64,000 nt of DNA from Synechococcus sp. RS9916 (lineage in GTDB: Bacteria > Cyanobacteriota > Cyanobacteriia > PCC-6307 > Cyanobiaceae), in assembly GCF_000153825.1 (NCBI RefSeq), contig NZ_DS022299.1, positions 956,869 through 1,020,868 on the forward strand, in the 5' to 3' direction. The notes beneath the pieces were generated by a model. It was not told where the DNA came from, ran no database searches, and saw only the letters and a list, made by a program, of their open reading frames with translations. The position numbers and the translations under genes are program-made. Positions 1 through 64,000 of the stretch are shown in pieces. Positions within the stretch are counted from its first letter, which is position 1. Each line of letters begins with the position of its first letter.

Positions 1-301
1 CGCCCATCGCCTCACACGGCAAAAAGCCCTGATCGACAAGATCCTGGGCATCCAGCAGCCAGGGGTTGATCGCAAAACTGGACGGGGAGCTGTAAGGGGA
101 TCCGGTGCCATCCGTGGGCGCCACGGGCAACACCTGCCACACCGAGATGCCGTGACGCGCCAAAGAGGTCAGCCAGGCTCTTGCCACAGCCCCGAATCCA
201 CCGCAAACCGGACTGTCCGGCAATGCGGTGGGATGCAACAGGACACCAATCCCTCGCTGCGAGGCAGCTTCGACCGATGACGAACGGGACGCAGACAGCA
301 T
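1..301 (-). CDS. malQ: 4-alpha-glucanotransferase, N-terminal part (runs off the left edge)
   Basis: The minus-strand frame opens at an ATG at 301 and stays open to the window edge, giving the first 100 residues. The motifs match the start of GH77 amylomaltases: RGIGVLLHPTALP, then GGFGAVARAW, WQVLPVAPTDGTGSPYSS and FAINPWLLD. GH77 enzymes transfer alpha-1,4-glucan segments and work in glycogen and maltodextrin turnover in the cytoplasm. The catalytic residues lie beyond the edge and cannot be checked. It is followed on the left by unseen sequence; a second glucan enzyme (GH57) occurs elsewhere in the window. Confidence 0.9.
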   Translation of the reverse strand, partial: MLSASRSSSVEAASQRGIGVLLHPTALPDSPVCGGFGAVARAWLTSLARHGISVWQVLPVAPTDGTGSPYSSPSSFAINPWLLDAQDLVDQGFLPCEAMG

Positions 302-310
302 CAGATGGCC

Positions 311-1519
311 TCAGGCCTGGGGAAGTTTGTAGCGCTCAACAATCTTGCGCGCGAAAGCGGGCAGATGTCGGGTGTATTGGTCGGAGTGATTGCGGCGCAC
401 CCAGAGCGCGTTGCGCGTGAAATGGGAATCGATCGAAAAGCGGCCGTATTCCAACCCCTTGGGGCCGATGCGCTGCACCACCCAGCCCACCGCTTCAGCC
501 ACCCACATCGGCAGTTTCAAGGCTTTGTCGTAGGCATCAATGCCCTGCTGAACAGCGGCCCGTCGATCGCCACGACTGGTGACAGAGGCCGTGTCGAGAT
601 CAGCCTCAACCAACTTGAGCAATTGCGCCCCACGGGCGTTGCGCACCACCAGCCACTGACGTCCGAATTCAGCCCCCATGTAGCCCACCACCAGATCAGC
701 ACCGGCGTTGGTGTAGTCGAAACAGCTCAAACAACTGGGAGCGAACACGTCCTTGAGCTTGGGGGTATCAAGCCCAAAGAACGGCACCGTTTCCTCACGG
801 CCATCACGGTGGCGGAAGTGAATGCGGAAGTCCTGCATGAACTCGTAGTGCACCACCGTGTCAGGGGAATCACTGGCGCTGTTTAGAAAGGTGTTGAGCC
901 CTTCACGGGACACGTTGTCCACACAGGGAAGACCGAGCACGTAGAGCTCATCAAGTGGAAGGGTGTCCTGCACCGACCGCAGCGCCTGGATCTGACACCC
1001 CACACCAATGGCCAGCAGTCGCTTGATCCCACTGCCGGGCAGCTGCTCAAGCACTGACAAGTTGTTGGACAGGGTGGGCTTGTTGACCCGTGCCGCCATC
1101 ACCTCCTCAGGTGTCCGCGCCAGCACAGGCATGGGAGTGAAGCGATCGTCCGGGCTCTGCTGCACACAGAGAACGGCATCCACGAGCCCCGTTTTGAGGG
1201 CCTGAACCCCCAAGTGGCTCACGATGCCCGTCCATTGCGCTCCCTCGATGGGCTGACGCAGGCGCGCGGTGAGCATGCGCTGCTGCACACCGAAATAGAG
1301 CTCGTCCTCGTTGTCGAGATCACGGCTACGGCCGTGATAACGCCGCTCCATGCCCTCGAAATCTTGGTGGAGGAACGCGCAGGCCTGGCGCACGTAGGCC
1401 ACCCAGCGGGAATCGCAGAGGCCGCAATCACTGCAGAGATCCTTGGCGGGACGCACGACATCCCTTGGAATCGGCCGGGCCCGTTCATGGGGAGCCGGAG
1501 AAGCGGGAGCTTGCGTCAC
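311..1519 (-). CDS. bciB: Coenzyme F420 hydrogenase/dehydrogenase beta-subunit family protein (BciB/HCAR-like)
   Basis: The product has 402 residues if it starts at the GTG at 1519. The frame stays open further upstream, but that part overlaps the divergent LCP gene and looks non-coding. An N-terminal cysteine cluster C-x2-C-x2-C (residues about 29-35, CSDCGLC) and a later CLSCFDYTNAGADLVVGYMG segment are typical of the FrhB family of Fe-S flavoproteins. In cyanobacteria this family contains the ferredoxin-dependent 8-vinyl reductase BciB of chlorophyll synthesis (Synechocystis Slr1923, similar length), and in plants 7-hydroxymethyl-chlorophyll a reductase. Family membership is clear. Exact substrate is inferred, so the symbol is provisional. 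malQ follows 9 nt downstream on the same strand. Confidence 0.75.
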   Translation of the reverse strand: MTQAPASPAPHERARPIPRDVVRPAKDLCSDCGLCDSRWVAYVRQACAFLHQDFEGMERRYHGRSRDLDNEDELYFGVQQRMLTARLRQPIEGAQWTGIVSHLGVQALKTGLVDAVLCVQQSPDDRFTPMPVLARTPEEVMAARVNKPTLSNNLSVLEQLPGSGIKRLLAIGVGCQIQALRSVQDTLPLDELYVLGLPCVDNVSREGLNTFLNSASDSPDTVVHYEFMQDFRIHFRHRDGREETVPFFGLDTPKLKDVFAPSCLSCFDYTNAGADLVVGYMGAEFGRQWLVVRNARGAQLLKLVEADLDTASVTSRGDRRAAVQQGIDAYDKALKLPMWVAEAVGWVVQRIGPKGLEYGRFSIDSHFTRNALWVRRNHSDQYTRHLPAFARKIVERYKLPQA

Positions 1520-1601
1520 AGATCGGGAGGGCCTGGAAGCTCCCAACGCTAAACAGCGGAAGTTGAGCAAGACTGGGCATCCTTGGAAATCAGCACGGCT
1601 G

Positions 1602-2579
1602 ATGGCGGCCCAAGCACCAGACGGCGACAGCAAGCAGAGCGACAAGCGCCCATGGCTTGGTCCCAAACCCCTACGCACCGTGCTGAGGATCGGCGCTGCT
1701 GTGGGCAGCGTCTGGATCGTGGGAGCTGCGCTGACGGCCATCTGGCCTGTCGCCGATCGCGTTGCACCCGCACTGCCGTCGTCGGATGAGCCCGACAGCC
1801 TGGCGCCCTATCCCAACCAACCGGTGACGGTGATGGTGGTGGGTGTTGACGCCAATGGCATCGGCGACCCAATCAATCGAGCGGCACCTTCAGGACCTGC
1901 CAATGCCGACAGCGTGATGCTGATTCGGGTTGAAGCCCTCAAACCCCTGCAGATTCTGCAGATGCCGACAGAACTCGGGGTCAACCTCCCAGGCATCAAA
2001 ACCATGCAACCGTTGGCCAGCAGTTACCGCCAAGGAGGCGTGGCCCTAACCGCCGATGTGGTGGCGGACGTGGTGGGACTTCCCGAAGGCGAACCATCTC
2101 GGTTTGTGGTGATGCCGCGCAAGGCCCTGCGCCATCTGGTGAATGGCCTAGGGGATGTGGACGTGCGGCTCGATCAGACCCTCACGCACCAAGACAAGCG
2201 TCAGAACTACAGCGTCAATCTCCAGGCCGGCCGTCAAAGCCTCAATGGGGCCCAGGCTGAACAGCTGGTCCGTTTCCGCCCTGACCCACTCAACAACCAC
2301 GAGCGCCGCCTGCGCCAGCAATGGCTGATGGCAGCGATCCACGATCAACTGCAGCAGCCCAACGCCATCCTGGTCTTACCTGGACTGGTCAACGAACTCT
2401 CCACCCAAGTGGAGACCGACCTGAACCAACAGGAATGGCTGAGCCTGGCGGCAGCAGCCTTGAGCAGCGATCAACCGCCTGTTGTCTCCACCCTGCCCCT
2501 GGCTCCTAGGGCAGGGGAACAACCGCTGCGTCAACTCAAGGCTGATGCGTCAGCGCCTCTGTGGCCGAAGCAGAACTAA
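1602..2579 (+). CDS. LytR-CpsA-Psr (LCP) family protein
   Basis: The protein has 325 residues from the ATG at 1602. A short basic N-terminus and one hydrophobic segment (about residues 28-48) predict a type II membrane anchor with a periplasmic domain. The core has the LCP pattern: VTVMVVGVDA, ADSVMLIRV, a loop with RLRQQWLMAAI, and conserved Arg/Asp positions. LCP enzymes transfer lipid-linked glycopolymers to peptidoglycan or other acceptors. In a cyanobacterium the acceptor is unknown and a cell-surface polysaccharide is a guess. It diverges from the bciB-like gene. Its 3' end overlaps the convergent hypothetical gene by 44 nt. Confidence 0.8.
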   Translation: MAAQAPDGDSKQSDKRPWLGPKPLRTVLRIGAAVGSVWIVGAALTAIWPVADRVAPALPSSDEPDSLAPYPNQPVTVMVVGVDANGIGDPINRAAPSGPANADSVMLIRVEALKPLQILQMPTELGVNLPGIKTMQPLASSYRQGGVALTADVVADVVGLPEGEPSRFVVMPRKALRHLVNGLGDVDVRLDQTLTHQDKRQNYSVNLQAGRQSLNGAQAEQLVRFRPDPLNNHERRLRQQWLMAAIHDQLQQPNAILVLPGLVNELSTQVETDLNQQEWLSLAAAALSSDQPPVVSTLPLAPRAGEQPLRQLKADASAPLWPKQN

Positions 2580-3078
2580 AGCGATTGTGGCGCTGCTTCA
2601 GCAGCGTGATCAGAGCCTCGCGCGCAGCGCTCGTGTTCGGATCCTGCGACTCCCCCAACCAGCCACACCAGGGCAGACCGTCCTGACGACGCTGGTGGGG
2701 ACTCCAGGACCCTCCCAACTGCGCCAGGCCGAGAACAGGAACGCGACGGCTCTCACACAGCGCCAGAAACGCTGGCACGACACCGGGGATACTGCCGTCC
2801 GCCAGAGGAGCCCCCAGAAGCAGCGTTGGCAGTCGCCACGCACCCAGGGCATCAAGCCAACTTTGACCGTCAGGACCCAGCCGCCCTGGATCCCCCGACA
2901 AACGCAGCAAACAGGGCGCCTCGGACGCAAGCGACAGCAAAGCCGCGTCGGGGGAGGCACCAACGGGAAGGGTGCTTAAGGGCAATGCCAAGCCGTCTGC
3001 GAGGGACGCAGCGCCACGCCGCATCGCCAGCTCAGGGAGAGGCCCTGCGCCGATCACCACCAAGGATTGAACCTGCAT
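2536..3078 (-). CDS. Conserved hypothetical protein, 180 aa
   Basis: A minus-strand frame of 180 residues begins MQVQSLVVIGAGPLPELA. It is rich in Leu, Ala, Gly and Pro, with alternating beta-like and alpha-like stretches (LVVIGAG, PTLLLGAPLADG, RVPVLGLAQLGGSW). No signal peptide, membrane segment or catalytic motif was recognised. It diverges from prs and converges on the LCP gene, overlapping its last 44 nt. Codon use matches the neighbours, and the frame is preferred to overlapping plus-strand frames because its composition is protein-like throughout. Function unknown. Confidence 0.6.
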   Translation of the reverse strand: MQVQSLVVIGAGPLPELAMRRGAASLADGLALPLSTLPVGASPDAALLSLASEAPCLLRLSGDPGRLGPDGQSWLDALGAWRLPTLLLGAPLADGSIPGVVPAFLALCESRRVPVLGLAQLGGSWSPHQRRQDGLPWCGWLGESQDPNTSAAREALITLLKQRHNRFSSASATEALTHQP

Positions 3079-3175
3079 CCACGGACCCTAACGAGCCAAT
3101 TGAGCAGAACCTGGGTTGGGAGCGGGCCCGGCTCGGCACTACCATCGGTGCACAGCTGTTCTCGTTTCGGGCGTC

Positions 3176-4171
3176 GTGACCAGTTTTCTCACTGCAGCCC
3201 GTGCCGAGCAGGAGAAGATCCACCAGGACAACCGTCGATTGCGCCTGTTCAGTGGAACGGCCAACGCGGCGCTTTCCCAGGAGATTTCGGCCTATCTGGG
3301 CGTCCCTGATGGTCCACGGGTTTGCAAGCGCTTCGCCGATGGCGAGCTTTATGTGCAGATTCAGGAATCCATCCGCGGCTGCGACGTCTTTCTGATCCAA
3401 CCCACCTGCGCTCCGGTGAACGACCACCTGATGGAGCTGCTGATCATGGTGGATGCCTGCAGACGGGCCTCAGCCCGTCAAATCACCGCTGTGGTGCCCT
3501 ACTACGGCTATGCCCGCGCCGACCGCAAAACCGCTGGACGGGAATCGATCACGGCCAAGCTGACCGCCAATCTGCTGGCCAAATCAGGGGTGGACCGGGT
3601 GCTGGCGATGGATCTCCACTCCGCCCAGATCCAGGGTTATTTCGATATCCCCTGTGATCACATCTATGGCTCACCGGTGTTGGTGGACTACCTCTCTGCC
3701 CAGGAACTGGGAGAGGTGGTAGTGGTTTCCCCTGATGTCGGAGGCGTCGCCCGGGCGCGTGCCTTCGCCAAACAAATGAATGACGCGCCTCTGGCGATCA
3801 TCGACAAGCGCCGCACGGGTCACAACAAAGCGGAGAGCCTGACGGTGATCGGGGATGTGGAGGGCAAGACGGCCATCTTGATCGACGACATGATCGACAC
3901 AGGCGGCACGATCTGCTCTGGAGCTCGCCTGTTGCGTCAGCAAGGCGCGAAACGGGTGATCGCCTGCGCCACCCATGCCGTTTTCTCTCCACCAGCTTGC
4001 GAACGCCTCTCCTCAGAAGGATTGTTTGAACAAGTGGTAGTCACCAACAGTATTCCCATCCCAGCTGATCGCACCTTCCCCCAGCTGAAGGTGTTGTCTG
4101 TCGCCAACATGCTCGGAGAAGCGATCTGGCGCATTCACGAAGAAAGCTCCGTGAGCTCGATGTTCCGCTGA
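3176..4171 (+). CDS. prs: Ribose-phosphate pyrophosphokinase
   Basis: This enzyme makes PRPP from ribose-5-phosphate and ATP for purine, pyrimidine, histidine, tryptophan and NAD synthesis. The protein has 331 residues from the GTG at 3176; an upstream in-frame start would add a poorly conserved 20-residue tail. Diagnostic motifs are FADGELYVQI, VPYYGYARADRK (ATP loop), MDLHSAQIQGYFDIPCDHIY, and the PRPP-binding loop ILIDDMIDTGGTI. The length fits class I PRPP synthases. The GHL10 gene starts 4 nt after its stop, suggesting co-transcription. Confidence 0.96.
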   Translation: MTSFLTAARAEQEKIHQDNRRLRLFSGTANAALSQEISAYLGVPDGPRVCKRFADGELYVQIQESIRGCDVFLIQPTCAPVNDHLMELLIMVDACRRASARQITAVVPYYGYARADRKTAGRESITAKLTANLLAKSGVDRVLAMDLHSAQIQGYFDIPCDHIYGSPVLVDYLSAQELGEVVVVSPDVGGVARARAFAKQMNDAPLAIIDKRRTGHNKAESLTVIGDVEGKTAILIDDMIDTGGTICSGARLLRQQGAKRVIACATHAVFSPPACERLSSEGLFEQVVVTNSIPIPADRTFPQLKVLSVANMLGEAIWRIHEESSVSSMFR

Positions 4172-4175
4172 TCCC

Positions 4176-5339
4176 ATGGGGTCAACGCCCATCCGCCACC
4201 GATCAACGGGAACAACCGGATGGTGGTGCGGAGGGTTGGTCACAGCTTTAACCCTCTGGGCAGGTTCGGCCGCATTGGCAGCCCCGCAAAGGCCCCTTGG
4301 TGTGTGGATCACCAACAGCCCAAGCCTGGTGTATTACGACCACGGCCTGATCAGGAAAACCGTGGAGGAACTGGATCAGGCCGGATTCACGACGATTTAC
4401 CCGAATGTATGGAGCCGCGGCACCACGTTTCACCGCAGCCGTTTTGCACCGGTGGAGCCCAGCCTGGTCAAAGCCGGCATCGACCTCGACCCGATCTGTA
4501 CGTTCAACACCGAAGCGCGCAAGCGGGGGATGAAGGTCATCCCCTGGTTTGAATATGGGCTGATGGAGCCAGCGGATTCTCCTGTGGTGGAGGACCATCC
4601 GGAATGGGTACTGGCAAAAGCAGATGGCAATCCAATCGTGCGCCTTCATGGCAAGGACATGGTGTGGCTCAATCCAGCTCACCCAGAGGTTCGCGAACGC
4701 TTCATCGGGCTGGTGGTGGAAGTGATGCAGCGCTGCCCCATGGATGGATTGCAGCTGGATGACCACTTCGCCTGGCCCGTGGAACTCGGCTACGACCCTT
4801 ACACCGTGGCCTTGTATGCGCGTGAAACCGGTTTCAAACCACCCAAGGATCACACCAACCGGATGTGGATGACCTGGCGACGGCGCAAGCTGACGGGCTT
4901 GTTGCGAGAGTTACGGGAGCGGCTGGAACTGGAGGCTTTACCGAAACGGATTTCCTTGTCACCGGGGCCGTTCCGCTTTGCCTACAACCACTGGCTTCAA
5001 GACTGGGAGCTGTGGGCAGTGGGCGAGCTGATTGACGACCTTGTTGTGCAGAACTACGCCTACTCCTTGGAGGGATTTGCAAAAGATTTGGACCAGCCAG
5101 CCTTGCGCAAGGCTCGGCAATGGGGAATCCCCGTTCAAATCGGAATTCTGGCTGGATTTGGCAAACGGACGACAACGATGCCCGTGTTAACTGAAAAAAT
5201 GCGCCTGAGCCATGAACGGGGTTACGGCGTGATTTTCTTCTACTGGGAAGGTCTCTGGGGCGCCCACTCCGGTAAGGAGGGCGCAAGCTTCCGTCGCGAG
5301 GCATTCCGCCAACTGGGAGGCACAAAAAAGCCCCGCTAA
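4176..5339 (+). CDS. Exported GHL10/DUF187-type glycoside hydrolase
   Basis: The protein has 387 residues with an N-terminal signal peptide (hydrophobic stretch about 17-36, ending SAALAAPQ). The TIM-barrel region shows PLGVWITNSPS, TTIYPNVWSRG, MKVIPWFEYGLM, MVWLNPAHPEVRE and MDGLQLDDHFAWP. These are hallmarks of the DUF187/GHL10 family, which includes E. coli DigH (YddW), a lysozyme-like hydrolase of denuded peptidoglycan glycan strands. The paired acids in LQLDDHF are candidate catalytic residues. A periplasmic cell-wall role is inferred from the family. It probably shares a transcript with prs. The terminator of the convergent cyAbrB gene lies inside its last codons. Confidence 0.85.
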   Translation: MGSTPIRHRSTGTTGWWCGGLVTALTLWAGSAALAAPQRPLGVWITNSPSLVYYDHGLIRKTVEELDQAGFTTIYPNVWSRGTTFHRSRFAPVEPSLVKAGIDLDPICTFNTEARKRGMKVIPWFEYGLMEPADSPVVEDHPEWVLAKADGNPIVRLHGKDMVWLNPAHPEVRERFIGLVVEVMQRCPMDGLQLDDHFAWPVELGYDPYTVALYARETGFKPPKDHTNRMWMTWRRRKLTGLLRELRERLELEALPKRISLSPGPFRFAYNHWLQDWELWAVGELIDDLVVQNYAYSLEGFAKDLDQPALRKARQWGIPVQIGILAGFGKRTTTMPVLTEKMRLSHERGYGVIFFYWEGLWGAHSGKEGASFRREAFRQLGGTKKPR

Positions 5340-5347
5340 TGCGGGGC
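5324..5347 (-). terminator. Rho-independent terminator of the cyAbrB gene
   Basis: On the minus strand a perfect 7-bp stem (GCCCCGC/GCGGGGC) with a 4-nt loop is followed directly by six T residues. It lies 26 nt past the cyAbrB stop and is embedded in the final codons and stop of the opposite-strand GHL10 gene. Confidence 0.9.
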
Positions 5348-5372
5348 AACGAATCAACTAGTGAAAGAGGAA

Positions 5373-5768
5373 TCACTCCTCACCGTCGTCCATGGCAGCA
5401 CTACCGCTATGCGCTGCAGCCGCGCCGGTGGGAATCAGGCGAATGGCCTTCTTCCCAAGCTTGATTTCAAACTCATCACCAGGCTCAAGGTTGAGCATGG
5501 CGGTGTATGCCTTGCCGATCAACAGGTTGCCGTTGCCCTGAACGGTTGCCACATAAGAGAGCTTGCGACCACCTTTACCAATGCCCTTCGTGCCAGTTCC
5601 CAGATCAATGCCCTTGGCATTGAGCAGAGCTTCATAGAAGGCGGTGAAGTTGACCCGCTGACCACCGTCTTTTTTATCGGAAACGTACCCACAGGCCGTG
5701 GCCAGATCTGTTTTGGACACATCACCCAAATCTTTGACCTTGGCCAGCAGTTCAGAACCGGTGAGCAT
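5373..5768 (-). CDS. cyAbrB-family transcriptional regulator
   Basis: The protein has 131 residues from the ATG at 5768, beginning MLTGSELLAKVKDLG; a longer in-frame start adds 12 unlikely residues. The N-terminal half (SKTDLATACGYVSDKKDGGQ, NFTAFYEALLNAKG) is typical of the cyanobacterial AbrB family. The C-terminal half carries the swapped-hairpin AbrB DNA-binding domain (LLIGKAYTAMLNLEPGDEFEIKLG). cyAbrB proteins are DNA-binding proteins that affect carbon and nitrogen regulation and act partly as nucleoid-associated factors. It ends in a strong terminator, and a 10-bp inverted repeat lies 60-88 nt upstream. Confidence 0.9.
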   Translation of the reverse strand: MLTGSELLAKVKDLGDVSKTDLATACGYVSDKKDGGQRVNFTAFYEALLNAKGIDLGTGTKGIGKGGRKLSYVATVQGNGNLLIGKAYTAMLNLEPGDEFEIKLGKKAIRLIPTGAAAAHSGSAAMDDGEE

Positions 5769-5827
5769 TACCGTCGAGAGGAATAACTGACTCAAAAGAT
5801 ACACATCAAAGCATCAGTTATGCAAGA

Positions 5828-5856
5828 CATGCATCGAAAACCTCAGTCGATGCATG
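5828..5856. promoter_or_regulatory. 10-bp inverted repeat upstream of cyAbrB
   Basis: CATGCATCGA at 5828-5837 is exactly inverted as TCGATGCATG at 5847-5856, with a 9-nt spacer. It lies 60-88 nt upstream of the cyAbrB start. Neither strand has a T-run after it, so it is not terminator-like; an operator, possibly autoregulatory, is the simplest reading. This is inference from symmetry and position only. Confidence 0.45.
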
Positions 5857-5879
5857 CAAAAAACCAACGCAAAGCTTGG

Positions 5880-6027
5880 TAACAACAATCAAATGCACGC
5901 TTTCGAGCTCCAAGCCGCCTGTGGAAAAGCAGGGTGCGCCTTACCCGCAGCTTCCCCACAAAACGACCAGAACACGGTAAGCTGTGGAAATCACCATCAC
6001 CCGGCCGGTCTCTTGACCGGCTTTTTT
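5880..6027 (+). ncRNA. Candidate unannotated small RNA ending at an orphan terminator
   Basis: The 314-nt gap between the cyAbrB start and the pepN stop has no convincing reading frame, yet contains a strong plus-strand terminator. No plus-strand gene lies upstream: the nearest, GHL10, ends 660 nt earlier. Within the gap, complementary-looking runs (gtggaaaagc, cttccccac, gctgtggaa) could form structure. The 5' end given is arbitrary. It could be a trans-acting sRNA or the 3' end of an antisense transcript of cyAbrB. Evidence is only the orphan terminator. Confidence 0.4.
6004..6027 (+). terminator. Orphan plus-strand rho-independent terminator
   Basis: A perfect 7-bp stem GCCGGTC/GACCGGC with the loop TCTT is followed by six T residues (6022-6027). 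The reverse strand has no T-run after the hairpin, so it does not serve pepN. Confidence 0.85.
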
Positions 6028-6082
6028 GTGGAAAAACGCAGCCATAAGGGCCGGCGTGATCGTTTTGGGGAAAACGGAGTGA

Positions 6083-8713
6083 TCAGGCCAGGATCATGGC
6101 CACCACCTCTCGGGTGTTGGTCGATAGATCGGCAGCCTCCAACAAGCCGAGCGCATGCTTCACCTGATGTTGACGCGTTTCGCTGTAGAAGCGCCAACGG
6201 CTAAACACCTTGGCGAGTCGCGACGCCGTGATCGCATTGCGCTGATCCACAGCGATGATCTGCTCCGCCATGAAGCGATACCCCTCGCCATCGGCCGCAT
6301 GAAAGACCACTGGGTTTCCTGCCAGGCCACCCAAAACGGCACGTACCGCATTGGGTGCCATCGGGTCAAAACGGGGATGATTGAGCAGGGCGTGGACCTT
6401 GGCCAATCCATCCGCTCGCGGCGTTGACGCCTCAAGCCCAAACCAGCTATCAAAAATCACAGGCCGTTCTTGCCAGCGGTCGTGGAAACAACCCAAGGCC
6501 AGCTCACGTTCCTGGCAGTCATGGGGCTGAAGCGCACGAAGGGCATAACGGGCCATGGTCATCGAGGGACCAGAGACTGCGTCGAGTGCCTGCTGACGGA
6601 CAGCTTGATCGCCAGCCGCAGACAGCCAACTCCAGATCAAGCCCGTGAGCTGACGCTCTCCCTGCCCCGCTGGCCATGGCTGGGCCAAATGGGGCTGAAG
6701 CTGTTCCAAACGGCGCTGCAACGGCTTCGCCAGTGCAGTACCGAACTGCTCACGCAGGGCGCAACCTGCCAGATAGAGGGCCAGAGGATCCGCAACGCTC
6801 TGCAAGGACTCCAATTCCGGGCTGCCAGGAAAACTGAGAAGCGTGGCCAACACGGCTGGATCCGGCTCACCGTCATCTGCCAGCAATGCCGCAAGAGCAT
6901 CCTGCATCTGATGGTCCAGAGCTGCATCGGCAGCACCAGCGGCCCGAGCCAGCAGCAATCGCTGCCAAAGCTGCTGACCGGCATCCCAACGGGCAAAGGA
7001 ATCGTTGTCATAGGCAAAAAGATGGAACAACTCCTCAGAGGATTGTTCGACTTGCCACCGGACCGGTGCTGAGAACTGACGGAACAACGACAGTGCAGGA
7101 GGCTGGGGCTGGGTCGGAAGGCCATCGACAACAACCGTCTGCTCCGACTGTTCGAGCACCAGCAAACGCTCCTCGCCGGTCACACCAGCGGAATCGACAA
7201 CAGCCCACAGCAGGGGGATCACCAAGGGTTGCTTGTCAGGCTGCCCAGGGGTCGGCGCCGTGTTCTGCGCAAAGCGCAACGTCAAGCGCCCGATCTCTGG
7301 TTCCCATTGCCGTTGCACCCGCACCGTTGGTGTTCCAGCCTGGAGATACCAATGCTCAAACTGAGCCGGGTCAAAACCGAGAGGCTGGCCATCCTGCTGA
7401 GCCCCTTCAACGATGGCGCTGACAAAATCATTGGTGGTGGCCGCTTCGCCGTCGTGACGGCTGAAATACAGCGCCATTCCGCGCATGAACCGCTGCTCAC
7501 CCAGCAAGGTGCGCAGCATGCGAATTAGCTCCGCACCTTTCTCATAGATCGTCGTTGTATAGAAATTGTCAATCGCCTGGTAGGCGTCTGGTTTCACCGG
7601 GTGGGCCGTCGGGCCGGCGTCTTCGCGGAACTGGGTATTGCGCAGCATCGCGGCATCGTCGATGCGCTTGAGAGCTGCCGAGTGCAGATCAGCTGTGAAG
7701 CACTGATCCCGAAACACGGTGAGGCCTTCTTTGAGTGAAAGCTGAAACCAGTCACGGCAGGTGATGCGATTGCCTGACCAGTTGTGAAAATACTCGTGGG
7801 CAACCACGCTTTCGATGCGTTCCAGCTCACCATCGGTGGCTGTTTCCGCGTCAGCCAGCACCAGCTTGGAGTTGAAGATATTGAGACTCTTGTTCTCCAT
7901 TGCGCCCATGTTGAAGTGGCGCACAGCAACGGTATTGAACTCTTCGAGGTCGTACTCGAGGCCGTAGACCTGCTCATCCCAAAGCATCGACCGCTTCAAC
8001 GACTCCATGGCATGCGCCGTGAACGGTTCATCGCCTGGCTCGACATGCAGACGCAAGTCCACCTCTCTGCCGGAAGCTGTGGTGAAGCGGTCTCGCACCT
8101 CGCGCAAATCACCGGCCACCAGCGCAAAGAGATAGGAAGGCTTCGGGAACGGGTCATCCCAGACCGCTTCATGGCGTGAAGGCTGAGCGTCCACAGGCCC
8201 CGCACTGATCAAATTGCCGTTGGAGAGCAGCACCGGATAACGCTCTCGTTCGGCCTCAATGCGCACGCGGTAGCGACTGAGCACATCCGGCCGATCGGGA
8301 TGGAAGGTGATGCGGCGAAAACCTTCCGCCTCGCATTGGGTTGTCAACATTCCCCCGCTCGCATACAGCCCCTCCAGGGAGGCATTGGCGAAGGGATCGA
8401 GCCGACAGATCGTCGTCAGACAAAAAACCTGAGCCGGAGGGTGATGCACCACCAAACCTTCGGCATCACAGCTGTAGTCAGAAGGGGAGAGCGACTGATC
8501 ATCGAGACGAATCTCGATGAGCTCAAGGTCGACCCCACGCAACACAAGGGGCTGAGACGCCCCAGCCTGCAGCTGCGGCTCCATGGTCATCCGGCAGGTC
8601 ACCTGAACCAACCGCTCTTGCACCACCACATCCAGGGCCACATTCGGGACCACAAACGGAAAGGGCTTGTAATCCGAAAGGCGAACGGTGGAAGCAGCAG
8701 CCATGGCGCTCAT
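6083..8713 (-). CDS. pepN: Aminopeptidase N (M1 family)
   Basis: A cytoplasmic zinc metallo-aminopeptidase that trims N-terminal residues from peptides. At 876 residues it has the usual PepN length. The M1 signatures are clear: the exopeptidase motif GAMEN (in HFNMGAMENKSLNIF), the zinc site HEYFHNWSGNR with its downstream Glu (SLKEGLTVFRDQ), and a catalytic Tyr region (TTTIYEKGAELIRML). The long helical C-terminal domain ends TREVVAMILA. The ATG at 8713 has GGAG six nt upstream, which supports this start over the next ATG at 8704. Its upstream neighbour ends in a terminator, so pepN is probably transcribed alone. Confidence 0.96.
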   Translation of the reverse strand: MSAMAAASTVRLSDYKPFPFVVPNVALDVVVQERLVQVTCRMTMEPQLQAGASQPLVLRGVDLELIEIRLDDQSLSPSDYSCDAEGLVVHHPPAQVFCLTTICRLDPFANASLEGLYASGGMLTTQCEAEGFRRITFHPDRPDVLSRYRVRIEAERERYPVLLSNGNLISAGPVDAQPSRHEAVWDDPFPKPSYLFALVAGDLREVRDRFTTASGREVDLRLHVEPGDEPFTAHAMESLKRSMLWDEQVYGLEYDLEEFNTVAVRHFNMGAMENKSLNIFNSKLVLADAETATDGELERIESVVAHEYFHNWSGNRITCRDWFQLSLKEGLTVFRDQCFTADLHSAALKRIDDAAMLRNTQFREDAGPTAHPVKPDAYQAIDNFYTTTIYEKGAELIRMLRTLLGEQRFMRGMALYFSRHDGEAATTNDFVSAIVEGAQQDGQPLGFDPAQFEHWYLQAGTPTVRVQRQWEPEIGRLTLRFAQNTAPTPGQPDKQPLVIPLLWAVVDSAGVTGEERLLVLEQSEQTVVVDGLPTQPQPPALSLFRQFSAPVRWQVEQSSEELFHLFAYDNDSFARWDAGQQLWQRLLLARAAGAADAALDHQMQDALAALLADDGEPDPAVLATLLSFPGSPELESLQSVADPLALYLAGCALREQFGTALAKPLQRRLEQLQPHLAQPWPAGQGERQLTGLIWSWLSAAGDQAVRQQALDAVSGPSMTMARYALRALQPHDCQERELALGCFHDRWQERPVIFDSWFGLEASTPRADGLAKVHALLNHPRFDPMAPNAVRAVLGGLAGNPVVFHAADGEGYRFMAEQIIAVDQRNAITASRLAKVFSRWRFYSETRQHQVKHALGLLEAADLSTNTREVVAMILA

Positions 8714-8765
8714 GCAGTGCTCCGATCCTGGCGTGCCCGGGCCTCCATCGGCAGCGGCTCAACAG

Positions 8766-8804
8766 CAAAAAACCCCACCGATGCTTGGGGCAACGGTGGG
8801 GTTT
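8766..8804 (-). terminator. Rho-independent terminator of the secreted 142-aa protein gene
   Basis: On the minus strand an 11-bp stem (AAACCCCACCG/CGGTGGGGTTT) with a 13-nt loop runs into a T-tract. It lies between the stop at 8850 and the pepN start at 8713 and separates the two transcription units. Confidence 0.88.
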
Positions 8805-8849
8805 GAAAATCAAACGGCCATGACGGGTCGTTCAGTCAATCAATCGCGA

Positions 8850-9278
8850 TCACTGACCCGCTTTGGCGTTTTGCTTCTTCACGGCCTCTTCGACCTTGGC
8901 CTTCACATCAGCAGGCACCTCATCGGGGCAGTACTGAAGAGCGCCAGTGATGATCTGGAACTCGGCACCAGCCAGCAGTTGCTCGTTGGTGAGTTTCTGC
9001 TGACCCACCGATTGAACCTTGCCGCCATGGCGACCATTCAGCACCTGCACGTAGGTGGCAGCTGCGATTCCCACAGCCTTCGGGAACTCGACTTTGGCGG
9101 CTCGTGCATTACAGACATAGGAGGAACCCATGCCGCGATAGAGAAAAATGTCTTCTTGCGCAGCGGGCTTGGAGGCGGCAGCTTGTTGTGCCTGAGCGGA
9201 AGCTGACTCCAGAGTCAGGGGAGCCAAAGCCGCGGTAGCAGACAGAAGCAGGCGAATGGCGCGGGACGACTTAAACAA
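8850..9278 (-). CDS. Exported conserved protein, 142 aa
   Basis: The product starts MFKSSRAIRLLLSATAALAP, a clear signal peptide with cleavage near SASAQA. The mature part has an Ala/Gln-rich segment, then EDIFLYRGMGSSYVCNARAA, AVGIAAATYVQVLNGRHGG, an LLAGAEFQIITGALQYCP stretch and a Lys-rich tail. Two cysteines could pair in the periplasm. It is flanked by its own terminator downstream and is probably monocistronic. The family was not recognised with confidence and no enzymatic motif is visible. Confidence 0.7.
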   Translation of the reverse strand: MFKSSRAIRLLLSATAALAPLTLESASAQAQQAAASKPAAQEDIFLYRGMGSSYVCNARAAKVEFPKAVGIAAATYVQVLNGRHGGKVQSVGQQKLTNEQLLAGAEFQIITGALQYCPDEVPADVKAKVEEAVKKQNAKAGQ

Positions 9279-9393
9279 CTGACGGAGTCAAATCTCTGAA
9301 CCATGGTGCCGCATCTCAGCGGTTCGTCACCAGTCAATCGATGACTAAATCTGATCTGGTCCCCACAACCGCTTCACAGAGGCTTCTGTTCGT

Positions 9394-9966
9394 TCAGGCA
9401 GCAATCGGTTCAGCAGCATCTTCAAGACGGGTTTCATGGTGATGCTCAACGATCGCCAACTCACCGTTTTGCCAGCTGTAGATCGCCCGTGAGCGATAAC
9501 GATCCTGATCAATCAGTCGGGTGTGCTCAAGGACGTGCCAGTCGGCGTAATGCGACTCAAACACCACTTCATGCTCATCAACCTGGCGGATCTGCGTGCG
9601 CACCGGCATGTCTTCCAGATAGGCACGATCCCGTTGCAACTGATGGCCCATCAAGGTGGCTTCCATCACGCCTTCGCGGCGATAAAGCAGTTTGCGGTCA
9701 AAAAACTCAGTCTCTTTCTCGGGCCACCAGGTGAAGCGGTAACGCGGGGCTCCCAGGGCGGTTTCAGCAAAGATCTCGACACGAATCACCATGTCGAGAT
9801 ACATCACTTCATCCTGTTGAAAGATGTATTGACGCCGAGAGCGCCAAATGCCGAGGTTGCGCGCAAACCAACGGCGAAGGTTGCTGTCGAGGTTGAACCG
9901 CTCCCCTGGGGGAGGTCCTTCCGGGGGCTGCTGGGCGCCCCGTCTCTCAAGAGGGAGTAACGGCAT
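9394..9966 (-). CDS. Conserved protein, possibly CpcS/CpeS-like lyase fold
   Basis: The protein has 190 residues, no signal peptide and no membrane segment. After a Pro/Gly-rich start it has [16 protein letters not shown], then strand-rich blocks with many aromatic residues ([44 protein letters not shown]) and ends [10 protein letters not shown]-x-W-x-S-x-R start, aromatic beta strands and a terminal E-x-R-type motif resemble the lipocalin-like fold of CpcS/CpeS bilin lyases. That would fit a phycobilisome-bearing organism, but the assignment is by eye. It diverges from sasA with 74 nt between the starts. Confidence 0.5.
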
Positions 9967-10040
9967 GGCAACACCCGAAGGGCAACAGTCTGTTCAACTT
10001 CGTCATAGCGAATCTGTCCAGCGCTGCAAAAACCCATAAG

Positions 10041-11234
10041 GTGAACGTCAACTTTGGCAATCACCGTCCAGTGGATGGGGAAGCTTCCGATCAGCGACAG
10101 CATCTGAAGCTTTTGCTGGTGGCAGGCAGGCATCACTTGTCCAGTGGAGACCTGCGGTCGCTGATTCAATTCCTGGAAAGCGACGACTGCGGCTTTGAAG
10201 TGGCCCTGCAAGTCGCAGACCCCATCACCCATCCGGAACTGCTTGAGCTGCACAGGCTGGTGGTCACCCCGGCACTGATCAAGCTCCAACCGGCACCAAA
10301 GCAGGTGTTCGCCGGAAGCAGCATTAACCAGCAGCTACGGGGCTGGATGCCGCGCTGGCAAGAAGACGAGGTGGTGAGTGATCTGGCCATCAGCCTCAAG
10401 CCCACCGATCTCGATGGGAGCCGAACGCAACGGGAGTTGCAACTGGAGGATCAACTGCTGGTCTTGCGTCAGGAAAACGAGACCCTGATCGACCGTCTCG
10501 AAGCGCAGGAACGGTTGTTGCGCATGGTGGCCCATGAACTGCGCACGCCTCTGACGGCAGCAACCCTGGCGCTGCAGAGTCAGCAACTGGGGCAGATCGA
10601 CCACAACCGATTTCAGGACGTGCTCAAGCGCCGCCTGGAGGAAATTGCGCTGCTGTCAAAGGATCTGCTCGAAGTCGGCAGCACACGATGGGAGGCCATG
10701 TTCAATCCCCAGCGCCTCAACCTGGCCACTGTGGCGGCCGAAGCGATCCTGGAACTGGAGAAGCAATGGCTCGGCCGGGACGTCACGGTCCAGACCGATA
10801 TCCCCACCGACCTGCCGAAGGTCTATGCCGACCAACGGCGCATGCGTCAGGTGCTCCTCAACCTGTTGGAAAACGCCCTCAAATTCACACAGGACGGCGG
10901 CCAAGTGAGCTTGACCATGCTGCACCGCACCAGCCAGTGGTTACAAGTGAGTGTGTGTGACAGCGGGCCAGGCATCCCGACCCAGGAACAGGAGCGAATC
11001 TTTCTCGACCGTGTGCGGCTCCCTCAGACCTCAAGTGAAACGTCCGGTTTTGGGGTGGGTCTCTCGGTCTGCAGACGCATCGTTGAAGTGCACGGCGGCA
11101 AGATCTGGGTGGTGTCGGAACCAGGCGAAGGAGCGTGCTTCTTCTTCACTGTTCCCGTCTGGCAGGGACAGGACCAAAGCAAGCCAGAGCAGGATGCGAC
11201 CAGTGTCTTGACGGAGGGTCAGTCGGACCCGTAA
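10041..11234 (+). CDS. sasA: Adaptive-response sensory histidine kinase SasA
   Basis: SasA reads the phosphorylation state of KaiC and phosphorylates RpaA, carrying circadian output to transcription. The 397-residue product starts at a GTG. Its N-terminal domain (about 20-105) is the KaiB-like thioredoxin-fold sensor ([20 protein letters not shown]). The kinase core follows with the H-box VAHELRTPL (His165), N-box LLENALKF, D-box VCDSGPGIP and G2-box [18 protein letters not shown]. The start is not certain because further in-frame codons follow. No kai genes are in the window, as usual for this gene. tRNA-Glu follows downstream. Confidence 0.95.
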
Positions 11235-11277
11235 TTTCAACTGGTGGTCGGGAACACATCGCCCCGAACACGGCCTC

Positions 11278-11350
11278 GCCCCCATCGTCTAGAGGCCTAG
11301 GACACCTCCCTTTCACGGAGGCGACAGGGGTTCGAATCCCCTTGGGGGTA
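11278..11350 (+). tRNA. trnE: tRNA-Glu (anticodon TTC)
   Basis: A 73-nt cloverleaf: acceptor GCCCCCA pairs with TGGGGGT (with one G-U), discriminator A, anticodon arm CCTCC-CTTTCAC-GGAGG with anticodon TTC at 11312-11314, and T-loop GGTTCGAATCC. CCA is not encoded. In cyanobacteria glutamyl-tRNA also feeds 5-aminolevulinate synthesis for chlorophyll, heme and bilins. Confidence 0.97.
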
Positions 11351-11390
11351 TAACAAAAGCCTTGATTCACCCAAGGCAATCGAATTGAAG

Positions 11391-11414
11391 GCATCCACAT
11401 ATGGGTGCTTTTTT
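11391..11414 (+). terminator. Terminator after tRNA-Glu
   Basis: Stem GCATCCA/TGGGTGC with a 4-nt loop (one mismatch-tolerant pair) is followed by six T residues, 41 nt after the tRNA. Confidence 0.8.
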
Positions 11415-11517
11415 GTTGCAGGACAGTACCTATTTGTCACAACAATGCGTTGTTGCAGGTCCTTCAACCTGACCCACAAAACATGGATTGAATCGCAATC
11501 AATTCAGCAGAGGAGTG

Positions 11518-12081
11518 TTATTGAGGCCCTTGACGGCGCAAGGCTTCCTGCTCAACTGCCAACAAATTGTCCGATAGATCACTGCGCAGACGCTGCTCAA
11601 TCAAACCCACCGGCATCCCCATGCATCCCTGAACCGTCAGGTCGTAGAGCAAGGACGTTCCATCGGGCAGGGCCTGCAGACGCCAGGACCCTTCGAAACG
11701 CCGGAAATCACCTTTGATCATTCGAAACCGCAGCAAACCCTCAGGCCGATGCTCGGTGAGCTCCAGTTCAACTTGAGCAGAAAATTTCAGTCCCAACAAT
11801 TGCTGACTACCAACCTGAACGAGGTGAACGCAGTTGTTCTTGCGCGAAACAACAGAGCTGCTACTGAGGTTGGGTATGAAGCTGCTGAGCTGGTCGTAAT
11901 CAGTCAGAACTTTCCACAGCAGCTCGAGACCAAGGGGAGTTCGCAACTGGACTGCTAAACGGCGCGTGCCCTGCGGCAAACGCTCCATGGTCTGCTCGAT
12001 GGTCTGTCGGCGCACACCGAATCCAGGCAGCCCCTTGAACAGAGGCCTGGATTGAACGGCAGTGGGCTCAGAGGACGCCAA
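11518..12081 (-). CDS. SRPBCC (START/polyketide cyclase-like) family protein
   Basis: The protein has 187 residues. After about 35 variable residues the helix-grip fold is recognisable: RRLAVQLRTPLGLELLWKVLTDYDQLSSFIPNLSSSSVV, then paired strands (VHLVQVG, FSAQVELELTEH, LLRFRMIKGDFRRFEGSWRL), and a final long helix (LIEQRLRSDLSDNLLAVEQEAL). The family binds hydrophobic ligands. In cyanobacteria such single-domain cytoplasmic proteins are conserved but mostly uncharacterised, so no ligand is assigned. It diverges from petH across a 165-nt intergenic region. Confidence 0.8.
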   Translation of the reverse strand: MASSEPTAVQSRPLFKGLPGFGVRRQTIEQTMERLPQGTRRLAVQLRTPLGLELLWKVLTDYDQLSSFIPNLSSSSVVSRKNNCVHLVQVGSQQLLGLKFSAQVELELTEHRPEGLLRFRMIKGDFRRFEGSWRLQALPDGTSLLYDLTVQGCMGMPVGLIEQRLRSDLSDNLLAVEQEALRRQGPQ

Positions 12082-12237
12082 TGGAAGGTCGCAGTGAGAA
12101 CTGGGAGATATTTACTCGGACTTTAAGGTCGCTCTGCACAAATTGGCCTCCACGTCTGTGTCTCGCATTGCAGCTCACGACAAAGAAAGGGGCTACAAAA
12201 CCGCATCACGCCTATGATCGCGCCGTTTAGTGATTGA

Positions 12238-13425
<1,188 letters not shown>

Positions 13426-13450
13426 TCCTCTGGTCGATCGCTTCAGCGCA

Positions 13451-13476
13451 GCCCGCCACCAAGGCGGGCTTTTTTA
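13451..13476 (+). terminator. Rho-independent terminator of petH
   Basis: GCCCGCC/GGCGGGC stem with a 5-nt loop followed by a six-T run, 26 nt after the petH stop. It separates petH from zwf. Confidence 0.92.
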
Positions 13477-13580
13477 TTGGGCGCTTGATGTGGAGTCAGC
13501 GACAAAACATGGCAGGGAAGCTGAAGGTTGCTGTCTGTTACACGAATCCTGGTTAAACCTGCGTCAGAGCCTGGTGATCC

Positions 13581-15107
13581 ATGAGCGCCACGATGACGAC
13601 GAACCCCTTGCGGGTTGGCCTCCGTCAGGAACGGGTGATTGCACCGCAGTGCCTGGTGATTTTTGGCGCCAGCGGCGATCTCACCCACCGCAAGCTGGTG
13701 CCCGCCCTGTTCGAACTGTTCCTACAGCGACGACTCCCCAGCGAATTTGCCGTGCTGGGCTGTGCTCGGCGCCCCTGGAGCGATGAAGAATTCCGCTCCA
13801 AGATGGCCGCCGCCATGGGCGACAAGGTCAGCGAAAATCCGCAGGCCTGGGAGCAGTTCTCCGCAGGCATGTTCTACGAACCGGTGGATCTGCAGCAAAC
13901 CCAGGATGTGGTGAGGCTCGGCACCCGCCTCGATGCCATTGACCGGCTCAGAGCCACACGCAACAACCGCACCTTCTACCTCTCGGTGTCGCCCAAGTTT
14001 TACGGAAGTGGTTGCCGTGCCTTGGCGGATGCAGGCCTACTGCGCGACCCAGAACGCAGCCGTGTCGTGATCGAGAAGCCGTTCGGCCGTGATTACAGCA
14101 GCGCCCAGGCTCTGAACAAAGTGGTGCAATCCTGCGGCCAGGAAAATCAGATTTTCCGGATCGACCACTACCTGGGCAAAGAAACAGTCCAGAACATCAT
14201 GGTGTTGCGGTTTGCCAACACGATTTTCGAACCGATCTGGAACCGCAACTACATCTCCAGCGTGCAGATCACCGCAGCGGAGACCGTCGGGGTCGAGGAA
14301 CGCGCTGGTTACTACGAAGGCTCAGGAGCCCTGCGCGACATGGTGCAGAACCATCTCACGCAGATGTTGGCGATCACCGCCATGGAAACCCCAGGCCGGT
14401 TCGACCCGGAGGCAATCCGAAGCGAAAAGGCCAAGGTGCTGCAAGCGGCGCGATTGGCCGATGAGCTGGAGCCCTGGAATTGCTGCATTCGTGGTCAATA
14501 CGGCCCAGGAGGCAGCCAGGCCGCTCCGCTGAAGGGGTATCGCGAAGAGCCTGGCGTGGACCCCAACAGCACCACCGAAACCTATGTGGCGATGAAACTG
14601 TTCATCGACAATTGGCGCTGGCAAGGGGTGCCCTTCTACGTGCGCACCGGCAAGCGTCTCGCCAAACGACTGAGTGAAGTGGTGCTGACCTTCAGGGAAG
14701 CACCCGTGCATCTTTTCGATGCCGCCGGAGGCAGCCCCACGGCCAACCAGCTCATCCTGCGCATCCAGCCCGACGAAGGAGCCGAATTCCGCTTTGAAGT
14801 CAAGTCTCCTGGGTCAGGCATGCGTAGCCGACCTGTGGAAATGGAGTTCTCCTACGACGAATCCTTCGGTGAGCCGTCCGATGAGGGCTATGTGCGCCTC
14901 CTGGCCGACGCCATGCTCAGTGATCCCACCCTGTTCACCCGGAGTGATGAGGTGGAGGCCGCCTGGCGCCTGTACACGCCGCTACTGGAACTGATCGAAG
15001 ACAGCCCCTGGCGGCTGCCGATCCACCCCTACGAATCCCGCACCTGGGGCCCCGCCGCTGCCGATTCGATGTTGGCCCGCGATGGGCTGCTTTGGCGACG
15101 CCCCTGA
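13581..15107 (+). CDS. zwf: Glucose-6-phosphate 1-dehydrogenase
   Basis: First enzyme of the oxidative pentose phosphate pathway, making NADPH mainly in the dark. The 508-residue protein has the NADP-binding motif VIFGASGDLTHRKLVPALF, the signature RIDHYLGKETVQN with the catalytic His, and conserved FYVRTGKRLAKR and EFSYDESF segments. The ATG at 13581 gives the standard length. opcA follows 67 nt downstream on the same strand, the classical cyanobacterial zwf-opcA pair. The thioredoxin gene trxA, whose product controls G6PDH through OpcA in cyanobacteria, also lies in the window but far away. Confidence 0.97.
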   Translation: MSATMTTNPLRVGLRQERVIAPQCLVIFGASGDLTHRKLVPALFELFLQRRLPSEFAVLGCARRPWSDEEFRSKMAAAMGDKVSENPQAWEQFSAGMFYEPVDLQQTQDVVRLGTRLDAIDRLRATRNNRTFYLSVSPKFYGSGCRALADAGLLRDPERSRVVIEKPFGRDYSSAQALNKVVQSCGQENQIFRIDHYLGKETVQNIMVLRFANTIFEPIWNRNYISSVQITAAETVGVEERAGYYEGSGALRDMVQNHLTQMLAITAMETPGRFDPEAIRSEKAKVLQAARLADELEPWNCCIRGQYGPGGSQAAPLKGYREEPGVDPNSTTETYVAMKLFIDNWRWQGVPFYVRTGKRLAKRLSEVVLTFREAPVHLFDAAGGSPTANQLILRIQPDEGAEFRFEVKSPGSGMRSRPVEMEFSYDESFGEPSDEGYVRLLADAMLSDPTLFTRSDEVEAAWRLYTPLLELIEDSPWRLPIHPYESRTWGPAAADSMLARDGLLWRRP

Positions 15108-15174
15108 GGCGGTCTTCAACAGTTCGACGATCACTGACTTCCCTTCGCCTCCAGCCCTCTCGCCTCGCGCTCCT

Positions 15175-16458
15175 ATGTCACCCCAGCTCACCCTTCAGAC
15201 CCCCCTGGAGCTCCCCCCCTCGGAGGTACCCGGTTACCTCGAGCAGCTGTGGACGAAGGACCAACCCGGCTCCCAAGGCGCCCACACGTTCTGTTTGCTC
15301 GTGTGGCAACCGGCCTGGGTGGAGCAGCAGCTGCTCCGCACCGGTCGGATCAATGGCCCCATCACAGGTGTGCAACAGGAGAACGTGATTGCCGCGGCCC
15401 GACAAGTGGTGAGCGACAGCGATCTCCCCCTGAACACGCCGCCCTTGAGCGCTGAGGTGAGTGAGGCCCTGGCCAAGATGAGCGGCGACGGTCGAGGCGA
15501 TGACCTGCGTGGGCAACACGTCGATGCCGCGGTGAGCGCGCTGCGTCCGCGCCGATTGATCACCCTGGCCCCGAGCCTCGACAGCACCCAAGGGCTGGAG
15601 ACCCTGGTTGCGGCCTACTGCCCACTCCCCGAAGAAGGTGGGGGGACAGCCGCCTGCGGCGACGTGGTGGTGCTGCGGGGTGGCCATACAGCCCTCAAAC
15701 AAGGCCTCACGATCCTGCAACCGTTACTTCCAGAGGACCTTCCCTCCTGGGTGTGGTGGAACGGCAGCCTGGATGAAGCCCCAGAACTCCTTCAACAGTT
15801 GGCCGTACGCCCCCGCCGGCTGATTCTGGACTCCGCTGTCGGGGAGCCGGTGCACGGTCTGGATCTCCTGCGCAAGCGAATCGAAGCGGGGCAGTCGGTG
15901 AATGACCTCAACTGGCTGAGGTTGCGGAGCTGGCGCGAGACCCTGGCCATGGTCTTCGACCCTCCTCAGCGCCGGAATGCCCTTGGCCACGTGGTGCAGC
16001 TGGATATCGATGTGGAAGGCGAGCATCCGGTGCAAGGTCTGCTGCTGGCCGCCTGGATCGCCGATCGCCTCGGCTGGACGTTGAACAGCCGCCACGACGA
16101 GCCCGACCACAGCATCACGGCCATCTTCAGCCGTGCCGATGGCGCGACCGTAAAGTTCCGGCTCGCGGCGGTGCCCATGGGGCAACCGAGCATCCACCCC
16201 GGTCAGATCGTGGGGCTGCGCTTGATCTGTCAGCCGGAGAACCAGCCCGCCGCCTGTGTGATTCTGTGCGCGGAATCCGGCGGTTGCATGCGCCTGGAAG
16301 CAGGCGGGATGGCCAGCATGGAACTGATTGAGGAAGTGGTGCCTGTGCAGCACAGCCCGGTTGAAGCCGATGTGGCTCGCTTGCTGGAAGGCGGACACGA
16401 CACCACCAATCCCTTGCTGGCGGCAGCGGCGCCCCTGGCTGCGAAGCTGATCCACTGA
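15175..16458 (+). CDS. opcA: G6PDH assembly/activator protein OpcA
   Basis: OpcA allosterically activates and helps assemble G6PDH in cyanobacteria and mediates its redox control. The 427-residue protein starts MSPQLTLQTPLELPP at the ATG at 15175; an upstream in-frame start would overlap zwf. Recognisable segments include HTFCLLVWQPAWVEQQLL, RPRRLITLAPSLD, ELLQQLAVRPRRLILDSA and DLNWLRLRSWRETLAMVFDP. Its place directly after zwf supports the call. No catalytic motif is expected. The window thus carries enzyme and activator as one unit. Confidence 0.93.
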   Translation: MSPQLTLQTPLELPPSEVPGYLEQLWTKDQPGSQGAHTFCLLVWQPAWVEQQLLRTGRINGPITGVQQENVIAAARQVVSDSDLPLNTPPLSAEVSEALAKMSGDGRGDDLRGQHVDAAVSALRPRRLITLAPSLDSTQGLETLVAAYCPLPEEGGGTAACGDVVVLRGGHTALKQGLTILQPLLPEDLPSWVWWNGSLDEAPELLQQLAVRPRRLILDSAVGEPVHGLDLLRKRIEAGQSVNDLNWLRLRSWRETLAMVFDPPQRRNALGHVVQLDIDVEGEHPVQGLLLAAWIADRLGWTLNSRHDEPDHSITAIFSRADGATVKFRLAAVPMGQPSIHPGQIVGLRLICQPENQPAACVILCAESGGCMRLEAGGMASMELIEEVVPVQHSPVEADVARLLEGGHDTTNPLLAAAAPLAAKLIH

Positions 16459-16506
16459 TCCACTGATCCGCCTCGGGCGGCACACCCTTCACCGCCCACG
16501 TCGACC

Positions 16507-17937
16507 ATGGCCTGCCTGATCGCTGCACCGGCCAGTGGCAGCGGCAAAACCCTGCTGAGTTTGAGTTTGATCGCCTGGGCCCGCAGCCGTGGGCTCAGTG
16601 TTCAGCCGTTCAAGGTGGGGCCCGACTACCTCGATCCCCAACTGCTTGGTGCCGCAGCAGGTCTGCCCTGCCGCAACCTCGACCTCCCCCTGTGTGGTGA
16701 AGCCTGGGTCCGAGACAGCTTCCACGGCCATGGCGGCCGCACAGAGCTGTGTCTGGTAGAGGGCGTGATGGGGCTGTTTGACGGCATCGGCCCCACCAGC
16801 GAAGGCAGCAGCGCTGCAGTGGCTCGCCTGCTGGGGCTGCCCGTGGTGCTGGTGGTCGATGCAGGCGGTCAGGCCCAATCCCTGGCTGCCCTGGTGCGGG
16901 GGTTTCAGCTCCATGACCCTGCCCTGAACCTGGCGGGAGTCGTACTGAATCGAGTGAGCACGCCACGCCATCGGCAACTGATGCAGGAGGTGCTGGATGG
17001 CATTGGCGTGCCCCTGCTGGGCTGCCTGCCTCGCACCGTTGATCTGGAACTCCCCAGTCGCCACCTGGGGCTGGCGCCAGCCCATGAAATCGAGGCCTTC
17101 CGCCAACGGCTTGATGCCTGGGCGCGATTGGCCGATGAGCACCTTGAGATGGAGGTGCTGCGACCGCTGCTGGAGGCCCCTGCCATCGGCCCCGACCCGG
17201 TGCAACAACAGTGCAGCCGACAACCGGTTGAAACTCCCCAGTCGCCACTCCCAGTGGCCGTGGCCAGGGATGAGGCCTTTCATTTCCGCTACCCGGAGAT
17301 GCAGGACTGGCTGGATGCCCTCGCGATGCCGGTGATTCCCTGGCAGCCCCTGGCTGATGAACCGCTACCGGACGAGGCTTGCGGCCTGATCCTGCCGGGG
17401 GGGTTCCCTGAGCTGCATGCCGCCGAGCTCAGTCAATGCGAACGCAGCCTCTCCAGCCTGCGCGGTTGGTTTGGCCAGCGCCCGATCTACGCCGAATGCG
17501 GCGGCATGTTGTTGCTGGGGCAGAGCATCACCGATGGGAGCGGGCAATCCCACGCCATGGCGGGAGTGCTCCCTTTTCATGCCACAAAGGGGCGACTGCA
17601 GGTGGGCTACCGGCGGCTTGAAGCGGAGCAAGACGGCCTCCTGCTCCGCCGCGGCGAGACGCTGACAGGCCATGAATTCCATCGCTGGGAACTGAGTGCG
17701 GAAACTCCATCGGCTGACTCAGTTGGCAAGTTGCGGCCCCTTTGGCAGGTTGAAGGGTGGCAGGTTCCCCGTCGGAGGGAAGGATGGAATCACCCAAGTC
17801 TTCACGCCAGCTGGGTCCACCTCCACTGGGGCGGATGCTGGACGATCTCATGCCGATGGCGCGCCGCAGTCGAAGCCGCAACGGGCAAGACCGCGGTCGT
17901 TTCGTCACCCGACAGAAACCCAAGACGGTTCAGCTGA
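16507..17937 (+). CDS. cobB: Cobyrinate a,c-diamide synthase
   Basis: Glutamine-dependent amidation of cobyrinate carboxylates a and c in corrin ring synthesis; in these organisms the product is pseudocobalamin. The 476-residue protein has an N-terminal P-loop (LIAAPASGSGKTLLSL), the DYLDP and EGVMGLFDG motifs of the synthetase domain, and a C-terminal class I glutaminase domain with LPGGFPE, the nucleophile Cys in YAECGGMLLLG and the HASWVHLHWGG end. About 30 non-conserved residues follow that last motif before the stop. It starts 48 nt after opcA, and the acylphosphatase gene follows closely. Confidence 0.94.
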   Translation: MACLIAAPASGSGKTLLSLSLIAWARSRGLSVQPFKVGPDYLDPQLLGAAAGLPCRNLDLPLCGEAWVRDSFHGHGGRTELCLVEGVMGLFDGIGPTSEGSSAAVARLLGLPVVLVVDAGGQAQSLAALVRGFQLHDPALNLAGVVLNRVSTPRHRQLMQEVLDGIGVPLLGCLPRTVDLELPSRHLGLAPAHEIEAFRQRLDAWARLADEHLEMEVLRPLLEAPAIGPDPVQQQCSRQPVETPQSPLPVAVARDEAFHFRYPEMQDWLDALAMPVIPWQPLADEPLPDEACGLILPGGFPELHAAELSQCERSLSSLRGWFGQRPIYAECGGMLLLGQSITDGSGQSHAMAGVLPFHATKGRLQVGYRRLEAEQDGLLLRRGETLTGHEFHRWELSAETPSADSVGKLRPLWQVEGWQVPRRREGWNHPSLHASWVHLHWGGCWTISCRWRAAVEAATGKTAVVSSPDRNPRRFS

Positions 17938-17954
17938 ACGAACGCTGGAGACTG

Positions 17955-18206
17955 ATGGTGGAAGGGGAGGTGCAAGGGGTCGGCTTTCGCAGCACCTGCT
18001 GCCGGCGTGCCACCGAACTGGGGTTGAGCGGCTGGGTGCGCAACCTCAACGATGGACGGGTGGAAGTTCAGATTGAAGGCCCCAGCCTGCAGCTGAACGA
18101 ATTGCGTCTGTGGTGCGAACGGGGGCCGAGCAGCGCCACTGTGAGGAAGGTGCGCCTAAGCCATCTACCGGTCACCGGAGATGACTGGTTCGAAATCAAG
18201 CCCTGA
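17955..18206 (+). CDS. acyP: Acylphosphatase
   Basis: A small (83 aa) acylphosphatase-like protein hydrolysing carboxyl-phosphate bonds. It shows the signature GEVQGVGFRSTC (substrate-binding Arg) and SGWVRNLNDGRVEVQIEG with the catalytic Asn. The ATG at 17955 has GGAG four nt upstream, which decides the start. Longer in-frame starts (17850, 17856) lack a ribosome site and overlap cobB, though they would restore a few residues of the first beta strand. The gene lies 17 nt after the cobB stop and 11 nt before the histidine phosphatase gene. Confidence 0.85.
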   Translation: MVEGEVQGVGFRSTCCRRATELGLSGWVRNLNDGRVEVQIEGPSLQLNELRLWCERGPSSATVRKVRLSHLPVTGDDWFEIKP

Positions 18207-18217
18207 GCCGATCGTCG

Positions 18218-18808
18218 ATGAACACCCGACAGCTCTGGCTACTGCGTCATGGGGCCACGGAATGGGCCCTCAACGGACGCCACACCGGCTCCACCGACCT
18301 GCCCCTGTTGCCGGAAGGAGAAACCGAGGCACGGGGGTTGGCTCCTGTGCTCAGCCAGCACTCCTTCGCTGCGGTGTTCAGTTCCCCGCTGCAACGGGCC
18401 AGGCGCACCTGTGAGCTCGGCGGCCTGGGTGACCAGGTTGTGGTGTTGGAGGCCCTACAGGAGTGGAGCTACGGCGATTACGAAGGCATCACCACGGCCG
18501 AGATTCAACGCGAGGTGCCCGACTGGTCGATCTGGACCCATGGATGCCCGAACGGGGAAGACGCAGCAGCGGTTCAACAACGCTGCCAACAGGTGATCGA
18601 CCGCGCCATGGCCGTGACCGAGCCAGGGGATGTGGCCCTCTTTGCCCACGGCCATCTGCTGCGGGCCCTCACCGGCACCTGGCTCGGCCTGGGCGCGCAG
18701 GGAGGAGGGCTGTTCAAGCTGAGCACCGGTTCGATTTGCGTGCTGGGCCATGAACACGGTCAGCGGGCCGTGAGCCGTTGGAATGCACCCACCTCGGGTG
18801 CCTTCTGA
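18218..18808 (+). CDS. Histidine phosphatase family protein (phosphoglycerate mutase-like)
   Basis: The 196-residue protein carries the phosphohistidine motif LLRHGATEWALNGRHTG near the N-terminus, FSSPLQRARRTCELGG with the second phosphate-binding Arg, EWSYGDYEG with the acid residue, and LFAHGHLLRALTG with the second catalytic His. This is branch 1 of the superfamily. Length and motifs fit small GpmB/CobC-like phosphatases. Nearby cobB raises the possibility of alpha-ribazole phosphatase, but the substrate cannot be read from sequence. It is probably co-transcribed with cobB and acyP. Confidence 0.85.
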   Translation: MNTRQLWLLRHGATEWALNGRHTGSTDLPLLPEGETEARGLAPVLSQHSFAAVFSSPLQRARRTCELGGLGDQVVVLEALQEWSYGDYEGITTAEIQREVPDWSIWTHGCPNGEDAAAVQQRCQQVIDRAMAVTEPGDVALFAHGHLLRALTGTWLGLGAQGGGLFKLSTGSICVLGHEHGQRAVSRWNAPTSGAF

Positions 18809-18855
18809 GTTGTGACTGCGGCAACATCAACGAAAGCACCGCAGGATGCGCTGGG

Positions 18856-19542
18856 ATGAGCGACACCACCCTCTGGGCAGAACTGCTGGCCTACGGCGCT
18901 GGCATCAGCCTTTCGCCCATTCACATTGCCGTGTTGTTGCTGCTGCTGCTGGGCCCCAATCCCGTGGCTCGCGGAGGCTGGTTTGTGGCCGGCTGGGTGA
19001 TCACCACCCTGGCGACGGTGAGCCTGCTGCTCACCGTGGGGCACACCCTGGTGCTCGACATGACCCAAGGCTCCGACCACCGCACCGGACTGGATCTTCT
19101 GGCAGGTGGCGCCCTGATCGCCATTGGTGTCAAAGAACTGCTGAGGGCGTTTGCCGATGGCGACAACCCACCCAGCTGGACCCGAAGCATTGACCGGTTT
19201 GTGGCCATGCCCTTGCCTTTGCTGGTGGGATTGGGAGCCATCACCGAGGTCGCCAGCCCCGACGACCTGTTCTTGTTCGCCAAATCCGCGGCCGTGGTGT
19301 TGGCCGCTGGGTTGCCCACCTGGCAGGAGCTGGTGGGCCTGCTGGCCTTCACCACCGGTGCCAGCCTGTTGCTGATGCTGCCGTTGGGCGCTGTGCTGAT
19401 TGGGCGGGAGAAGGTGCTGCCGCTGCTGGAGAAAGGCAAGCAGGTGTTGTTCGCCCGCGGGGAGCTGGTGGTCAGCGGCGTCAGCCTTGCCCTTGGTGGC
19501 TATCTGGGCTGGCAGGGGATCAGCGGCCTGATGCTCACCTGA
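18856..19542 (+). CDS. GAP/Sap-family integral membrane protein
   Basis: The 228-residue product starts MSDTTLWAELLAYGAG and has about six hydrophobic segments. ISLSPIHIAVLLLLLLGPNPVARGGWFVAGW resembles the conserved start of the GAP/Sap (sulfolipid-1-addressing) exporter family, related to LysE-like transporters. A cytoplasmic loop with DGDNPPSWTRSIDRF divides the two halves. The substrate is unknown. The ATG at 18856 starts 47 nt after the phosphatase stop; an upstream frame extension overlaps that gene and was rejected. It converges on the helicase gene with 7 nt between stops. Confidence 0.75.
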   Translation: MSDTTLWAELLAYGAGISLSPIHIAVLLLLLLGPNPVARGGWFVAGWVITTLATVSLLLTVGHTLVLDMTQGSDHRTGLDLLAGGALIAIGVKELLRAFADGDNPPSWTRSIDRFVAMPLPLLVGLGAITEVASPDDLFLFAKSAAVVLAAGLPTWQELVGLLAFTTGASLLLMLPLGAVLIGREKVLPLLEKGKQVLFARGELVVSGVSLALGGYLGWQGISGLMLT

Positions 19543-19549
19543 ACAGGCC

Positions 19550-21046
19550 CTAAGCCAGGGCGTCCTGCCAGCGCTGGCTCAGGGCCGATGGAGCCTGACG
19601 ACCGACCAACCAAACGGCGTGGCGGGCCCGGCTCACCGCCACATAAACCAACTGACGGCGCAGGGCCAGATCCTGGGGCCAGAAGACGTCATCGGCCACA
19701 AACACCTCCCCGAAACTGCTGCCCTGACTGCGGTGCACGGTCAGCACGGCTGCAGGCCCGAGAGAGGCGAAGGCATCGCGAATCAGAAAAAAGCGGCGCC
19801 ACAGCGGGCGGCCATTGCGCTTGCCCGCATCACGGGCCTGGGTGCGCAGGCGCTGCAACACCCTGTCGAGCTGCTGGCGTGCCTCACTCCCCACCGGTGG
19901 CTGCAGCCGCAGCGTGAGCTCCAACTCACCACAACGCACCCGGGCATTGAGGGTGTCAATCACCGGTGTGCCCAGGCCACCCAGTGACAGCTGGCCGCCG
20001 CCATTGAGGTCGGCATCACTGAGGCCGAATTGGCTGAGGTCACAACGCTCTGGTGTGACGTCTTCCACCACCAGTTCCCGGTTCGAGCCCAGCACCAGAT
20101 CGGGTTCCTCCCCGGTTTCTGCCCCATCCCTGGAGGCGGGTGCCATCACCGCAGTGCGGGTGATCAGCACCTCACCAGGCAACACCGGCATCTGGTCGGC
20201 CATCTCACCATGAATCGCCCGGCGGGCATGGGGAACCAACTGCTCCAGACTGCGATTGGTCCAGCAAAGAATGCGGGCCGCATCGGGGTTATCGCAGACC
20301 GAAGCCTGTTTGAGCGCCTCCTGAGCACGCACGAGCCAGGCGGAGCGATCGAGACTGGCCACACTTCCCTGCGGCGTGGAGCACAGCGGCAGCAACGGCG
20401 GACGCTCACAGGCCAGGCTGCCTTCCCGCAGACAACTCGCCAGCTGCAGAACAGGCCCCTGATGTCGCACCACCTGCTGCAAACAGGCGGCGTTGGCGCG
20501 CTCCATTGCGAACACCGGACTGTCCGCCTCTCCAACAGGCGGAAGCTGCGCCGGATCCCCCACAAACACCAGACGGGTGCGGAAAGGGTGAGCGCATTGC
20601 AGAGCCACCTGCAAAAGGGAGCTGTCGACCATCGACGCTTCATCGATCAGCACCAGCCCCAGATGCTCCAGGGCCATGGCTGTCTGCTCGGTGGGCTCAC
20701 ACAACTCACGGTCGCCCTGGCGCTTGAGCTTGAGGCGCAGCAGGCGGTGAATCGTGGAGGGATACCAGGTGGGCTGCAAGCCTTCGAGATTGAGGGCCTG
20801 GCGCAAAACACCGACTGCTTTATGGGTGGGCGCCACCACGGTCCAGCACAGCCCGGTGGCCTCCACCATGCGCAACAGGCGCATCGACAGGAAGGTTTTG
20901 CCACTGCCGGCAAACCCGCTGAGCACAAAAGGGACCCCAGGGGAGCTGCTCTTCAGCCAGGCAGCGAAGGCATCGGCCGCCTCCCGCTGATCATCCGTGA
21001 GGTCTGCGGTGAGATCCCCGGGGAAGGGGGCTTCGGCGTCACTCAC
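19550..21046 (-). CDS. RecD-like ATP-dependent DNA helicase (SF1B)
   Basis: The 498-residue protein has helicase motif I FVLSGFAGSGKTFLSM, motif Ia VVAPTHKAVGVL, motif II VLIDEASMVDSSLL, motif III LVFVGDPAQLPPVGE, and the C-terminal UvrD_C_2-type motif LTVHRSQGSSFGEVFV with VYVAVSRARHAVWLV. This order matches RecD/RecD2-like SF1B 5'-3' helicases with an AAA_30 core, but the long N-terminal region of RecD2 is missing. A repair role is inferred. It starts with GTG and overlaps the PAP2 gene stop by GTGA, indicating translational coupling. Confidence 0.88.
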   Translation of the reverse strand: MSDAEAPFPGDLTADLTDDQREAADAFAAWLKSSSPGVPFVLSGFAGSGKTFLSMRLLRMVEATGLCWTVVAPTHKAVGVLRQALNLEGLQPTWYPSTIHRLLRLKLKRQGDRELCEPTEQTAMALEHLGLVLIDEASMVDSSLLQVALQCAHPFRTRLVFVGDPAQLPPVGEADSPVFAMERANAACLQQVVRHQGPVLQLASCLREGSLACERPPLLPLCSTPQGSVASLDRSAWLVRAQEALKQASVCDNPDAARILCWTNRSLEQLVPHARRAIHGEMADQMPVLPGEVLITRTAVMAPASRDGAETGEEPDLVLGSNRELVVEDVTPERCDLSQFGLSDADLNGGGQLSLGGLGTPVIDTLNARVRCGELELTLRLQPPVGSEARQQLDRVLQRLRTQARDAGKRNGRPLWRRFFLIRDAFASLGPAAVLTVHRSQGSSFGEVFVADDVFWPQDLALRRQLVYVAVSRARHAVWLVGRQAPSALSQRWQDALA

Positions 21047-21558
21047 CCGATTGCCTGACCGATGCGATGCGCCAGCTCCAGTGGAGATCCTGCCCAGGCC
21101 AGTCCGGGCAAAGCAATGGCTGGGCCCAGCAGGCTGCCCACCAGCACCTCAAGACGCGAGTGACCAAGAGTTTCCTTCAGGGGCTTGGCCGGGGTCTCCT
21201 CCCAAGCACTGTCGGGGAGGGCGTTGACGCGGGCTGCGGTGAAACCGGCAGCGCGGCGAATGCCGCTGGCGTCGTACATCACCACAAAGGCCACAGTGGC
21301 GGCCAAGGCAAACAACGGATCATTGAATCCGCATTGCCAGCCCACCCCTGCGGCTGTGCCGGTCACAAGGGCGGAATGGCTCGATGGCATCCCACCGGTT
21401 TCGATCAGAACGGCAGGCCGCCAGCGGCGATGCAGCACTAGTTCAATCAGCAGCTTGGACAACTGGGCCAAGCCGCAGGCGACCAAGCCCCAGGCGAGAA
21501 CCCCGTTATCCAGAAGCTGAGCGGCTGGAGAAAGGCTGGAGAACAAGACAGCGTGCAT
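21043..21558 (-). CDS. Divergent PAP2 family protein (DUF212)
   Basis: The 171-residue membrane protein has the family signature GGMPSSHSALVTGTAAGVG and VMYDASGIRRAAG, with later LGHSRLEVLVGSLLG. These match the divergent PAP2/acid phosphatase-vanadium superfamily DUF212 proteins found in cyanobacteria and plants. The ATG at 21558 follows the crtE stop by 2 nt; a TTG at 21567 would also be in frame. Being between crtE and a helicase, a prenyl-pyrophosphate phosphatase role is tempting but unproven. Confidence 0.85.
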   Translation of the reverse strand: MHAVLFSSLSPAAQLLDNGVLAWGLVACGLAQLSKLLIELVLHRRWRPAVLIETGGMPSSHSALVTGTAAGVGWQCGFNDPLFALAATVAFVVMYDASGIRRAAGFTAARVNALPDSAWEETPAKPLKETLGHSRLEVLVGSLLGPAIALPGLAWAGSPLELAHRIGQAIG

Positions 21559-21560
21559 GG

Positions 21561-22514
21561 TCAGCAATCACGCCCGATCACGTAATCCGCCAGGGCCAGG
21601 AGCGGTGCGGCCTGCACCGAACCACCTCCAACTGGCTTGAAAGCATCCAACGAGGTCTTGGCCTCCTGAATCAAGCCCTTGGCCCGCAGACGGGATTCCT
21701 CAAGACCCAGCAATTTGGGATAGGTGGTTTTGTCAGCGATCAAATCCTTACCGGCGGTTTTACCGAGCACATCGCTGCTGGCCGTGACATCAAGGATGTC
21801 GTCAACAATCTGGAAGGCCAAGCCGATCCCGCGGGCATAGGTGCGCAAGGAATCCAGTTGGGCCTCATCGGCACCGCCGATCAGGGCACCGGTGATCACG
21901 CAGGCCTTGAGCAGCGCACCGGTTTTGTGCAGGTGGATGTATTCGAGGGTGTCGAGATCGACATCCTTGCCCTCGCATTCCAGGTCGACCACCTGGCCGC
22001 CCACCAAGCCGGGGGCTCCCGCCACCAGCGACAGCTCGGCCACCACCTTGAGCAAACGCTCGGCAGGCACCCCTGGGCTGCGCAGCGACACCATCTCAAA
22101 GGCGCGGGTGAGCAGGGCATCGCCCGCCAGGATCGCCACAGCGTCGCCGTACACCTTGTGATTGGTGGGACGACCACGGCGCAGGTCGTCGTTGTCCATG
22201 GCCGGCAGATCATCGTGGATCAGCGACATGGTGTGGATCATCTCCAGAGCCACAGCGGTGGGCATGGCCAGAGCTGGATCCCCACCCGCCAGTTCACAGG
22301 CCGCCAGGCAGAGGATCGGTCGCAGTCGCTTGCCCCCTGCCAGCAGGGAGTAGCGCATCGCTTCTCGCAAGGACTCCGGACGCTCGGGACCAAGGGAGTC
22401 GTCTAACGCGGCCTCGACCAGCTGCTTCTGAGAGCCCAGGTAGGCCTTGAAATCAAAGGCTTGCTGATCACCCCCTGACCGGGCGCTCTCGGAACTGGTC
22501 GCCGCGGCGGTCAT
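21561..22514 (-). CDS. crtE: Geranylgeranyl diphosphate synthase
   Basis: Chain-elongating prenyltransferase making C20-PP for carotenoids, phytol and quinone side chains. The 317-residue protein has the first aspartate-rich motif [17 protein letters not shown], the second [10 protein letters not shown], the [11 protein letters not shown] start motif and [18 protein letters not shown]. The insertion after the first DD (DDLPAMDND) is typical of bacterial/plastid GGPP and FPP synthases. It is the first gene of a minus-strand run with the PAP2 protein and helicase. crtL, further along the window, uses downstream products of the pathway. Confidence 0.95.
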
Positions 22515-22611
22515 GGGGTGAGATCATGCTGGCGGGATTCTCTCAGGCCAAGGGGCCACTCAGCAGAGCTGGATACAGCTGGACATAGACCCTGCACCAC
22601 CGCCACGACAC

Positions 22612-23532
22612 TCAAACCACCAGATCCGCAAGACCGTGATCGATGCCATGGCGGCGGGACCAGGCCACCACTGTGTTCACCAGCAGCATGGTCACGGTCA
22701 TCGGACCCACCCCACCAGGCACGGGTGACAAGGCTAAGGCGATTTCACTGAGCTCCTCAGAGCGCACATCACCGCAGAGTTTGGCTTTGGTGCCCTCCGG
22801 AGCGTCGGCAGGAGGCGGCAGCCGATGGATACCCACATCCACCACCACCGCGCCAGGCGAGACGTGCTCGGCCCCGATCATGCGTGGTTTGCCCGCCGCC
22901 ACCACCAACACATCCGCCTGTCGCGTAACGGCCGCCAGGTCGGTAGTGCGGGAATGGGCAACCGTCACCGTGGCATTGGCGGCCTGAAGCATCAACGCCA
23001 TCGGCTGACCCACCAAGATGCTGCGACCCACCACCACAGCACGTTTGCCTTCCAACGAAAGCTGATGACGAGCAAGTAAGGCCATCACCCCCGCTGGTGT
23101 GCAACTGCGAGGGCCGGGCTCACCTTTGAGCAGGCGACCCAAGTTGAGGGTATGGAGACCGTCGGCATCCTTGTCCGGATCAATCGCTGCCAGCAACGGA
23201 CCCTCGTCGAGACCAGCCGGCAGGGGAAGCTGCAGCAGGATCCCATCCACACGGGAATCGGCATTGAGCGCCGCGATTGCATCGAGCACCTCCTGCTGGG
23301 TGCTGTCTTGGGGCAGATGGGATCCATAGCTGGCCACGCCGATGCGGGCGCAGGCCTTCTCTTTATTGGCCACGTACACACCACTGGCGGGGTCATCACC
23401 GACCCGCAGCACCGCAAGGCCGGGCGGACGGCCTGCCTGCGCCGTTCCGGCCGCAATCTCCTTGCTCAAACGCTCTTCCAGCTCTGCGGCGAGCTGTTTG
23501 CCATCCAGCCTCAAAGCCATTGCGTGCGACAT
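22612..23532 (-). CDS. folD: Bifunctional methylene-THF dehydrogenase/methenyl-THF cyclohydrolase
   Basis: FolD interconverts 5,10-methylene- and 10-formyl-THF for purine and formyl-Met supply. The 306-residue product shows [15 protein letters not shown] with the catalytic Lys, [29 protein letters not shown] (NADP loop) and [16 protein letters not shown]. The ATG at 23532 is preceded by a strong GGAGAG, which decides it over the ATG at 23520. It diverges from the pgpH-like gene; the starts are 58 nt apart. Confidence 0.96.
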
Positions 23533-23590
23533 CGCTCTCTCCAGCATGCCCGTCCGGTAGAGCTAGCGTTTGTGTTCAACGTCCGCCGCT

Positions 23591-25699
23591 GTGATTCGCT
23601 TCCAACGCCTACGCCGGCTTTGGCACAGCTGGCTTCGCAACGAATCGCCCCGACGGCCTGTGCTGCGCTGGCCGCCGGTGCTCAAAGCCGGCCTGCTGGT
23701 GGTCTGCCTGCTGGTGGCCCTGGTTTCGAGTTGGCCATGGCTAGCGGAGCCCAATCTCAGACCCGGCGTTCCAGCCCCCTTTGATGCGGTCGCCCCGAAG
23801 GACGCTCTGGTGGTGGACAGCGAAGCCCTCGAGCAGCGGCGCAGCAGCCTGGTGCCACGCACCTTTGTGCAGGTGATCGACCGCCAAGAAAGCCAGCGGC
23901 TGCGGGAGCGCCTCGAGCGGCAGCTATTGGAACTGCAACGGGTCGCCCGCAGCGATGCAGCGGATCGGGTGGGACCCGTGAATCTCAGCCCTGAAGAACA
24001 ACAGTGGCTGGCCCAACAAACGCCCCAGGCCACCACGGAGTGGCAGGCCGCGATCCGTGATGCGGCCAACCGCATGCTGAGCCAGGGGCTGGTGAACACC
24101 CTGGCGCTCGCCCAGCTTCGCGATGCGGCCTCCCTGCAACTCGACAACCTTGGGGATCCAGGAGACCCGGCCCGCAGCCTGGGCAGCAAGTTGCTGGCCA
24201 GCACGTTTCAAGGAACGAGCAACCTGCGCACCGATCCCGTGCTCAGTCAGCGCAAGATCGAGACGCTGATCACCAAACAGGGCATTCCCACCATTGAGGT
24301 GACCAAGGGCAGCCTGATCACCCGCAAAGGGGAACCGATCAGCCCCCAGGAATACGACGTGCTCGATTACTTCGGGCTTGTGAGCCGCAGCCCTCGGCTG
24401 GGCATCTGGGCCGCGCGTTTCACCGAAGCCTTAGCCGGTTGCGGGGTGCTGCTGCTGTTGATGCGCAGGGAACGGCCCTCCCTTGAGGCGTCCCATGGCT
24501 TACTCGCCCTGGGACTGTTGCTGCTGGTGCAGGGCAGCAAGATCTGGTTTGGCGCTGCCGTCAGCCCCCTGGCCGTGCTGGTGCCGCCAACACTGCTCTT
24601 GGCCCAGGGCTTGGGCACCAGCTGTGGCCTGGCTTGGCTCGCCATTGCCAGCCTGCTGTGGCCTCTACCGGTGAACGGTCTTGGCGAAGGACGGCTGATG
24701 ATCGCTGCGGCCATTGCGGTGGTGGCCGCCCTCCAGGCGGGCCGAGTGCGCAGTCGCGCCCAGTTGCTTCAGCTCACCGTGCTGCTGCCGCTCGGCGCCT
24801 TGCTGGCGGAGTGGTTGCTGCTGCGCAGCCAGATCAATGCCGGCAACAGCGCCTGGACACGCCTGGCCCCGGATGCGGGCGAGCTCGCCTCAGAAGCCCT
24901 GGTGATGGGGATTCTGCTGATGGTGGCGATCCTGTTGTTGCCGATCTTGGAGGGGTCGTTTGGCCTGCTGACCCGAGCCCGGTTGATGGAACTCGCCGAT
25001 CAGGAACGTCCCCTGCTGCGGCGGCTGTCGTCCGAGGCGCCCGGCACCTTTGAACACACCCTGATGATCTGCAGCCTGGCGGAAGAGGGAGCCCGGGCGA
25101 TCGGCGCAGATATCGATCTGATTCGCACCGGCTCGCTCTACCACGATGTGGGCAAACTCCATGCACCGGAATGGTTCATCGAGAATCAGGTGGGGGATAT
25201 CGAGAATCCGCATGACCGTCTGAATGACCCGTTCGCCAGTGCCGGCGTGCTCCAAGCCCACGTGGATGAGGGGCTGAAACTGGCCCGCCGCTATCGCCTG
25301 CCGCGTCCCCTGGCCGACTTCATCCCTGAGCACCAGGGCACCTTGAAGATGGGGTACTTCCTGCACAAGGCACGAGAAGCGGATCCCTCGATCGCCGAGA
25401 AGCGATTCCGCTACAAGGGTCCCCGCCCCCGCTGCAGGGAAACCGCAATCCTGATGTTGGCGGATGGCTGCGAAGCCGCCCTGCGCTCGCTGCCACCCGA
25501 CACCAGCGATGCCCAGGCCAAACAGACAGTGCGGCGCATTGTGGAGGCCCGCCAGCGAGACGGGCAGCTGCGCTTGAGCAGCCTGAGCCGAACCGAAGTG
25601 GAGCTGGTGATCCGCGCCTTCGTGCGGGTGTGGAGGCGGATGCGCCACCGCCGCATTCCTTACCCCATTCAGGCTTACAAGAAAGGATTCCCGGCCTAG
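23591..25699 (+). CDS. 7TM-HD family phosphohydrolase (PgpH-like c-di-AMP phosphodiesterase)
   Basis: The product has 702 residues from the GTG at 23591. One N-terminal membrane segment (about 32-53) is followed by an extracytoplasmic domain (about 55-275), then a 7-segment membrane region (about 280-465), then a cytoplasmic HD domain with FEHTLMICSLAEEGA, GSLYHDVGKLHAPEWF and RPLADFIPEHQGTLKMGYF. This is the 7TMR-HDED/HD architecture of Listeria PgpH, which degrades c-di-AMP. Cyanobacteria use c-di-AMP in osmotic and nocturnal regulation, so a similar job is likely. An earlier TTG at 23570 is possible. Its stop interlocks with that of the convergent rluA-type gene. Confidence 0.88.
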   Translation: MIRFQRLRRLWHSWLRNESPRRPVLRWPPVLKAGLLVVCLLVALVSSWPWLAEPNLRPGVPAPFDAVAPKDALVVDSEALEQRRSSLVPRTFVQVIDRQESQRLRERLERQLLELQRVARSDAADRVGPVNLSPEEQQWLAQQTPQATTEWQAAIRDAANRMLSQGLVNTLALAQLRDAASLQLDNLGDPGDPARSLGSKLLASTFQGTSNLRTDPVLSQRKIETLITKQGIPTIEVTKGSLITRKGEPISPQEYDVLDYFGLVSRSPRLGIWAARFTEALAGCGVLLLLMRRERPSLEASHGLLALGLLLLVQGSKIWFGAAVSPLAVLVPPTLLLAQGLGTSCGLAWLAIASLLWPLPVNGLGEGRLMIAAAIAVVAALQAGRVRSRAQLLQLTVLLPLGALLAEWLLLRSQINAGNSAWTRLAPDAGELASEALVMGILLMVAILLLPILEGSFGLLTRARLMELADQERPLLRRLSSEAPGTFEHTLMICSLAEEGARAIGADIDLIRTGSLYHDVGKLHAPEWFIENQVGDIENPHDRLNDPFASAGVLQAHVDEGLKLARRYRLPRPLADFIPEHQGTLKMGYFLHKAREADPSIAEKRFRYKGPRPRCRETAILMLADGCEAALRSLPPDTSDAQAKQTVRRIVEARQRDGQLRLSSLSRTEVELVIRAFVRVWRRMRHRRIPYPIQAYKKGFPA

Positions 25700-26328
25700 A
25701 AGGGCATGGCACTGCGGCAGCGCAAACGCTCCCCGGTGAACGGATGACGGAGGCTTAAGGCTGTGGCATGGAGATGCATGCGCCCTGTGGCCGACCGGCC
25801 TTGATCGGCGGCATAAATGGGATCCCCGAGGATTGGACAACCAAGCGACGCCAGATGGGCCCGGAGCTGGTGAGAGCGGCCCGTGAGCGGTTGCAACCAA
25901 ATCCGCCGTGACGATGCATCCCGCCCGGACAGACGCCAGCGGGTGCGGCAGGCACGGCCATCCGGATCGGCGCCGTAGCGAGGAGGGTGGCGCTGCAGGC
26001 GGGCCAGGGGTACGTCGATGCAACCACCAAGGCCAGGGGGAGGCGCGCAGACATCGGCGCCATAGAGCTTGTGCACCCGGCGGGCAGCAAACAGGGCGCT
26101 CAAAGCCCGCAGGGACTCAGGCGTACGGGCCAGCAGCAACACACCTGAGGTGTCTCGGTCGAGGCGATGCACCAGGGCAAGACCCGGCTCCTGCCGCTGC
26201 AGACGGGTAATCAGAGAATCCCTCAGTTCAGGTCCCAGGCCGGGCTGACTGAGGAGCCCTGCGGGCTTGTCCACCACCAGCAGCCAAGGATCTTGATGCA
26301 ACAGGGGCGGTGCATCGGAAGCCCGCAT
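25696..26328 (-). CDS. RluA-family pseudouridine synthase
   Basis: The 210-residue protein isomerises uridine in rRNA or tRNA. It has LLVVDKPAGLLSQPG, the catalytic motif ALVHRLDRDTSGVLLLA with Asp, LYGADVC..., and PLTGRSHQLRAHLASLGCPILGD. No S4 domain is present, so it is a short RluA-type enzyme; target site unknown. The TAA of the upstream membrane protein abuts its ATG. At the 3' end the two convergent stops share the four bases CTAG. Confidence 0.92.
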   Translation of the reverse strand: MRASDAPPLLHQDPWLLVVDKPAGLLSQPGLGPELRDSLITRLQRQEPGLALVHRLDRDTSGVLLLARTPESLRALSALFAARRVHKLYGADVCAPPPGLGGCIDVPLARLQRHPPRYGADPDGRACRTRWRLSGRDASSRRIWLQPLTGRSHQLRAHLASLGCPILGDPIYAADQGRSATGRMHLHATALSLRHPFTGERLRCRSAMPF

Positions 26329-26730
26329 TTAGAGAGGACCACCGCGGCGCAACTGGGGGCGACACCAGAACAGCAAGGCCAACAGGTTGAGAAGGGCCAA
26401 CAGCATCGACAGCCAGCCCATGGCAATGGCATCAGCACCCACCGCATGCAACGCAAAGCGGACGATCCCGTAGGGCAATGACGATGCCAGGGCCATCGAG
26501 AGGGCCACGATCGCCACAATGCCACCCCAACGACGCTCCGCCAGCAAGCCCGCCGCCGCCACGATCCCGACCACAGCAGCAGGCCAGGCCAGGGCAAAGG
26601 CCAGGCTGATGTTGGCCACCCGCAGGCTGGGCGTGAGGAAGGCAAACCACCCGATCACGGGAAGAGCCACCACATTGCCGATCAATCCCAGCCAGGTCAT
26701 CACCCAGTAGCCGCGCACGCTGGAATTCAT
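26329..26730 (-). CDS. Small integral membrane protein, 133 aa
   Basis: Four hydrophobic segments are visible: about 10-30 (TWLGLIGNVVALPVIGWFAF), 38-62, 66-90 and 98-120. The C-terminus is short and basic. No family motif was recognised. The stop codon directly abuts the ATG of the pseudouridine synthase gene, so the two are almost certainly co-transcribed; a shared function cannot be inferred. Codon use is like that of its neighbours. Confidence 0.75.
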   Translation of the reverse strand: MNSSVRGYWVMTWLGLIGNVVALPVIGWFAFLTPSLRVANISLAFALAWPAAVVGIVAAAGLLAERRWGGIVAIVALSMALASSLPYGIVRFALHAVGADAIAMGWLSMLLALLNLLALLFWCRPQLRRGGPL

Positions 26731-26782
26731 CGACAGCCGTCATGCATGAACCTGCTCACCGTAAGGGCGCAGCGCAGCTGCA

Positions 26783-27100
26783 TTAGGTCTGCTCGGCGTT
26801 GTCGTCGTCTTTCTCCTCAAGCAGGGTTTCCAACGTGGCCAGCAACAGGGTCAGCGCTTCCTCGTTGTTGAGAGGTGAAGCCTGCACGATGTCGAGCCAG
26901 CGGCGGCAATCGGCTTCGATCTGCTCAAACACCCCCCCGGCCTGCTGCAGCACCTCGATCACCTGAGCCGCTTCCTGCTCATCCAACTCAGCCCCCTCAT
27001 CCACCACATAGCGGCGGCCATCCACGCCCATATACGTGAGGCGACCATCGGCATCGAAGACAGGGCCTGTGAGTGGCGTGATCGGCTGCTGTTCCTCCAT
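26783..27100 (-). CDS. Acidic conserved hypothetical protein, 105 aa
   Basis: A soluble, strongly acidic protein begins MEEQQPITPLTGPVFDADGR. A small beta region (RLTYMGVDGRRYVVDEG) is followed by helices (EQEAAQVIEVLQQAGGVFEQI, NNEEALTLLLATLETLLEE) and a D/E-rich tail. No signal or membrane segment and no known motif. The start lies 11 nt after the stop of the upstream HEXXH protein gene, so the two probably form a unit. Confidence 0.7.
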   Translation of the reverse strand: MEEQQPITPLTGPVFDADGRLTYMGVDGRRYVVDEGAELDEQEAAQVIEVLQQAGGVFEQIEADCRRWLDIVQASPLNNEEALTLLLATLETLLEEKDDDNAEQT

Positions 27101-27111
27101 GCCTCCGCCTC

Positions 27112-27639
27112 CTAGGACGACTCAGCGCCGCTCAGGCGCTTGCCACAGAACCGCTGGAACAAGGCCTCCACCTGAGCCGGAGGAAGTGTCTGCACCAGCC
27201 GGGCTTCCACTTCATCGCGCTGCTGACTGCTGTGATACAGCCTCAGCTCCTTGAACAGGCGCGGAGCCCGCTGCCGCACCCGGGCGATGGCGCGATCCAT
27301 CTCACTGTCAATCAACAGCGGACCACCCCGGCAGTGCTGCATCACATGGGCTGCCTCGTGGGCCAGAACCCCCCAAACCTCAGCGGGATCATTGGGCAGG
27401 TTGTTGGCACAGATCAGAACGGCGTTGCGTTCGGAGTGGAATGCCCCGAGCAACGAACTGGGGCAATCACGGGCCACCAGCGTTGTCGTACCGGCGCGGC
27501 GCAGCACAGCCGCAAACGTGCCGATGCGATCCCAGGTTTCTGCCTTCAGGCCCGAGCCCGTCCCGGTCGCGGCGTCCGTCGCTGCAATCAAACCTGCGAT
27601 GAGGGCAGAGACCAGAACGCGAACCCGCACAGGATCCAA
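27112..27639 (-). CDS. Exported protein with HEXXH zinc-protease motif
   Basis: The 175-residue product starts MDPVRVRVLVSALIAGLIAAT, a signal peptide or membrane anchor. The mature part has ARDCPSSLLGAFHSERNAVLICANN, followed by WGVLAHEAAHVMQHCRGG: HEAAH fits the zincin HEXXH pattern. A downstream Glu in RQRAPRLFKELRLY or QRDEVEARLV might be the third ligand. Four cysteines suit a periplasmic protein. No named peptidase family was recognised. A 14-bp palindrome lies 12-25 nt upstream of the start. Confidence 0.72.
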   Translation of the reverse strand: MDPVRVRVLVSALIAGLIAATDAATGTGSGLKAETWDRIGTFAAVLRRAGTTTLVARDCPSSLLGAFHSERNAVLICANNLPNDPAEVWGVLAHEAAHVMQHCRGGPLLIDSEMDRAIARVRQRAPRLFKELRLYHSSQQRDEVEARLVQTLPPAQVEALFQRFCGKRLSGAESS

Positions 27640-27650
27640 ATCGCAGACCT

Positions 27651-27664
27651 AGTCCAATTGGACT
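27651..27664. promoter_or_regulatory. 14-bp perfect palindrome upstream of the HEXXH protein gene
   Basis: AGTCCAATTGGACT is its own reverse complement. Flanking GACCT (27646-27650) and AGGTC (27671-27675) add an outer, offset repeat. It sits 12 nt upstream of the 27639 start codon, where a repressor could block transcription or the structure could affect translation. Operator function is inference from symmetry and place. Confidence 0.35.
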
Positions 27665-27734
27665 CAGGCCAGGTCTTGTGGGTTCGTTTTGCACAGAAGT
27701 TCTCCGGTTTTCGCCGGTCGTTCTCTCGCCGGTC

Positions 27735-28049
27735 TCAGCCAGCAGCACCATCCGAGCCTGCGGCCCGAACGCTGGCCACCTTGTCGCGGAAGCTCTGCTG
27801 ACGATCGGTGCGGGTGTTCACCTTGAGGGTCGTGTAGACCCGCGGCGCCCCCAGCGCATGCACCGCTGCATGGCAGGCCTGCACGCAAGCGAAGACCGCG
27901 TCCCACTCACCCTCAATGGCCGTGCCATTGGGTCCAAGCTCATGGTCCAACCCAGCCGCCTCAATCTGCTGCTGGCAGGCCGCCACGTAGGGAGCCAAAG
28001 ACACCCCCACGCCAAGGGGCACCACGCAGAGATCAACACTCACCCACAT
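27735..28049 (-). CDS. MTH1187-family thiamine-binding protein (DUF77)
   Basis: The 104-residue protein starts MWVSVDLCVVPLGVGVSLAPYVAAC and has the two-strand, long-helix ferredoxin-like layout of the MTH1187/YkoF family: GPNGTAIEGEWDAVFACVQACHAAVHALGAPRV and a basic VNTRTDRQQSF segment. Members bind thiamine or its pyrimidine moiety, and may act in salvage or sequestration. The call rests on the LGPxGTxIEGE pattern plus length. It is followed at 95 nt by the HEXXH gene, separated by the palindrome. Confidence 0.78.
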   Translation of the reverse strand: MWVSVDLCVVPLGVGVSLAPYVAACQQQIEAAGLDHELGPNGTAIEGEWDAVFACVQACHAAVHALGAPRVYTTLKVNTRTDRQQSFRDKVASVRAAGSDGAAG

Positions 28050-28220
28050 CGCCGTTCATGCCACACAGCCACGGTCTAGCGGGTTAGCAGACCACTGAAC
28101 GGCGATCGAGGGGTTCGCCAAAGCCTCGGCCAGAAGCCCACAATGCGGGATGCTCTATTGCGTTGCATCGCGGCGTTACTGGCGCCAAAACGATGCTCAA
28201 CACACACAACGCCCAGAACA

Positions 28221-28661
28221 ATGGCCCACGCCAGGCTCCAGCAGGCCTTTGAACACTTGATGCAACGGGCCCCCTCCGCCCTATTCAAGAAAGCCCGCGC
28301 CCTCTATCTCTGCAAATACCCCCTCGATGGCCGCGATTGCAGCTCACCCCTGCGTCTATTCATCACAGAAGAGGCAGTCAAGGAAGACATCGTGACCGGC
28401 GGCAGCGAGGGTGAACGGCTGGCCACCGTGTCGATCAGACCCGTGGAGATGGCCCTGGTGCATTGGCAACAAGCGCAACCTGCCACCGAGGAGCAGATCA
28501 AGACGTACTTCCAAGAGCAATGGGATCTGGAGGTGCCAACCCTGACCCCTTTGCAGCAGAGCTGGTTTCGCGAGGGCGGACACCAGAGCCGCTTCGCAGC
28601 TCCTGATGGACTGATCTGGCTGCGCAGTTCACCCATGCCGGAAGGAAGTCACCAAGCGTGA
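28221..28661 (+). CDS. Conserved hypothetical protein, 146 aa
   Basis: The product begins MAHARLQQAFEHLMQRAPSALFKKAR at the ATG at 28221; an ATG at 28143 would add 26 residues of poor composition. Later segments are KYPLDGRDCSSPLRLFITEEAVKEDIV, VSIRPVEMALVHWQQAQPATEEQIKTYF and LTPLQQSWFREGGHQSRF. It is soluble with no recognised motif. The predicted mixed alpha/beta content and Trp-rich C-terminus suggest a folded protein. No operon partner is obvious. Confidence 0.62.
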   Translation: MAHARLQQAFEHLMQRAPSALFKKARALYLCKYPLDGRDCSSPLRLFITEEAVKEDIVTGGSEGERLATVSIRPVEMALVHWQQAQPATEEQIKTYFQEQWDLEVPTLTPLQQSWFREGGHQSRFAAPDGLIWLRSSPMPEGSHQA

Positions 28662-28746
28662 TTGCAGCCTGAAGGAAAACAAACGATCTGAAAGAGCGTT
28701 GCAAGTGCTGTCGCTATCGAAAGAGTGAACCTGCTTTCCGACGGTG

Positions 28747-28959
28747 ATGCGGATGACGACAAATTCCCGCGAACGGTTTGTACTCCGTTGCCCGCGCGCC
28801 GGCACTTACCTGTGCATCACTGGGCAGGACGAACGCATTGATTCAGTCAATTCCGCCGATCATGCCTGGGCTTTTCACAGCCATGAAGGGGCTTTGACCC
28901 ACGCCCTGTGGATCGGTCAGATCATGGGGGAAATCCCGGATGTAGTGATGTTGCGCTGA
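28747..28959 (+). CDS. Small conserved hypothetical protein, 70 aa
   Basis: Starts MRMTTNSRERFVLRCPRAGTYL (GTG at 28744 or ATG at 28747). The rest, RIDSVNSADHAWAFHSHEGALTHALWIGQ, resembles a small compact alpha/beta domain. No signal, membrane segment or named domain. Small stand-alone proteins of this kind are common between core genes in picocyanobacteria, and this patch to 29.9 kb is a cluster of them. Confidence 0.55.
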   Translation: MRMTTNSRERFVLRCPRAGTYLCITGQDERIDSVNSADHAWAFHSHEGALTHALWIGQIMGEIPDVVMLR

Positions 28960-28975
28960 GCGCAAAGGGCTGCAA

Positions 28976-29149
28976 TCAGCGCAGCCCCAGCAACTCATCC
29001 CAAGCCAGAAAATGATCCGCTTCGATCAGATCCTGGCTGTCATCACAGCGCAGCGGCAGATGCAAAGCATGGTCTGAGGAAGGAGTTGATCCCTCAAGAC
29101 TGATGTGTTCCAGAGCGCAATCAACAGAAGCCAAGTTGATGCCTTTCAA
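28976..29149 (-). CDS. Candidate 57-aa acidic small protein (TTG start)
   Basis: A minus-strand frame bounded by stops reads LKGINLASVDCALEHIS, then HALHLPLRCDDSQDLIEADH and FLAWDELLGLR. Only a TTG at 29149 serves as a start, with GGTGA just upstream. The acidic, amphipathic composition and regular codons look protein-like, and no better frame covers 28960-29200. It is below usual length cut-offs and could be chance. Confidence 0.35.
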   Translation of the reverse strand: MKGINLASVDCALEHISLEGSTPSSDHALHLPLRCDDSQDLIEADHFLAWDELLGLR

Positions 29150-29209
29150 TCACCACTTCATGGTGACGCGAGCCTGGCGATTGAGGCGGTGTCGGTGAAC
29201 ACCAGACGC

Positions 29210-29455
29210 TCAGCCGTGAATGAAATGGCGCAGGCGACGAGACTCCTGGGCTGCTTGTTGCTGCAACTGACTGGCTGGCGTCGTGGATTGCTCCCGTTGC
29301 TGCGCAGCGAACACATCAGCCTCCGTGATTTGAAGGCCTCGCTCAGCTGCCAGGACGATTAACTCCTCCAGCTCCAGGGGCCCAGCCATCCGCTTAGCCA
29401 AATCGGGATCTTCGCCACGCATCGCCAGCAGCTGATCGAGATCGGCAAGAGCCAT
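29210..29455 (-). CDS. Nif11-domain small protein
   Basis: The 81-residue product starts MALADLDQLLAMRGEDPDLAKRM; a start at 29479 would add 8 residues. The pattern L-x-x-L-L-x-x-x-x-x-D-x-x-L-x-x-x-M followed by EELIVLAAERGLQITEADVFAAQQ matches the Nif11 domain. In other cyanobacteria this domain forms leader peptides of ribosomal natural products. Here the tail is Gln/Ser/Arg-rich, with no Gly-Gly cleavage site and no core rich in Cys or Ser/Thr, so it is probably a stand-alone Nif11 protein. No modification enzyme is nearby. Confidence 0.65.
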   Translation of the reverse strand: MALADLDQLLAMRGEDPDLAKRMAGPLELEELIVLAAERGLQITEADVFAAQQREQSTTPASQLQQQAAQESRRLRHFIHG

Positions 29456-29527
29456 CCACAACTCACATTGCGCAACCATTGTGCCGTTGCCCTGCTACAC
29501 CTGACGCAATCAGGGCAACCGGCAGCG

Positions 29528-29893
29528 ATGGAGTGGAAACGAGCAGCCTGGACACTGGTCCCCGTGGCAGGCATGAGCATGTTGAGCGTGCTGTTCTTGG
29601 TGCTTTGGCAAGCCCTCGGCCACCAAACCAGCAGCATCAATGAACTGCAGCAACGCCTGAGCGAACTGGAACAACTGCTGCAGGAGAGACCCTCAGCCAA
29701 CGATGCACTGCTGGATCAGCAACTCCAACAGCTGCAGAAGAATCAGCGGGAACTGGAAGACCGGATCAGCAGAACCGCCCTACAACAAACCGAGCTCCTC
29801 GAGCTTGAGCAACAAGTGCGGCGTCTGTCAGAGCTCCAGCAGAGCCAAACGCGGGATCGCTTGTTGCCCGATCCATTCAGCGCAACGCCTTAA
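29528..29893 (+). CDS. Membrane-anchored coiled-coil protein, 121 aa
   Basis: The product starts MEWKRAAWTLVPVAGMSMLSVLF, one membrane segment (about 8-30). The rest is a Gln/Glu/Leu heptad-like coil (INELQQRLSELEQLLQERP, LLDQQLQQLQKNQRELEDR, LLELEQQVRRLSELQQS) and a short tail. The topology resembles small cell-envelope coiled-coil proteins. Family unknown. Its stop interlocks with the stop of the convergent sugar-permease gene (TTAA). Confidence 0.65.
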   Translation: MEWKRAAWTLVPVAGMSMLSVLFLVLWQALGHQTSSINELQQRLSELEQLLQERPSANDALLDQQLQQLQKNQRELEDRISRTALQQTELLELEQQVRRLSELQQSQTRDRLLPDPFSATP

Positions 29894-30726
29894 CCCTTCA
29901 CCGCATCGCTGCTGGCGCTGGGCAGGATGAAACGCTGCAACAGCACGAACAGCACAAGCACAGGAAGAATGGAGACCACGGCCCCAGCGGCCACAACGCG
30001 CCAATCCAACGAAAAGCTGCTGGCCAGCTGCTGCAATCCCAGGGGCAAGGTGTAGAGACCAGGGTCATCGAGGATCACCAGAGGCCAGAGGAAATCGCTC
30101 CAGGTGCCGATGAACACAAACATCGCCAGGGTGATCAAATCCGCCCGGGCCGCTGGAATCATCACGTTCCACCATTCACCAAGCTTGCTGCAGCCATCGA
30201 TGCGCGCCGCCTCCTCCAGCTCCACGGGGACCGCCAGAAAGCTCTGCCGAAGCAAATAGAGGCCAAACGCCGTTGCAGCCTGGGGAATCACCAAGGCCAT
30301 CAGGGTGTTGCGCAACCCCAGCTGCACCATGAGCAGATAGAGAGGAATCATCACCACCTGAAAGGGGATCAGGATCGTGGCCACCACCAAGGCCAGCACC
30401 AGACCACGGCCTGCAAATCGCATGCGGGCCAGGGGATAGGCCGCCAGGGAGCAAAACAACAAATTGGCGACCACGGCCAACACACTCACGATGGTGCTGT
30501 TGAGCAGGTAGGTCCCCAGAGGGTTTTGGCGGAACAAACGGCCATAGGCCTCAAGACTGGGCTGGGCCGGCAATAACGCTGGAGGTGACGTGAAGATGTC
30601 TTCGGCAGGCCCCTTCAACGACGTGCTCACCAACCAGAGCAGGGGAACCAGCACCACCAGGGCCAACAGGATCAGCACCAGCAGCTGAAGCACAGCGCCA
30701 GCGCGGGAGCGCGCAGAAGCAGGCAT
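29890..30726 (-). CDS. Carbohydrate ABC transporter permease (MalG/GgtD type)
   Basis: The 278-residue protein has six hydrophobic segments and the inner-membrane EAA loop EEAARIDGCSKLGEWWNVMIP that contacts the ATPase. The MalG-type N-terminus (LLWLVSTSLKGPAEDIF) and motif YPLARMRFAGRG are present. Marine Synechococcus take up glucosylglycerol or trehalose-type solutes through GgtABCD, and this could be GgtD. The partner permease, binding protein and ATPase are not beside it. The ATG at 30726 lies 4 nt after the leuA stop, so it is likely co-transcribed with leuA. Confidence 0.85.
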   Translation of the reverse strand: MPASARSRAGAVLQLLVLILLALVVLVPLLWLVSTSLKGPAEDIFTSPPALLPAQPSLEAYGRLFRQNPLGTYLLNSTIVSVLAVVANLLFCSLAAYPLARMRFAGRGLVLALVVATILIPFQVVMIPLYLLMVQLGLRNTLMALVIPQAATAFGLYLLRQSFLAVPVELEEAARIDGCSKLGEWWNVMIPAARADLITLAMFVFIGTWSDFLWPLVILDDPGLYTLPLGLQQLASSFSLDWRVVAAGAVVSILPVLVLFVLLQRFILPSASSDAVKG

Positions 30727-30730
30727 CGAC

Positions 30731-32353
30731 TCAGAGGCTCGGGCGGGCGGACACCTCAGCGGTGTCTCGCTGCGGGTGGATGGGCTGATGGTGCTGCCCG
30801 GCAACGAGCCGGTTGAGGGCATTCACAAACGCCTGAGCTGCCGCCACCACCACATCGGTGTCGGCCGAATGACCGGAGAAAAGTTGGCCATCGCGGCGAA
30901 GGCGAATGGTCACCTCACCCATGGCATCAATGCCTTCGGTGACGGACTTCACCGAAAACTCCACCAACTCATTGGGAACGCCTGCCAGGGCATTCAGGGC
31001 CCTACACACCGCATCCACCGGACCGGTGCCGATGGAAGCAGCGGTCTGCTCCTGCCCCTCTTCATCGGCCAGGGTGACCGTGGCCGTGGGCTGAAGGCTG
31101 CTGCCGCAGCTCACCTGCACGAGCTTCAGCTGATAACGGGCTTCAGGTTGCTGCACCTGCTCGCTCACGATCGCTTCTAGATCACGATCGGTGATTTCAC
31201 GCTTGCGATCAGCCAGATCTTTGAAACGGGCAAACGCTTCATCGAGATCATCGCGGCTGAGGTCGTAGCCGAGCTCTTCCAAGCGAGCGCGCACAGCACT
31301 GCGGCCACTGAGCTTGCCCAGGGAAATGCGGTTGTCGCTGAGGCCAACGGTCTGGGCATCAACGATTTCGTAGGTGAGCCGGTTCTTCAGCACCCCGTCT
31401 TGATGGATACCCGACTCGTGGGCAAAGGCGTTGGCCCCCACGATCGCCTTGTTGGGCTGCACCACCATGCCGGTGAGATTCGACACCAGGCGGGAAGTTT
31501 TGGTGATTTCCTCCGTGCGCACCGCCGTGAGCGGCGTAGGTGAATCCTCTGCTCGACCGAAGAAGGGGTTGTAGTAGCGGCGACGCACGTGCAACGCCAT
31601 CACCAGTTCTTCCAGCGCAGCGTTACCGGCCCGTTCACCGATGCCGTTGATGGTGCACTCCAACTGGCGTGCTCCGTTTTTCACCGCCTCGAGGAAATTG
31701 GCGACTGCCAGGCCGAGATCGTTGTGGCCGTGCACCGACAACACCGCTTCATCGATGTTGGGCACGTGGGTGTTGATGCCACCAATCAGGGCACCAAATT
31801 CCGACGGGGTGGTGTACCCGACCGTGTCGGGAATGTTGATGGTGCTGGCGCCGGCAGCGATGGCGGCCTCGATCACCTCGTAAAGAAACTCGGGATCGCT
31901 GCGGCCTGCGTCTTCGCAGGAGAACTCCACGTCATCCACCAGAGAGCGGGCATAGGCCACCATCTCCGGCACGATCGCCAGCACCTCCTTGCGGCTCTTG
32001 CGCAATTTGTGTTCGAGGTGGATGTCGCTGGTGGCGATGAAGGTGTGAATGCGACGGCGAGGCGCCGGCGCTACAGCATCAGCACAGGCCTTGATATCAG
32101 CGCGGGAGGCGCGCGCCAGGCCGCAGATGATCGGACCGTTTTCGCCGCCCACCTGCTGGGCAATGCGCTGCACGGCCGAGAAATCCCCGGGGCTGGCAAA
32201 GGGGAACCCCGCCTCGATCACGTCGACGCCCAGGCGCGCCAGCTGCTGGGCAATGGCCAGCTTCTCTTCAAGATTGAGGCTGGCGCCAGGAGATTGCTCA
32301 CCATCCCGCAGGGTGGTGTCGAAGATCAAAACGCGGCCGGGGTCCTTGGCCAT
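30731..32353 (-). CDS. leuA: 2-isopropylmalate synthase
   Basis: First committed step of leucine synthesis, condensing acetyl-CoA with 2-oxoisovalerate. The 540-residue protein has the signature [17 protein letters not shown], the metal-binding HGHND motif ([17 protein letters not shown]), [17 protein letters not shown], and a C-terminal LeuA dimer regulatory domain (from about residue 390, ending near LNRLVAG) for leucine feedback. The first Met at 32353 fits the family. No leader peptide or attenuator was evident in the 128-nt upstream region. Confidence 0.97.
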
Positions 32354-32481
32354 GGCAACCTCGCGTGGGGGCGCTAGTCGGAATGACTATGAGTTAGCCC
32401 AGTCTAAGCGAGCGGGCGTGTCGAAACCTGCTGAAGCCAGGGCAATTACCGGTACATTCAGGCGACTGTTGGGGAGGGAGC

Positions 32482-34065
32482 GTGGAAAGCGGAGCACTGG
32501 CTCTTGTTCTCCACGCCCACCTTCCCTATGTGCGGGCGACGGCGCCCAATTCCCTGGAAGAAGACTGGTTCTTTCAGGCCCTGATCGAGTGCTACCTACC
32601 GCTGCTGGAGACCCTGGAGGCAGCCGCAGCTGATCCACAGCAGCAACCTCAGCTGACCATGGGCACCTCGCCCACGCTGCTCTCGCTGCTGGCTGACCCC
32701 ACCCTGCAGCGGCGATTCCCTCAGTGGATCAAGGCACGGCTGGGATTGCTTCACGAAGCACCTGCCGATCGACGGGAAGCAGCAGTTCACCTTCAGGCCA
32801 CGATCGAACGCCATCTCGCCAGCTGGCATGCCTGCAATGGCGATCTGATCAGCCGCTTTGCAGCCCTGCAGCGCCAAGGCGTGGTGGATCTGCTCACCTG
32901 CGGCGCCACTCACGGCTACCTCCCTCTGCTGCGTGAGCACCCTGAAGCGGTGCGCGCCCAGCTGCGCACGGCGGTGCGCGAACACCAGCGTCTGCTGGGT
33001 GAACGCCCCCTGGGCATCTGGCTGCCGGAGTGCGCCTACTACGAAGGCCTCGACGTTTGGATGCGTGATGCCGGCCTCCGCTACGCCGTTCTCGACGGCC
33101 ATGGCCTGCTGCACGCCAAACCGCGGCCCCGCTATGGGGTCTACGCCCCGATTTGCAGCCGCAATGGGGTGGCTTTCTTCGGGCGTGACAGCGACGCCAC
33201 CCTGCCGGTGTGGTCTGCCAAAGATGGCTACCCCGGCGATCCCGCTTACCGCGAGTTCCACCGCGACCTGGGCTGGGATCTTCCCCCGGAGCGCATCGCC
33301 GCCCATGGCCTTCCCGGCCAGCGCCCCCTTGGGCTGAAGCTGCATCGCGTCAGCAACCAAAGCGCTCCGCTGGATGCCAAGCAGCCCTACCAACCGGTGC
33401 AGGCGCAAGCCCGCACCCGCGAACACGCGCAGCACTTTCTCCAAGGCCGCCGCGACCAACTCGCCAACCTTCAGGCAGGGATGGGCACCGCACCGCTACT
33501 TGTGGCGCCCTTTGACGCCGAGCTCTTTGGCCACTGGTGGTTTGAAGGGCCCCAGTTCCTGGCCGAATTGTTCCGCCAAGGACCTGAGCAGGGCGTGCGC
33601 TTCAGCAGCCTGCGGGCTGCGTTGGGCGGAACACCCAACCTGCAGGTGTGTGACCCCTGCCCATCGAGCTGGGGCCGCGGTGGCTTCCACGACTACTGGC
33701 TGAACGAGACCAACGCCTGGATCGTGCCCGAGTGGAGCAAAGCCGGCCAAACGATGGTGGACCGCTGCAGCCGGGGTGTGGGAAGCGAGGCTGATTTACG
33801 CCTGTTGAACCAGGCTGGCCGCGAATTACTACTGGCCCAATCCAGCGACTGGAGCTTCATCCTGCGCTCAGGAACCACCACCGAACTGGCCAAAGAACGG
33901 GTGGAACGCCACCTGGGGCGCTTCTGGCGCTTGATGGCCGCCATCGACCACCGCGAAGAACTGCCCGAAGGCTGGCTGGTGGACGTGGAAACGGAAGATG
34001 CCCTGTTCCCACTGATCCAGCCCGCAGACTGGGCACGGCTCCACAACACCACCGCAATCCCTTAG
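32482..34065 (+). CDS. GH57 family 1,4-alpha-glucan branching enzyme
   Basis: The 527-residue cytoplasmic protein starts with GTG. GH57 conserved regions are visible: HAHLPYVRA at the N-terminus, GATHGYLPLL, GIWLPECAYYEGLD with the nucleophile Glu, and PFDAELFGHWWFEGP with the acid/base Asp. A C-terminal helical domain with PSSWGRGGFHDYWLNETNAW is typical of the branching-enzyme (AmyC/TTHA1902-like) subgroup. It introduces alpha-1,6 branches into glycogen. Together with malQ it makes two glucan-modifying enzymes here. It diverges from leuA, and a hairpin separates it from crtL. Confidence 0.88.
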   Translation: MESGALALVLHAHLPYVRATAPNSLEEDWFFQALIECYLPLLETLEAAAADPQQQPQLTMGTSPTLLSLLADPTLQRRFPQWIKARLGLLHEAPADRREAAVHLQATIERHLASWHACNGDLISRFAALQRQGVVDLLTCGATHGYLPLLREHPEAVRAQLRTAVREHQRLLGERPLGIWLPECAYYEGLDVWMRDAGLRYAVLDGHGLLHAKPRPRYGVYAPICSRNGVAFFGRDSDATLPVWSAKDGYPGDPAYREFHRDLGWDLPPERIAAHGLPGQRPLGLKLHRVSNQSAPLDAKQPYQPVQAQARTREHAQHFLQGRRDQLANLQAGMGTAPLLVAPFDAELFGHWWFEGPQFLAELFRQGPEQGVRFSSLRAALGGTPNLQVCDPCPSSWGRGGFHDYWLNETNAWIVPEWSKAGQTMVDRCSRGVGSEADLRLLNQAGRELLLAQSSDWSFILRSGTTTELAKERVERHLGRFWRLMAAIDHREELPEGWLVDVETEDALFPLIQPADWARLHNTTAIP

Positions 34066-34089
34066 ATGAGGGAGTTCAACGCCAAGCCG

Positions 34090-34109
34090 TCTCCCTCAAC
34101 TGAGGGAGA
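34090..34109. terminator. Hairpin between convergent GH57 and crtL genes
   Basis: TCTCCCTCA and TGAGGGAGA flank two bases, giving an almost perfect 20-nt palindrome. A second TGAGGGAG copy at about 34067, just after the GH57 stop, could pair with the same left arm. There is no T-tract on either strand, so it may be a bidirectional processing or weak termination site. Confidence 0.5.
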
Positions 34110-34114
34110 AATCC

Positions 34115-35371
34115 TCAAAACCGCGGAGCTTGATCCTGCGCCGCCCCTAATACAAGCCCTCGCCGCAACTCCCATGGGGATAGGGCGAACAAGCGCAGCA
34201 TCACCCCCATCAAGCGTGGCAATGGCAAGGTGTTGGTGAGGAAGCCAAACCACTCCTCCCTCGGCAACGAGAAAAAGGTGGCGAAATGGGTGCGCAACAA
34301 CGCTTCGTTGAAGCCCATCAATCGGCCCAAGCCGAACTGATAGAGCTGATGGCGCAACACCAACTCCATCGGCCAGAGCGCTTGCCATCCCCGTTGCGCC
34401 AACGCTGCTGAGCCAAGGCTTTGATTGGCGATGGCTTCGGCCAAGGCCTGAGCCAAGGCTGGTCCGCGCCGCAGCAGCGCACCCACCATGTAGCCCGAGG
34501 CAGGATGCACCATGCTTGCCGCACCCCCAAAGGCCAGCACCGGTTGGTTGCGATCCGGCAGCGGCAGGTTCATCGGGAAGAGGCAGAACTCTTCATGGAT
34601 CACCTCAGTGATCTCAACGCCGCGCAGATCCAAACGCTGCTGCAACCGTTGCTTGAGCACGTCGTAGGGAACACCCGGTGCCAAGGCGAGCGAGGTTTCT
34701 TCCACGAAGAACACCCCATCGCCCAGATCCATCGCATACAGAAACGTTGGCGGTTCGCTGCGCTGCTCCTCTCTGAGGTGATCACAGCGATAGTCCATCA
34801 ACACAAACCGTCCCGGATCAATCGGCGGTTGGGAGAAACGCGCCACCACCCCGTAGGCCGCCTGGCCCGCCACCGGCCCCTGATCCGGCCTGCGAATGTG
34901 GGGCGTGCGCGAACCAGAAGCATCAATCACCAGGCGCGCCTGCAAGCTGGTGCCCGATGCACAGCTGACGCTGGTGGTTGCACCCTTCACCTCCACTCGC
35001 TGGGCTGTGCCTTGATGCCACACCACACCGTCGGCGCGATCCAACCAGTAGCGCTGCAGCGCTGCCCGATCAAACAAGCCGTAGTCGATCCCGTGGGCAT
35101 GGCTCTGATCCTGAGCCGTTGATCCGCCTTCGCCGAAATAACTGACGGTGTCGCTCCAGCGGTGCTCCAGCAGGTGCTCGAGACCCACCGCCTTCAGTTC
35201 ATCCGCCCAGATGCCGTAGGTGTTCGGCCAGGGACCATCAACCGCATCCGGGGCAATGCAGCCCACAGCAACGCCCCGTTGATTCAGTTCTGAGGCAATG
35301 CAGAGGGCAGCAGGTCCGCCCCCCAGCACCAACACATCGAGGTGATCAGCACCAGCCAAGTTGTCCGGCAA
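34115..35371 (-). CDS. crtL: Lycopene beta-cyclase
   Basis: Cyclises lycopene to beta-carotene using bound reduced flavin. The 418-residue protein has the dinucleotide-binding motif VLVLGGGPAALCIASEL, the conserved PNTYGIWADEL, YGVVARF, MDYRCDH, FVEETSLA and HPASGYMVG segments of the CrtL plant/cyanobacterial family. The start is a TTG at 35371, 2 nt after the gyrA stop, so the gene appears coupled to gyrA. crtE in this window supplies the C20 precursor. Confidence 0.94.
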   Translation of the reverse strand: MPDNLAGADHLDVLVLGGGPAALCIASELNQRGVAVGCIAPDAVDGPWPNTYGIWADELKAVGLEHLLEHRWSDTVSYFGEGGSTAQDQSHAHGIDYGLFDRAALQRYWLDRADGVVWHQGTAQRVEVKGATTSVSCASGTSLQARLVIDASGSRTPHIRRPDQGPVAGQAAYGVVARFSQPPIDPGRFVLMDYRCDHLREEQRSEPPTFLYAMDLGDGVFFVEETSLALAPGVPYDVLKQRLQQRLDLRGVEITEVIHEEFCLFPMNLPLPDRNQPVLAFGGAASMVHPASGYMVGALLRRGPALAQALAEAIANQSLGSAALAQRGWQALWPMELVLRHQLYQFGLGRLMGFNEALLRTHFATFFSLPREEWFGFLTNTLPLPRLMGVMLRLFALSPWELRRGLVLGAAQDQAPRF

Positions 35372-35373
35372 GA

Positions 35374-38010
35374 TCAGCTGTCCTGCTCTGCGCTGGTTTC
35401 GGGCACTTCAGCGGCTTCCGTATCAGGCGCAGTGGCGTCAGCGTCATCCTCATCGGATTCCGCTTGCGGCGGCACCAGCACCACCTTGAGCAGGCTGTCG
35501 CCCTTGTCGAGCTTCTGCAGACGCACACCTGTAGCAGCACGCGATTGCTGAGGAATGGCATCGGCACTGGTGCGCACGATCACCCCCTTCTCGCTCACCA
35601 ACAGCAGCTCTTCGCCGGCGCCAAGCACCCGCAAGGCCACCAGCTCATCGCCCTGATTGCGGAACTTCATGCCGCGCAAACCCATGCCGGCCCGTTTCTG
35701 CAGGCGGAACTGGGTCACAGGAACTCGTTTGCCCAGGCCGCTCGCGGACGCCACAAGCACCCACGGGCCTTCGCTAGCTGCAGATCCCTCGTCGTCGTCT
35801 GCCGCGTCGTCGCTGCTCTGGGCCACCTTGTCGGCCAGCTCGACCGGCAGCACATCCATGCTCACCAGGGCATCTCCGTCGCGGAGATTCATGGAGCGCA
35901 CGCCACGGGCGGTGCGTCCAAGAGGGCGAAGCTCCTCATCGCTCAGGCGGAAGTGGATGGTCATGCCGGCCCTGGTGCCGATCAGCACGCTGTCGCCCGG
36001 CACCGCCTGACGCACCCAAGTGAGAGCATCGCCCTCCTCAAGGTTGATGGCAATCAAACCGTTGGAACGGATGTTGCTGAAGGCCGACAGGCGGGTGCGC
36101 TTGATGAACCCACCACTGGTGAGCATCAACAAATCACTGTCATCGCTGAATTCCGACACCGCCAGCAGCGTGGTGATCGCTTCTTCCCGGGGAATTGGCA
36201 GCAGCTGAACCACCGGGGTGCCCTTGGCGGTGCGGCTGCACTGGGGCACGCGATAGGCCGGCAGCGCATACGACACACCCCGATCGCTGAACAGCAACAA
36301 CGTGTCGTGGTCGTTGCAGCTGATGAACAGCTTCACCGCCTCTTCACCCTGACTGCGGGTGCCCGCCTTTCCACGGGTGCCGCGGCTGGTGGCCTCAAAC
36401 TCGCTCACCGGCATGCGCTTGAGGTAGCCGGTTTCGGTCAGCAACACCACCGAACGCTCATTGGCGATCAGGTCGATGTCTTCCAGACCGGCGGCGATGT
36501 TGAGGATTTCAGTGCGGCGCTCGATCGGGTAGCGATCGCGCAGCTGGGTCAGCTCCTCCTGGATGATCCCGAACACCCGCTCGCGGCGGCCGAGAATGTC
36601 TTTGTAATCGGCAATCTTGGCGACCAGGTCCTCGTGTTCGAGACGGATCTTGTCGGCTTCCAGTGCCGTGAGCCGGCGCAGCTGCATCTGCAGGATGGCG
36701 TCTGCCTGGATGTCAGTAAGCCCATGGCGCTCCTGCAGCTGCTGGCGAGCAGTGGCCGTGTCAGAGGCAGCGCGGATCAGGGCAATGATCGGATCGAGCT
36801 GGTCGAGGGCCAACAGCAGGCCCAGCAGGATGTGATCCCGCTCTTCCGCTTTGCGCAGCAGATAACGGGTGCGGCGCTCGATCGTCTCGACCCGGAAGTC
36901 GATGAACACCTGCAGCATCCGGCGCAGGGTGAGCAGGATCGGCTCACCATTCACCAGCGCCAGCATGTGGGCGCTGAAGTTGCTCTGCAGCGGCGTGAGC
37001 TTGAACAGGTTGTTGAGCACCACCTGCGGGTAGGCATCACGTCGCAACTCGACAACGATGCGCATGCCGTCGCGATCGCTTTCGTCACGGATGTCTGAGA
37101 TGCCTTCGAGCTTCTTGTCGTTCACCATCTCGGCAATGCGCTCAATCAGCGCCGCCTTGTTGGTTTGGTAAGGAAGCTCGGTGATGATCACGGCATCACG
37201 ATCGGGCCGGCCTGGAGCTTCGATCGTTTCGATCGCCGCCACGCCGCGCATGGTCACAGAACCGCGTCCGGTGAGGTAGGTCTCGCGAATGCCGGCGCGC
37301 CCAAGAATCTGACCACCAGTCGGAAAGTCGGGGCCAGGAATGATGCGGAGGAGCTCTTCTTCCTCGAGCTCGGGGTTCTCAATCAGCGCCAGCAGACCAT
37401 TGATCAGCTCCCCCAGGTTGTGGGGAGGGATGTTGGTGGCCATCCCCACCGCAATGCCCGCCGAACCATTGAGCAGCAGCTGGGGAATGCGAGCCGGCAG
37501 CACCGTGGGCTCCTGCTGTGAGCCGTCGAAGTTGTCGGCAAAATCAACGGTTTCCGCCTCGATGTCTTCGAGGAGGCTGTCGGTGGTGAGTGCCCGCAGC
37601 CGCGATTCGGTGTATCGCATGGCGGCCGGAGGGTCATTGTCCACCGAACCGAAGTTGCCGTGCCCGTCGATCAGGGGCATCGACATCGAGAAGTCCTGGG
37701 CCATGCGCACCAGGGCGTCGTAAACCGCCGTATCTCCGTGGGGGTGGTACTTGCCCAGCACCTCACCCACCACACGGGCGCACTTTCTGTAAGGCCGATC
37801 GCTGGTCAGACCCAGCTCATACATCGCGTAGAGGATGCGGCGATGCACGGGCTTCAAGCCGTCGCGGGCGTCAGGCAAAGCACGCCCGACGATCACGCTC
37901 ATCGCGTACTCCAGATAGGAGCGCGACATCTCGTTACGCAGATCCGTCTGGATGATCCGGTCGTCGGACTCGCCGGGACCGCCGTTGCCGGGCCCCACTG
38001 GATCCGCCAT
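35374..38010 (-). CDS. gyrA: DNA gyrase subunit A
   Basis: Catalytic breakage-reunion subunit of gyrase. The 878-residue protein has the GyrA N-terminal region ([23 protein letters not shown] split over the start), [20 protein letters not shown] and the active-site Tyr in [10 protein letters not shown]. Six C-terminal beta-pinwheel repeats follow (for example [31 protein letters not shown]), then an acidic D/E/A tail. The canonical GyrA box QRRGGRG is replaced by SRGTRGKAG, as in other cyanobacterial GyrA proteins. A ParC identity is less likely given that similarity. crtL follows immediately. Confidence 0.94.
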
Positions 38011-38149
38011 ACAAGACCTAAAAGCCTTTGCGAGTTTATCGCGGCAGTGCCCGGCTCACCAGGTATTGCAATCAACACCAATAACGAAGGCAAACGGAAT
38101 AAATCCGGCGATCGCCCTTAAGGTGCGCGCGATCGTGCTTGCCCCGGCG

Positions 38150-39016
38150 ATGAGCTCCGACATCAATATTTCTGGCCTATCCATTAGTGGCCCTAGCTCC
38201 ACCCCGATCAGAACTTCGGCGGAGATGGTCAGCAGCAGTTCTCCGGAGTCATCCAGCGAGGCCAGCAACATCAGCGATCAAGCCGATGCCTCCACTCCTG
38301 CTGTGGAGAGCGCAACTGTTGAAGCCGCAGTGGCAAGCAGTGCCGTCGCCGACGAGCCAGCAGCGACCGCCACACCTGCAGTGAACGAGACGTCTGCCGT
38401 TCAAGACGAGCCCGCAGCGCCCACAGAGGCCGAGCTGCCATCCCTGACCGAGCAGCCCTCTGCACCTGAGCAGCCATCTGCGAGTGAACAGCGATCTGCG
38501 AGTGAACAGCCATCTGCCATCGAACCGCCCACTGCCACCGCCCAACCCGTCACCACTCCGCAGCCCGCTGCTGTGGCACAACCAGAGGCCCCGAAACAGG
38601 CCGTTGCAGCGCCAGAGCCTCCCACTCCCCCAAACGATCCGGTTATCGCCGAGCGGATCACCATCCCAGCCAATCCCAGCAGTGACGACAGCGCCCCTGA
38701 AGGTGGCGAATGGGCCCTGCTCACCACCAAGGTGAAGACCTGGTGGGAGAGCAATGACATCGGCGAGCAGGTCTCCCAACTGCGCCAGCCCCTCCGTATC
38801 GCGGCCTATCTGATCGGTGCCCTCCTGGTGCTGCGGGTGTACGCCGGCCTTCTCGCGGCAATCGACAACATTCCTCTGGCCTCAGGTCTGCTGGAACTGG
38901 TGGGCGTCTGCTGGGTGCTGCGCTTCTCCGCCACACGCCTGGTGCGCAGCCAAGACCGCTCCGAAGTCCTCCAGGGTCTCCGCCAGCGCTGGACCTCTTT
39001 CGCCGGCAAGAAATAA
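38150..39016 (+). CDS. CAAD-domain membrane protein with long disordered N-terminus
   Basis: The product has 288 residues from the ATG at 38150. Residues 1 to about 180 are disordered, rich in Ser, Pro, Ala and Glu, including a short tandem repeat (EQPSASEQRSASEQPSA). The last 100 residues are the CAAD domain: LLTTKVKTWWESNDIGEQV, two hydrophobic helices (IAAYLIGALLVLRVYAG, LLELVGVCWVLRFSATRL) and a basic end. CAAD anchors aminoacyl-tRNA synthetases to thylakoids in filamentous species; stand-alone CAAD proteins (CURT1-like) shape or associate with thylakoid membranes. Here it is stand-alone. It diverges from gyrA. Confidence 0.85.
   Translation: MSSDINISGLSISGPSSTPIRTSAEMVSSSSPESSSEASNISDQADASTPAVESATVEAAVASSAVADEPAATATPAVNETSAVQDEPAAPTEAELPSLTEQPSAPEQPSASEQRSASEQPSAIEPPTATAQPVTTPQPAAVAQPEAPKQAVAAPEPPTPPNDPVIAERITIPANPSSDDSAPEGGEWALLTTKVKTWWESNDIGEQVSQLRQPLRIAAYLIGALLVLRVYAGLLAAIDNIPLASGLLELVGVCWVLRFSATRLVRSQDRSEVLQGLRQRWTSFAGKK
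38455..38525 (+). repeat. Short tandem repeats in the CAAD-protein linker
   Basis: Copies of an ~18-nt unit (cagccatctgcgagtgaa and close variants) stand head to tail and encode repeating E-Q-x-S-A-x. The period is a multiple of three, so copy-number change keeps the frame. The protein stretch is a disordered linker. Confidence 0.7.
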
Positions 39017-39106
39017 GACCAAATCCACAACCGAATCGTTCAGGTCAGGGGAAACCGAGGGGCTTAGGCCGCTTGGTAGCTTGACCTGATCTTTCAATAG
39101 CTTGCG

Positions 39107-40270
39107 GTGAACATTCAGCTTGGTCGCTCCAAAGTTGTCCGCCGGGCTTATGGCATCGACGAAATTGCCCTGGTGCCAGGCGGTCGCACCGTTGACCCCG
39201 AAGTCACCGACACCCGTTGGACCCTGGGTGGAATCGAGCGAGAGATTCCAATCATCGCTAGCGCCATGGATGGCGTGGTGGATGTGGGAATGGCGGTCAA
39301 GCTCTCCCAGCTGGGGGCGCTGGGGGTGATCAACCTCGAGGGTGTTCAGACCCGCTATGAGGACCCCAATGCAGTTCTCGATCGGATTGCGTCGGTGGGC
39401 AAGGACGAGTTCGTCCCCCTGATGCAGGAGATCTACAGCCAGCCGGTGCAGGAAAGCCTGATCCGCAAGCGCATCCAAGACATCAAAGCCCAGGGCGGCA
39501 TTGCAGCGGTGAGCGGCACCCCTGTGGCCGCGATGCGCTTCGGCAAAGCGATTGCGGAAGCTGGGGCTGATCTGTTCTTCGTGCAAGCGACGGTCGTCTC
39601 GACCAATCACATCGGACCTGAGGGCCAAGAGACCCTCGACCTGGCCGCGCTCTGCCGCGACATGGGCGTGCCTGTGGTGATCGGCAACTGCGTCACCTAT
39701 GACGTCGCCCTCGAACTGATGCGGGCCGGCGCGGCTGGCGTGATGGTGGGCATTGGCCCCGGTGCCGCCTGCACCTCCCGCGGCGTCCTGGGTGTCGGAA
39801 TCCCCCAGGCAACCGCCGTGGCCGACTGCGCCGCAGCACGCGATGACTACGCCAAGGAAAGCGGTCGTTATGTGCCGATCGTGGCCGACGGCGGCATCGT
39901 CACGGGCGGCGACATCTGCAAATGCATTGCCTGTGGCGCTGATGCCGTGATGATCGGGTCTCCGATCGCCCGGGCCGAAGAAGCTCCCGGCCGTGGGTTC
40001 CACTGGGGCATGGCCACCCCCAGCCCTGTGTTGCCCCGGGGCACCCGCATCAACGTGGGCAGCACCGGCAGCCTCGAGCGCATCCTGCGCGGCCCCGCCA
40101 AACTCGATGACGGCACCCACAATCTGCTGGGCTGTCTCAAGACCTCGATGGGCACCCTTGGTGCACGCACCATCAAAGAAATGCAGCAGGTGGAAGTGGT
40201 CGTCGCCCCCTCCCTGCTGACCGAGGGCAAGGTCTACCAAAAGGCCCAGCAACTGGGCATGGGCAAGTAG
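39107..40270 (+). CDS. guaB: GuaB3-family IMP dehydrogenase (no CBS domain)
   Basis: Oxidises IMP to XMP in guanine nucleotide synthesis. The 387-residue protein starts with GTG and shows [25 protein letters not shown], the catalytic loop [19 protein letters not shown] with the nucleophile Cys, and the phosphate-site [15 protein letters not shown]. It lacks the two-CBS Bateman domain of ordinary IMPDH (about 490 aa) and belongs to the GuaB3 group common in cyanobacteria and actinomycetes. A 7-bp hairpin follows its stop, then Yfr1 and trxA, as in Prochlorococcus. Confidence 0.93.
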
Positions 40271-40279
40271 GCCTGAGCC

Positions 40280-40297
40280 CTCAGCTCGGCAGCTGAG
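40280..40297 (+). terminator. Hairpin after guaB
   Basis: CTCAGCT/AGCTGAG with the loop CGGC, 10 nt after the guaB stop and upstream of Yfr1. It lacks a T-tract, so it may be a transcript-end stabiliser or weak terminator. Confidence 0.5.
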
Positions 40298-40324
40298 ACG
40301 CCCAAGACAAGCGGTAAGGTTCTG

Positions 40325-40386
40325 GCGTGCGGGCCTCTGCTCGCACACTCCTCACACCCCCCGGCCCGGCGCGATCGGGCTTTTTG
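40325..40386 (+). ncRNA. yfr1: Yfr1 small regulatory RNA
   Basis: The element has two hairpins around an unpaired signature. The 5' stem is GTGCG/CGCAC (40327-40331, 40342-40346). The invariant single-stranded motif ACTCCTCACAC is at 40347-40357. The 3' terminator stem GCCCG/CGGGC (40364-40368, 40376-40380) is followed by five T residues. Size, motif and location between guaB and trxA match Yfr1, an abundant cyanobacterial sRNA. In Prochlorococcus it pairs with porin (som) mRNAs through this motif. TAAGGT at about 40315 may be the -10 box. Confidence 0.95.
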
Positions 40387-40493
40387 TCTTTGGGGAGATC
40401 CGGGCAGATCACAGTTCCCGTCAAAACGGAGCTCGAGCCCGGGTTTTCCTGACAACCGTTGCTAAATTCGCCCTTAATACCTCGTATAAGAGA

Positions 40494-40817
40494 ATGTCCA
40501 GCGCTGCTGCCGTGACCGACGCCTCCTTCGAACAGGACGTGCTCCAGAGCGACGTGCCTGTGCTGGTGGACTTCTGGGCACCCTGGTGTGGCCCTTGCCG
40601 CATGGTGGCGCCGATCGTGGATGAGATCTCCAAGGAATTCGAGGGCAAAATCAAGGTGTTCAAGCTGAACACCGACGAGAATCCCAACGTCGCCAGCCAA
40701 TACGGCATCCGCAGCATCCCTACCTTGATGGTGTTCAAAGGCGGCCAGAAGGTTGACACCGTCGTTGGCGCCGTTCCCAAGGCCACCCTCTCTGGCACGA
40801 TCTCCAAGTACCTCTGA
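40494..40817 (+). CDS. trxA: Thioredoxin (m type)
   Basis: A 107-residue protein disulfide reductase. It has the active site WCGPC at residues 31-35 in [16 protein letters not shown], the cis-Pro segment [11 protein letters not shown] and the standard thioredoxin length. m-type thioredoxin is the main, essential Trx of unicellular cyanobacteria and adjusts Calvin-cycle enzymes, and G6PDH through OpcA. The gene follows Yfr1, and hisH starts 14 nt after its stop. Confidence 0.97.
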
Positions 40818-40831
40818 TTGCAGTCGTCAAC

Positions 40832-41467
40832 TTGACGATCGGTCTTATTGATTACGGCATGGGCAATCTGCACTCAGTGCAGATTGCCTTTCGTCGTTTT
40901 GGGGTGGAACTTCACCCTGTTCACAACCCGGGCGACCTGGACGCCTGCACGGCCCTGATCCTGCCGGGAGTGGGGTCCTTCGATCCGGCAATGGAACGAT
41001 TGGCTGCCACTGGCCTGGTACCTGACCTGCAGCGCTGGCATGCCGAATCCAAGCCGCTCTTAGGCATCTGCCTTGGGCTACAGCTGCTGTTTGAAGCCAG
41101 CGATGAAGGCAGCACTCCCGGCCTGGGCCTGCTGGGTGGGCACGTGAAGCGGCTGCCCACAGGCGAAGGGGAACGCATTCCCCACATGGGCTGGGCCCAA
41201 CTGAAGCCCAACCATCCCTCCCCGCTGCTGAGCGCCAATGACACGGAGGAGTGGATGTATTTCGTGCACTCCTATGCAGCCCACCCCAGCGACTCCACCG
41301 TGCTGGCAGCCACAGCTCCCTTTGGGAAAGGAGAAGCCACGGCCATGGTGTGGCAGCGACGCCTGGGCGCCTGTCAGTTCCATCCGGAGAAGTCAGGAGA
41401 TGCCGGTCAGCGACTGATCAAGCGCTGGCTCGCCTGGCTGGATCAAGGGGCTCCACTGGCACCGTGA
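40832..41467 (+). CDS. hisH: Imidazole glycerol phosphate synthase subunit HisH
   Basis: Glutaminase subunit that feeds ammonia to HisF in histidine synthesis. The 211-residue protein has IGLIDYGMGNLHSV, LPGVGSFDPAM, the nucleophile Cys in LGICLGLQLLFEAS and the catalytic His/Glu pair in QFHPEKSG. The only sensible start is a TTG at 40832. Its stop overlaps the rsmD start by GTGA, so the two are translationally coupled. Confidence 0.96.
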   Translation: MTIGLIDYGMGNLHSVQIAFRRFGVELHPVHNPGDLDACTALILPGVGSFDPAMERLAATGLVPDLQRWHAESKPLLGICLGLQLLFEASDEGSTPGLGLLGGHVKRLPTGEGERIPHMGWAQLKPNHPSPLLSANDTEEWMYFVHSYAAHPSDSTVLAATAPFGKGEATAMVWQRRLGACQFHPEKSGDAGQRLIKRWLAWLDQGAPLAP

Positions 41468-42093
41468 GCAGCGCAGGCCAGGGGCAGCTGCGGCTCACCG
41501 GTGGCCGCAAACTGCGCAGCCCCCGCGGCAACGGCACCCGTCCCACCACCGCCCGGGTCCGCGAAGCCGTGATGAACATCCTCGCGCCCCAGCTGCATGG
41601 AGCCCATTGGCTCGACCTTTGCAGCGGCAGCGGCGTGATGGGCTGTGAGGCCCTTCAACGGGGGGCCAAGCGGGTGGTGGCGCTCGAGCAAGACCGCCCG
41701 ACGGCAGCCATCTGCCGCAACAACCTGGAAGCCACTGCCGCGGGCCAGAGGGCCATGCCCACGGTGATGGTGGTGCAGCGAGACCTGATCAGCTGGCTTC
41801 AGCGAGGAAAGCCCAACGATGACCCTGGCTTTGATCTGGTCTATTTCGATCCGCCCTATGCCTCAGGGCTTTACAGCCGCGGCCTGGACGCCTTGATCGA
41901 TGGTGAATGGCTGCAGCCCAATGCACTTGTGCTGTGTGAGCACGCCAAACACCAAAAACCCGCCACCCCAGACGGATGGCGGGAAGAGGATTGCCGTTCC
42001 TACGGCAGCAGTGCGGTGCTGTTTCTCAGCCCCCCAGAGCGCTGCCCCGGCGGTACTGGTTCCATGCGGCGACAAACAGACCCAGAAGGGTGA
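41464..42093 (+). CDS. rsmD: 16S rRNA (guanine966-N2)-methyltransferase RsmD
   Basis: SAM-dependent methylation of G966 in 16S rRNA. The 209-residue protein has [27 protein letters not shown] near the start, the SAM motif [16 protein letters not shown] and the catalytic FDPPY motif. The GTG at 41464 overlaps the hisH stop. The last 68 nt run antisense to petG, giving a C-terminal tail ([21 protein letters not shown] region) beyond the conserved domain. An earlier frame extension inside hisH was rejected. Confidence 0.92.
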
Positions 42094-42139
42094 CAGGGAT
42101 CAGACCCAGGACGATGCCGCAGAGCAGGGGTTCGATCAT
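42026..42139 (-). CDS. petG: Cytochrome b6f complex subunit PetG
   Basis: A 37-residue single-helix subunit needed for assembly and stability of the b6f complex. The sequence reads [20 protein letters not shown] and ends [17 protein letters not shown], matching PetG over its full length. It lies opposite the 3' end of rsmD (68-nt overlap) and diverges from cytM; the starts are 56 nt apart, so both promoters sit within or beyond this short gap. Confidence 0.96.
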
Positions 42140-42195
42140 GTTGTCGCGCCCAATGGAAAACTTGATCACAATTGTTCCATGGCTTGGACGCAATC

Positions 42196-42594
42196 GTGAC
42201 CTCCCCGTCATCAACTGCTGCAGCCCCCAGCCCTAAGCGGCGGGGACTGATCGCGGGTTTGGTCACCGTGGCGGCGATCACCTGCATCGTCTTGGTGGCC
42301 TGGGTGATGACCAGCACCAATCGGGATCCCTACGTGGTGGCCACCCGGTCGCTGGATGGTGATGCCCAGCACGGTGGATTGCTGTTTCGCATCAATTGCG
42401 CCGGTTGCCATGGCATTGCCGGTCAGGGCCTGGTGGGGCCGAGTCTCCAAGGCGTCAGCACACGCCTGAGCGACCCGCAGATCATCCAGCAAGTGGTGAG
42501 CGGCCAGACCCCTCCCATGCCGCGATTCGAGATTGAACCCCAGGGAATGGCTGACCTACTGGCCCATCTCCACAGCTTCAGCGACGCCGAATGA
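42196..42594 (+). CDS. cytM: Cytochrome cM
   Basis: A 132-residue membrane-anchored c-type cytochrome starting at GTG. One membrane helix (about 18-38, [20 protein letters not shown]) precedes the heme site C68-x2-C71-H72 ([11 protein letters not shown]), and PMPRF supplies the likely axial Met. CytM is thought to restrain photosynthetic or respiratory electron flow under stress or mixotrophy. Its gene diverges from petG and overlaps the trmJ start by ATGA. Confidence 0.88.
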
Positions 42595-43349
42595 CAGGAC
42601 CCGCACCTCTGTGTGTGGTGCTAGTGGAGCCAGCAGGCCCTCTGAATGTGGGCAGCGTTGCCCGACTCTGCGCCAATTTCGCCGTCCATGATCTGCGACT
42701 GGTGACACCCCGCTGTGACCCCAGCGATCCGGATGCACTGCGGATGGCGGTCCATGGCCGCTCTGTGCTGACCTCAGCGCGGATCTACCCCACCCTGCTG
42801 GCAGCTGTCAGTGACTGCAGCAGGGTGGTGGCCACCGCCGGTCGCCTCGACCACGGCACCATCCCCCTGGGTCCACCGGAGGCGGTCCTGCCCTGGGCGA
42901 TCAGCGGCAGTGGTCAACAGCCCATCGCTCTGGTGTTCGGCCGTGAAGACCACGGTCTCACCAATGCCGAACTGCTGCTCAGCCAACGGGTGATCACGCT
43001 GCACAGCAGCGACACCTACCCGTCGCTCAACCTGTCCCACGCTGTGGCCGTGGTGCTGCACGACATCGCGCGTCTGCAGACAGGCCCGAGTCCCCATGCC
43101 GAACCCGTGCTCGTCAGCCCAGAGACACCGGAGACCGAACCCGCAGGGCCCAAAGCGCTGGAAGCCTGCCTCGATGATGCTGAAGAGCTGCTGCTGGAAG
43201 TGGGCTTCCTGATGAAGCACACCGCTCGGGCGCGGATGGCCAAGGTGCGCGGTCTGTTGCAACGCGGCCTGATCCGTGCGGATGAGGTGGCCTTGCTGCG
43301 GGGAATGGTGCGGCAAATGCGTTGGGCGGTTCGGCATCACCGCCTCTAA
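42591..43349 (+). CDS. trmJ: TrmJ-type tRNA (cytidine/uridine-2'-O-)-methyltransferase
   Basis: SPOUT-class RNA 2'-O-methyltransferase of 252 residues. Motif 1 is VVLVEPAGPLNVGSVARLCANF, motif 2 is IALVFGREDHGLTN and motif 3 is YPSLNLSHAVAVVLHDI, forming the trefoil-knot SAM site. The C-terminal helical extension (LLEVGFLMKHTARARMAKVRGLLQR) is typical of TrmJ rather than TrmL. Likely target is position 32 of tRNA. It is coupled to cytM by a 4-nt overlap. Confidence 0.88.
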   Translation: MTGPAPLCVVLVEPAGPLNVGSVARLCANFAVHDLRLVTPRCDPSDPDALRMAVHGRSVLTSARIYPTLLAAVSDCSRVVATAGRLDHGTIPLGPPEAVLPWAISGSGQQPIALVFGREDHGLTNAELLLSQRVITLHSSDTYPSLNLSHAVAVVLHDIARLQTGPSPHAEPVLVSPETPETEPAGPKALEACLDDAEELLLEVGFLMKHTARARMAKVRGLLQRGLIRADEVALLRGMVRQMRWAVRHHRL

Positions 43350-43376
43350 TCTCTGGCAGCACTTGTTCGGTCCCGG

Positions 43377-44510
43377 GTGAGCAGCAGTCGTTCCAAGCGC
43401 AACCAACCCGGCTGGGCCAAACCGATGCGCCTGTTGCTGCGGCTGATGCTGATGGGCATCGGCTTGGGTGTGGTGACCGGATCGGCCCTGAGACTGCTGG
43501 CGCCTCAGGTGCAGAAAGGCCAGTTGAGCCTCCCCTCTTGGGTGGTGATGCCCAACAGTGGGCCAGCACCCAAACCCCTGGGAACCTCAAGCAGCCGCCG
43601 CAACGACCGGTCTGCCAATCAGCCTTGGGGCAACAACCTCGGACGCTTTGAAACCAAGCGCGAGGTCACCACCTTGAGCCAACGCTGGCGCGACCTCGCC
43701 GCCCAGCAAGCGGATCTCAAAGTGAGCGCCTTCATGCTGGTGCTGGATGACGGCCGATATGCCGAGCTGGGGGCCGATACCGCCTTGCCAGCCGCCAGTT
43801 CGATCAAGACGCCGATCCTGCTGGCGGCCTTGGAACGACTGGATGCTGGCGATCTGCATTGGAACGAACCCCTCACCATGACCAAACCCCTGGTGGGCGG
43901 TGGTGCGGGCTGGATGGCCAACAAACCGGTGGGCACCCGCTTTCCCACGTATGAGGTGGCCACCGAAATGATTCGGATTAGCGACAACACCGCCACCAAC
44001 CTGATGATCGAGCGGGCGGGCGGCAAACAGGCCGTGAACATCCGCTTCAACACCCTGGGATTGAGTGCCACCAAGATCAACAACTGGCTGCCTGATCTGA
44101 AAGGCACGAACACCACCAGCGCCCGCGATCTAGCAAGGGCCATCGCCTTGGTAGACACCGGCGAAGTGCTGAGCACCCGCAGCCGTGATTTGTTCCGCGA
44201 AGTGATGAGCACCTCGCGCACCAATCGACTCCTCCCCGGCGGTTTGCTCAAGGGCCTCGGCGGCGAGCAAGGGGAGCCCGACAGCAGCCTGATGCTGAAG
44301 GGGTACAGGGTCTACAACAAAACAGGCGACATCGGCATCGCCTACGCCGACGCAGGTCTGATCGAACTTCCTGATGGCAGCAGAGCTGTAGCGGCCTTCC
44401 TGGTGAAAGGCCCCTTCAATGACCCCCGCTCCACGGAGCTGATCCGCGACATGGCCGCGGCCATGGCACCGGTGTTGAAAGCCAAGCCAGCGCCACCGCG
44501 CGGCCAGTAA
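43377..44510 (+). CDS. Membrane-anchored SxxK serine hydrolase (class A beta-lactamase-like fold)
   Basis: The 377-residue protein starts with GTG, has one N-terminal membrane segment (about 18-45) and a Pro/Ser/Asn linker (to about 95). The catalytic domain has ASSIKTPILLAALERL (SxxK), IRISDNTATNLMIERAGG (SDN) and VYNKTGDIGIAY (KTG). The omega-loop region (INNWLPDLKGTNTTSARDLA) lacks the Glu166/Asn170 pair needed for beta-lactam hydrolysis. It is better read as a penicillin-binding or peptidase-like cell-wall enzyme than a resistance gene. No gene name is warranted. Confidence 0.85.
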   Translation: MSSSRSKRNQPGWAKPMRLLLRLMLMGIGLGVVTGSALRLLAPQVQKGQLSLPSWVVMPNSGPAPKPLGTSSSRRNDRSANQPWGNNLGRFETKREVTTLSQRWRDLAAQQADLKVSAFMLVLDDGRYAELGADTALPAASSIKTPILLAALERLDAGDLHWNEPLTMTKPLVGGGAGWMANKPVGTRFPTYEVATEMIRISDNTATNLMIERAGGKQAVNIRFNTLGLSATKINNWLPDLKGTNTTSARDLARAIALVDTGEVLSTRSRDLFREVMSTSRTNRLLPGGLLKGLGGEQGEPDSSLMLKGYRVYNKTGDIGIAYADAGLIELPDGSRAVAAFLVKGPFNDPRSTELIRDMAAAMAPVLKAKPAPPRGQ

Positions 44511-44564
44511 TTCACGCGCCATCACTGGTACGCCCTGCTCACTGCCCGCTCTGCTGCTCACCCC

Positions 44565-46025
44565 ATGACCCGCATGACCAAGGCTCCACTGCTGCAACCC
44601 TGTCGCGCCGCCCTCGGCCTCACCGTTGCGATGCTCCAGCTCGCCGGCATCCCACTGGGGGCCACCTTGGTGCTGGGCCCGGGGGCTCGCGCTGCTGAGC
44701 CGGCGGCCGCCAAGGCCGCCCCCGAGTCAATCGCCCGTCAGCAGCAGATTCAGCCTCTGCCTGGCCATCTCGATCACGTGTTGGTGGTCAATGACAACAA
44801 CCCCGAGCTGATCACTGGCGACGGCATCCTGCTCTCCACGTTTCCCAACGCCCCAGGGCTCAATCAAGCGCTCAGTGGTCGCTTTGACCTCTTCAGTCAC
44901 CACGTCTACGCAGGCACCCCTGAGGAGCTCGACTCCACCCTGTGGATCGCCGTCGTCGCTCAGCCCGTGGGCCCGGGTCCAGTCACCCTGGATCTGATGG
45001 GCGGCAGCACGTCCCTCTCCCAGGCCACCCAACCGGGTCAGACAGCAGCTCCGTTCCTGCCGCTGCCGTCGCGCATGGATGAAACCAGCGAACCGATCGC
45101 CTCAGGCCCCGGCAGTCGCGTGGCGGGTGACCTGCTGAGGGGAAGCCGCGCCCCGGAAGTTCCCAAGCAATGGACCCTCACGGCCGGTGCTCCCAGCACG
45201 CTGTTGGTGCTGCCGATTCCAGTGGCAGGGCTCGACCCCTTGCTCAACGGCCGCAACATTCAGCTGCGTCTGCGCAGTTCGGCACCGGTGTACCTGGCCA
45301 CCCTGGCGGCCCGGGGCAACAAGAAGAACCCGCCATCCCTGAAGCGTTGGCAGGAGCTCCTGCACTCCGGTCGCCTGAGCCCCAAAGAGCATCAACCCAC
45401 CCCCAGAGGAAGCCGCGGAAAAATCATTTACTCCCGCGTCAGTGGCATCCAAACCGGCAGCCGCTGGAGCGCCAGGATTACCGATCCCGGGCAGACCACC
45501 CTGGCACTGCCCGACCAAGCGGTGGGATGGCCGATCAGCAGCCTCGAACGCGGAGACCTGGGCACTGGACAGGTGCAAACCGCTGAACTGAAGACCTTCA
45601 GCCCTGGAACAGCATGGGCTGCCCATGGCAATTACGGCGTCGAATACGACATCAGCCTGCCGCTTCAAAACACCAGCGCGCACCCCCGCACAGTGGCCCT
45701 GGCCCTTGAATCTCCGATCAAGGACGGGAGCGGCCCGAACCACCTACGCTTTCAATCCCCGCCCCGCACATCAGTGATGTATCGCGGTCCGGTAGAGGTC
45801 CGCGGAATTGACGGCGCTGAAGGCCAGCCCAGGGGCCGCCACTTGGTGCATTTGGTGTTGCGCCAGGGTCAGGAAGGTCCCCGTCTGGGGCACGTGACGC
45901 TCCAGCCCGGTGAGCAGCGATTGGTGCGAGTCAGGCTGATTTATCCCGCCGATGCCACCCCGCCACAGGTGCTGACCCTCCTGCCTGTGAAACAATCCAC
46001 ACCATCAGTGAGTGTCAGCCCGTGA
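44565..46025 (+). CDS. Exported DUF3370 family protein
   Basis: The 486-residue product has a signal peptide (MTKAPLLQPCRAALGLTVAM to GARAAEP). The mature part shows the DUF3370 pattern: QQQIQPLPGHLDHVLVVNDNNPELI, LSGRFDLFSHHVYAG, SRVAGDLLRGSR, GKIIYSRVSGIQTGSRWSARITDPG, AAHGNYGVEYDISLPLQN and RVRLIYPADATPPQVLTL. The family is almost confined to cyanobacteria, and its function is unknown; beta-rich content suggests a periplasmic or outer-membrane-associated protein. Its stop overlaps the chlI start by 4 nt, though no link to chlorophyll synthesis is known. Confidence 0.85.
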   Translation: MTRMTKAPLLQPCRAALGLTVAMLQLAGIPLGATLVLGPGARAAEPAAAKAAPESIARQQQIQPLPGHLDHVLVVNDNNPELITGDGILLSTFPNAPGLNQALSGRFDLFSHHVYAGTPEELDSTLWIAVVAQPVGPGPVTLDLMGGSTSLSQATQPGQTAAPFLPLPSRMDETSEPIASGPGSRVAGDLLRGSRAPEVPKQWTLTAGAPSTLLVLPIPVAGLDPLLNGRNIQLRLRSSAPVYLATLAARGNKKNPPSLKRWQELLHSGRLSPKEHQPTPRGSRGKIIYSRVSGIQTGSRWSARITDPGQTTLALPDQAVGWPISSLERGDLGTGQVQTAELKTFSPGTAWAAHGNYGVEYDISLPLQNTSAHPRTVALALESPIKDGSGPNHLRFQSPPRTSVMYRGPVEVRGIDGAEGQPRGRHLVHLVLRQGQEGPRLGHVTLQPGEQRLVRVRLIYPADATPPQVLTLLPVKQSTPSVSVSP

Positions 46026-47110
46026 GTGCACCCCGGAAGCGCAGGGTTTTCCCCTTCACCGCCGTGATCGGTCAGGAGGAAATGAAGCTGGCCCTGCTGC
46101 TCAACGTGATTGATCCCCGCATCGGCGGGGTGATGATCATGGGTGACCGCGGCACCGGCAAATCCACCACCATTCGTGCCCTGGCCGACCTACTGCCTGG
46201 CATCGAAGTGGTCGCCGGCGATCCCTACAACAGCTCCCCCAACGACCCGGATCTGCAAAGCAGTGATGTGCGCGAGCGGCTCGAAAAGGGTGAAAGCCTG
46301 GGCACCGAGGAGCGCCAGGTCCCGATGGTGGACCTCCCCCTGGGTGCAACCGAAGACCGCCTCTGCGGCACCATCGATATCGAAAAAGCCCTCAGCGAGG
46401 GTGTGCGAGCCTTCGAACCCGGCCTGCTGGCCAAGGCCAACCGTGGTCTGCTCTACGTGGATGAGGTCAACCTGCTGGATGACCACCTGGTGGACGTGCT
46501 GCTCGACTCCGCAGCCTCCGGCTGGAACACCGTGGAGCGGGAAGGCGTCTCCGTGCGTCACCCAGCTCGCTTCGTCTTGATCGGCTCCGGCAACCCTGAA
46601 GAAGGCGAACTGCGCCCCCAGCTGCTCGACCGCTTCGGGATGAGCGTGGAAGTGCGCACCGTGCGCGATCCGGAACTGCGGGTGCAGGTGGTGGATCAGC
46701 GCACCGCGTTTGACTCCGATCCCGATGGCTTCAGCAGCAGCGTCGAGGCCGGCCAGCAAGCCCTCCAGCAGCGCGTGGTGGAAGCCCAGCAGCGCCTTGA
46801 GCAGGTGCGCATCGACGACGACCTGCGCCTGCGCATCTCCGCTGTCTGCGGCGAGCTTGATGTCGATGGTCTGCGGGGGGACATCGTCACCAACCGTGCC
46901 GCCCGGGCCCTGGCCGCATTTGAAGGTCGCACCGAAGTTACGGAAGACGACGTCGCGCGCGTTGCCTCCTGCTGCCTGCGTCATCGACTGCGCAAGGATC
47001 CTCTGGAGCAGGTGGACTCCGGCGACCGGGTGGTGAAGGTGTTCTGCAAGGTGTTTGAGCGCAGCGAAAGCAGCGACCGCGCCGACTTCGAACTGGCCCT
47101 GGCCGCCTGA
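46022..47110 (+). CDS. chlI: Magnesium chelatase ATPase subunit I
   Basis: AAA+ subunit that, with ChlD and ChlH, inserts Mg2+ into protoporphyrin IX, the branch point to chlorophyll. The 362-residue protein has the N-terminal RRVFPFTAVIGQEEMKLALL, Walker A MGDRGTGKSTTIRAL (about 41-55), the ChlI insertion YNSSPNDPDLQSSDVRERL, Walker B GLLYVDEVNLLDDHLVDVLLD and sensor FVLIGSGNPEEGELRPQLLDRFG. It starts with GTG. ruvC follows 16 nt downstream. Confidence 0.97.
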   Translation: MSAPRKRRVFPFTAVIGQEEMKLALLLNVIDPRIGGVMIMGDRGTGKSTTIRALADLLPGIEVVAGDPYNSSPNDPDLQSSDVRERLEKGESLGTEERQVPMVDLPLGATEDRLCGTIDIEKALSEGVRAFEPGLLAKANRGLLYVDEVNLLDDHLVDVLLDSAASGWNTVEREGVSVRHPARFVLIGSGNPEEGELRPQLLDRFGMSVEVRTVRDPELRVQVVDQRTAFDSDPDGFSSSVEAGQQALQQRVVEAQQRLEQVRIDDDLRLRISAVCGELDVDGLRGDIVTNRAARALAAFEGRTEVTEDDVARVASCCLRHRLRKDPLEQVDSGDRVVKVFCKVFERSESSDRADFELALAA

Positions 47111-47126
47111 TCCAGAGCGCGACCTC

Positions 47127-47609
47127 ATGCGCATCCTCGGCATCGATCCAGGCCTGGCCCGCGTGGGTTACGGGGTGATCGATGTCGACCCCTCAGCGGG
47201 TCGAGGCACGGAAGGTCAGACCATGCTCGACTGCGGCATCATCCGCACCGACCCTGGGCGCAGCGAGGGGCAACGAATGGTGGAAATTGCCGGCGACTTG
47301 CGCCAGCTGATTCGCCTCTGGAAACCCGACATGGCATCGGTGGAGAAGTTTTTCTTCTACCGCTCCAGCAACACGATCGCTGTGGTGCAGGCCCGCGGTG
47401 TGGTGATCATGACCCTGACCCGCTTTGGCCTGCCGATCGTCGAGTTTCCGCCGATGCAGATCAAACAGGCACTCACGGGCAACGGGCACGCTGACAAAGA
47501 CGAGGTGCTGGAGTCGGTGATGCGGGAGTTGAACCTTGATTCACCCCCCAGGCCAGATGATGCGGCCGATGCGCTTGCTGTAGCCCTCACTGGATGGTTC
47601 CAGCGGTAG
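47127..47609 (+). CDS. ruvC: Holliday junction endonuclease RuvC
   Basis: The 160-residue protein resolves Holliday junctions with RuvAB. The acidic active site is complete: Asp in RILGIDPGLARVGYG, Glu in ASVEKFFFYRSSNTIAVVQARG, and two Asp in PDDAADALAVAL. It starts at the ATG at 47127; a longer in-frame start lies inside chlI and was rejected. It probably shares a transcript with chlI. Confidence 0.95.
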   Translation: MRILGIDPGLARVGYGVIDVDPSAGRGTEGQTMLDCGIIRTDPGRSEGQRMVEIAGDLRQLIRLWKPDMASVEKFFFYRSSNTIAVVQARGVVIMTLTRFGLPIVEFPPMQIKQALTGNGHADKDEVLESVMRELNLDSPPRPDDAADALAVALTGWFQR

Positions 47610-47639
47610 GCCACAGTCCTTGGGACACAGCACCGGGGA

Positions 47640-47957
47640 TCAGTTCAGGTCGAGATACAGACCAGGACCCCGTTGACCGCCGAAGAGGCTGAACACGGGC
47701 CTAACAGGAGCAACCCGTTCGGTTTCGATCACGCGATACCTCGGCAGAGAGCGTTGGCGATAGGCCGGCGCGATCAGCTCGCGGCGCAGGGCACGGTTCC
47801 GGTTGCGAAGATTCCGGATCTGGCGTTCCTGATGCCTGAGTTGTTGGCGCAGATCAGATTTGCTCGCAGCCTGAACCGGCGCTGGTTGCAAGACCGTGGC
47901 GGACGTGGCGACGACCAGACCGGCGGCAGCGACTGCGGCGAAGGATTTGGTGAACAT
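47640..47957 (-). CDS. Exported basic coiled-coil-like protein, 105 aa
   Basis: The product starts MFTKSFAAVAAAGLVVATSATV, a signal peptide with cleavage near PVQAAS. The mature part is very basic: LRQQLRHQERQIRNLRNRNRALRREL has a heptad-like helix, followed by YRQRSLPRYRVIETERV and a hydrophobic C-terminus LFGGQRGPGLYLDLN. No known family was recognised. It converges on ruvC. Codon use is ordinary. Confidence 0.65.
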   Translation of the reverse strand: MFTKSFAAVAAAGLVVATSATVLQPAPVQAASKSDLRQQLRHQERQIRNLRNRNRALRRELIAPAYRQRSLPRYRVIETERVAPVRPVFSLFGGQRGPGLYLDLN

Positions 47958-48121
47958 GGTTCGTGTGGGTTAAGGGAGTTCGGAGGCGAAACCTCTGATG
48001 ACCACACCCTCACCAAGGGTTTGGTGGAACCCAGTGCACAACGCTGGTGAAGAAGGGGTGAAAACAGCCACAATCTCTGCATCAGCCGAGAGATGCCGAT
48101 GCTGCGTCCCGTGCGGGAAGG

Positions 48122-48880
48122 ATGAGCACCAGTCCGAACCACGGCTGGTTTGATGCGGTGGCCACGGCCTATCAGAGCTGCCGGCCGCGCTACCCCGACA
48201 GCCTGTTCCGATGGCTGGCTGAACAAGCACCAGCCCGCCATTGCTGCTGGGATGTGGCCTGCGGCAGCGGCCAGGCCAGCGAGGGGCTGGCGCTCTGGTT
48301 TAACCGGGTGGAGGCCAGCGATCTCAGTCCGGCCCAGATCGCCGCAGCCCCAAGCCATCCCCGCATCCACTACCGGGTGGCTGCCGCTGAGCACAGTGGT
48401 CTGGAGGATGGGAGCGTTGATGCCGTTGTGGTGGCTGCCGCCATTCACTGGTTGGACGTGCCCCAGTTCAACCAAGAGGTGAGGCGAGTCCTGCGCCCCG
48501 GTGGGCTGCTGGCCTGGTTGGGCTACGACCCCATCCAAGGTGCGCCCCCCGCGCTGCAACGCTGGCTGGATGACCTCTACCACCAGCGTCTGAACCCTTG
48601 GTGGCCCGCTGAACGCGCGCACGTGGATCGGCGCTACCAGGATCTCCCCTTCCCCACCCACAGCCAGGCCATCCCTGGAGCGTTGCAGATCGACCTGCAC
48701 TGGAGCTGCAATGAACTGCTGGGATTCATCAGCACATGGTCGGCATTACGACGCGCTGGCGGCCAGGCACCAGCGCTGCTTCACGACTTTCGCGCCGAAC
48801 TGCTGGAGCTCTGGCCTGCCGACACACCTCAGCTAAAGCTGCATCTGCCCCTGATGGGGCGATGGGGACGGCTGTCATGA
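48122..48880 (+). CDS. Class I SAM-dependent methyltransferase
   Basis: The 252-residue protein begins MSTSPNHGWFDAVATAYQSCRPRYP, a start typical of the Tmt/TAM-like methyltransferase group. SAM motif I is CCWDVACGSGQASEGLA, the acidic loop is VEASDLSPAQIAAA, and the post-motif stretch is DAVVVAAAIHWLDVPQFNQEVRRVLRPGGLLAWLGYD. The substrate, perhaps a small carboxylate such as trans-aconitate, cannot be fixed. Its stop overlaps the start of the cyclo-ligase gene by ATGA. Confidence 0.85.
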   Translation: MSTSPNHGWFDAVATAYQSCRPRYPDSLFRWLAEQAPARHCCWDVACGSGQASEGLALWFNRVEASDLSPAQIAAAPSHPRIHYRVAAAEHSGLEDGSVDAVVVAAAIHWLDVPQFNQEVRRVLRPGGLLAWLGYDPIQGAPPALQRWLDDLYHQRLNPWWPAERAHVDRRYQDLPFPTHSQAIPGALQIDLHWSCNELLGFISTWSALRRAGGQAPALLHDFRAELLELWPADTPQLKLHLPLMGRWGRLS

Positions 48881-49521
48881 CTGACAAACAGGCGCTCCGC
48901 CGGCAGTTCCGCGCCCTGCGGGAGCAGCGCGACGACCAGGCCATCCGCAACGCCGTCGCGGCCTTGTTGAAGCACGCCCCTGCAACAGGTCACTTGGGGC
49001 TCTACTGGCCCTTGAAGGGTGAAACCGATCTGCGGCCGTTACTGCCAGCACTGCGGGGCCGCAACCTGGCACTGCCCTGGAGTGAAGGGGGCCACGACAA
49101 CCCTTCAGGAACCAACGGGGGCAGGCTCAGCTATCACGCCTGGGATCAAGGTCCACTGCAACCCGACGGTTGCGGCATCCCCGCCCCGATCGATCAACCC
49201 ACCCTAGAGCCGGATCAGCTGCAGTTGCTCCTAGTTCCTGCCTTGGCTGTGGATGCCAGCGGCATCCGCCTTGGCTACGGCGGTGGCTACTACGACCGCC
49301 TGCGCGCCATCACCAGCTGGCGGCACGTCACCGCTTTGGCTGTCGTTCCCCAGAGCTGCATCAGCACCACCCCGTTGCCTCGCGATCCTTGGGATCAACC
49401 CTTCGATGGCTGGGTGTGCGAGACGGGGGTGCACTGGTGCAGCAGTTCCGCCCACGTCGAAGCGTTCCGTTCTCACCCTTCCCAAGAGGGCATGGGGCCC
49501 GCAGGATGGGCTGAAGTCTGA
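48877..49521 (+). CDS. 5-formyltetrahydrofolate cyclo-ligase
   Basis: ATP-dependent conversion of 5-formyl-THF to 5,10-methenyl-THF (folate repair). The 214-residue protein starts MTDKQALRRQFRALREQRDD and carries LGLYWPLKGETDLRPLL and the signature RLGYGGGYYDRLRAI after LLLVPALAVDASG. The ATG at 48877 overlaps the methyltransferase stop. A longer frame upstream runs inside that gene and was discarded. folD elsewhere in the window uses the same one-carbon pool. Confidence 0.92.
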   Translation: MTDKQALRRQFRALREQRDDQAIRNAVAALLKHAPATGHLGLYWPLKGETDLRPLLPALRGRNLALPWSEGGHDNPSGTNGGRLSYHAWDQGPLQPDGCGIPAPIDQPTLEPDQLQLLLVPALAVDASGIRLGYGGGYYDRLRAITSWRHVTALAVVPQSCISTTPLPRDPWDQPFDGWVCETGVHWCSSSAHVEAFRSHPSQEGMGPAGWAEV

Positions 49522-49523
49522 AC

Positions 49524-50012
49524 GTGGCAACGATGGCGTTTCTGTGGCGCAGCCTGATGGTGGGGACGGCGAGCTGTGCACTCGCTGTTGGTCTCCCCAC
49601 GGCTGGTCATGCCCACGCGATCGAAAGCACCATCAACTACCTGGATGGGGAGCTCCAGCTGCACAGCAACTTTTCCACCGGGGATGCCGCAGCAGGCGCG
49701 ACTGTTCGGCTGCTGCAGGCCGATGGCAGCCCCGGCGAGGAGCTGGGCCAAATGGATGCCAACGGCGTCCTGACCCTGACCCTGCCCGCCCTGCAACAAG
49801 GCGTCCTTGATGTTCAGATCGATGGCGGCCCTGGACACCGCGACTATCTCTCCTTGCCCATGCGTGAAGGCGTGGTGCAGATCGATGCCGTCAGCCAGGG
49901 CGAACACGCAAGTACTGGATGGCTGGCGCTCCTTGGCGGCGCGGGAGCCGGAGCCGGGCTCTACGGCGGGACCGTCCTGGTCGGTAGGGTCAGGCGCTCA
50001 CGCATGGGCTGA
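49524..50012 (+). CDS. Exported small protein with C-terminal membrane helix
   Basis: The 162-residue product starts with GTG (or the ATG at 49533), has a signal peptide (FLWRSLMVGTASCALAVGL to AGHAHA) and a beta-rich domain (ESTINYLDGELQLHSNF, GATVRLLQADGSPGEELGQ, GVLTLTLPALQQGVLDV). A Gly/Ala-rich membrane segment (LALLGGAGAGAGLYGG) and a basic tail end it, so it likely faces the periplasm. Cleavage would leave a mature N-terminus at or next to His, and the strand pattern resembles DUF4198/NikL-like accessory domains. That similarity is weak. It sits 2 nt after the cyclo-ligase stop. Confidence 0.65.
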   Translation: MATMAFLWRSLMVGTASCALAVGLPTAGHAHAIESTINYLDGELQLHSNFSTGDAAAGATVRLLQADGSPGEELGQMDANGVLTLTLPALQQGVLDVQIDGGPGHRDYLSLPMREGVVQIDAVSQGEHASTGWLALLGGAGAGAGLYGGTVLVGRVRRSRMG

Positions 50013-50018
50013 CACGCC

Positions 50019-50480
50019 ATGGATTCATCCGCCAGCGCTGGCAGCCGCTATGGCAGCGCCGCCCTCGACAAACTGGCGGACAAACTCAGCAGCACGCCAG
50101 ACGCACGAAAACGTTACGAGTACGTTCTTTGGCTAGCCAAAAAGCTGCCTCCCATGGACGAAGAACTGCAGACCGAGGCCCGCAAGGTGCAGGGCTGTGT
50201 CTCCCAGGTGTTCGTGGATGCCCGCCTCGAAGACGGTCGCCTGCACTGGCAAGGCGCTTCTGACGCCCTCATCACCAAGGGACTGCTGGCCCTACTGATT
50301 CAAGGCCTGGACGGGCTGACCCCCGGCGAGGCGATGGCCGTCGATCCCGCCTTCATCGCCGCCACCGGCCTGCAGGCAAGCCTCACCCCTTCCCGGGCCA
50401 ATGGCTTCCTCAACATCCTGCGCATGATGCAGTCCCAGGCCTCCCAGCTCAACACCAACACCGGGACCACCGCTGAATAA
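50019..50480 (+). CDS. sufE: SufE-family cysteine desulfuration protein
   Basis: SufE accepts persulfide sulfur from SufS and passes it to Fe-S assembly. The 153-residue protein has YEYVLWLAKKLPPMDEELQ, the acceptor Cys in KVQGCVSQVFVDARLEDG and TKGLLALLIQGLDGLTP, all family-typical. The organism's ferredoxin-, FNR- and photosystem-linked metabolism depends on this SUF route. The gene starts 6 nt after the previous stop. No other suf gene is in the window. Confidence 0.94.
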   Translation: MDSSASAGSRYGSAALDKLADKLSSTPDARKRYEYVLWLAKKLPPMDEELQTEARKVQGCVSQVFVDARLEDGRLHWQGASDALITKGLLALLIQGLDGLTPGEAMAVDPAFIAATGLQASLTPSRANGFLNILRMMQSQASQLNTNTGTTAE

Positions 50481-50515
50481 AGTCGTTGCACTGACGACGC
50501 GGACGGACACTGCAC

Positions 50516-51844
50516 ATGGCCACTCGGATCGGCATCGGCCTGCTGGGACTTGGCACCGTCGGAGCCGGCGTCGCCTCCATCCTCAGCAGCCCGGAAGGTC
50601 GCCATCCCCTGATTGCTGATCTTCAGATCGCCAAGGTGGCGGTTCGCGATCTCAACCGACCGCGACCGATTGAACTGGACCCCTCCCTGCTCACCACCGA
50701 CCCACAGGCGGTGGTCGATGACCCCAACGTGCAGGTTGTGGTGGAAGTGATGGGCGGCATCGAACCGGCCCGCACCTTGATCATGCGCGCCATCGGCGCC
50801 GGCAAATCCGTGGTGACGGCCAACAAAGCCGTGATTGCCCGCCATGGGGAAGAAATCGCCGCTGCTGCCGCCGCTGCTGGGGTCTACGTGCTGATTGAGG
50901 CCGCGGTCGGCGGCGGCATTCCGATCATCGAGCCGCTCAAACAATCCCTGGGCGGCAACCGCATTCAACGGGTGACCGGAATCATCAACGGCACCACCAA
51001 TTACATCCTCACGCGCATGGCCCAGGAAGGGGCCAACTACAACGCCGTGCTCAAGGATGCCCAGGATCTCGGCTACGCCGAAGCCGATCCAGCCGCAGAC
51101 GTTGACGGCCTCGATGCCGCCGACAAGATCGCCATCCTTTCCGGCCTGGCCTTCGGGGGACCGATCGACCGCAGCGCCATTCCCACTGCAGGCATCAGCG
51201 CACTGCAGAGCCGGGATGTCGACTACGCCACCCAACTGGACTACGGAGTCAAGCTGCTGGCTACAGCCGAGCGCGTCGACAGCCCCAACACCAGCACTGC
51301 AGACAGCAGCACCTCGCAGCCCCTGGCGGTGAGCGTTCAGCCCACGCTGGTGCCCACAGACCACCCCCTCGCCGGGGTGAACGGCGTCAACAACGCCATC
51401 CTGGTGGAGGGTGATCCAATCGGCCGCGTGATGTTCTACGGCCCTGGCGCCGGCGCAGGCCCCACCGCATCAGCCGTGGTGGCCGACATCCTCAACATCG
51501 CCGGCATCCGCCAGCTCAATGACAACGACGGCAATCTCGACCCCCTGCTGGCGGCCAGCAGCTGGCGCGCTTGCCACCTGGTCGAGAGCAACGCCATCCG
51601 CCAACGCAACTATGTGCGTTTCAACACCGACGACGCCCCCGGCGTGATCGGCCGCATCGGCTCCTGCTTTGGCGACCAGGGCGTGTCGATCCAGTCGATC
51701 GTGCAGTTCGATGCCAGCGATGCAGGCGCCGAAATCGTTGTGATCACCCATGAAGTGAGCAATGGCGCCATGCAGGCCGCCCTCTCAGCGATTACCGCCT
51801 TGCCTGAGGTACGCGGCGTTGCCGCCCATCTCGGCTGCCTCTGA
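50516..51844 (+). CDS. hom: Homoserine dehydrogenase
   Basis: NAD(P)H-dependent reduction of aspartate semialdehyde to homoserine, for threonine and methionine. The 442-residue protein has the Rossmann motif GIGLLGLGTVGAGVASIL, EAAVGGGIPIIEPLKQSLGGN and GIINGTTNYILTRM in the catalytic region, and a C-terminal ACT domain (RFNTDDAPGVIGRIGSCFGD and onward) that gives threonine feedback. The ATG follows sufE by 35 nt. Confidence 0.96.
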   Translation: MATRIGIGLLGLGTVGAGVASILSSPEGRHPLIADLQIAKVAVRDLNRPRPIELDPSLLTTDPQAVVDDPNVQVVVEVMGGIEPARTLIMRAIGAGKSVVTANKAVIARHGEEIAAAAAAAGVYVLIEAAVGGGIPIIEPLKQSLGGNRIQRVTGIINGTTNYILTRMAQEGANYNAVLKDAQDLGYAEADPAADVDGLDAADKIAILSGLAFGGPIDRSAIPTAGISALQSRDVDYATQLDYGVKLLATAERVDSPNTSTADSSTSQPLAVSVQPTLVPTDHPLAGVNGVNNAILVEGDPIGRVMFYGPGAGAGPTASAVVADILNIAGIRQLNDNDGNLDPLLAASSWRACHLVESNAIRQRNYVRFNTDDAPGVIGRIGSCFGDQGVSIQSIVQFDASDAGAEIVVITHEVSNGAMQAALSAITALPEVRGVAAHLGCL

Positions 51845-52030
51845 GCGAGCATCCAGGGGGAAGTCGCGCCGTCAACGCACTGGCATTCGCCCCCTGAGAT
51901 AGGGCAGAGTTATTACAAATCTCCGCTGCATCGATCCGCATCCGCTGATCTGTGCTTGCGACAGTTCATGCCGAACGACTTGATCCGTCCCACTGGTCAA
52001 CGCTGCTTGCAGCCAACGTCAGCCTTGACC

Positions 52031-52249
52031 ATGGATCTGCACCAGGGCGACTGCGTTCAGCTGATCGACAGCAACGAGTTGTTCCAGGTGATTGGAATCG
52101 ACGATTGCCACGACCGCTGCTGGGTGAGGCGTTGGCCGCTTCAAGCCTCAGGCGGTTCCCACGTGTTCGAAATCTCCCTCGGGCAAATCGATCAGACAGA
52201 CGCTTCAGATCACCACGCCCCCGCCCCAGGAACAACCAATCGCCCTTGA
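52031..52249 (+). CDS. Small conserved hypothetical protein, 72 aa
   Basis: Reads MDLHQGDCVQLIDSNELFQVIG, then DDCHDRCWVRRWPLQASGG and FEISLGQIDQ; two possible strand pairs suggest a small beta-barrel fold. In-frame starts upstream (51956, 51968) would add 20-25 residues of unlikely composition, so the ATG at 52031 was chosen; none has a clear ribosome site. Its stop abuts the start of the substrate-binding protein gene. Function unknown. Confidence 0.55.
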   Translation: MDLHQGDCVQLIDSNELFQVIGIDDCHDRCWVRRWPLQASGGSHVFEISLGQIDQTDASDHHAPAPGTTNRP

Positions 52250-53863
52250 ATGGGCGCAGCCAAGACGAATCCCCCGGTGCAACAGCAGCGACATTCAGGT
52301 TCAGGAGCAGTCCTGGCCGCCCTGCTGCTTGGCCTCAGTCTCAGCCAACTCGCCTGTCAACCCCATCGCCGCAGTGATCGCCTGACGGTGGCCAGCGCAG
52401 GCCGGATCGCGTCCCTTGACCCTGCCCAAGCCAGCACCTACGGGACCCTGCAGCTGTTGACCGCGCTCGGCGACACCCTGTACAGCCGAGAACGTGACGG
52501 CAGCCTCAAGCCCCAGCTCGCGTCTCGCCAGCCCCAGATCAGTGACGGAGGCCGCACCATCTCCATTCCGCTGCGGCGCGACGTGCTGTTCCACGACGGC
52601 ACCCGCTTTGATGCAGCGGCCATGGCCTTCAGCTTGCGCCGGTTCCTACGGATCGGGACCCAGAGCTACGTGGTGGGCGACCGGATTCAGGCGATTGAAA
52701 CGCCTGCGGTTGATGTGTTGCGACTGCGCCTCAGTCGTCCATCCAGCTCACTGGAAAGCCTGCTCACGTCCCCCTACCTCACCCCAGTCTCTCCGACTGC
52801 CTACGCCAACCATCAAGACAGCTTCCTCAACGACCGTTTCATTGGGACCGGCCCTTATCGATTGGCGAGTTTCCGGGCCACCCAGCAGAGGCTGGTGCCG
52901 TTCAAGGACTACTGGGGCGAACCGCCCCGCAACGCTGGACTCGATCTGATCAACCTGAGCAACTCCACCGCCCTTTTCGGTGCCCTGCGAAGTGGCGAAG
53001 TGGATGTGCTGATGTCGGAATCGATTGATGAAGACCAACGGCTGGCTCTCGACCGCCGCGCCGAAGCAGGCCTGTTGTTGCAGAGCTCCGGCCCAGCCCT
53101 GCAGATCGGTTACGTGACCCTGCTCAGCAATGCACCGCCCTTGCAATCGCAGCAGGTGCGCCAAGCCCTGGCCTACAGCCTCGATCGCCCCCTCATCAGT
53201 GAACGAGTGAGCCACCACCAGCGCCGGCCGCTGCGGTCCTTGATCCCCCCCAGCCTGCGGGGCGGCAAGCCGGAACCCTGGCCGCACTTCAACCCCACCA
53301 AGGCCCGCACCCTGTTCAAGCAAGCCGGCTACTGCCAGGGCAAAACCCTGCAGCTGCCTTTCACCTACCGCTCCAACGTGCCCTCCGACCGCCTGATGGC
53401 TCTGACCTGGCAGGCCCAGCTGCGCCGCGATCTCGATGATTGCGTGCAGCTCAGCCTCGAGGGCGTTGAGTCGACCACCGTTTACCGTCAGCTCGGTGAA
53501 GGGGCCTTCAAGGCAGTGATGCTCGACTGGGGCGGCTCCTATCCCGATCCAGAGGCCTATCTCGCGCCGCTGCTGAGCTGCACTGAATCCAGCGGCGAGG
53601 TGTGCGAAGCCGGTGAAGCCGTGATCAGTGGCAGCTTCTGGACCAAGCCCGGCCTGGAGGCTGCCCTGCGCCGCAGTGATGCGATCAAAGGACAGCCGCG
53701 GCTGCAGCAACTGCTCAAGCTTGATGCCATGGCCGCGGAGGGCGCCGCCTACCTGCCGGTGTGGCTGGTGACCCCCAAAGCCTGGGCCCAGACGGATCTT
53801 GCGCCACCAGAATTCAATGGCAGCGGGCAGTTGCAGCTGGCCCGATTGCAGGAGCGGCGCTGA
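52250..53863 (+). CDS. ABC transporter substrate-binding lipoprotein (peptide/nickel, family 5)
   Basis: The 537-residue product has a lipoprotein signal (LLGLSLSQLAC lipobox) and the SBP_bac_5 pattern: IASLDPAQASTYGTLQLLTALGDTLY, LRRDVLFHDGTRFDAAAMAFSLRRF, FIGTGPYRLASF and MLDWGGSYPDPEAYLAPLLSC. It captures peptides or a similar ligand outside the membrane. The permease gene starts at the TGATG junction with its stop. No ATPase or second permease follows, so the set is incomplete here. Confidence 0.9.
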   Translation: MGAAKTNPPVQQQRHSGSGAVLAALLLGLSLSQLACQPHRRSDRLTVASAGRIASLDPAQASTYGTLQLLTALGDTLYSRERDGSLKPQLASRQPQISDGGRTISIPLRRDVLFHDGTRFDAAAMAFSLRRFLRIGTQSYVVGDRIQAIETPAVDVLRLRLSRPSSSLESLLTSPYLTPVSPTAYANHQDSFLNDRFIGTGPYRLASFRATQQRLVPFKDYWGEPPRNAGLDLINLSNSTALFGALRSGEVDVLMSESIDEDQRLALDRRAEAGLLLQSSGPALQIGYVTLLSNAPPLQSQQVRQALAYSLDRPLISERVSHHQRRPLRSLIPPSLRGGKPEPWPHFNPTKARTLFKQAGYCQGKTLQLPFTYRSNVPSDRLMALTWQAQLRRDLDDCVQLSLEGVESTTVYRQLGEGAFKAVMLDWGGSYPDPEAYLAPLLSCTESSGEVCEAGEAVISGSFWTKPGLEAALRRSDAIKGQPRLQQLLKLDAMAAEGAAYLPVWLVTPKAWAQTDLAPPEFNGSGQLQLARLQERR

Positions 53864-54882
53864 TGGCACGAAGTCGTGAACTGCTGCGCTACTGCGCCAC
53901 GCGCCTGGCCCTGGCGCCAGTGATGCTCTGGCTGATTGCCACGCTGGTGTTTCTGCTTCTGCGTGTTGCCCCTGGCGACCCTGTGGATGCCGTGCTCGGC
54001 AGCCGGGCACCAGCCGCTGCCAAAGCCCTGCTGCGACAACGCCTTGGGCTGGACATGCCACTGGGTCATCAATACCTCGACTTCCTCAAGGGCCTGCTGC
54101 ATGGAGATCTGGGCTCAGCGCTGATCAACCAGGAGCCGGTGCGCGAGATCATTGCCCAGGCACTGCCCGCCAGCCTGGAATTGAGCATCACCGCGTTGGC
54201 GCTGGCCGCGCTCGTGGGCCTGAGCATCGGCTTCAGTGGCATCGCACGGCCGGAGGGCAAGCTCGATCTGGCAGGGCGGTTTTATGGCATTGGCACCTAC
54301 GCCTTGCCTCCCTTCTGGGTGGCGATGCTGTTGCAGCTGCTGTTCGCCGTGATCCTGGGGTGGTTGCCGGTTGGTGGCCGCTTCCCACCCAGTCTGGTGG
54401 CACCCTCCGGCAGTGGCTTCCTGCTCTTCGACAGCCTGCGCAGCGGTGACTGGGACGCCTTCAACGGAGCGGTGCGTCACCTGGTGCTGCCGGCTTGCAC
54501 CCTGGGCCTGCTGCTCAGCGGCGTGTTCACTAATGCGCTGAGGCTCAACCTGCGCCGGGCCCTGCGCTCTGACTACGTGGAAGCAGCCCGCAGCCGTGGG
54601 CTCAATGAACGCCAGGTGGTACTGCGACACGCCCTACCCAACGCCATGCTGCCGGTGCTCACGATCGCAGGGATCACCGTGGCCTCCTTGATTGGCGGAG
54701 CCCTGTTGATCGAGGTGACCTTCTCCTGGCCAGGGATCGCCCTGCGCCTGCAGGAGAGCATCAATCAACGCGACTACCCCGTCGTGCAGGGGATCGTGGT
54801 GGTGGTGGCAGCCCTGGTGGTGATGGTGAGCGTGGTGGTGGATCTGTTGGTCGCCCTGCTCGATCCCCGGGTGCGGTACTAA
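53863..54882 (+). CDS. ABC transporter permease, DppB/OppB type
   Basis: The 339-residue protein has six hydrophobic segments. Family motifs are LVFLLLRVAPGDPVDAVLG, LGLDMPLGHQYLDFLKGLLHGDLG, and the EAA loop DYVEAARSRGLNERQVVLRHALPNAMLP. It starts at the ATG at 53863 overlapping the previous stop; an upstream frame extension was rejected. DppC, DppD and DppF homologues are absent on both sides. Its stop interlocks with that of the convergent DUF1400 gene (CTAA). Confidence 0.92.
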   Translation: MARSRELLRYCATRLALAPVMLWLIATLVFLLLRVAPGDPVDAVLGSRAPAAAKALLRQRLGLDMPLGHQYLDFLKGLLHGDLGSALINQEPVREIIAQALPASLELSITALALAALVGLSIGFSGIARPEGKLDLAGRFYGIGTYALPPFWVAMLLQLLFAVILGWLPVGGRFPPSLVAPSGSGFLLFDSLRSGDWDAFNGAVRHLVLPACTLGLLLSGVFTNALRLNLRRALRSDYVEAARSRGLNERQVVLRHALPNAMLPVLTIAGITVASLIGGALLIEVTFSWPGIALRLQESINQRDYPVVQGIVVVVAALVVMVSVVVDLLVALLDPRVRY

Positions 54883-56507
54883 GACTCGTTCAACAGCTGA
54901 ATGGCCCCCTCTGCATTGATTCGGTGCAGGTGCAGGCTGCCGGCTTGGCGATGAATCAAGGCGGGGCCCCCTTGTGACGCTGAACCCTGGCGGCCCGGCG
55001 TGAGCTGCTCCAAGAACGTGATGATCTCCTCACCGAGCAACGCCTGCACCTGAAGCGGCTGCACCCCCACCAGTTCCTCACCCAGTTGGAACAGGTCGTT
55101 GTCCTTTGACTCGGTCAGCTGGGCCTCCACCCGGATCGGCGAAAAATGGCTGGCACCTTCCACCAGCACCGCCCGGCTGCGGGGATCTGGAGCTGTGGCC
55201 AACAGCAACTCAAGCTGCTCGTTCAGCGGAGGGGTGATCAAATCGAGGGTGCCGCCGGTGAACAAGGCAGGAACCGGAATCCGCACCGGCCGGTTTCGGG
55301 GCCAGAGCAGGCTGCCGAAACTGTTCATCCCCACAATCCCCACCAGCTGGGCTGGCGCTTTGGTGGGGGGAAGATCGACCGCATTGAGCTGACACTGCAG
55401 CAATCGCGAGAGATTGCTCAGGGGCAAATCATCCAGAGCTTCACGGCATCGCCACTCCAGACCGGGCTGCGGGCGCACACCGGTCGCCAACAAGGCGGTG
55501 AGCGCTCCCATGGAATGGCCGACCAGCACCACCCGCTCGCCGCGGACCGGAAGGGTGCCATCGGCCTGGGCTTTGAGCACAGCATCCAGGTCTTGAAGGC
55601 GATCGGGCAGCACTTCAGCGCCGGGAGGGCGACGATTGCCCTGAAGCCAGGCCCCCACAGCTTCGGAATCACTGCCGGGGTGTTCCAACACCACCACAGG
55701 CCAGCCCTGATGGCTGAGCAGCCGGCCCAGCCAACGGAAATGGTCGGGGGTCCCCCCCAGCCCCGGCATCAGCACCACCCAAGGTCGATCCGAGGCCTGG
55801 CTGGGCCGGCGAGCATCCTTGGGCTGCCAGAGCTGTAGCTCCAGCGGCTCGGTGCGATGCGGGACTTGCAACGCCTGGATGGTCGGGAGGCTGAGCGTCT
55901 CCACCGCCGGCTCGGCGGGAGGAAACACCGCTTGCAAGGGGATGCGATCCAGCCGAGCCACCAGCGCCTGCTGACGTTGGAGCTGCTCTCGCCAATGGGC
56001 GGCCACCTGCACCAGGCCATCAAGGTCGAGACGCACCCTCTCGGCTGGCAGTGCTTCCAGCAAATCCAGGCTGGTGACCTGGGGCTTCTCCTGGAGTAAG
56101 CGCTCAAGGGTGCTGAGCACGGTGACACCGACCGTGTCGTCATCAACACGCACCAAATCGGCGACTTCATCCAGAAGACGGCGCCCGGCCCAGCTGTCGA
56201 GCATCTGACGGGCCATGCTCCGATCCGTGATCAACGGGGCCCGCAGCAACTCCAGCATTCCTTGGCGACTGGCGGGCTCCAGCAGATCCAGCCAAATACT
56301 CAGTTCGGCATCCGACACACCGCCAGACCGGCCCCAAGCGACCAGATCCTTGATGGCGACAGGAATAACGACACCATCGAACTGCACCTCCAGCTGCTCG
56401 GCTGCCCGCAATGGGCACGGAGACACCAAGGCGACCACCAGACTGAAGTTGAATCCAATCTCCGCCCACCATCGCGTGGGTCGTCCTGTTGAACGTCGTC
56501 CTTGCAA
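54879..56507 (-). CDS. Exported alpha/beta hydrolase with DUF1400 N-terminal domain
   Basis: Starting at TTG 56507 gives 542 residues with a signal peptide (RRSTGRPTRWWAEIGFNFSL to LRAAEQ). An ATG at 56564 is the alternative but overlaps the divergent MFS gene. The N-terminal DUF1400 region (VQFDGVVIPVAIKDLVAWGRSG, GMLELLRAP) is cyanobacteria-specific. The hydrolase domain has PWVVLMPGLGGTPDHFRWLGRLL, the nucleophile elbow VVLVGHSMGALTALLATG, a catalytic Asp region near GGTLDLITP and His in EGASHFSPIR. Lipase or esterase substrates are unknown. It is probably secreted or periplasmic. Confidence 0.82.
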   Translation of the reverse strand: MQGRRSTGRPTRWWAEIGFNFSLVVALVSPCPLRAAEQLEVQFDGVVIPVAIKDLVAWGRSGGVSDAELSIWLDLLEPASRQGMLELLRAPLITDRSMARQMLDSWAGRRLLDEVADLVRVDDDTVGVTVLSTLERLLQEKPQVTSLDLLEALPAERVRLDLDGLVQVAAHWREQLQRQQALVARLDRIPLQAVFPPAEPAVETLSLPTIQALQVPHRTEPLELQLWQPKDARRPSQASDRPWVVLMPGLGGTPDHFRWLGRLLSHQGWPVVVLEHPGSDSEAVGAWLQGNRRPPGAEVLPDRLQDLDAVLKAQADGTLPVRGERVVLVGHSMGALTALLATGVRPQPGLEWRCREALDDLPLSNLSRLLQCQLNAVDLPPTKAPAQLVGIVGMNSFGSLLWPRNRPVRIPVPALFTGGTLDLITPPLNEQLELLLATAPDPRSRAVLVEGASHFSPIRVEAQLTESKDNDLFQLGEELVGVQPLQVQALLGEEIITFLEQLTPGRQGSASQGGPALIHRQAGSLHLHRINAEGAIQLLNES

Positions 56508-57880
56508 GACCCAGGCCCTTGAACTGGTGGAACCAGTTTCCCGCAGCCCTGCAAGAACTGGCATGGATCCGGCTGCTCGCGTCCATCGGGGCCGGCGGTG
56601 TCATTTACATGACACCGATCATTTTTCATCAGGTTGACCTCTCTGCCAGCCAGGTGGGCCAAGGACTCGCAGCCGCAGCGCTGATCGGCACCGTGGTGCG
56701 CCTTCTCTGCGGTGTGCTCCTGGATCGAGGCCTCAGTTGCTCCTGGCCAGTGCGGGGGGCGGCCCTTCTGGCCCTCATGGCCGATCTGGTGCTGCTGCCC
56801 TCGACCGACTTTCGCGGCTATCTCAGTGGCCAGATGCTGATCGGCATCGCGGCGGGTCTGTACTTCCCTGCGATCGAATTGGCTGTGCCGCTGAGCAGCG
56901 CCAACTTCCCATCCAGTCGGGGGTATGCCCTGGCGCGCACTGCAGATGCCTGCGGGGTGGCCCTTGGCGCCCTGGGTGGAGCCGTTCTGGCAGCCCTCGG
57001 CGTGATCCGAGCGGTCTATTGGGTAGAAGCCATTGCCGTGCTCACCATGTTGGTGGTGCTCGGTTGGCGCCCCCTGCCCGACGGCCGCCTCGCACAACTG
57101 CAAACGGAGCTGAACGCTCCAGACGAAGACGGCAGCCACGCCAGCCCTGCAGAAGCACCCTCACGCTTTCACTGGTTGCTACCGCTCATACCGGTGCTGC
57201 TGGTGAGCATCGTGGCCACCGGCATGGTGGCGCTGCTGCAGAGCGCCTTGCCTCTGGATCTGGTGCGAGGCGGCATCCAGCGACCTCCCCTCAGCGACGC
57301 CTGGAGTGGACTGGTGATTGCACTGGAGCTGGGATGGCTGGTGCTGTTGCAATGGCCCGTGGGCAATTGGGTCGCCAAGCGCAGCCTCCGTTTCGGGCTC
57401 GGGATTGGTCTGTGCAGCTTTTCCATTGGTTGTCTTCTGCTGGCCTGCTCCACGCTCTGGAGTGATGGCCTGGTGCTGATCGCCATGGCCGTGATGCCGA
57501 TGGCCTTTGGCAAAGCGGCCTTCCTGCCCACGGCCGCCGAAGCCATGATCGAGGAAACCCCTTTGGAGCATCGGGGCCTGGCCATGGCGCTCTTCTCCCA
57601 GTGCTTCGCCATCAGCGCCACTGGCGCACCGCTGATCGCCGGCGCCCTGTTGGATACCCAGGGCCATGGCCTCGTGCTCTGGCTCTTCATGGCCGCCCTC
57701 TGCCTCTTCAGCCTGCCTCTGCTCAACGGCGTGCGCCCGCGCTATACAGCGGGGTTAGGAGCTTTTCCGCTGGAGATTGAGCCCGATGAGCAAAGCCAGG
57801 GAACTTCTGCGCTCCGTGAAGAATCTGGGCATCCTGCGGGAGCTGGCCAAGAGCGGTGGGGGGCTCGACAGCGTCGCTGA
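56489..57880 (+). CDS. Major facilitator superfamily transporter
   Basis: The product has about 463 residues with some 12 hydrophobic segments, a central cytoplasmic loop (LNAPDEDGSHASPAEAPSR), and MFS motif A-like LDRG (VVRLLCGVLLDRGLS). Other segments include LISGQMLIGIAAGLYFPAIELAVPL-type helices. The substrate is unknown. The start is TTG at 56489 or TTG at 56519; both overlap or abut the divergent DUF1400 gene. The 3' end overlaps the coq4-like gene by 95 nt in another frame, with a charged, non-membrane tail. Confidence 0.8.
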   Translation: MNVVLARPRPLNWWNQFPAALQELAWIRLLASIGAGGVIYMTPIIFHQVDLSASQVGQGLAAAALIGTVVRLLCGVLLDRGLSCSWPVRGAALLALMADLVLLPSTDFRGYLSGQMLIGIAAGLYFPAIELAVPLSSANFPSSRGYALARTADACGVALGALGGAVLAALGVIRAVYWVEAIAVLTMLVVLGWRPLPDGRLAQLQTELNAPDEDGSHASPAEAPSRFHWLLPLIPVLLVSIVATGMVALLQSALPLDLVRGGIQRPPLSDAWSGLVIALELGWLVLLQWPVGNWVAKRSLRFGLGIGLCSFSIGCLLLACSTLWSDGLVLIAMAVMPMAFGKAAFLPTAAEAMIEETPLEHRGLAMALFSQCFAISATGAPLIAGALLDTQGHGLVLWLFMAALCLFSLPLLNGVRPRYTAGLGAFPLEIEPDEQSQGTSALREESGHPAGAGQERWGARQRR

Positions 57881-58466
57881 TCTGGTCGACAACTTCATCG
57901 ACAGTGATGCCATGGGCGTCTGCGTTGAGCGCTTCCGTGCCCTCCCTGGCGGAGCCGAGCTGCTTGAGGAGCGTTACCCACCGTTTCAACCCGACGTTGA
58001 CCAGCTGGAGCAACTCCCGCAAGGCAGCCTGGGCCATGCCTACGCCGGCATGATCCGCAAGCTGAACTACGACCCCGATTTCTTCCGGCCACGCGACACC
58101 AGCACCGATGCCCTGTGGCTGACCCAGCGCATCGCCACGACCCACGACATCCACCACGTGATTGGCGGTTTCAACACCCAACCAGCGGGTGAATCAGGAG
58201 TGCTAGCGATCACTGCCACGCAGATCGGCTTCCCGGCCTACGTGCTGCTCAACCTGCTGGCCAGCTTCAAGGCGGTACGCCTCAAGCCCACGGAACTGGA
58301 AGCCATCAGCCATGGCATCGCCCATGGCAACCGCATTGGACTGCAAGCCACGCCACTGGTGACGCAGAAGTGGGAAGAGGGTTGGGAGAAGCCCCTTCAT
58401 CAATGGAGGCAGGAGCTGGGGGTGATTGTGGCCAACCATCCTGAGATCAGCGCCGACTACAGCTGA
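57786..58466 (+). CDS. Coq4-family protein
   Basis: The 226-residue soluble protein has the Coq4 metal motif HDIHHVIGGFN and LLASFKAVRLKPTELEAISHGIAHG. Eukaryotic COQ4 scaffolds ubiquinone synthesis; bacterial homologues are widespread but less studied. A role in quinone or isoprenoid metabolism is inferred. The ATG at 57786 was chosen over a TTG at 57777. The gene starts inside the end of the MFS gene, so both are on one transcript. Confidence 0.82.
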   Translation: MSKARELLRSVKNLGILRELAKSGGGLDSVADLVDNFIDSDAMGVCVERFRALPGGAELLEERYPPFQPDVDQLEQLPQGSLGHAYAGMIRKLNYDPDFFRPRDTSTDALWLTQRIATTHDIHHVIGGFNTQPAGESGVLAITATQIGFPAYVLLNLLASFKAVRLKPTELEAISHGIAHGNRIGLQATPLVTQKWEEGWEKPLHQWRQELGVIVANHPEISADYS

Positions 58467-58482
58467 CGCAACCCAAACAACC

Positions 58483-58731
58483 ATGGCAGGATCCGAAACG
58501 GTTTCAGCTGTGACGGCCATGCGGCTCTACCCCCAAGGAACCGGAGCGGGCATCTCGCTGGTGGTGTTGGTGGTGATCGGGGTGGTGGGCGTTGCCCAGT
58601 TCGATGCCGCCAAACGGGCTTCGTTTGAGGAGGGCTTCCGTTGCGCCAGCGACGAGAGCACTCCTGTGGTGCATTCGTCGTACACCTGCAAAACGTTCCG
58701 TCAACAGCAAGCCAGCCAGGCAAGACCCTGA
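58483..58731 (+). CDS. Small membrane protein, 82 aa
   Basis: Starts MAGSETVSAVTAMRLYPQG. One membrane helix (about 25-42, AGISLVVLVVIGVVGVAQFD) is followed by KRASFEEGFRCASDES and a short soluble tail with two cysteines (CASDE, YTCKTF). The start could also be the Met at 58519. No family was recognised. It follows the Coq4-like gene by 16 nt and precedes the AT-rich patch. Confidence 0.6.
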   Translation: MAGSETVSAVTAMRLYPQGTGAGISLVVLVVIGVVGVAQFDAAKRASFEEGFRCASDESTPVVHSSYTCKTFRQQQASQARP

Positions 58732-58767
58732 CGACTGCAATCTGCACGCAACTGACAACTCTTCCCC

Positions 58768-59373
58768 ATGACAACAACTCCCTCCTTCGCCTTCTTCTTC
58801 AGCATGGGGACTGGAGAGGAGCTGAAGTGCGTCAAAGGGGTCGAGAGATTCACCATCCCCACCGAGAAAAGCGACAGCACAACCGTGTGCTACGCCGCCT
58901 TAATTCAAACCGACAATTTCATTGTTCCCTACAAAATTTCTGTTGATAGCTACGTACTAGCCGAACTGAATGCGAACACGGACGAGGCGGGTGATATCTA
59001 CTACGAGCTCGACAGCGAGCAAATCCAATTACTGCAGCAGGAGCAGAAACTACCCAATCCAACGCCGACCCATGAGATCGGAATGGACACCTATCTACCT
59101 GCGATCGGATTAATTGCGCTTGTGGTGGCCTGGCTGGTGTGGCAGATCAAAGCAGCCAAAACTGCCGTCCAAAACAGCCAACCCCCATCCCAAACAACCA
59201 CCAACTCAGATGATATGGCGGAGCTTGAACGCCTCAATCTGGAAACTGATCAAAGCCTCAGCAATGCTCAAAGCGAGAACGACAACACGCACAACGACAG
59301 CCCACGCTGCGACAGCGCAGACAGTGAGCACAGCTCGAATTCCAGCAGCGATGACTCCTGCTCAAACGACTAA
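58768..59373 (+). CDS. Hypothetical membrane protein with Ser/Asp/Asn-rich tail, 201 aa
   Basis: The N-terminal 100 residues (SFAFFFSMGTGEELKCVKG, YYELDSEQIQLLQQEQKLP) look like a soluble domain without a signal peptide. One membrane helix follows (about 108-128, LPAIGLIALVVAWLVWQIKAA). The C-terminal 70 residues are low complexity (Ser, Asn, Asp, Thr, Gln), ending SSDDSCSND. No family was recognised. Base composition drops from here on compared with the housekeeping genes. A recent or fast-evolving gene is likely. Confidence 0.6.
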   Translation: MTTTPSFAFFFSMGTGEELKCVKGVERFTIPTEKSDSTTVCYAALIQTDNFIVPYKISVDSYVLAELNANTDEAGDIYYELDSEQIQLLQQEQKLPNPTPTHEIGMDTYLPAIGLIALVVAWLVWQIKAAKTAVQNSQPPSQTTTNSDDMAELERLNLETDQSLSNAQSENDNTHNDSPRCDSADSEHSSNSSSDDSCSND

Positions 59374-59547
59374 CAATCGCGAAGCCTGACGAAGATCAAC
59401 GGCATGACCCATGGGAGGCCCGTGACACAGATCACGCCAAACAATGATCCAAATCAACAAGACCCGTGAGCCTTCAACCGTCCCCTATAAGCAAAAAGGG
59501 GCATAAAGCAATCGAAGTGATAACATTTCAGGGAATCTGATTACAAC

Positions 59548-59967
59548 ATGAAGCGCATCCTTTTTTATGCAGCTTTTGCATTTTCTGTGACTGGTTGCGC
59601 TGCCATCACCAACCTCACTGGACCTGGCATTGACCCTGACTTCAGTACGGACTGGAAAAAGGTAGACCCAAAAACGCTTGAAGATTACAAAGAATCGGGC
59701 GGAAAGTATAGCTTGTTCACCAAGATGAATGAAGTCGGCACATGGTCTTCAGGGACCAAAGCCGTATTTATCCAGCCATCAGACTGCAATTGGTTTGTGT
59801 ATAACAATGGCGCCACTTCTTTGACATGCAATTTTATGGCTGAGTTAAAGGACATTCGTGGTACTCGGCATTGCATTGGAGTAGAAGGCCGCAAAGATAC
59901 CGATGGTGATCTTACTTATAAGATGGGCTCTGCAAGCTGTCGCTGGAAGGACGAAATCAACACCTGA
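59548..59967 (+). CDS. Predicted small lipoprotein, 139 aa
   Basis: The product starts MKRILFYAAFAFSVTGC, a type II signal peptide with lipobox SVTGC. The mature part has many Lys/Asp/Gly residues, with VGTWSSGTKAVFIQPSDCNWFVYNN and HCIGVEGRKDTDGDLTYKMGSASCRW, and four mature cysteines that could form two disulfides. No homologue was recognised. The gene is AT-rich compared with the window and 174 nt after the previous gene; no ribosome-binding site stands out. Confidence 0.65.
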   Translation: MKRILFYAAFAFSVTGCAAITNLTGPGIDPDFSTDWKKVDPKTLEDYKESGGKYSLFTKMNEVGTWSSGTKAVFIQPSDCNWFVYNNGATSLTCNFMAELKDIRGTRHCIGVEGRKDTDGDLTYKMGSASCRWKDEINT

Positions 59968-60018
59968 CCAAATCAATCTACAAGACCATTACACCAAAGC
60001 CCTAAACAACAAATTTTG

Positions 60019-60336
60019 ATGAAAAAATCAAAGCTTTTATCAGTACCCATTACGCTTTTTGCTCTTCTTGCTGGCTCGCCCTTGTCAGCGAGTGAGTACT
60101 TCAAAGAACCAAAAGGAAGTAAATTTTGGATGGGTGTTGCTATCGGGGCAGCAGGAGCCGCTTGTGGGAACTATGACGAAGGGAATTTGTCGGAAGAAGG
60201 CTTTATCAGAACACTCGAAGAGCTAAAGAAAGTGAAAGAAATAACCCCATCAATGATAGAAGAGGCAACGGACATTGTCAAAAAAGGTAAGCCCAAATGT
60301 CAGAATTTACTTCATAAAAAAGGCCTTAAGTACTAG
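60019..60336 (+). CDS. Predicted secreted small protein, 105 aa
   Basis: Starts MKKSKLLSVPITLFALLAGS with a signal peptide cleaved near SPLSAS. The mature 80 residues (EYFKEPKGSKFWMGVAIGAA, helix IRTLEELKKVKEITPSMIEEA) are basic and contain two Cys (ACGNYDEG, KPKCQNLL). An ATG at 60019 follows an in-frame TTG at 60016. The 60 nt from 60001 hold only 17 G or C, far below the window average. A 22-nt hairpin lies just past the stop. Function unknown; it may pair with the lipoprotein gene before it. Confidence 0.62.
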   Translation: MKKSKLLSVPITLFALLAGSPLSASEYFKEPKGSKFWMGVAIGAAGAACGNYDEGNLSEEGFIRTLEELKKVKEITPSMIEEATDIVKKGKPKCQNLLHKKGLKY

Positions 60337-60351
60337 AGAGATAACTTTTAA

Positions 60352-60373
60352 ATTGTCACGAGAGCGTGACAAT
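60352..60373. repeat. Perfect 9-bp inverted repeat (hairpin) after the secreted protein gene
   Basis: ATTGTCACG and CGTGACAAT flank the loop AGAG exactly. It lies 16 nt past the 60336 stop. There is no T-run on the plus strand and only a short TT-rich stretch on the minus strand, so it may be a weak bidirectional terminator or a protein-binding site. Confidence 0.55.
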
Positions 60374-60408
60374 AGAATAATAAGCATATCGATTAATTTT
60401 TAGCAACA

Positions 60409-60600
60409 TCACTTACAAGGGTGCGGGAACGTCTCCTTGTGCTTCTTCTTGCCATCAACAACTGCTTCATCATTGCAGGCACGACTTGATGAAGTTCTAC
60501 CGCCTGCGTAAACCAGCAGACAAAGCAGTAGACAACAACTCAGCAGACAACCCAGATAAGGCTTCCCGACTAGTTTCTTACACGTTGAATAGGAACTCCA
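60409..60600 (-). pseudogene. Possible decayed or unrecognised small secreted protein gene
   Basis: A minus-strand frame of 63 codons lies between stops at 60601-60603 and 60409-60411, starting inside the 3' end of ychF. It reads like a signal peptide (KLVGKPYLGCLLSCC, then LLLCLLVYAGG) followed by a short mature part (RACNDEAVVDGKKKHKETF, ending HPCK). No ATG, GTG or TTG lies in frame, only CTG codons. This could be a gene that lost its start, a CTG-initiated peptide or chance. No other gene covers 60374-60577. Confidence 0.3.
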
Positions 60601-61669
60601 TCACGTCGCCTTCGTCCACCACATACTCCTTTCCTTCACTGCGCAGCCAACCCTTGTTGCGGGCTTCCGCCAAGGATCCAGCTTCGAGCAGCTTCTCCCA
60701 ACCGATAGTCTGCGCACGGATAAAACCACGTTCGAAGTCGGTGTGGATCACTCCGGCCGTCTGGGGAGCAGTCATGCCGGCCTTGAACGTCCAAGCGCGG
60801 GTTTCTTTCTCACCCGTAGTGAAGTAAGTGCGAAGACCAAGCAGGCGATAAGTGGCGCGGATCAAGCTCTGCAGGCCACCTTCACTCACACCGAGACCTT
60901 CGAGGTAATCGGCGCGTTCTTCATCCCCCAATTCGATCAGTTCGGCTTCCACCTGGGCAGAAATGCGAACGGTTTCGGCGCCTTCCTTCGCTGCCAGTGC
61001 TACCACTTCCTCACAGAAGCGGTTTCCACCGGCGAGATCGTCTTCGCTCACGTTGGTGGCGTAGATGATCGGCTTTGCCGTTAGCAGGCCCAAAGGCTTG
61101 ATCATCGCGGCTTCGTCGTCGCTCAGAGCCACGCTGCGGGCTGAACCGCCCTTCTCGAGCACCTCCTGGATGCGCTCGAGCGCGGCATCTTCCACCTGCG
61201 CTTCTTTGCTGGTGCGCATCTGCTTCTTCAGGCGCTCCCGGCGCTTCTCGATCTGGGACAGATCGGCCAGGCCCAACTCGAGGTTGATCACCTCCGCATC
61301 CCGGGCCGGTCCCACAGAGCCAGACACGTGAATCACGTCATCGTCTTCAAAACATCGAACGACGTGAACAATGGCGTCCACTTCGCGGATGTTGGCCAGG
61401 AACTTATTGCCCAAGCCCTCTCCCTGACTTGCCCCCTTCACCAGACCGGCGATATCGACAAACTCCATCCGGGTGGGGATCGTCTCCTTGCTGGAGCTCA
61501 GATCCGACAGCTTCTGCAGACGGTCATCAGGGACTGCCACGGTGCCCACGTTGGGCTCGATCGTGCAGAAGGGGAAATTGGCAGCCTGGGCCTGGGCATT
61601 GGCCACGAGCGCGTTGAAGAGGGTCGACTTCCCAACGTTGGGCAGTCCGACAATTCCGGCTTTAAGCAT
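60578..61669 (-). CDS. ychF: Redox-regulated ATPase/GTPase YchF
   Basis: Obg-related P-loop protein of 363 residues. G1 is GIVGLPNVGKSTLFNALVANA, G3 is FVDIAGLVKGASQGEGLGNKFL and the NxxE-type specificity region (YATNVSEDDLAGG) replaces NKxD, which favours ATP. A C-terminal TGS domain follows (LRTYFTTGEKETRAWTFKAGM, ending DVMEFLFNV). It is nearly universal and linked to ribosome and oxidative-stress physiology. The ATG at 61669 fits the family. Its 3' end overlaps the candidate small frame on the same strand. Confidence 0.96.
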   Translation of the reverse strand: MLKAGIVGLPNVGKSTLFNALVANAQAQAANFPFCTIEPNVGTVAVPDDRLQKLSDLSSSKETIPTRMEFVDIAGLVKGASQGEGLGNKFLANIREVDAIVHVVRCFEDDDVIHVSGSVGPARDAEVINLELGLADLSQIEKRRERLKKQMRTSKEAQVEDAALERIQEVLEKGGSARSVALSDDEAAMIKPLGLLTAKPIIYATNVSEDDLAGGNRFCEEVVALAAKEGAETVRISAQVEAELIELGDEERADYLEGLGVSEGGLQSLIRATYRLLGLRTYFTTGEKETRAWTFKAGMTAPQTAGVIHTDFERGFIRAQTIGWEKLLEAGSLAEARNKGWLRSEGKEYVVDEGDVMEFLFNV

Positions 61670-61773
61670 CGACGGAATCTACCTGGGGTCCTCTTTCCAG
61701 GTACTGCTATCCGCATCACCGCTCAGACGGCTGACACGCGACACTTGTTGAGAACCATGAAGGGACCAGGGCC

Positions 61774-62949
61774 ATGGCCACACCCACCCGCCAGAGCCCA
61801 TCCCCAGCTGCGGACCAAGCGTTGGCTCCTCTCACCAGATTGTCGGGTCTGAAGCGGTTACGCCGCAGACGAACCGTGGCCCTGATCGCCGGAGGCCTGT
61901 TGCTGCTCGGGGGCGGAGCCTGGAGCCTCGGCCCTGGCCGCAATGGAAACCGTGATCTCAGTGACTACACGGTGAGTGCCGAACGGGGGACCTTGCCCGG
62001 CGTGGTGACCGCAAGCGGTGAACTGGAAGCCGTGCGACGGGTCAATGTGAGCCCCAAGCGCCAGGGTGTGCTTAACGCCCTGCTGGTGGAGGAAGGGGAT
62101 GTGGTGCGCAAGGGCCAAGTGTTGGCCCGCATGGATCCCGGTGACTTACGCGATCGGCTGGATGAGCTCAAGGCCCTGGAACGCCAAGCGCAAGCCGACT
62201 ACGACGCGCGCCAAGCCGATTTTCGGCGTCGTGACATCCTCTTCCAGCGCGGGGCCATCAGTGCTGCCGATCTCGACGATTTCCGCGCCCGCTATCTCAC
62301 CAGCCAGGCGGCTCTGGCGGCTGCACAGGAGCGCATTGAGCAGCGGAGTGTGGAAAGCGATGACCTCCTGATCCGTGCCCCGTTTGATGGCGTGATCACA
62401 CAACGGTTCGCTGAACCTGGTGCCTTTGTCACCCCGACCACCACGGCCTCGGCCACCGCTGGCGCCACCAGCTCTTCGATCGTGGAGCTCTCCCAGGGGC
62501 TCGAAGTGGCGGCCAAGGTGCCCGAGAGCGACATCGGCCGCATTCGCGTGGGGCAAAGCGCGAGCGTGCGCGTCGATGCCTACCCAGACCAGCGCTTTGA
62601 AGCCCGGGTGCGCGAGATTGCTCCCCGGGCCGTCAAGACCGACAACGTCACCTCCTTTGAGGTGGAGCTCGATCTGATTGGACCAGCACCCGATCTGCGC
62701 ATCGGCATGACCGTGGACGTGGACTTCCAGACCGGTCGCACCAATGCCAGCACCCTGGTGCCGACCGTGGCGATCGTGACCGAAGAGGGCAAGCCCGGTG
62801 TGCTGCTGGTGGGCAAGCAAGATCAGCCCCGCTTCCAGGCGGTGGAACTGGGGGCCAGCAGCGGCAGTCAGACGGCGATTCTCAACGGGGTCAAGCCCGG
62901 CACCAAGGTGTTCATCGACCTTCCGCCCTGGGCGAAAAACCGCGACTAA
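61774..62949 (+). CDS. Periplasmic adaptor (membrane fusion) protein of an efflux system
   Basis: The 391-residue protein has an N-terminal membrane segment (about 35-52), then the RND/MacA-type layout: lipoyl half (VTASGELEAVRRVNVSPKRQGVLNALLVEEGDVVRKGQVLARMD), coiled-coil hairpin (LDELKALERQAQADYDARQADFRRR and return helix), second lipoyl half (LLIRAPFDGVITQRFAEPGAFV), beta-barrel and a membrane-proximal end. Its inner-membrane partner is not in the window, so MacAB-, RND- or DevBCA-type cannot be decided. It diverges from ychF; polA follows 96 nt downstream. Confidence 0.88.
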   Translation: MATPTRQSPSPAADQALAPLTRLSGLKRLRRRRTVALIAGGLLLLGGGAWSLGPGRNGNRDLSDYTVSAERGTLPGVVTASGELEAVRRVNVSPKRQGVLNALLVEEGDVVRKGQVLARMDPGDLRDRLDELKALERQAQADYDARQADFRRRDILFQRGAISAADLDDFRARYLTSQAALAAAQERIEQRSVESDDLLIRAPFDGVITQRFAEPGAFVTPTTTASATAGATSSSIVELSQGLEVAAKVPESDIGRIRVGQSASVRVDAYPDQRFEARVREIAPRAVKTDNVTSFEVELDLIGPAPDLRIGMTVDVDFQTGRTNASTLVPTVAIVTEEGKPGVLLVGKQDQPRFQAVELGASSGSQTAILNGVKPGTKVFIDLPPWAKNRD

Positions 62950-63045
62950 GTCACGGCCCACAGCCCCTGAACTGAGAGGCTGCCCTCAGGCGCCCACAGT
63001 CAGACAACAGCGCCCCCACTGCTGCCGCCCCCGATCAATCCAGCA

Positions 63046-64000
63046 ATGAGCCCTTCCCAGGACAAACCCCTGCTGCTGCTGGTGGACGGCCACTCCCTGG
63101 CCTTCCGCAGCTTCTATGCCTTCAGCAAAGGGGGCGAGGGGGGCCTGGCCACCAAGGACGGCGTGCCCACCAGCGTCACCTACGGATTCCTCAAAGCGCT
63201 GCTGGACAACTGCAAGTCGCTCACACCGCAAGGTGTGGCCATCGCCTTCGACACGGCAGAACCCACATTCCGGCACAAGGCGGATCCCAACTACAAGGCC
63301 CACCGCGACACAGCACCGGAGGTGTTCTTCCAGGACCTCAACCAGCTTCAGGAGATCCTGCGCCAGCAGCTGCAACTGCCTCTCTGCATGGCCCCCGGCT
63401 TTGAAGCCGATGACGTGCTGGGCACCCTGGCCAACCGGGCAGCGAATGCTGGCTGGCGCGTGCGCATCCTCAGCGGTGACCGCGACCTCTTCCAGCTGGT
63501 GGATGACAGCCGCGATATCGCTGTGATGTACATGGGCGGTGGCCCCTATGCCCGCAGCAGCGGCCCAATGCTGATCAACGAAGAGGGGGTGGTGGCCAAG
63601 TTGGGGGTGGTGCCCACCTCGGTGGTGGACCTCAAGGCCCTCACAGGTGACAGCTCCGACAACATCCCCGGCGTCAAAGGGGTGGGACCCAAAACCGCCA
63701 TCAACCTGCTCAAGGAAAACGGCGATCTGGACGCGGTCTATCGCGTGTTGGCCGAGGTGGAAGCGGAAGGCCCGAAAGCCAGCCGCGGCGCGATCAAAGG
63801 CGCCCTGAAAGGCAAGCTCAGCAACGATCGCGACAACGCCTACCTGTCCCGGCAGCTGGCGGAGATCCTGGTGGATATTCCCCTTCCTGAAGAGCCCGCT
63901 CTGGAGCTGGGACCTGTCGATGGCGAAGGCCTTCAACAGCAGCTGGAGATGCTCGAACTCAACAGCCTGGTGCGTCAGGTGCCGGCCTTCGTCGCCACCT
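63046..64000 (+). CDS. polA: DNA polymerase I, N-terminal part (runs off the right edge)
   Basis: The first 318 residues contain the 5' nuclease domain: LLLVDGHSLAFRSFYAF, the FEADDVLGTLA acidic cluster, RILSGDRDLFQLVDD, and the helix-hairpin-helix DLKALTGDSSDNIPGVKGVGPKTAINLL. The 3'-5' exonuclease and polymerase domains lie beyond the edge. The ATG at 63046 gives the normal N-terminus; the preceding ribosome site is weak. Confidence 0.95.
   Translation, partial: MSPSQDKPLLLLVDGHSLAFRSFYAFSKGGEGGLATKDGVPTSVTYGFLKALLDNCKSLTPQGVAIAFDTAEPTFRHKADPNYKAHRDTAPEVFFQDLNQLQEILRQQLQLPLCMAPGFEADDVLGTLANRAANAGWRVRILSGDRDLFQLVDDSRDIAVMYMGGGPYARSSGPMLINEEGVVAKLGVVPTSVVDLKALTGDSSDNIPGVKGVGPKTAINLLKENGDLDAVYRVLAEVEAEGPKASRGAIKGALKGKLSNDRDNAYLSRQLAEILVDIPLPEEPALELGPVDGEGLQQQLEMLELNSLVRQVPAFVAT

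Follow-up and report, generated by a model that had tools for sequence, protein, structure and literature searches.

The 314-nt gap between cyAbrB (PF14250) and pepN (TIGR02414), both on the minus strand, belongs to the 64,000-nt stretch of Synechococcus sp. RS9916 DNA that we analyzed (the window). The last plus-strand gene upstream encodes a GHL10 domain (4176 to 5339) and ends 664 nt before an intrinsic terminator in the gap. The initial annotation had reported a strong terminator with no plus-strand gene upstream for about 660 nt, in a gap that held no convincing reading frame, and we likewise found no convincing plus-strand open reading frame (ORF) there. The plus-strand letters at 6004 to 6027 are GCCGGTC-TCTT-GACCGGC-TTTTTT, exactly the perfect 7-bp stem plus six T residues that had been described. 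A G-U pair (6003/6022) extends the stem to 8 bp, and the whole terminator (8-bp stem, TCTT loop, T6) occupies 6003 to 6027 as the 3′ part of the small RNA (sRNA) predicted below. A consensus scan of 5.5 kb returned 8 terminator-like sites, about the chance number (5.9 in shuffles; standard deviation, 2.8), and found no sigma-70-type promoter. Since the terminator and promoter scan did not rise above chance, the case for an sRNA rests on comparison. Upstream of cyAbrB there is also an inverted repeat (TGCATCGA and TCGATGCA, separated by 9 nt; 5830 to 5854), possibly an operator, and a strong minus-strand terminator (5330 to 5347) is placed to end cyAbrB transcripts.

We compared the gap with a sample of 31 same-genus genomes, RS9916 itself included, as the initial annotation had proposed. 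Only positions 5959 to 6037 matched strongly, in three other genomes (G026, G029, and G009; 86 to 92% identity; E ≤ 6e-18), and in all three cyAbrB and pepN lie on either side of the block. This conservation lifts the hairpin above chance. The plus-strand block, kept between pepN and cyAbrB in RS9916 and these three genomes, comprises the predicted promoter and sRNA. The neighboring cyAbrB paralogue is 92 to 98% identical in the same three genomes, and the other cyAbrB matches listed do not exceed 88%, indicating that the arrangement is lineage specific.

Within the block, a −10-like box, TAAGCT (5978 to 5983, plus strand; TAAACT at the same place in orthologues), is the predicted sRNA promoter. 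Although the sigma-70 scan found no promoter, the box stands at the box-to-tail spacing of the RNA family described below, 7 nt before a tail that reads UCACCAUCACCC (5991 to 6002). The predicted RNA is 37 nt long (5991 to 6027, plus strand). Our model of the family, R1, matched it at G000:C1:962859-962895 (E = 1.9e-10), this copy having been in the model's own alignment. It folds with −15.7 kcal/mol (z = −4.8), leaving the 12-nt tail open. Apart from one mismatch, the tail is antisense to the site GGGUGAUGGGGA; in the alignment, an A replaces one C of the family consensus, UCCCCAUCACCC. The terminator is most likely the end of an unannotated sRNA of about 37 nt that belongs to a conserved family. 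Like a trans-encoded base-pairing sRNA, this copy has its own intrinsic terminator and no convincing ORF, and its conserved region, predicted to be accessible, is complementary, but for the one mismatch, to an mRNA encoded elsewhere.

We refer to the repeated unit as A. It consists of an unpaired tail of 12 to 13 nt (consensus, UCCCCAUCACCCG) followed by an intrinsic terminator, giving an RNA of about 37 to 45 nt. Further copies at other loci were first reached through weaker matches to the window block, and the unit is spread over the picocyanobacterial family (Synechococcus, Cyanobium, and Prochlorococcus; ocean and lake), frequently with more than one copy per genome. A scan of genome contigs with the pattern CATCACCCGGCC-N(4,30)-GGCTTTTTT matched 71 stretches. 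Although the pattern did not require it, CCC stood directly before it in 62 of these, among them stretches from Synechococcus WH7803, Cyanobium strains, and Prochlorococcus MIT 9201 and AH-716-I09. Two of the 62 (L068 and L069) carry the labels of noncyanobacterial MAGs and are probably misbinned. The other nine, from unrelated bacteria and without CCC, were dropped as chance matches, as were five viral-contig stretches that fit the loose pattern, none of which had CCC directly before CATCACCC.

In an alignment of 36 A members, a hand-picked set, the tail was almost invariant. All seven stem pairs were altered on both sides, with 91.6% of cells paired versus 68.6% in shuffles. A covariation test had also been proposed in the initial annotation, and the terminator stem columns do covary over the family. 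Because covariation is common to terminators in general, this supports the hairpin rather than a special fold. Model R1 matched 220 of 251 same-family genomes at an E value of ≤0.01, 143 of the 251 below 1e-6. When 194 genomes sampled from the phylum were searched, 24 matched at the first threshold, 12 of them outside the family; the best of these 12 reached 1.4e-5 (32 bits) and the remaining 11 at most 26.5 bits, scores that mark the level of chance matches. The three copies in RS9916 are A0 (502355), A1 (587183), and A2 (962859), the last being the one in the window. Between 3 and 7 copies (E ≤ 0.001) were found in each of six genomes of genus g5.

Many A copies have a partner. The A core is repeated 111 to 204 bp away on the same DNA strand, without the promoter or terminator of A, and the opposite strand of the repeat reads GGC[C/T]GGGTGATGGGGAT and then a terminator. 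We call this predicted divergent RNA B; it would be about 50 to 75 nt long and has a promoter-like box and a terminator of its own. Of 53 modules, 46 had a terminator after the B site, compared with an average of 4.5 over 20 shuffles, and none of the 53 had one in the opposite direction, which rules out B as a decayed A copy. A conserved peptide encoded by B was ruled out by eye, since only a motif-forced MGI recurs. The motif TAnnnT begins 15 to 21 nt before the B site in 33 of 53 distinct modules (6.2 in letter shuffles) and 12 to 14 nt before the CCCC tail of A in 31 of 53 paired modules (mean of 3.4 in letter shuffles); because modules share ancestry, none of these counts out of 53 is independent. 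In 94% of modules, versus 12% of shuffles, the spacer matched a palindrome like CACYACATATGTRGTG at 11 or more of 16 positions, with a consensus written after some modules had been viewed; the palindrome is absent near A2 (best, 8 of 16). At the sequence level, B thus appears to be a separate RNA unit with a target-like site, as would be expected of a sponge RNA. Paralogues of cyAbrB, of which there are several per genome, lie about 0.2 to 4 kb from A or B sites in RS9916 (window positions 5373 to 5804 and G000:C1:582486-582860), G001, G005, G006, and G011.

The exact antisense of the tail, GGGUGAUGGGG, is carried by two types of RNA: B and the 5′ leader, C, of a gene for a DUF565 protein (Ycf20-like; PF04483), a family that we take to be the one named Ycf20. 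All 30 same-genus loci with a DUF565 gene have the antisense site upstream of it, and a search tolerating three mismatches found the site exact or with one change in 29 of 29; one genome (G014; 58% complete) gave no DUF565 match. Some leaders have a GGCAGGG/CCCTGCC frame and others do not; the site is retained in both sorts. An ungapped identity profile covered 29 leaders that had been selected by motif, and it is hence not independent evidence. The first 16 nt of A pair with the RS9916 leader at −37.1 (A0), −36.2 (A1), and −30.0 (A2) kcal/mol, and for each copy none of 1,000 dinucleotide-shuffled leaders paired as well. The 12-mer CGGGTGATGGGG had 180 matches in 31 genomes versus 2 for a reversed control, a count that overstates true sites: in RS9916, four of nine are A0, A1, B, and C, and five are inside long frames of other genes. 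We found no compensatory change between the A tail and the C site; tail changes in L003, L004, and A2 are uncompensated. A palindrome like that of the B-A modules also occurs at some DUF565 promoters and may be where a common transcription factor binds.

A leader ORF (MG[I/T]...) begins at the AUG inside the site and often extends over the DUF565 start. With DUF565 start codons as chosen in this analysis, the leader stop and the DUF565 start share 4 nt in 18 of 30 same-genus loci and 1 nt in 1; the stop falls 6 to 12 nt short in 8, the leader ORF continues in frame into DUF565 in 1, and the overlap is out of frame in 2. Among 10 other-genus loci with the site, four have the 4-nt overlap (L247, L259, L260, and L271), two are in-frame fusions (L256 and L267), three are neither (L264, L268, and L270), and one (L258) was left out of the reading. 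Four further loci comprise an in-frame fusion (L054) and three with neither arrangement (L062, L084, and L114). By our reading of the loci, made with no tree, about seven lineages show the stop/start overlap, and their leader ORFs range from 13 to 39 codons. Since an [A/G/T]TGA stop creates an overlapping start automatically if the frames fit, and since the loci are related, the overlap counts are weak evidence.

Because the first bases of A are the reverse complement of the start site before DUF565, A probably lowers DUF565 translation. The family, the promoter-like box, the covarying stem, and the presence in B and C of a site exactly antisense to the tail are features of the sequences themselves; from them we infer transcription of A and B and the following course of events. 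The A tail would cover the leader ORF start codon by pairing and block ribosome entry there; through translational coupling, a blocked leader ORF would yield less DUF565 protein; and the decoy site of B would titrate A. Our preferred reading, held with fair confidence, is that positions 5991 to 6027 are one copy of a family of trans-acting antisense sRNAs that block translation initiation of DUF565, with B as the sponge. The window copy itself is a lineage-specific extra copy next to a cyAbrB paralogue, and the mismatch in its tail suggests that it may be weaker or differently regulated.

Outside the genus, 30 genomes of other genera were searched for C; 10 have it, two of these with one mismatch, and it was not found in the other 20, G033 (L265) among them. 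All 10 genomes with C have A (3.6e-10 or better). Of the 20 without it, A scored below 1e-6 in 10 (1.3e-12 in G048), was weaker in 8, and was missing in 2. Moreover, eight genomes without the DUF565 site that resemble Prochlorococcus in size and AT content (G031, G047, G056, G061, G068, G081, G085, and G144) have B-A modules. The A/B pair is therefore wider than the A/C pair, A must have other partners in those genomes, and DUF565 cannot be its only or ancestral partner. These genomes lend some weight to a reading that we consider possible though clearly less probable than our own, in which A acts mainly on B, or B on A, with the DUF565 leader recruited only secondarily and in particular lineages. 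Against this stands the presence of the site in every same-genus DUF565 leader. So, too, do six other-genus loci (L054, L062, L084, L114, L264, and L268) in which some 130 bp separate A from the site that it precedes, with DUF565 following on the same strand, and in which we found no B in the fetched DNA.

The initial annotation had left two explanations of the terminator: an intergenic sRNA ending there or a long antisense transcript over cyAbrB. We regard as improbable the wider proposal that the hairpin is a mere terminator of a long plus-strand transcript, whether by read-through from the GHL10 gene or as cyAbrB antisense. The hairpin at 5330 to 5347 has its T-run on the minus strand only, the scan found no plus-strand terminator between 5339 and 6003, and a passing transcript could still terminate at the hairpin. 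However, strong conservation sets in only at about 5959 and does not extend over the region upstream of cyAbrB, the −10-like box stands at the family spacing, and box and tail recur as a unit at unrelated loci. Comparison thus strongly supports the intergenic sRNA, at about 37 nt far shorter than the gap, and does not support the long antisense transcript.

A slightly less probable proposal, and one that we doubt, is that each A copy is the terminated leader (attenuator) of a gene downstream of it and not a trans-acting sRNA. A0 (G000:C1:502355-502397; L187 and L161) lies about 10 nt upstream of trpD (TIGR01245; E = 1.5e-110) on the same strand, and an A copy is similarly placed before trpD in other genomes, as judged by eye. 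From its position, A0 may double as a transcription attenuator of trpD. The window copy, in contrast, has no same-strand gene downstream, pepN being on the other strand. Least probable is a functionless mobile or REP-like repeat: there are several copies per genome at varying places, and two G061 modules have 271 nt in common at 86% identity, but compared copies within G197, G235, and G264 have no more than 81 nt in common, the stem changes by compensation while the tail is fixed, and the antisense is fixed in the DUF565 leader.

The antisense reading that we prefer can be extended, tentatively, to a family-wide circuit, in which sRNAs of about 40 nt made of tail and terminator would face divergent anti-sRNAs with complementary 5′ ends, the two competing for the start codon of a leader ORF translationally coupled to DUF565. 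Pairing with the partner also takes the first bases of the terminator arm, so that it could cause antitermination before trpD.

Few photosynthetic organisms are as abundant as marine picocyanobacteria. To our knowledge, a target is known for only a small number of their regulatory RNAs. Here, a family of tiny sRNAs, their partner RNA, and a target site that is specific, conserved, and placed at a start codon are all predicted from sequence alone, so that function can be tested with a two-plasmid reporter. Ycf20 has been linked to photoprotection in algae and plants, and the A family gives a handle on the DUF565 (Ycf20-like) gene, a small gene whose function is unknown.

Among the sources available to us, some in part, we found no published account of the A family, its motif, or its DUF565 site; RNA sequencing papers under subscription may list copies. 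The available parts of PMC7368042, PMC6202907, and PMC1242208 mention no such RNA, and that of PMC1242208 does not name trpD, pepN, AbrB, or ycf20. As described in the accessible portion of PMC5069720, Yfr103 is a multicopy, very abundant RNA of marine Synechococcus and some Prochlorococcus, with paralogues of 290 to 328 nt and a palindrome upstream of its start site. The A family is also multicopy and has a palindrome near many A and B promoters. In contrast to the length of Yfr103, the A copies compared in G197, G235, and G264 have at most 81 nt in common, Yfr103 being compared by its description. Since the common stretch is that short in these three genomes, though 271 nt in two modules of G061, the B-A module is unlikely to be identical to Yfr103.

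A close parallel is with Yfr1/Yfr10 and Yfr2. According to the part of PMC6778093 available, these picocyanobacterial sRNAs have nearly complementary conserved motifs, Yfr2 interferes with the action of Yfr1/Yfr10 on mRNAs (pulldown, reporter, and in vitro evidence), and in HL Prochlorococcus yfr10 lies upstream of yfr2 homologues. A and B, too, are predicted small RNAs with complementary conserved motifs. Compared with that partial account, the A/B motif is a different one (CCCCAUCACCC/GGGUGAUGGGG), A is only a tail and a terminator, A and B are divergent, and a fixed leader target is visible in the sequence. The Yfr1 model (RF01116) has its sole match in the 64,000-nt window at 40327 to 40383 (68.5 bits) and so does not correspond to A2.

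With Rfam 15, the window copy matched no family at the gathering score, and at an E value of ≤1 nothing fell on the A, B, or C sites of 10 loci. The matches near those loci (Cyano-1, a tRNA, and three below threshold) cover none of the three. Cyano-1 (RF01701) is, like A and B, a picocyanobacterial sRNA, and it lies about 250 to 300 bases from A-B modules in two loci (L005, 1780 to 1843; L006, 1218 to 1281), but it is a separate family and covers neither A nor B. With the general class of trans-encoded antisense sRNAs that cover a ribosome-binding site, and with their sponges, A shares a short accessible seed antisense to a start codon region, and B the decoy with the same site. A differs from that class in being unusually short and in a predicted pairing that spans the AUG of a leader ORF.
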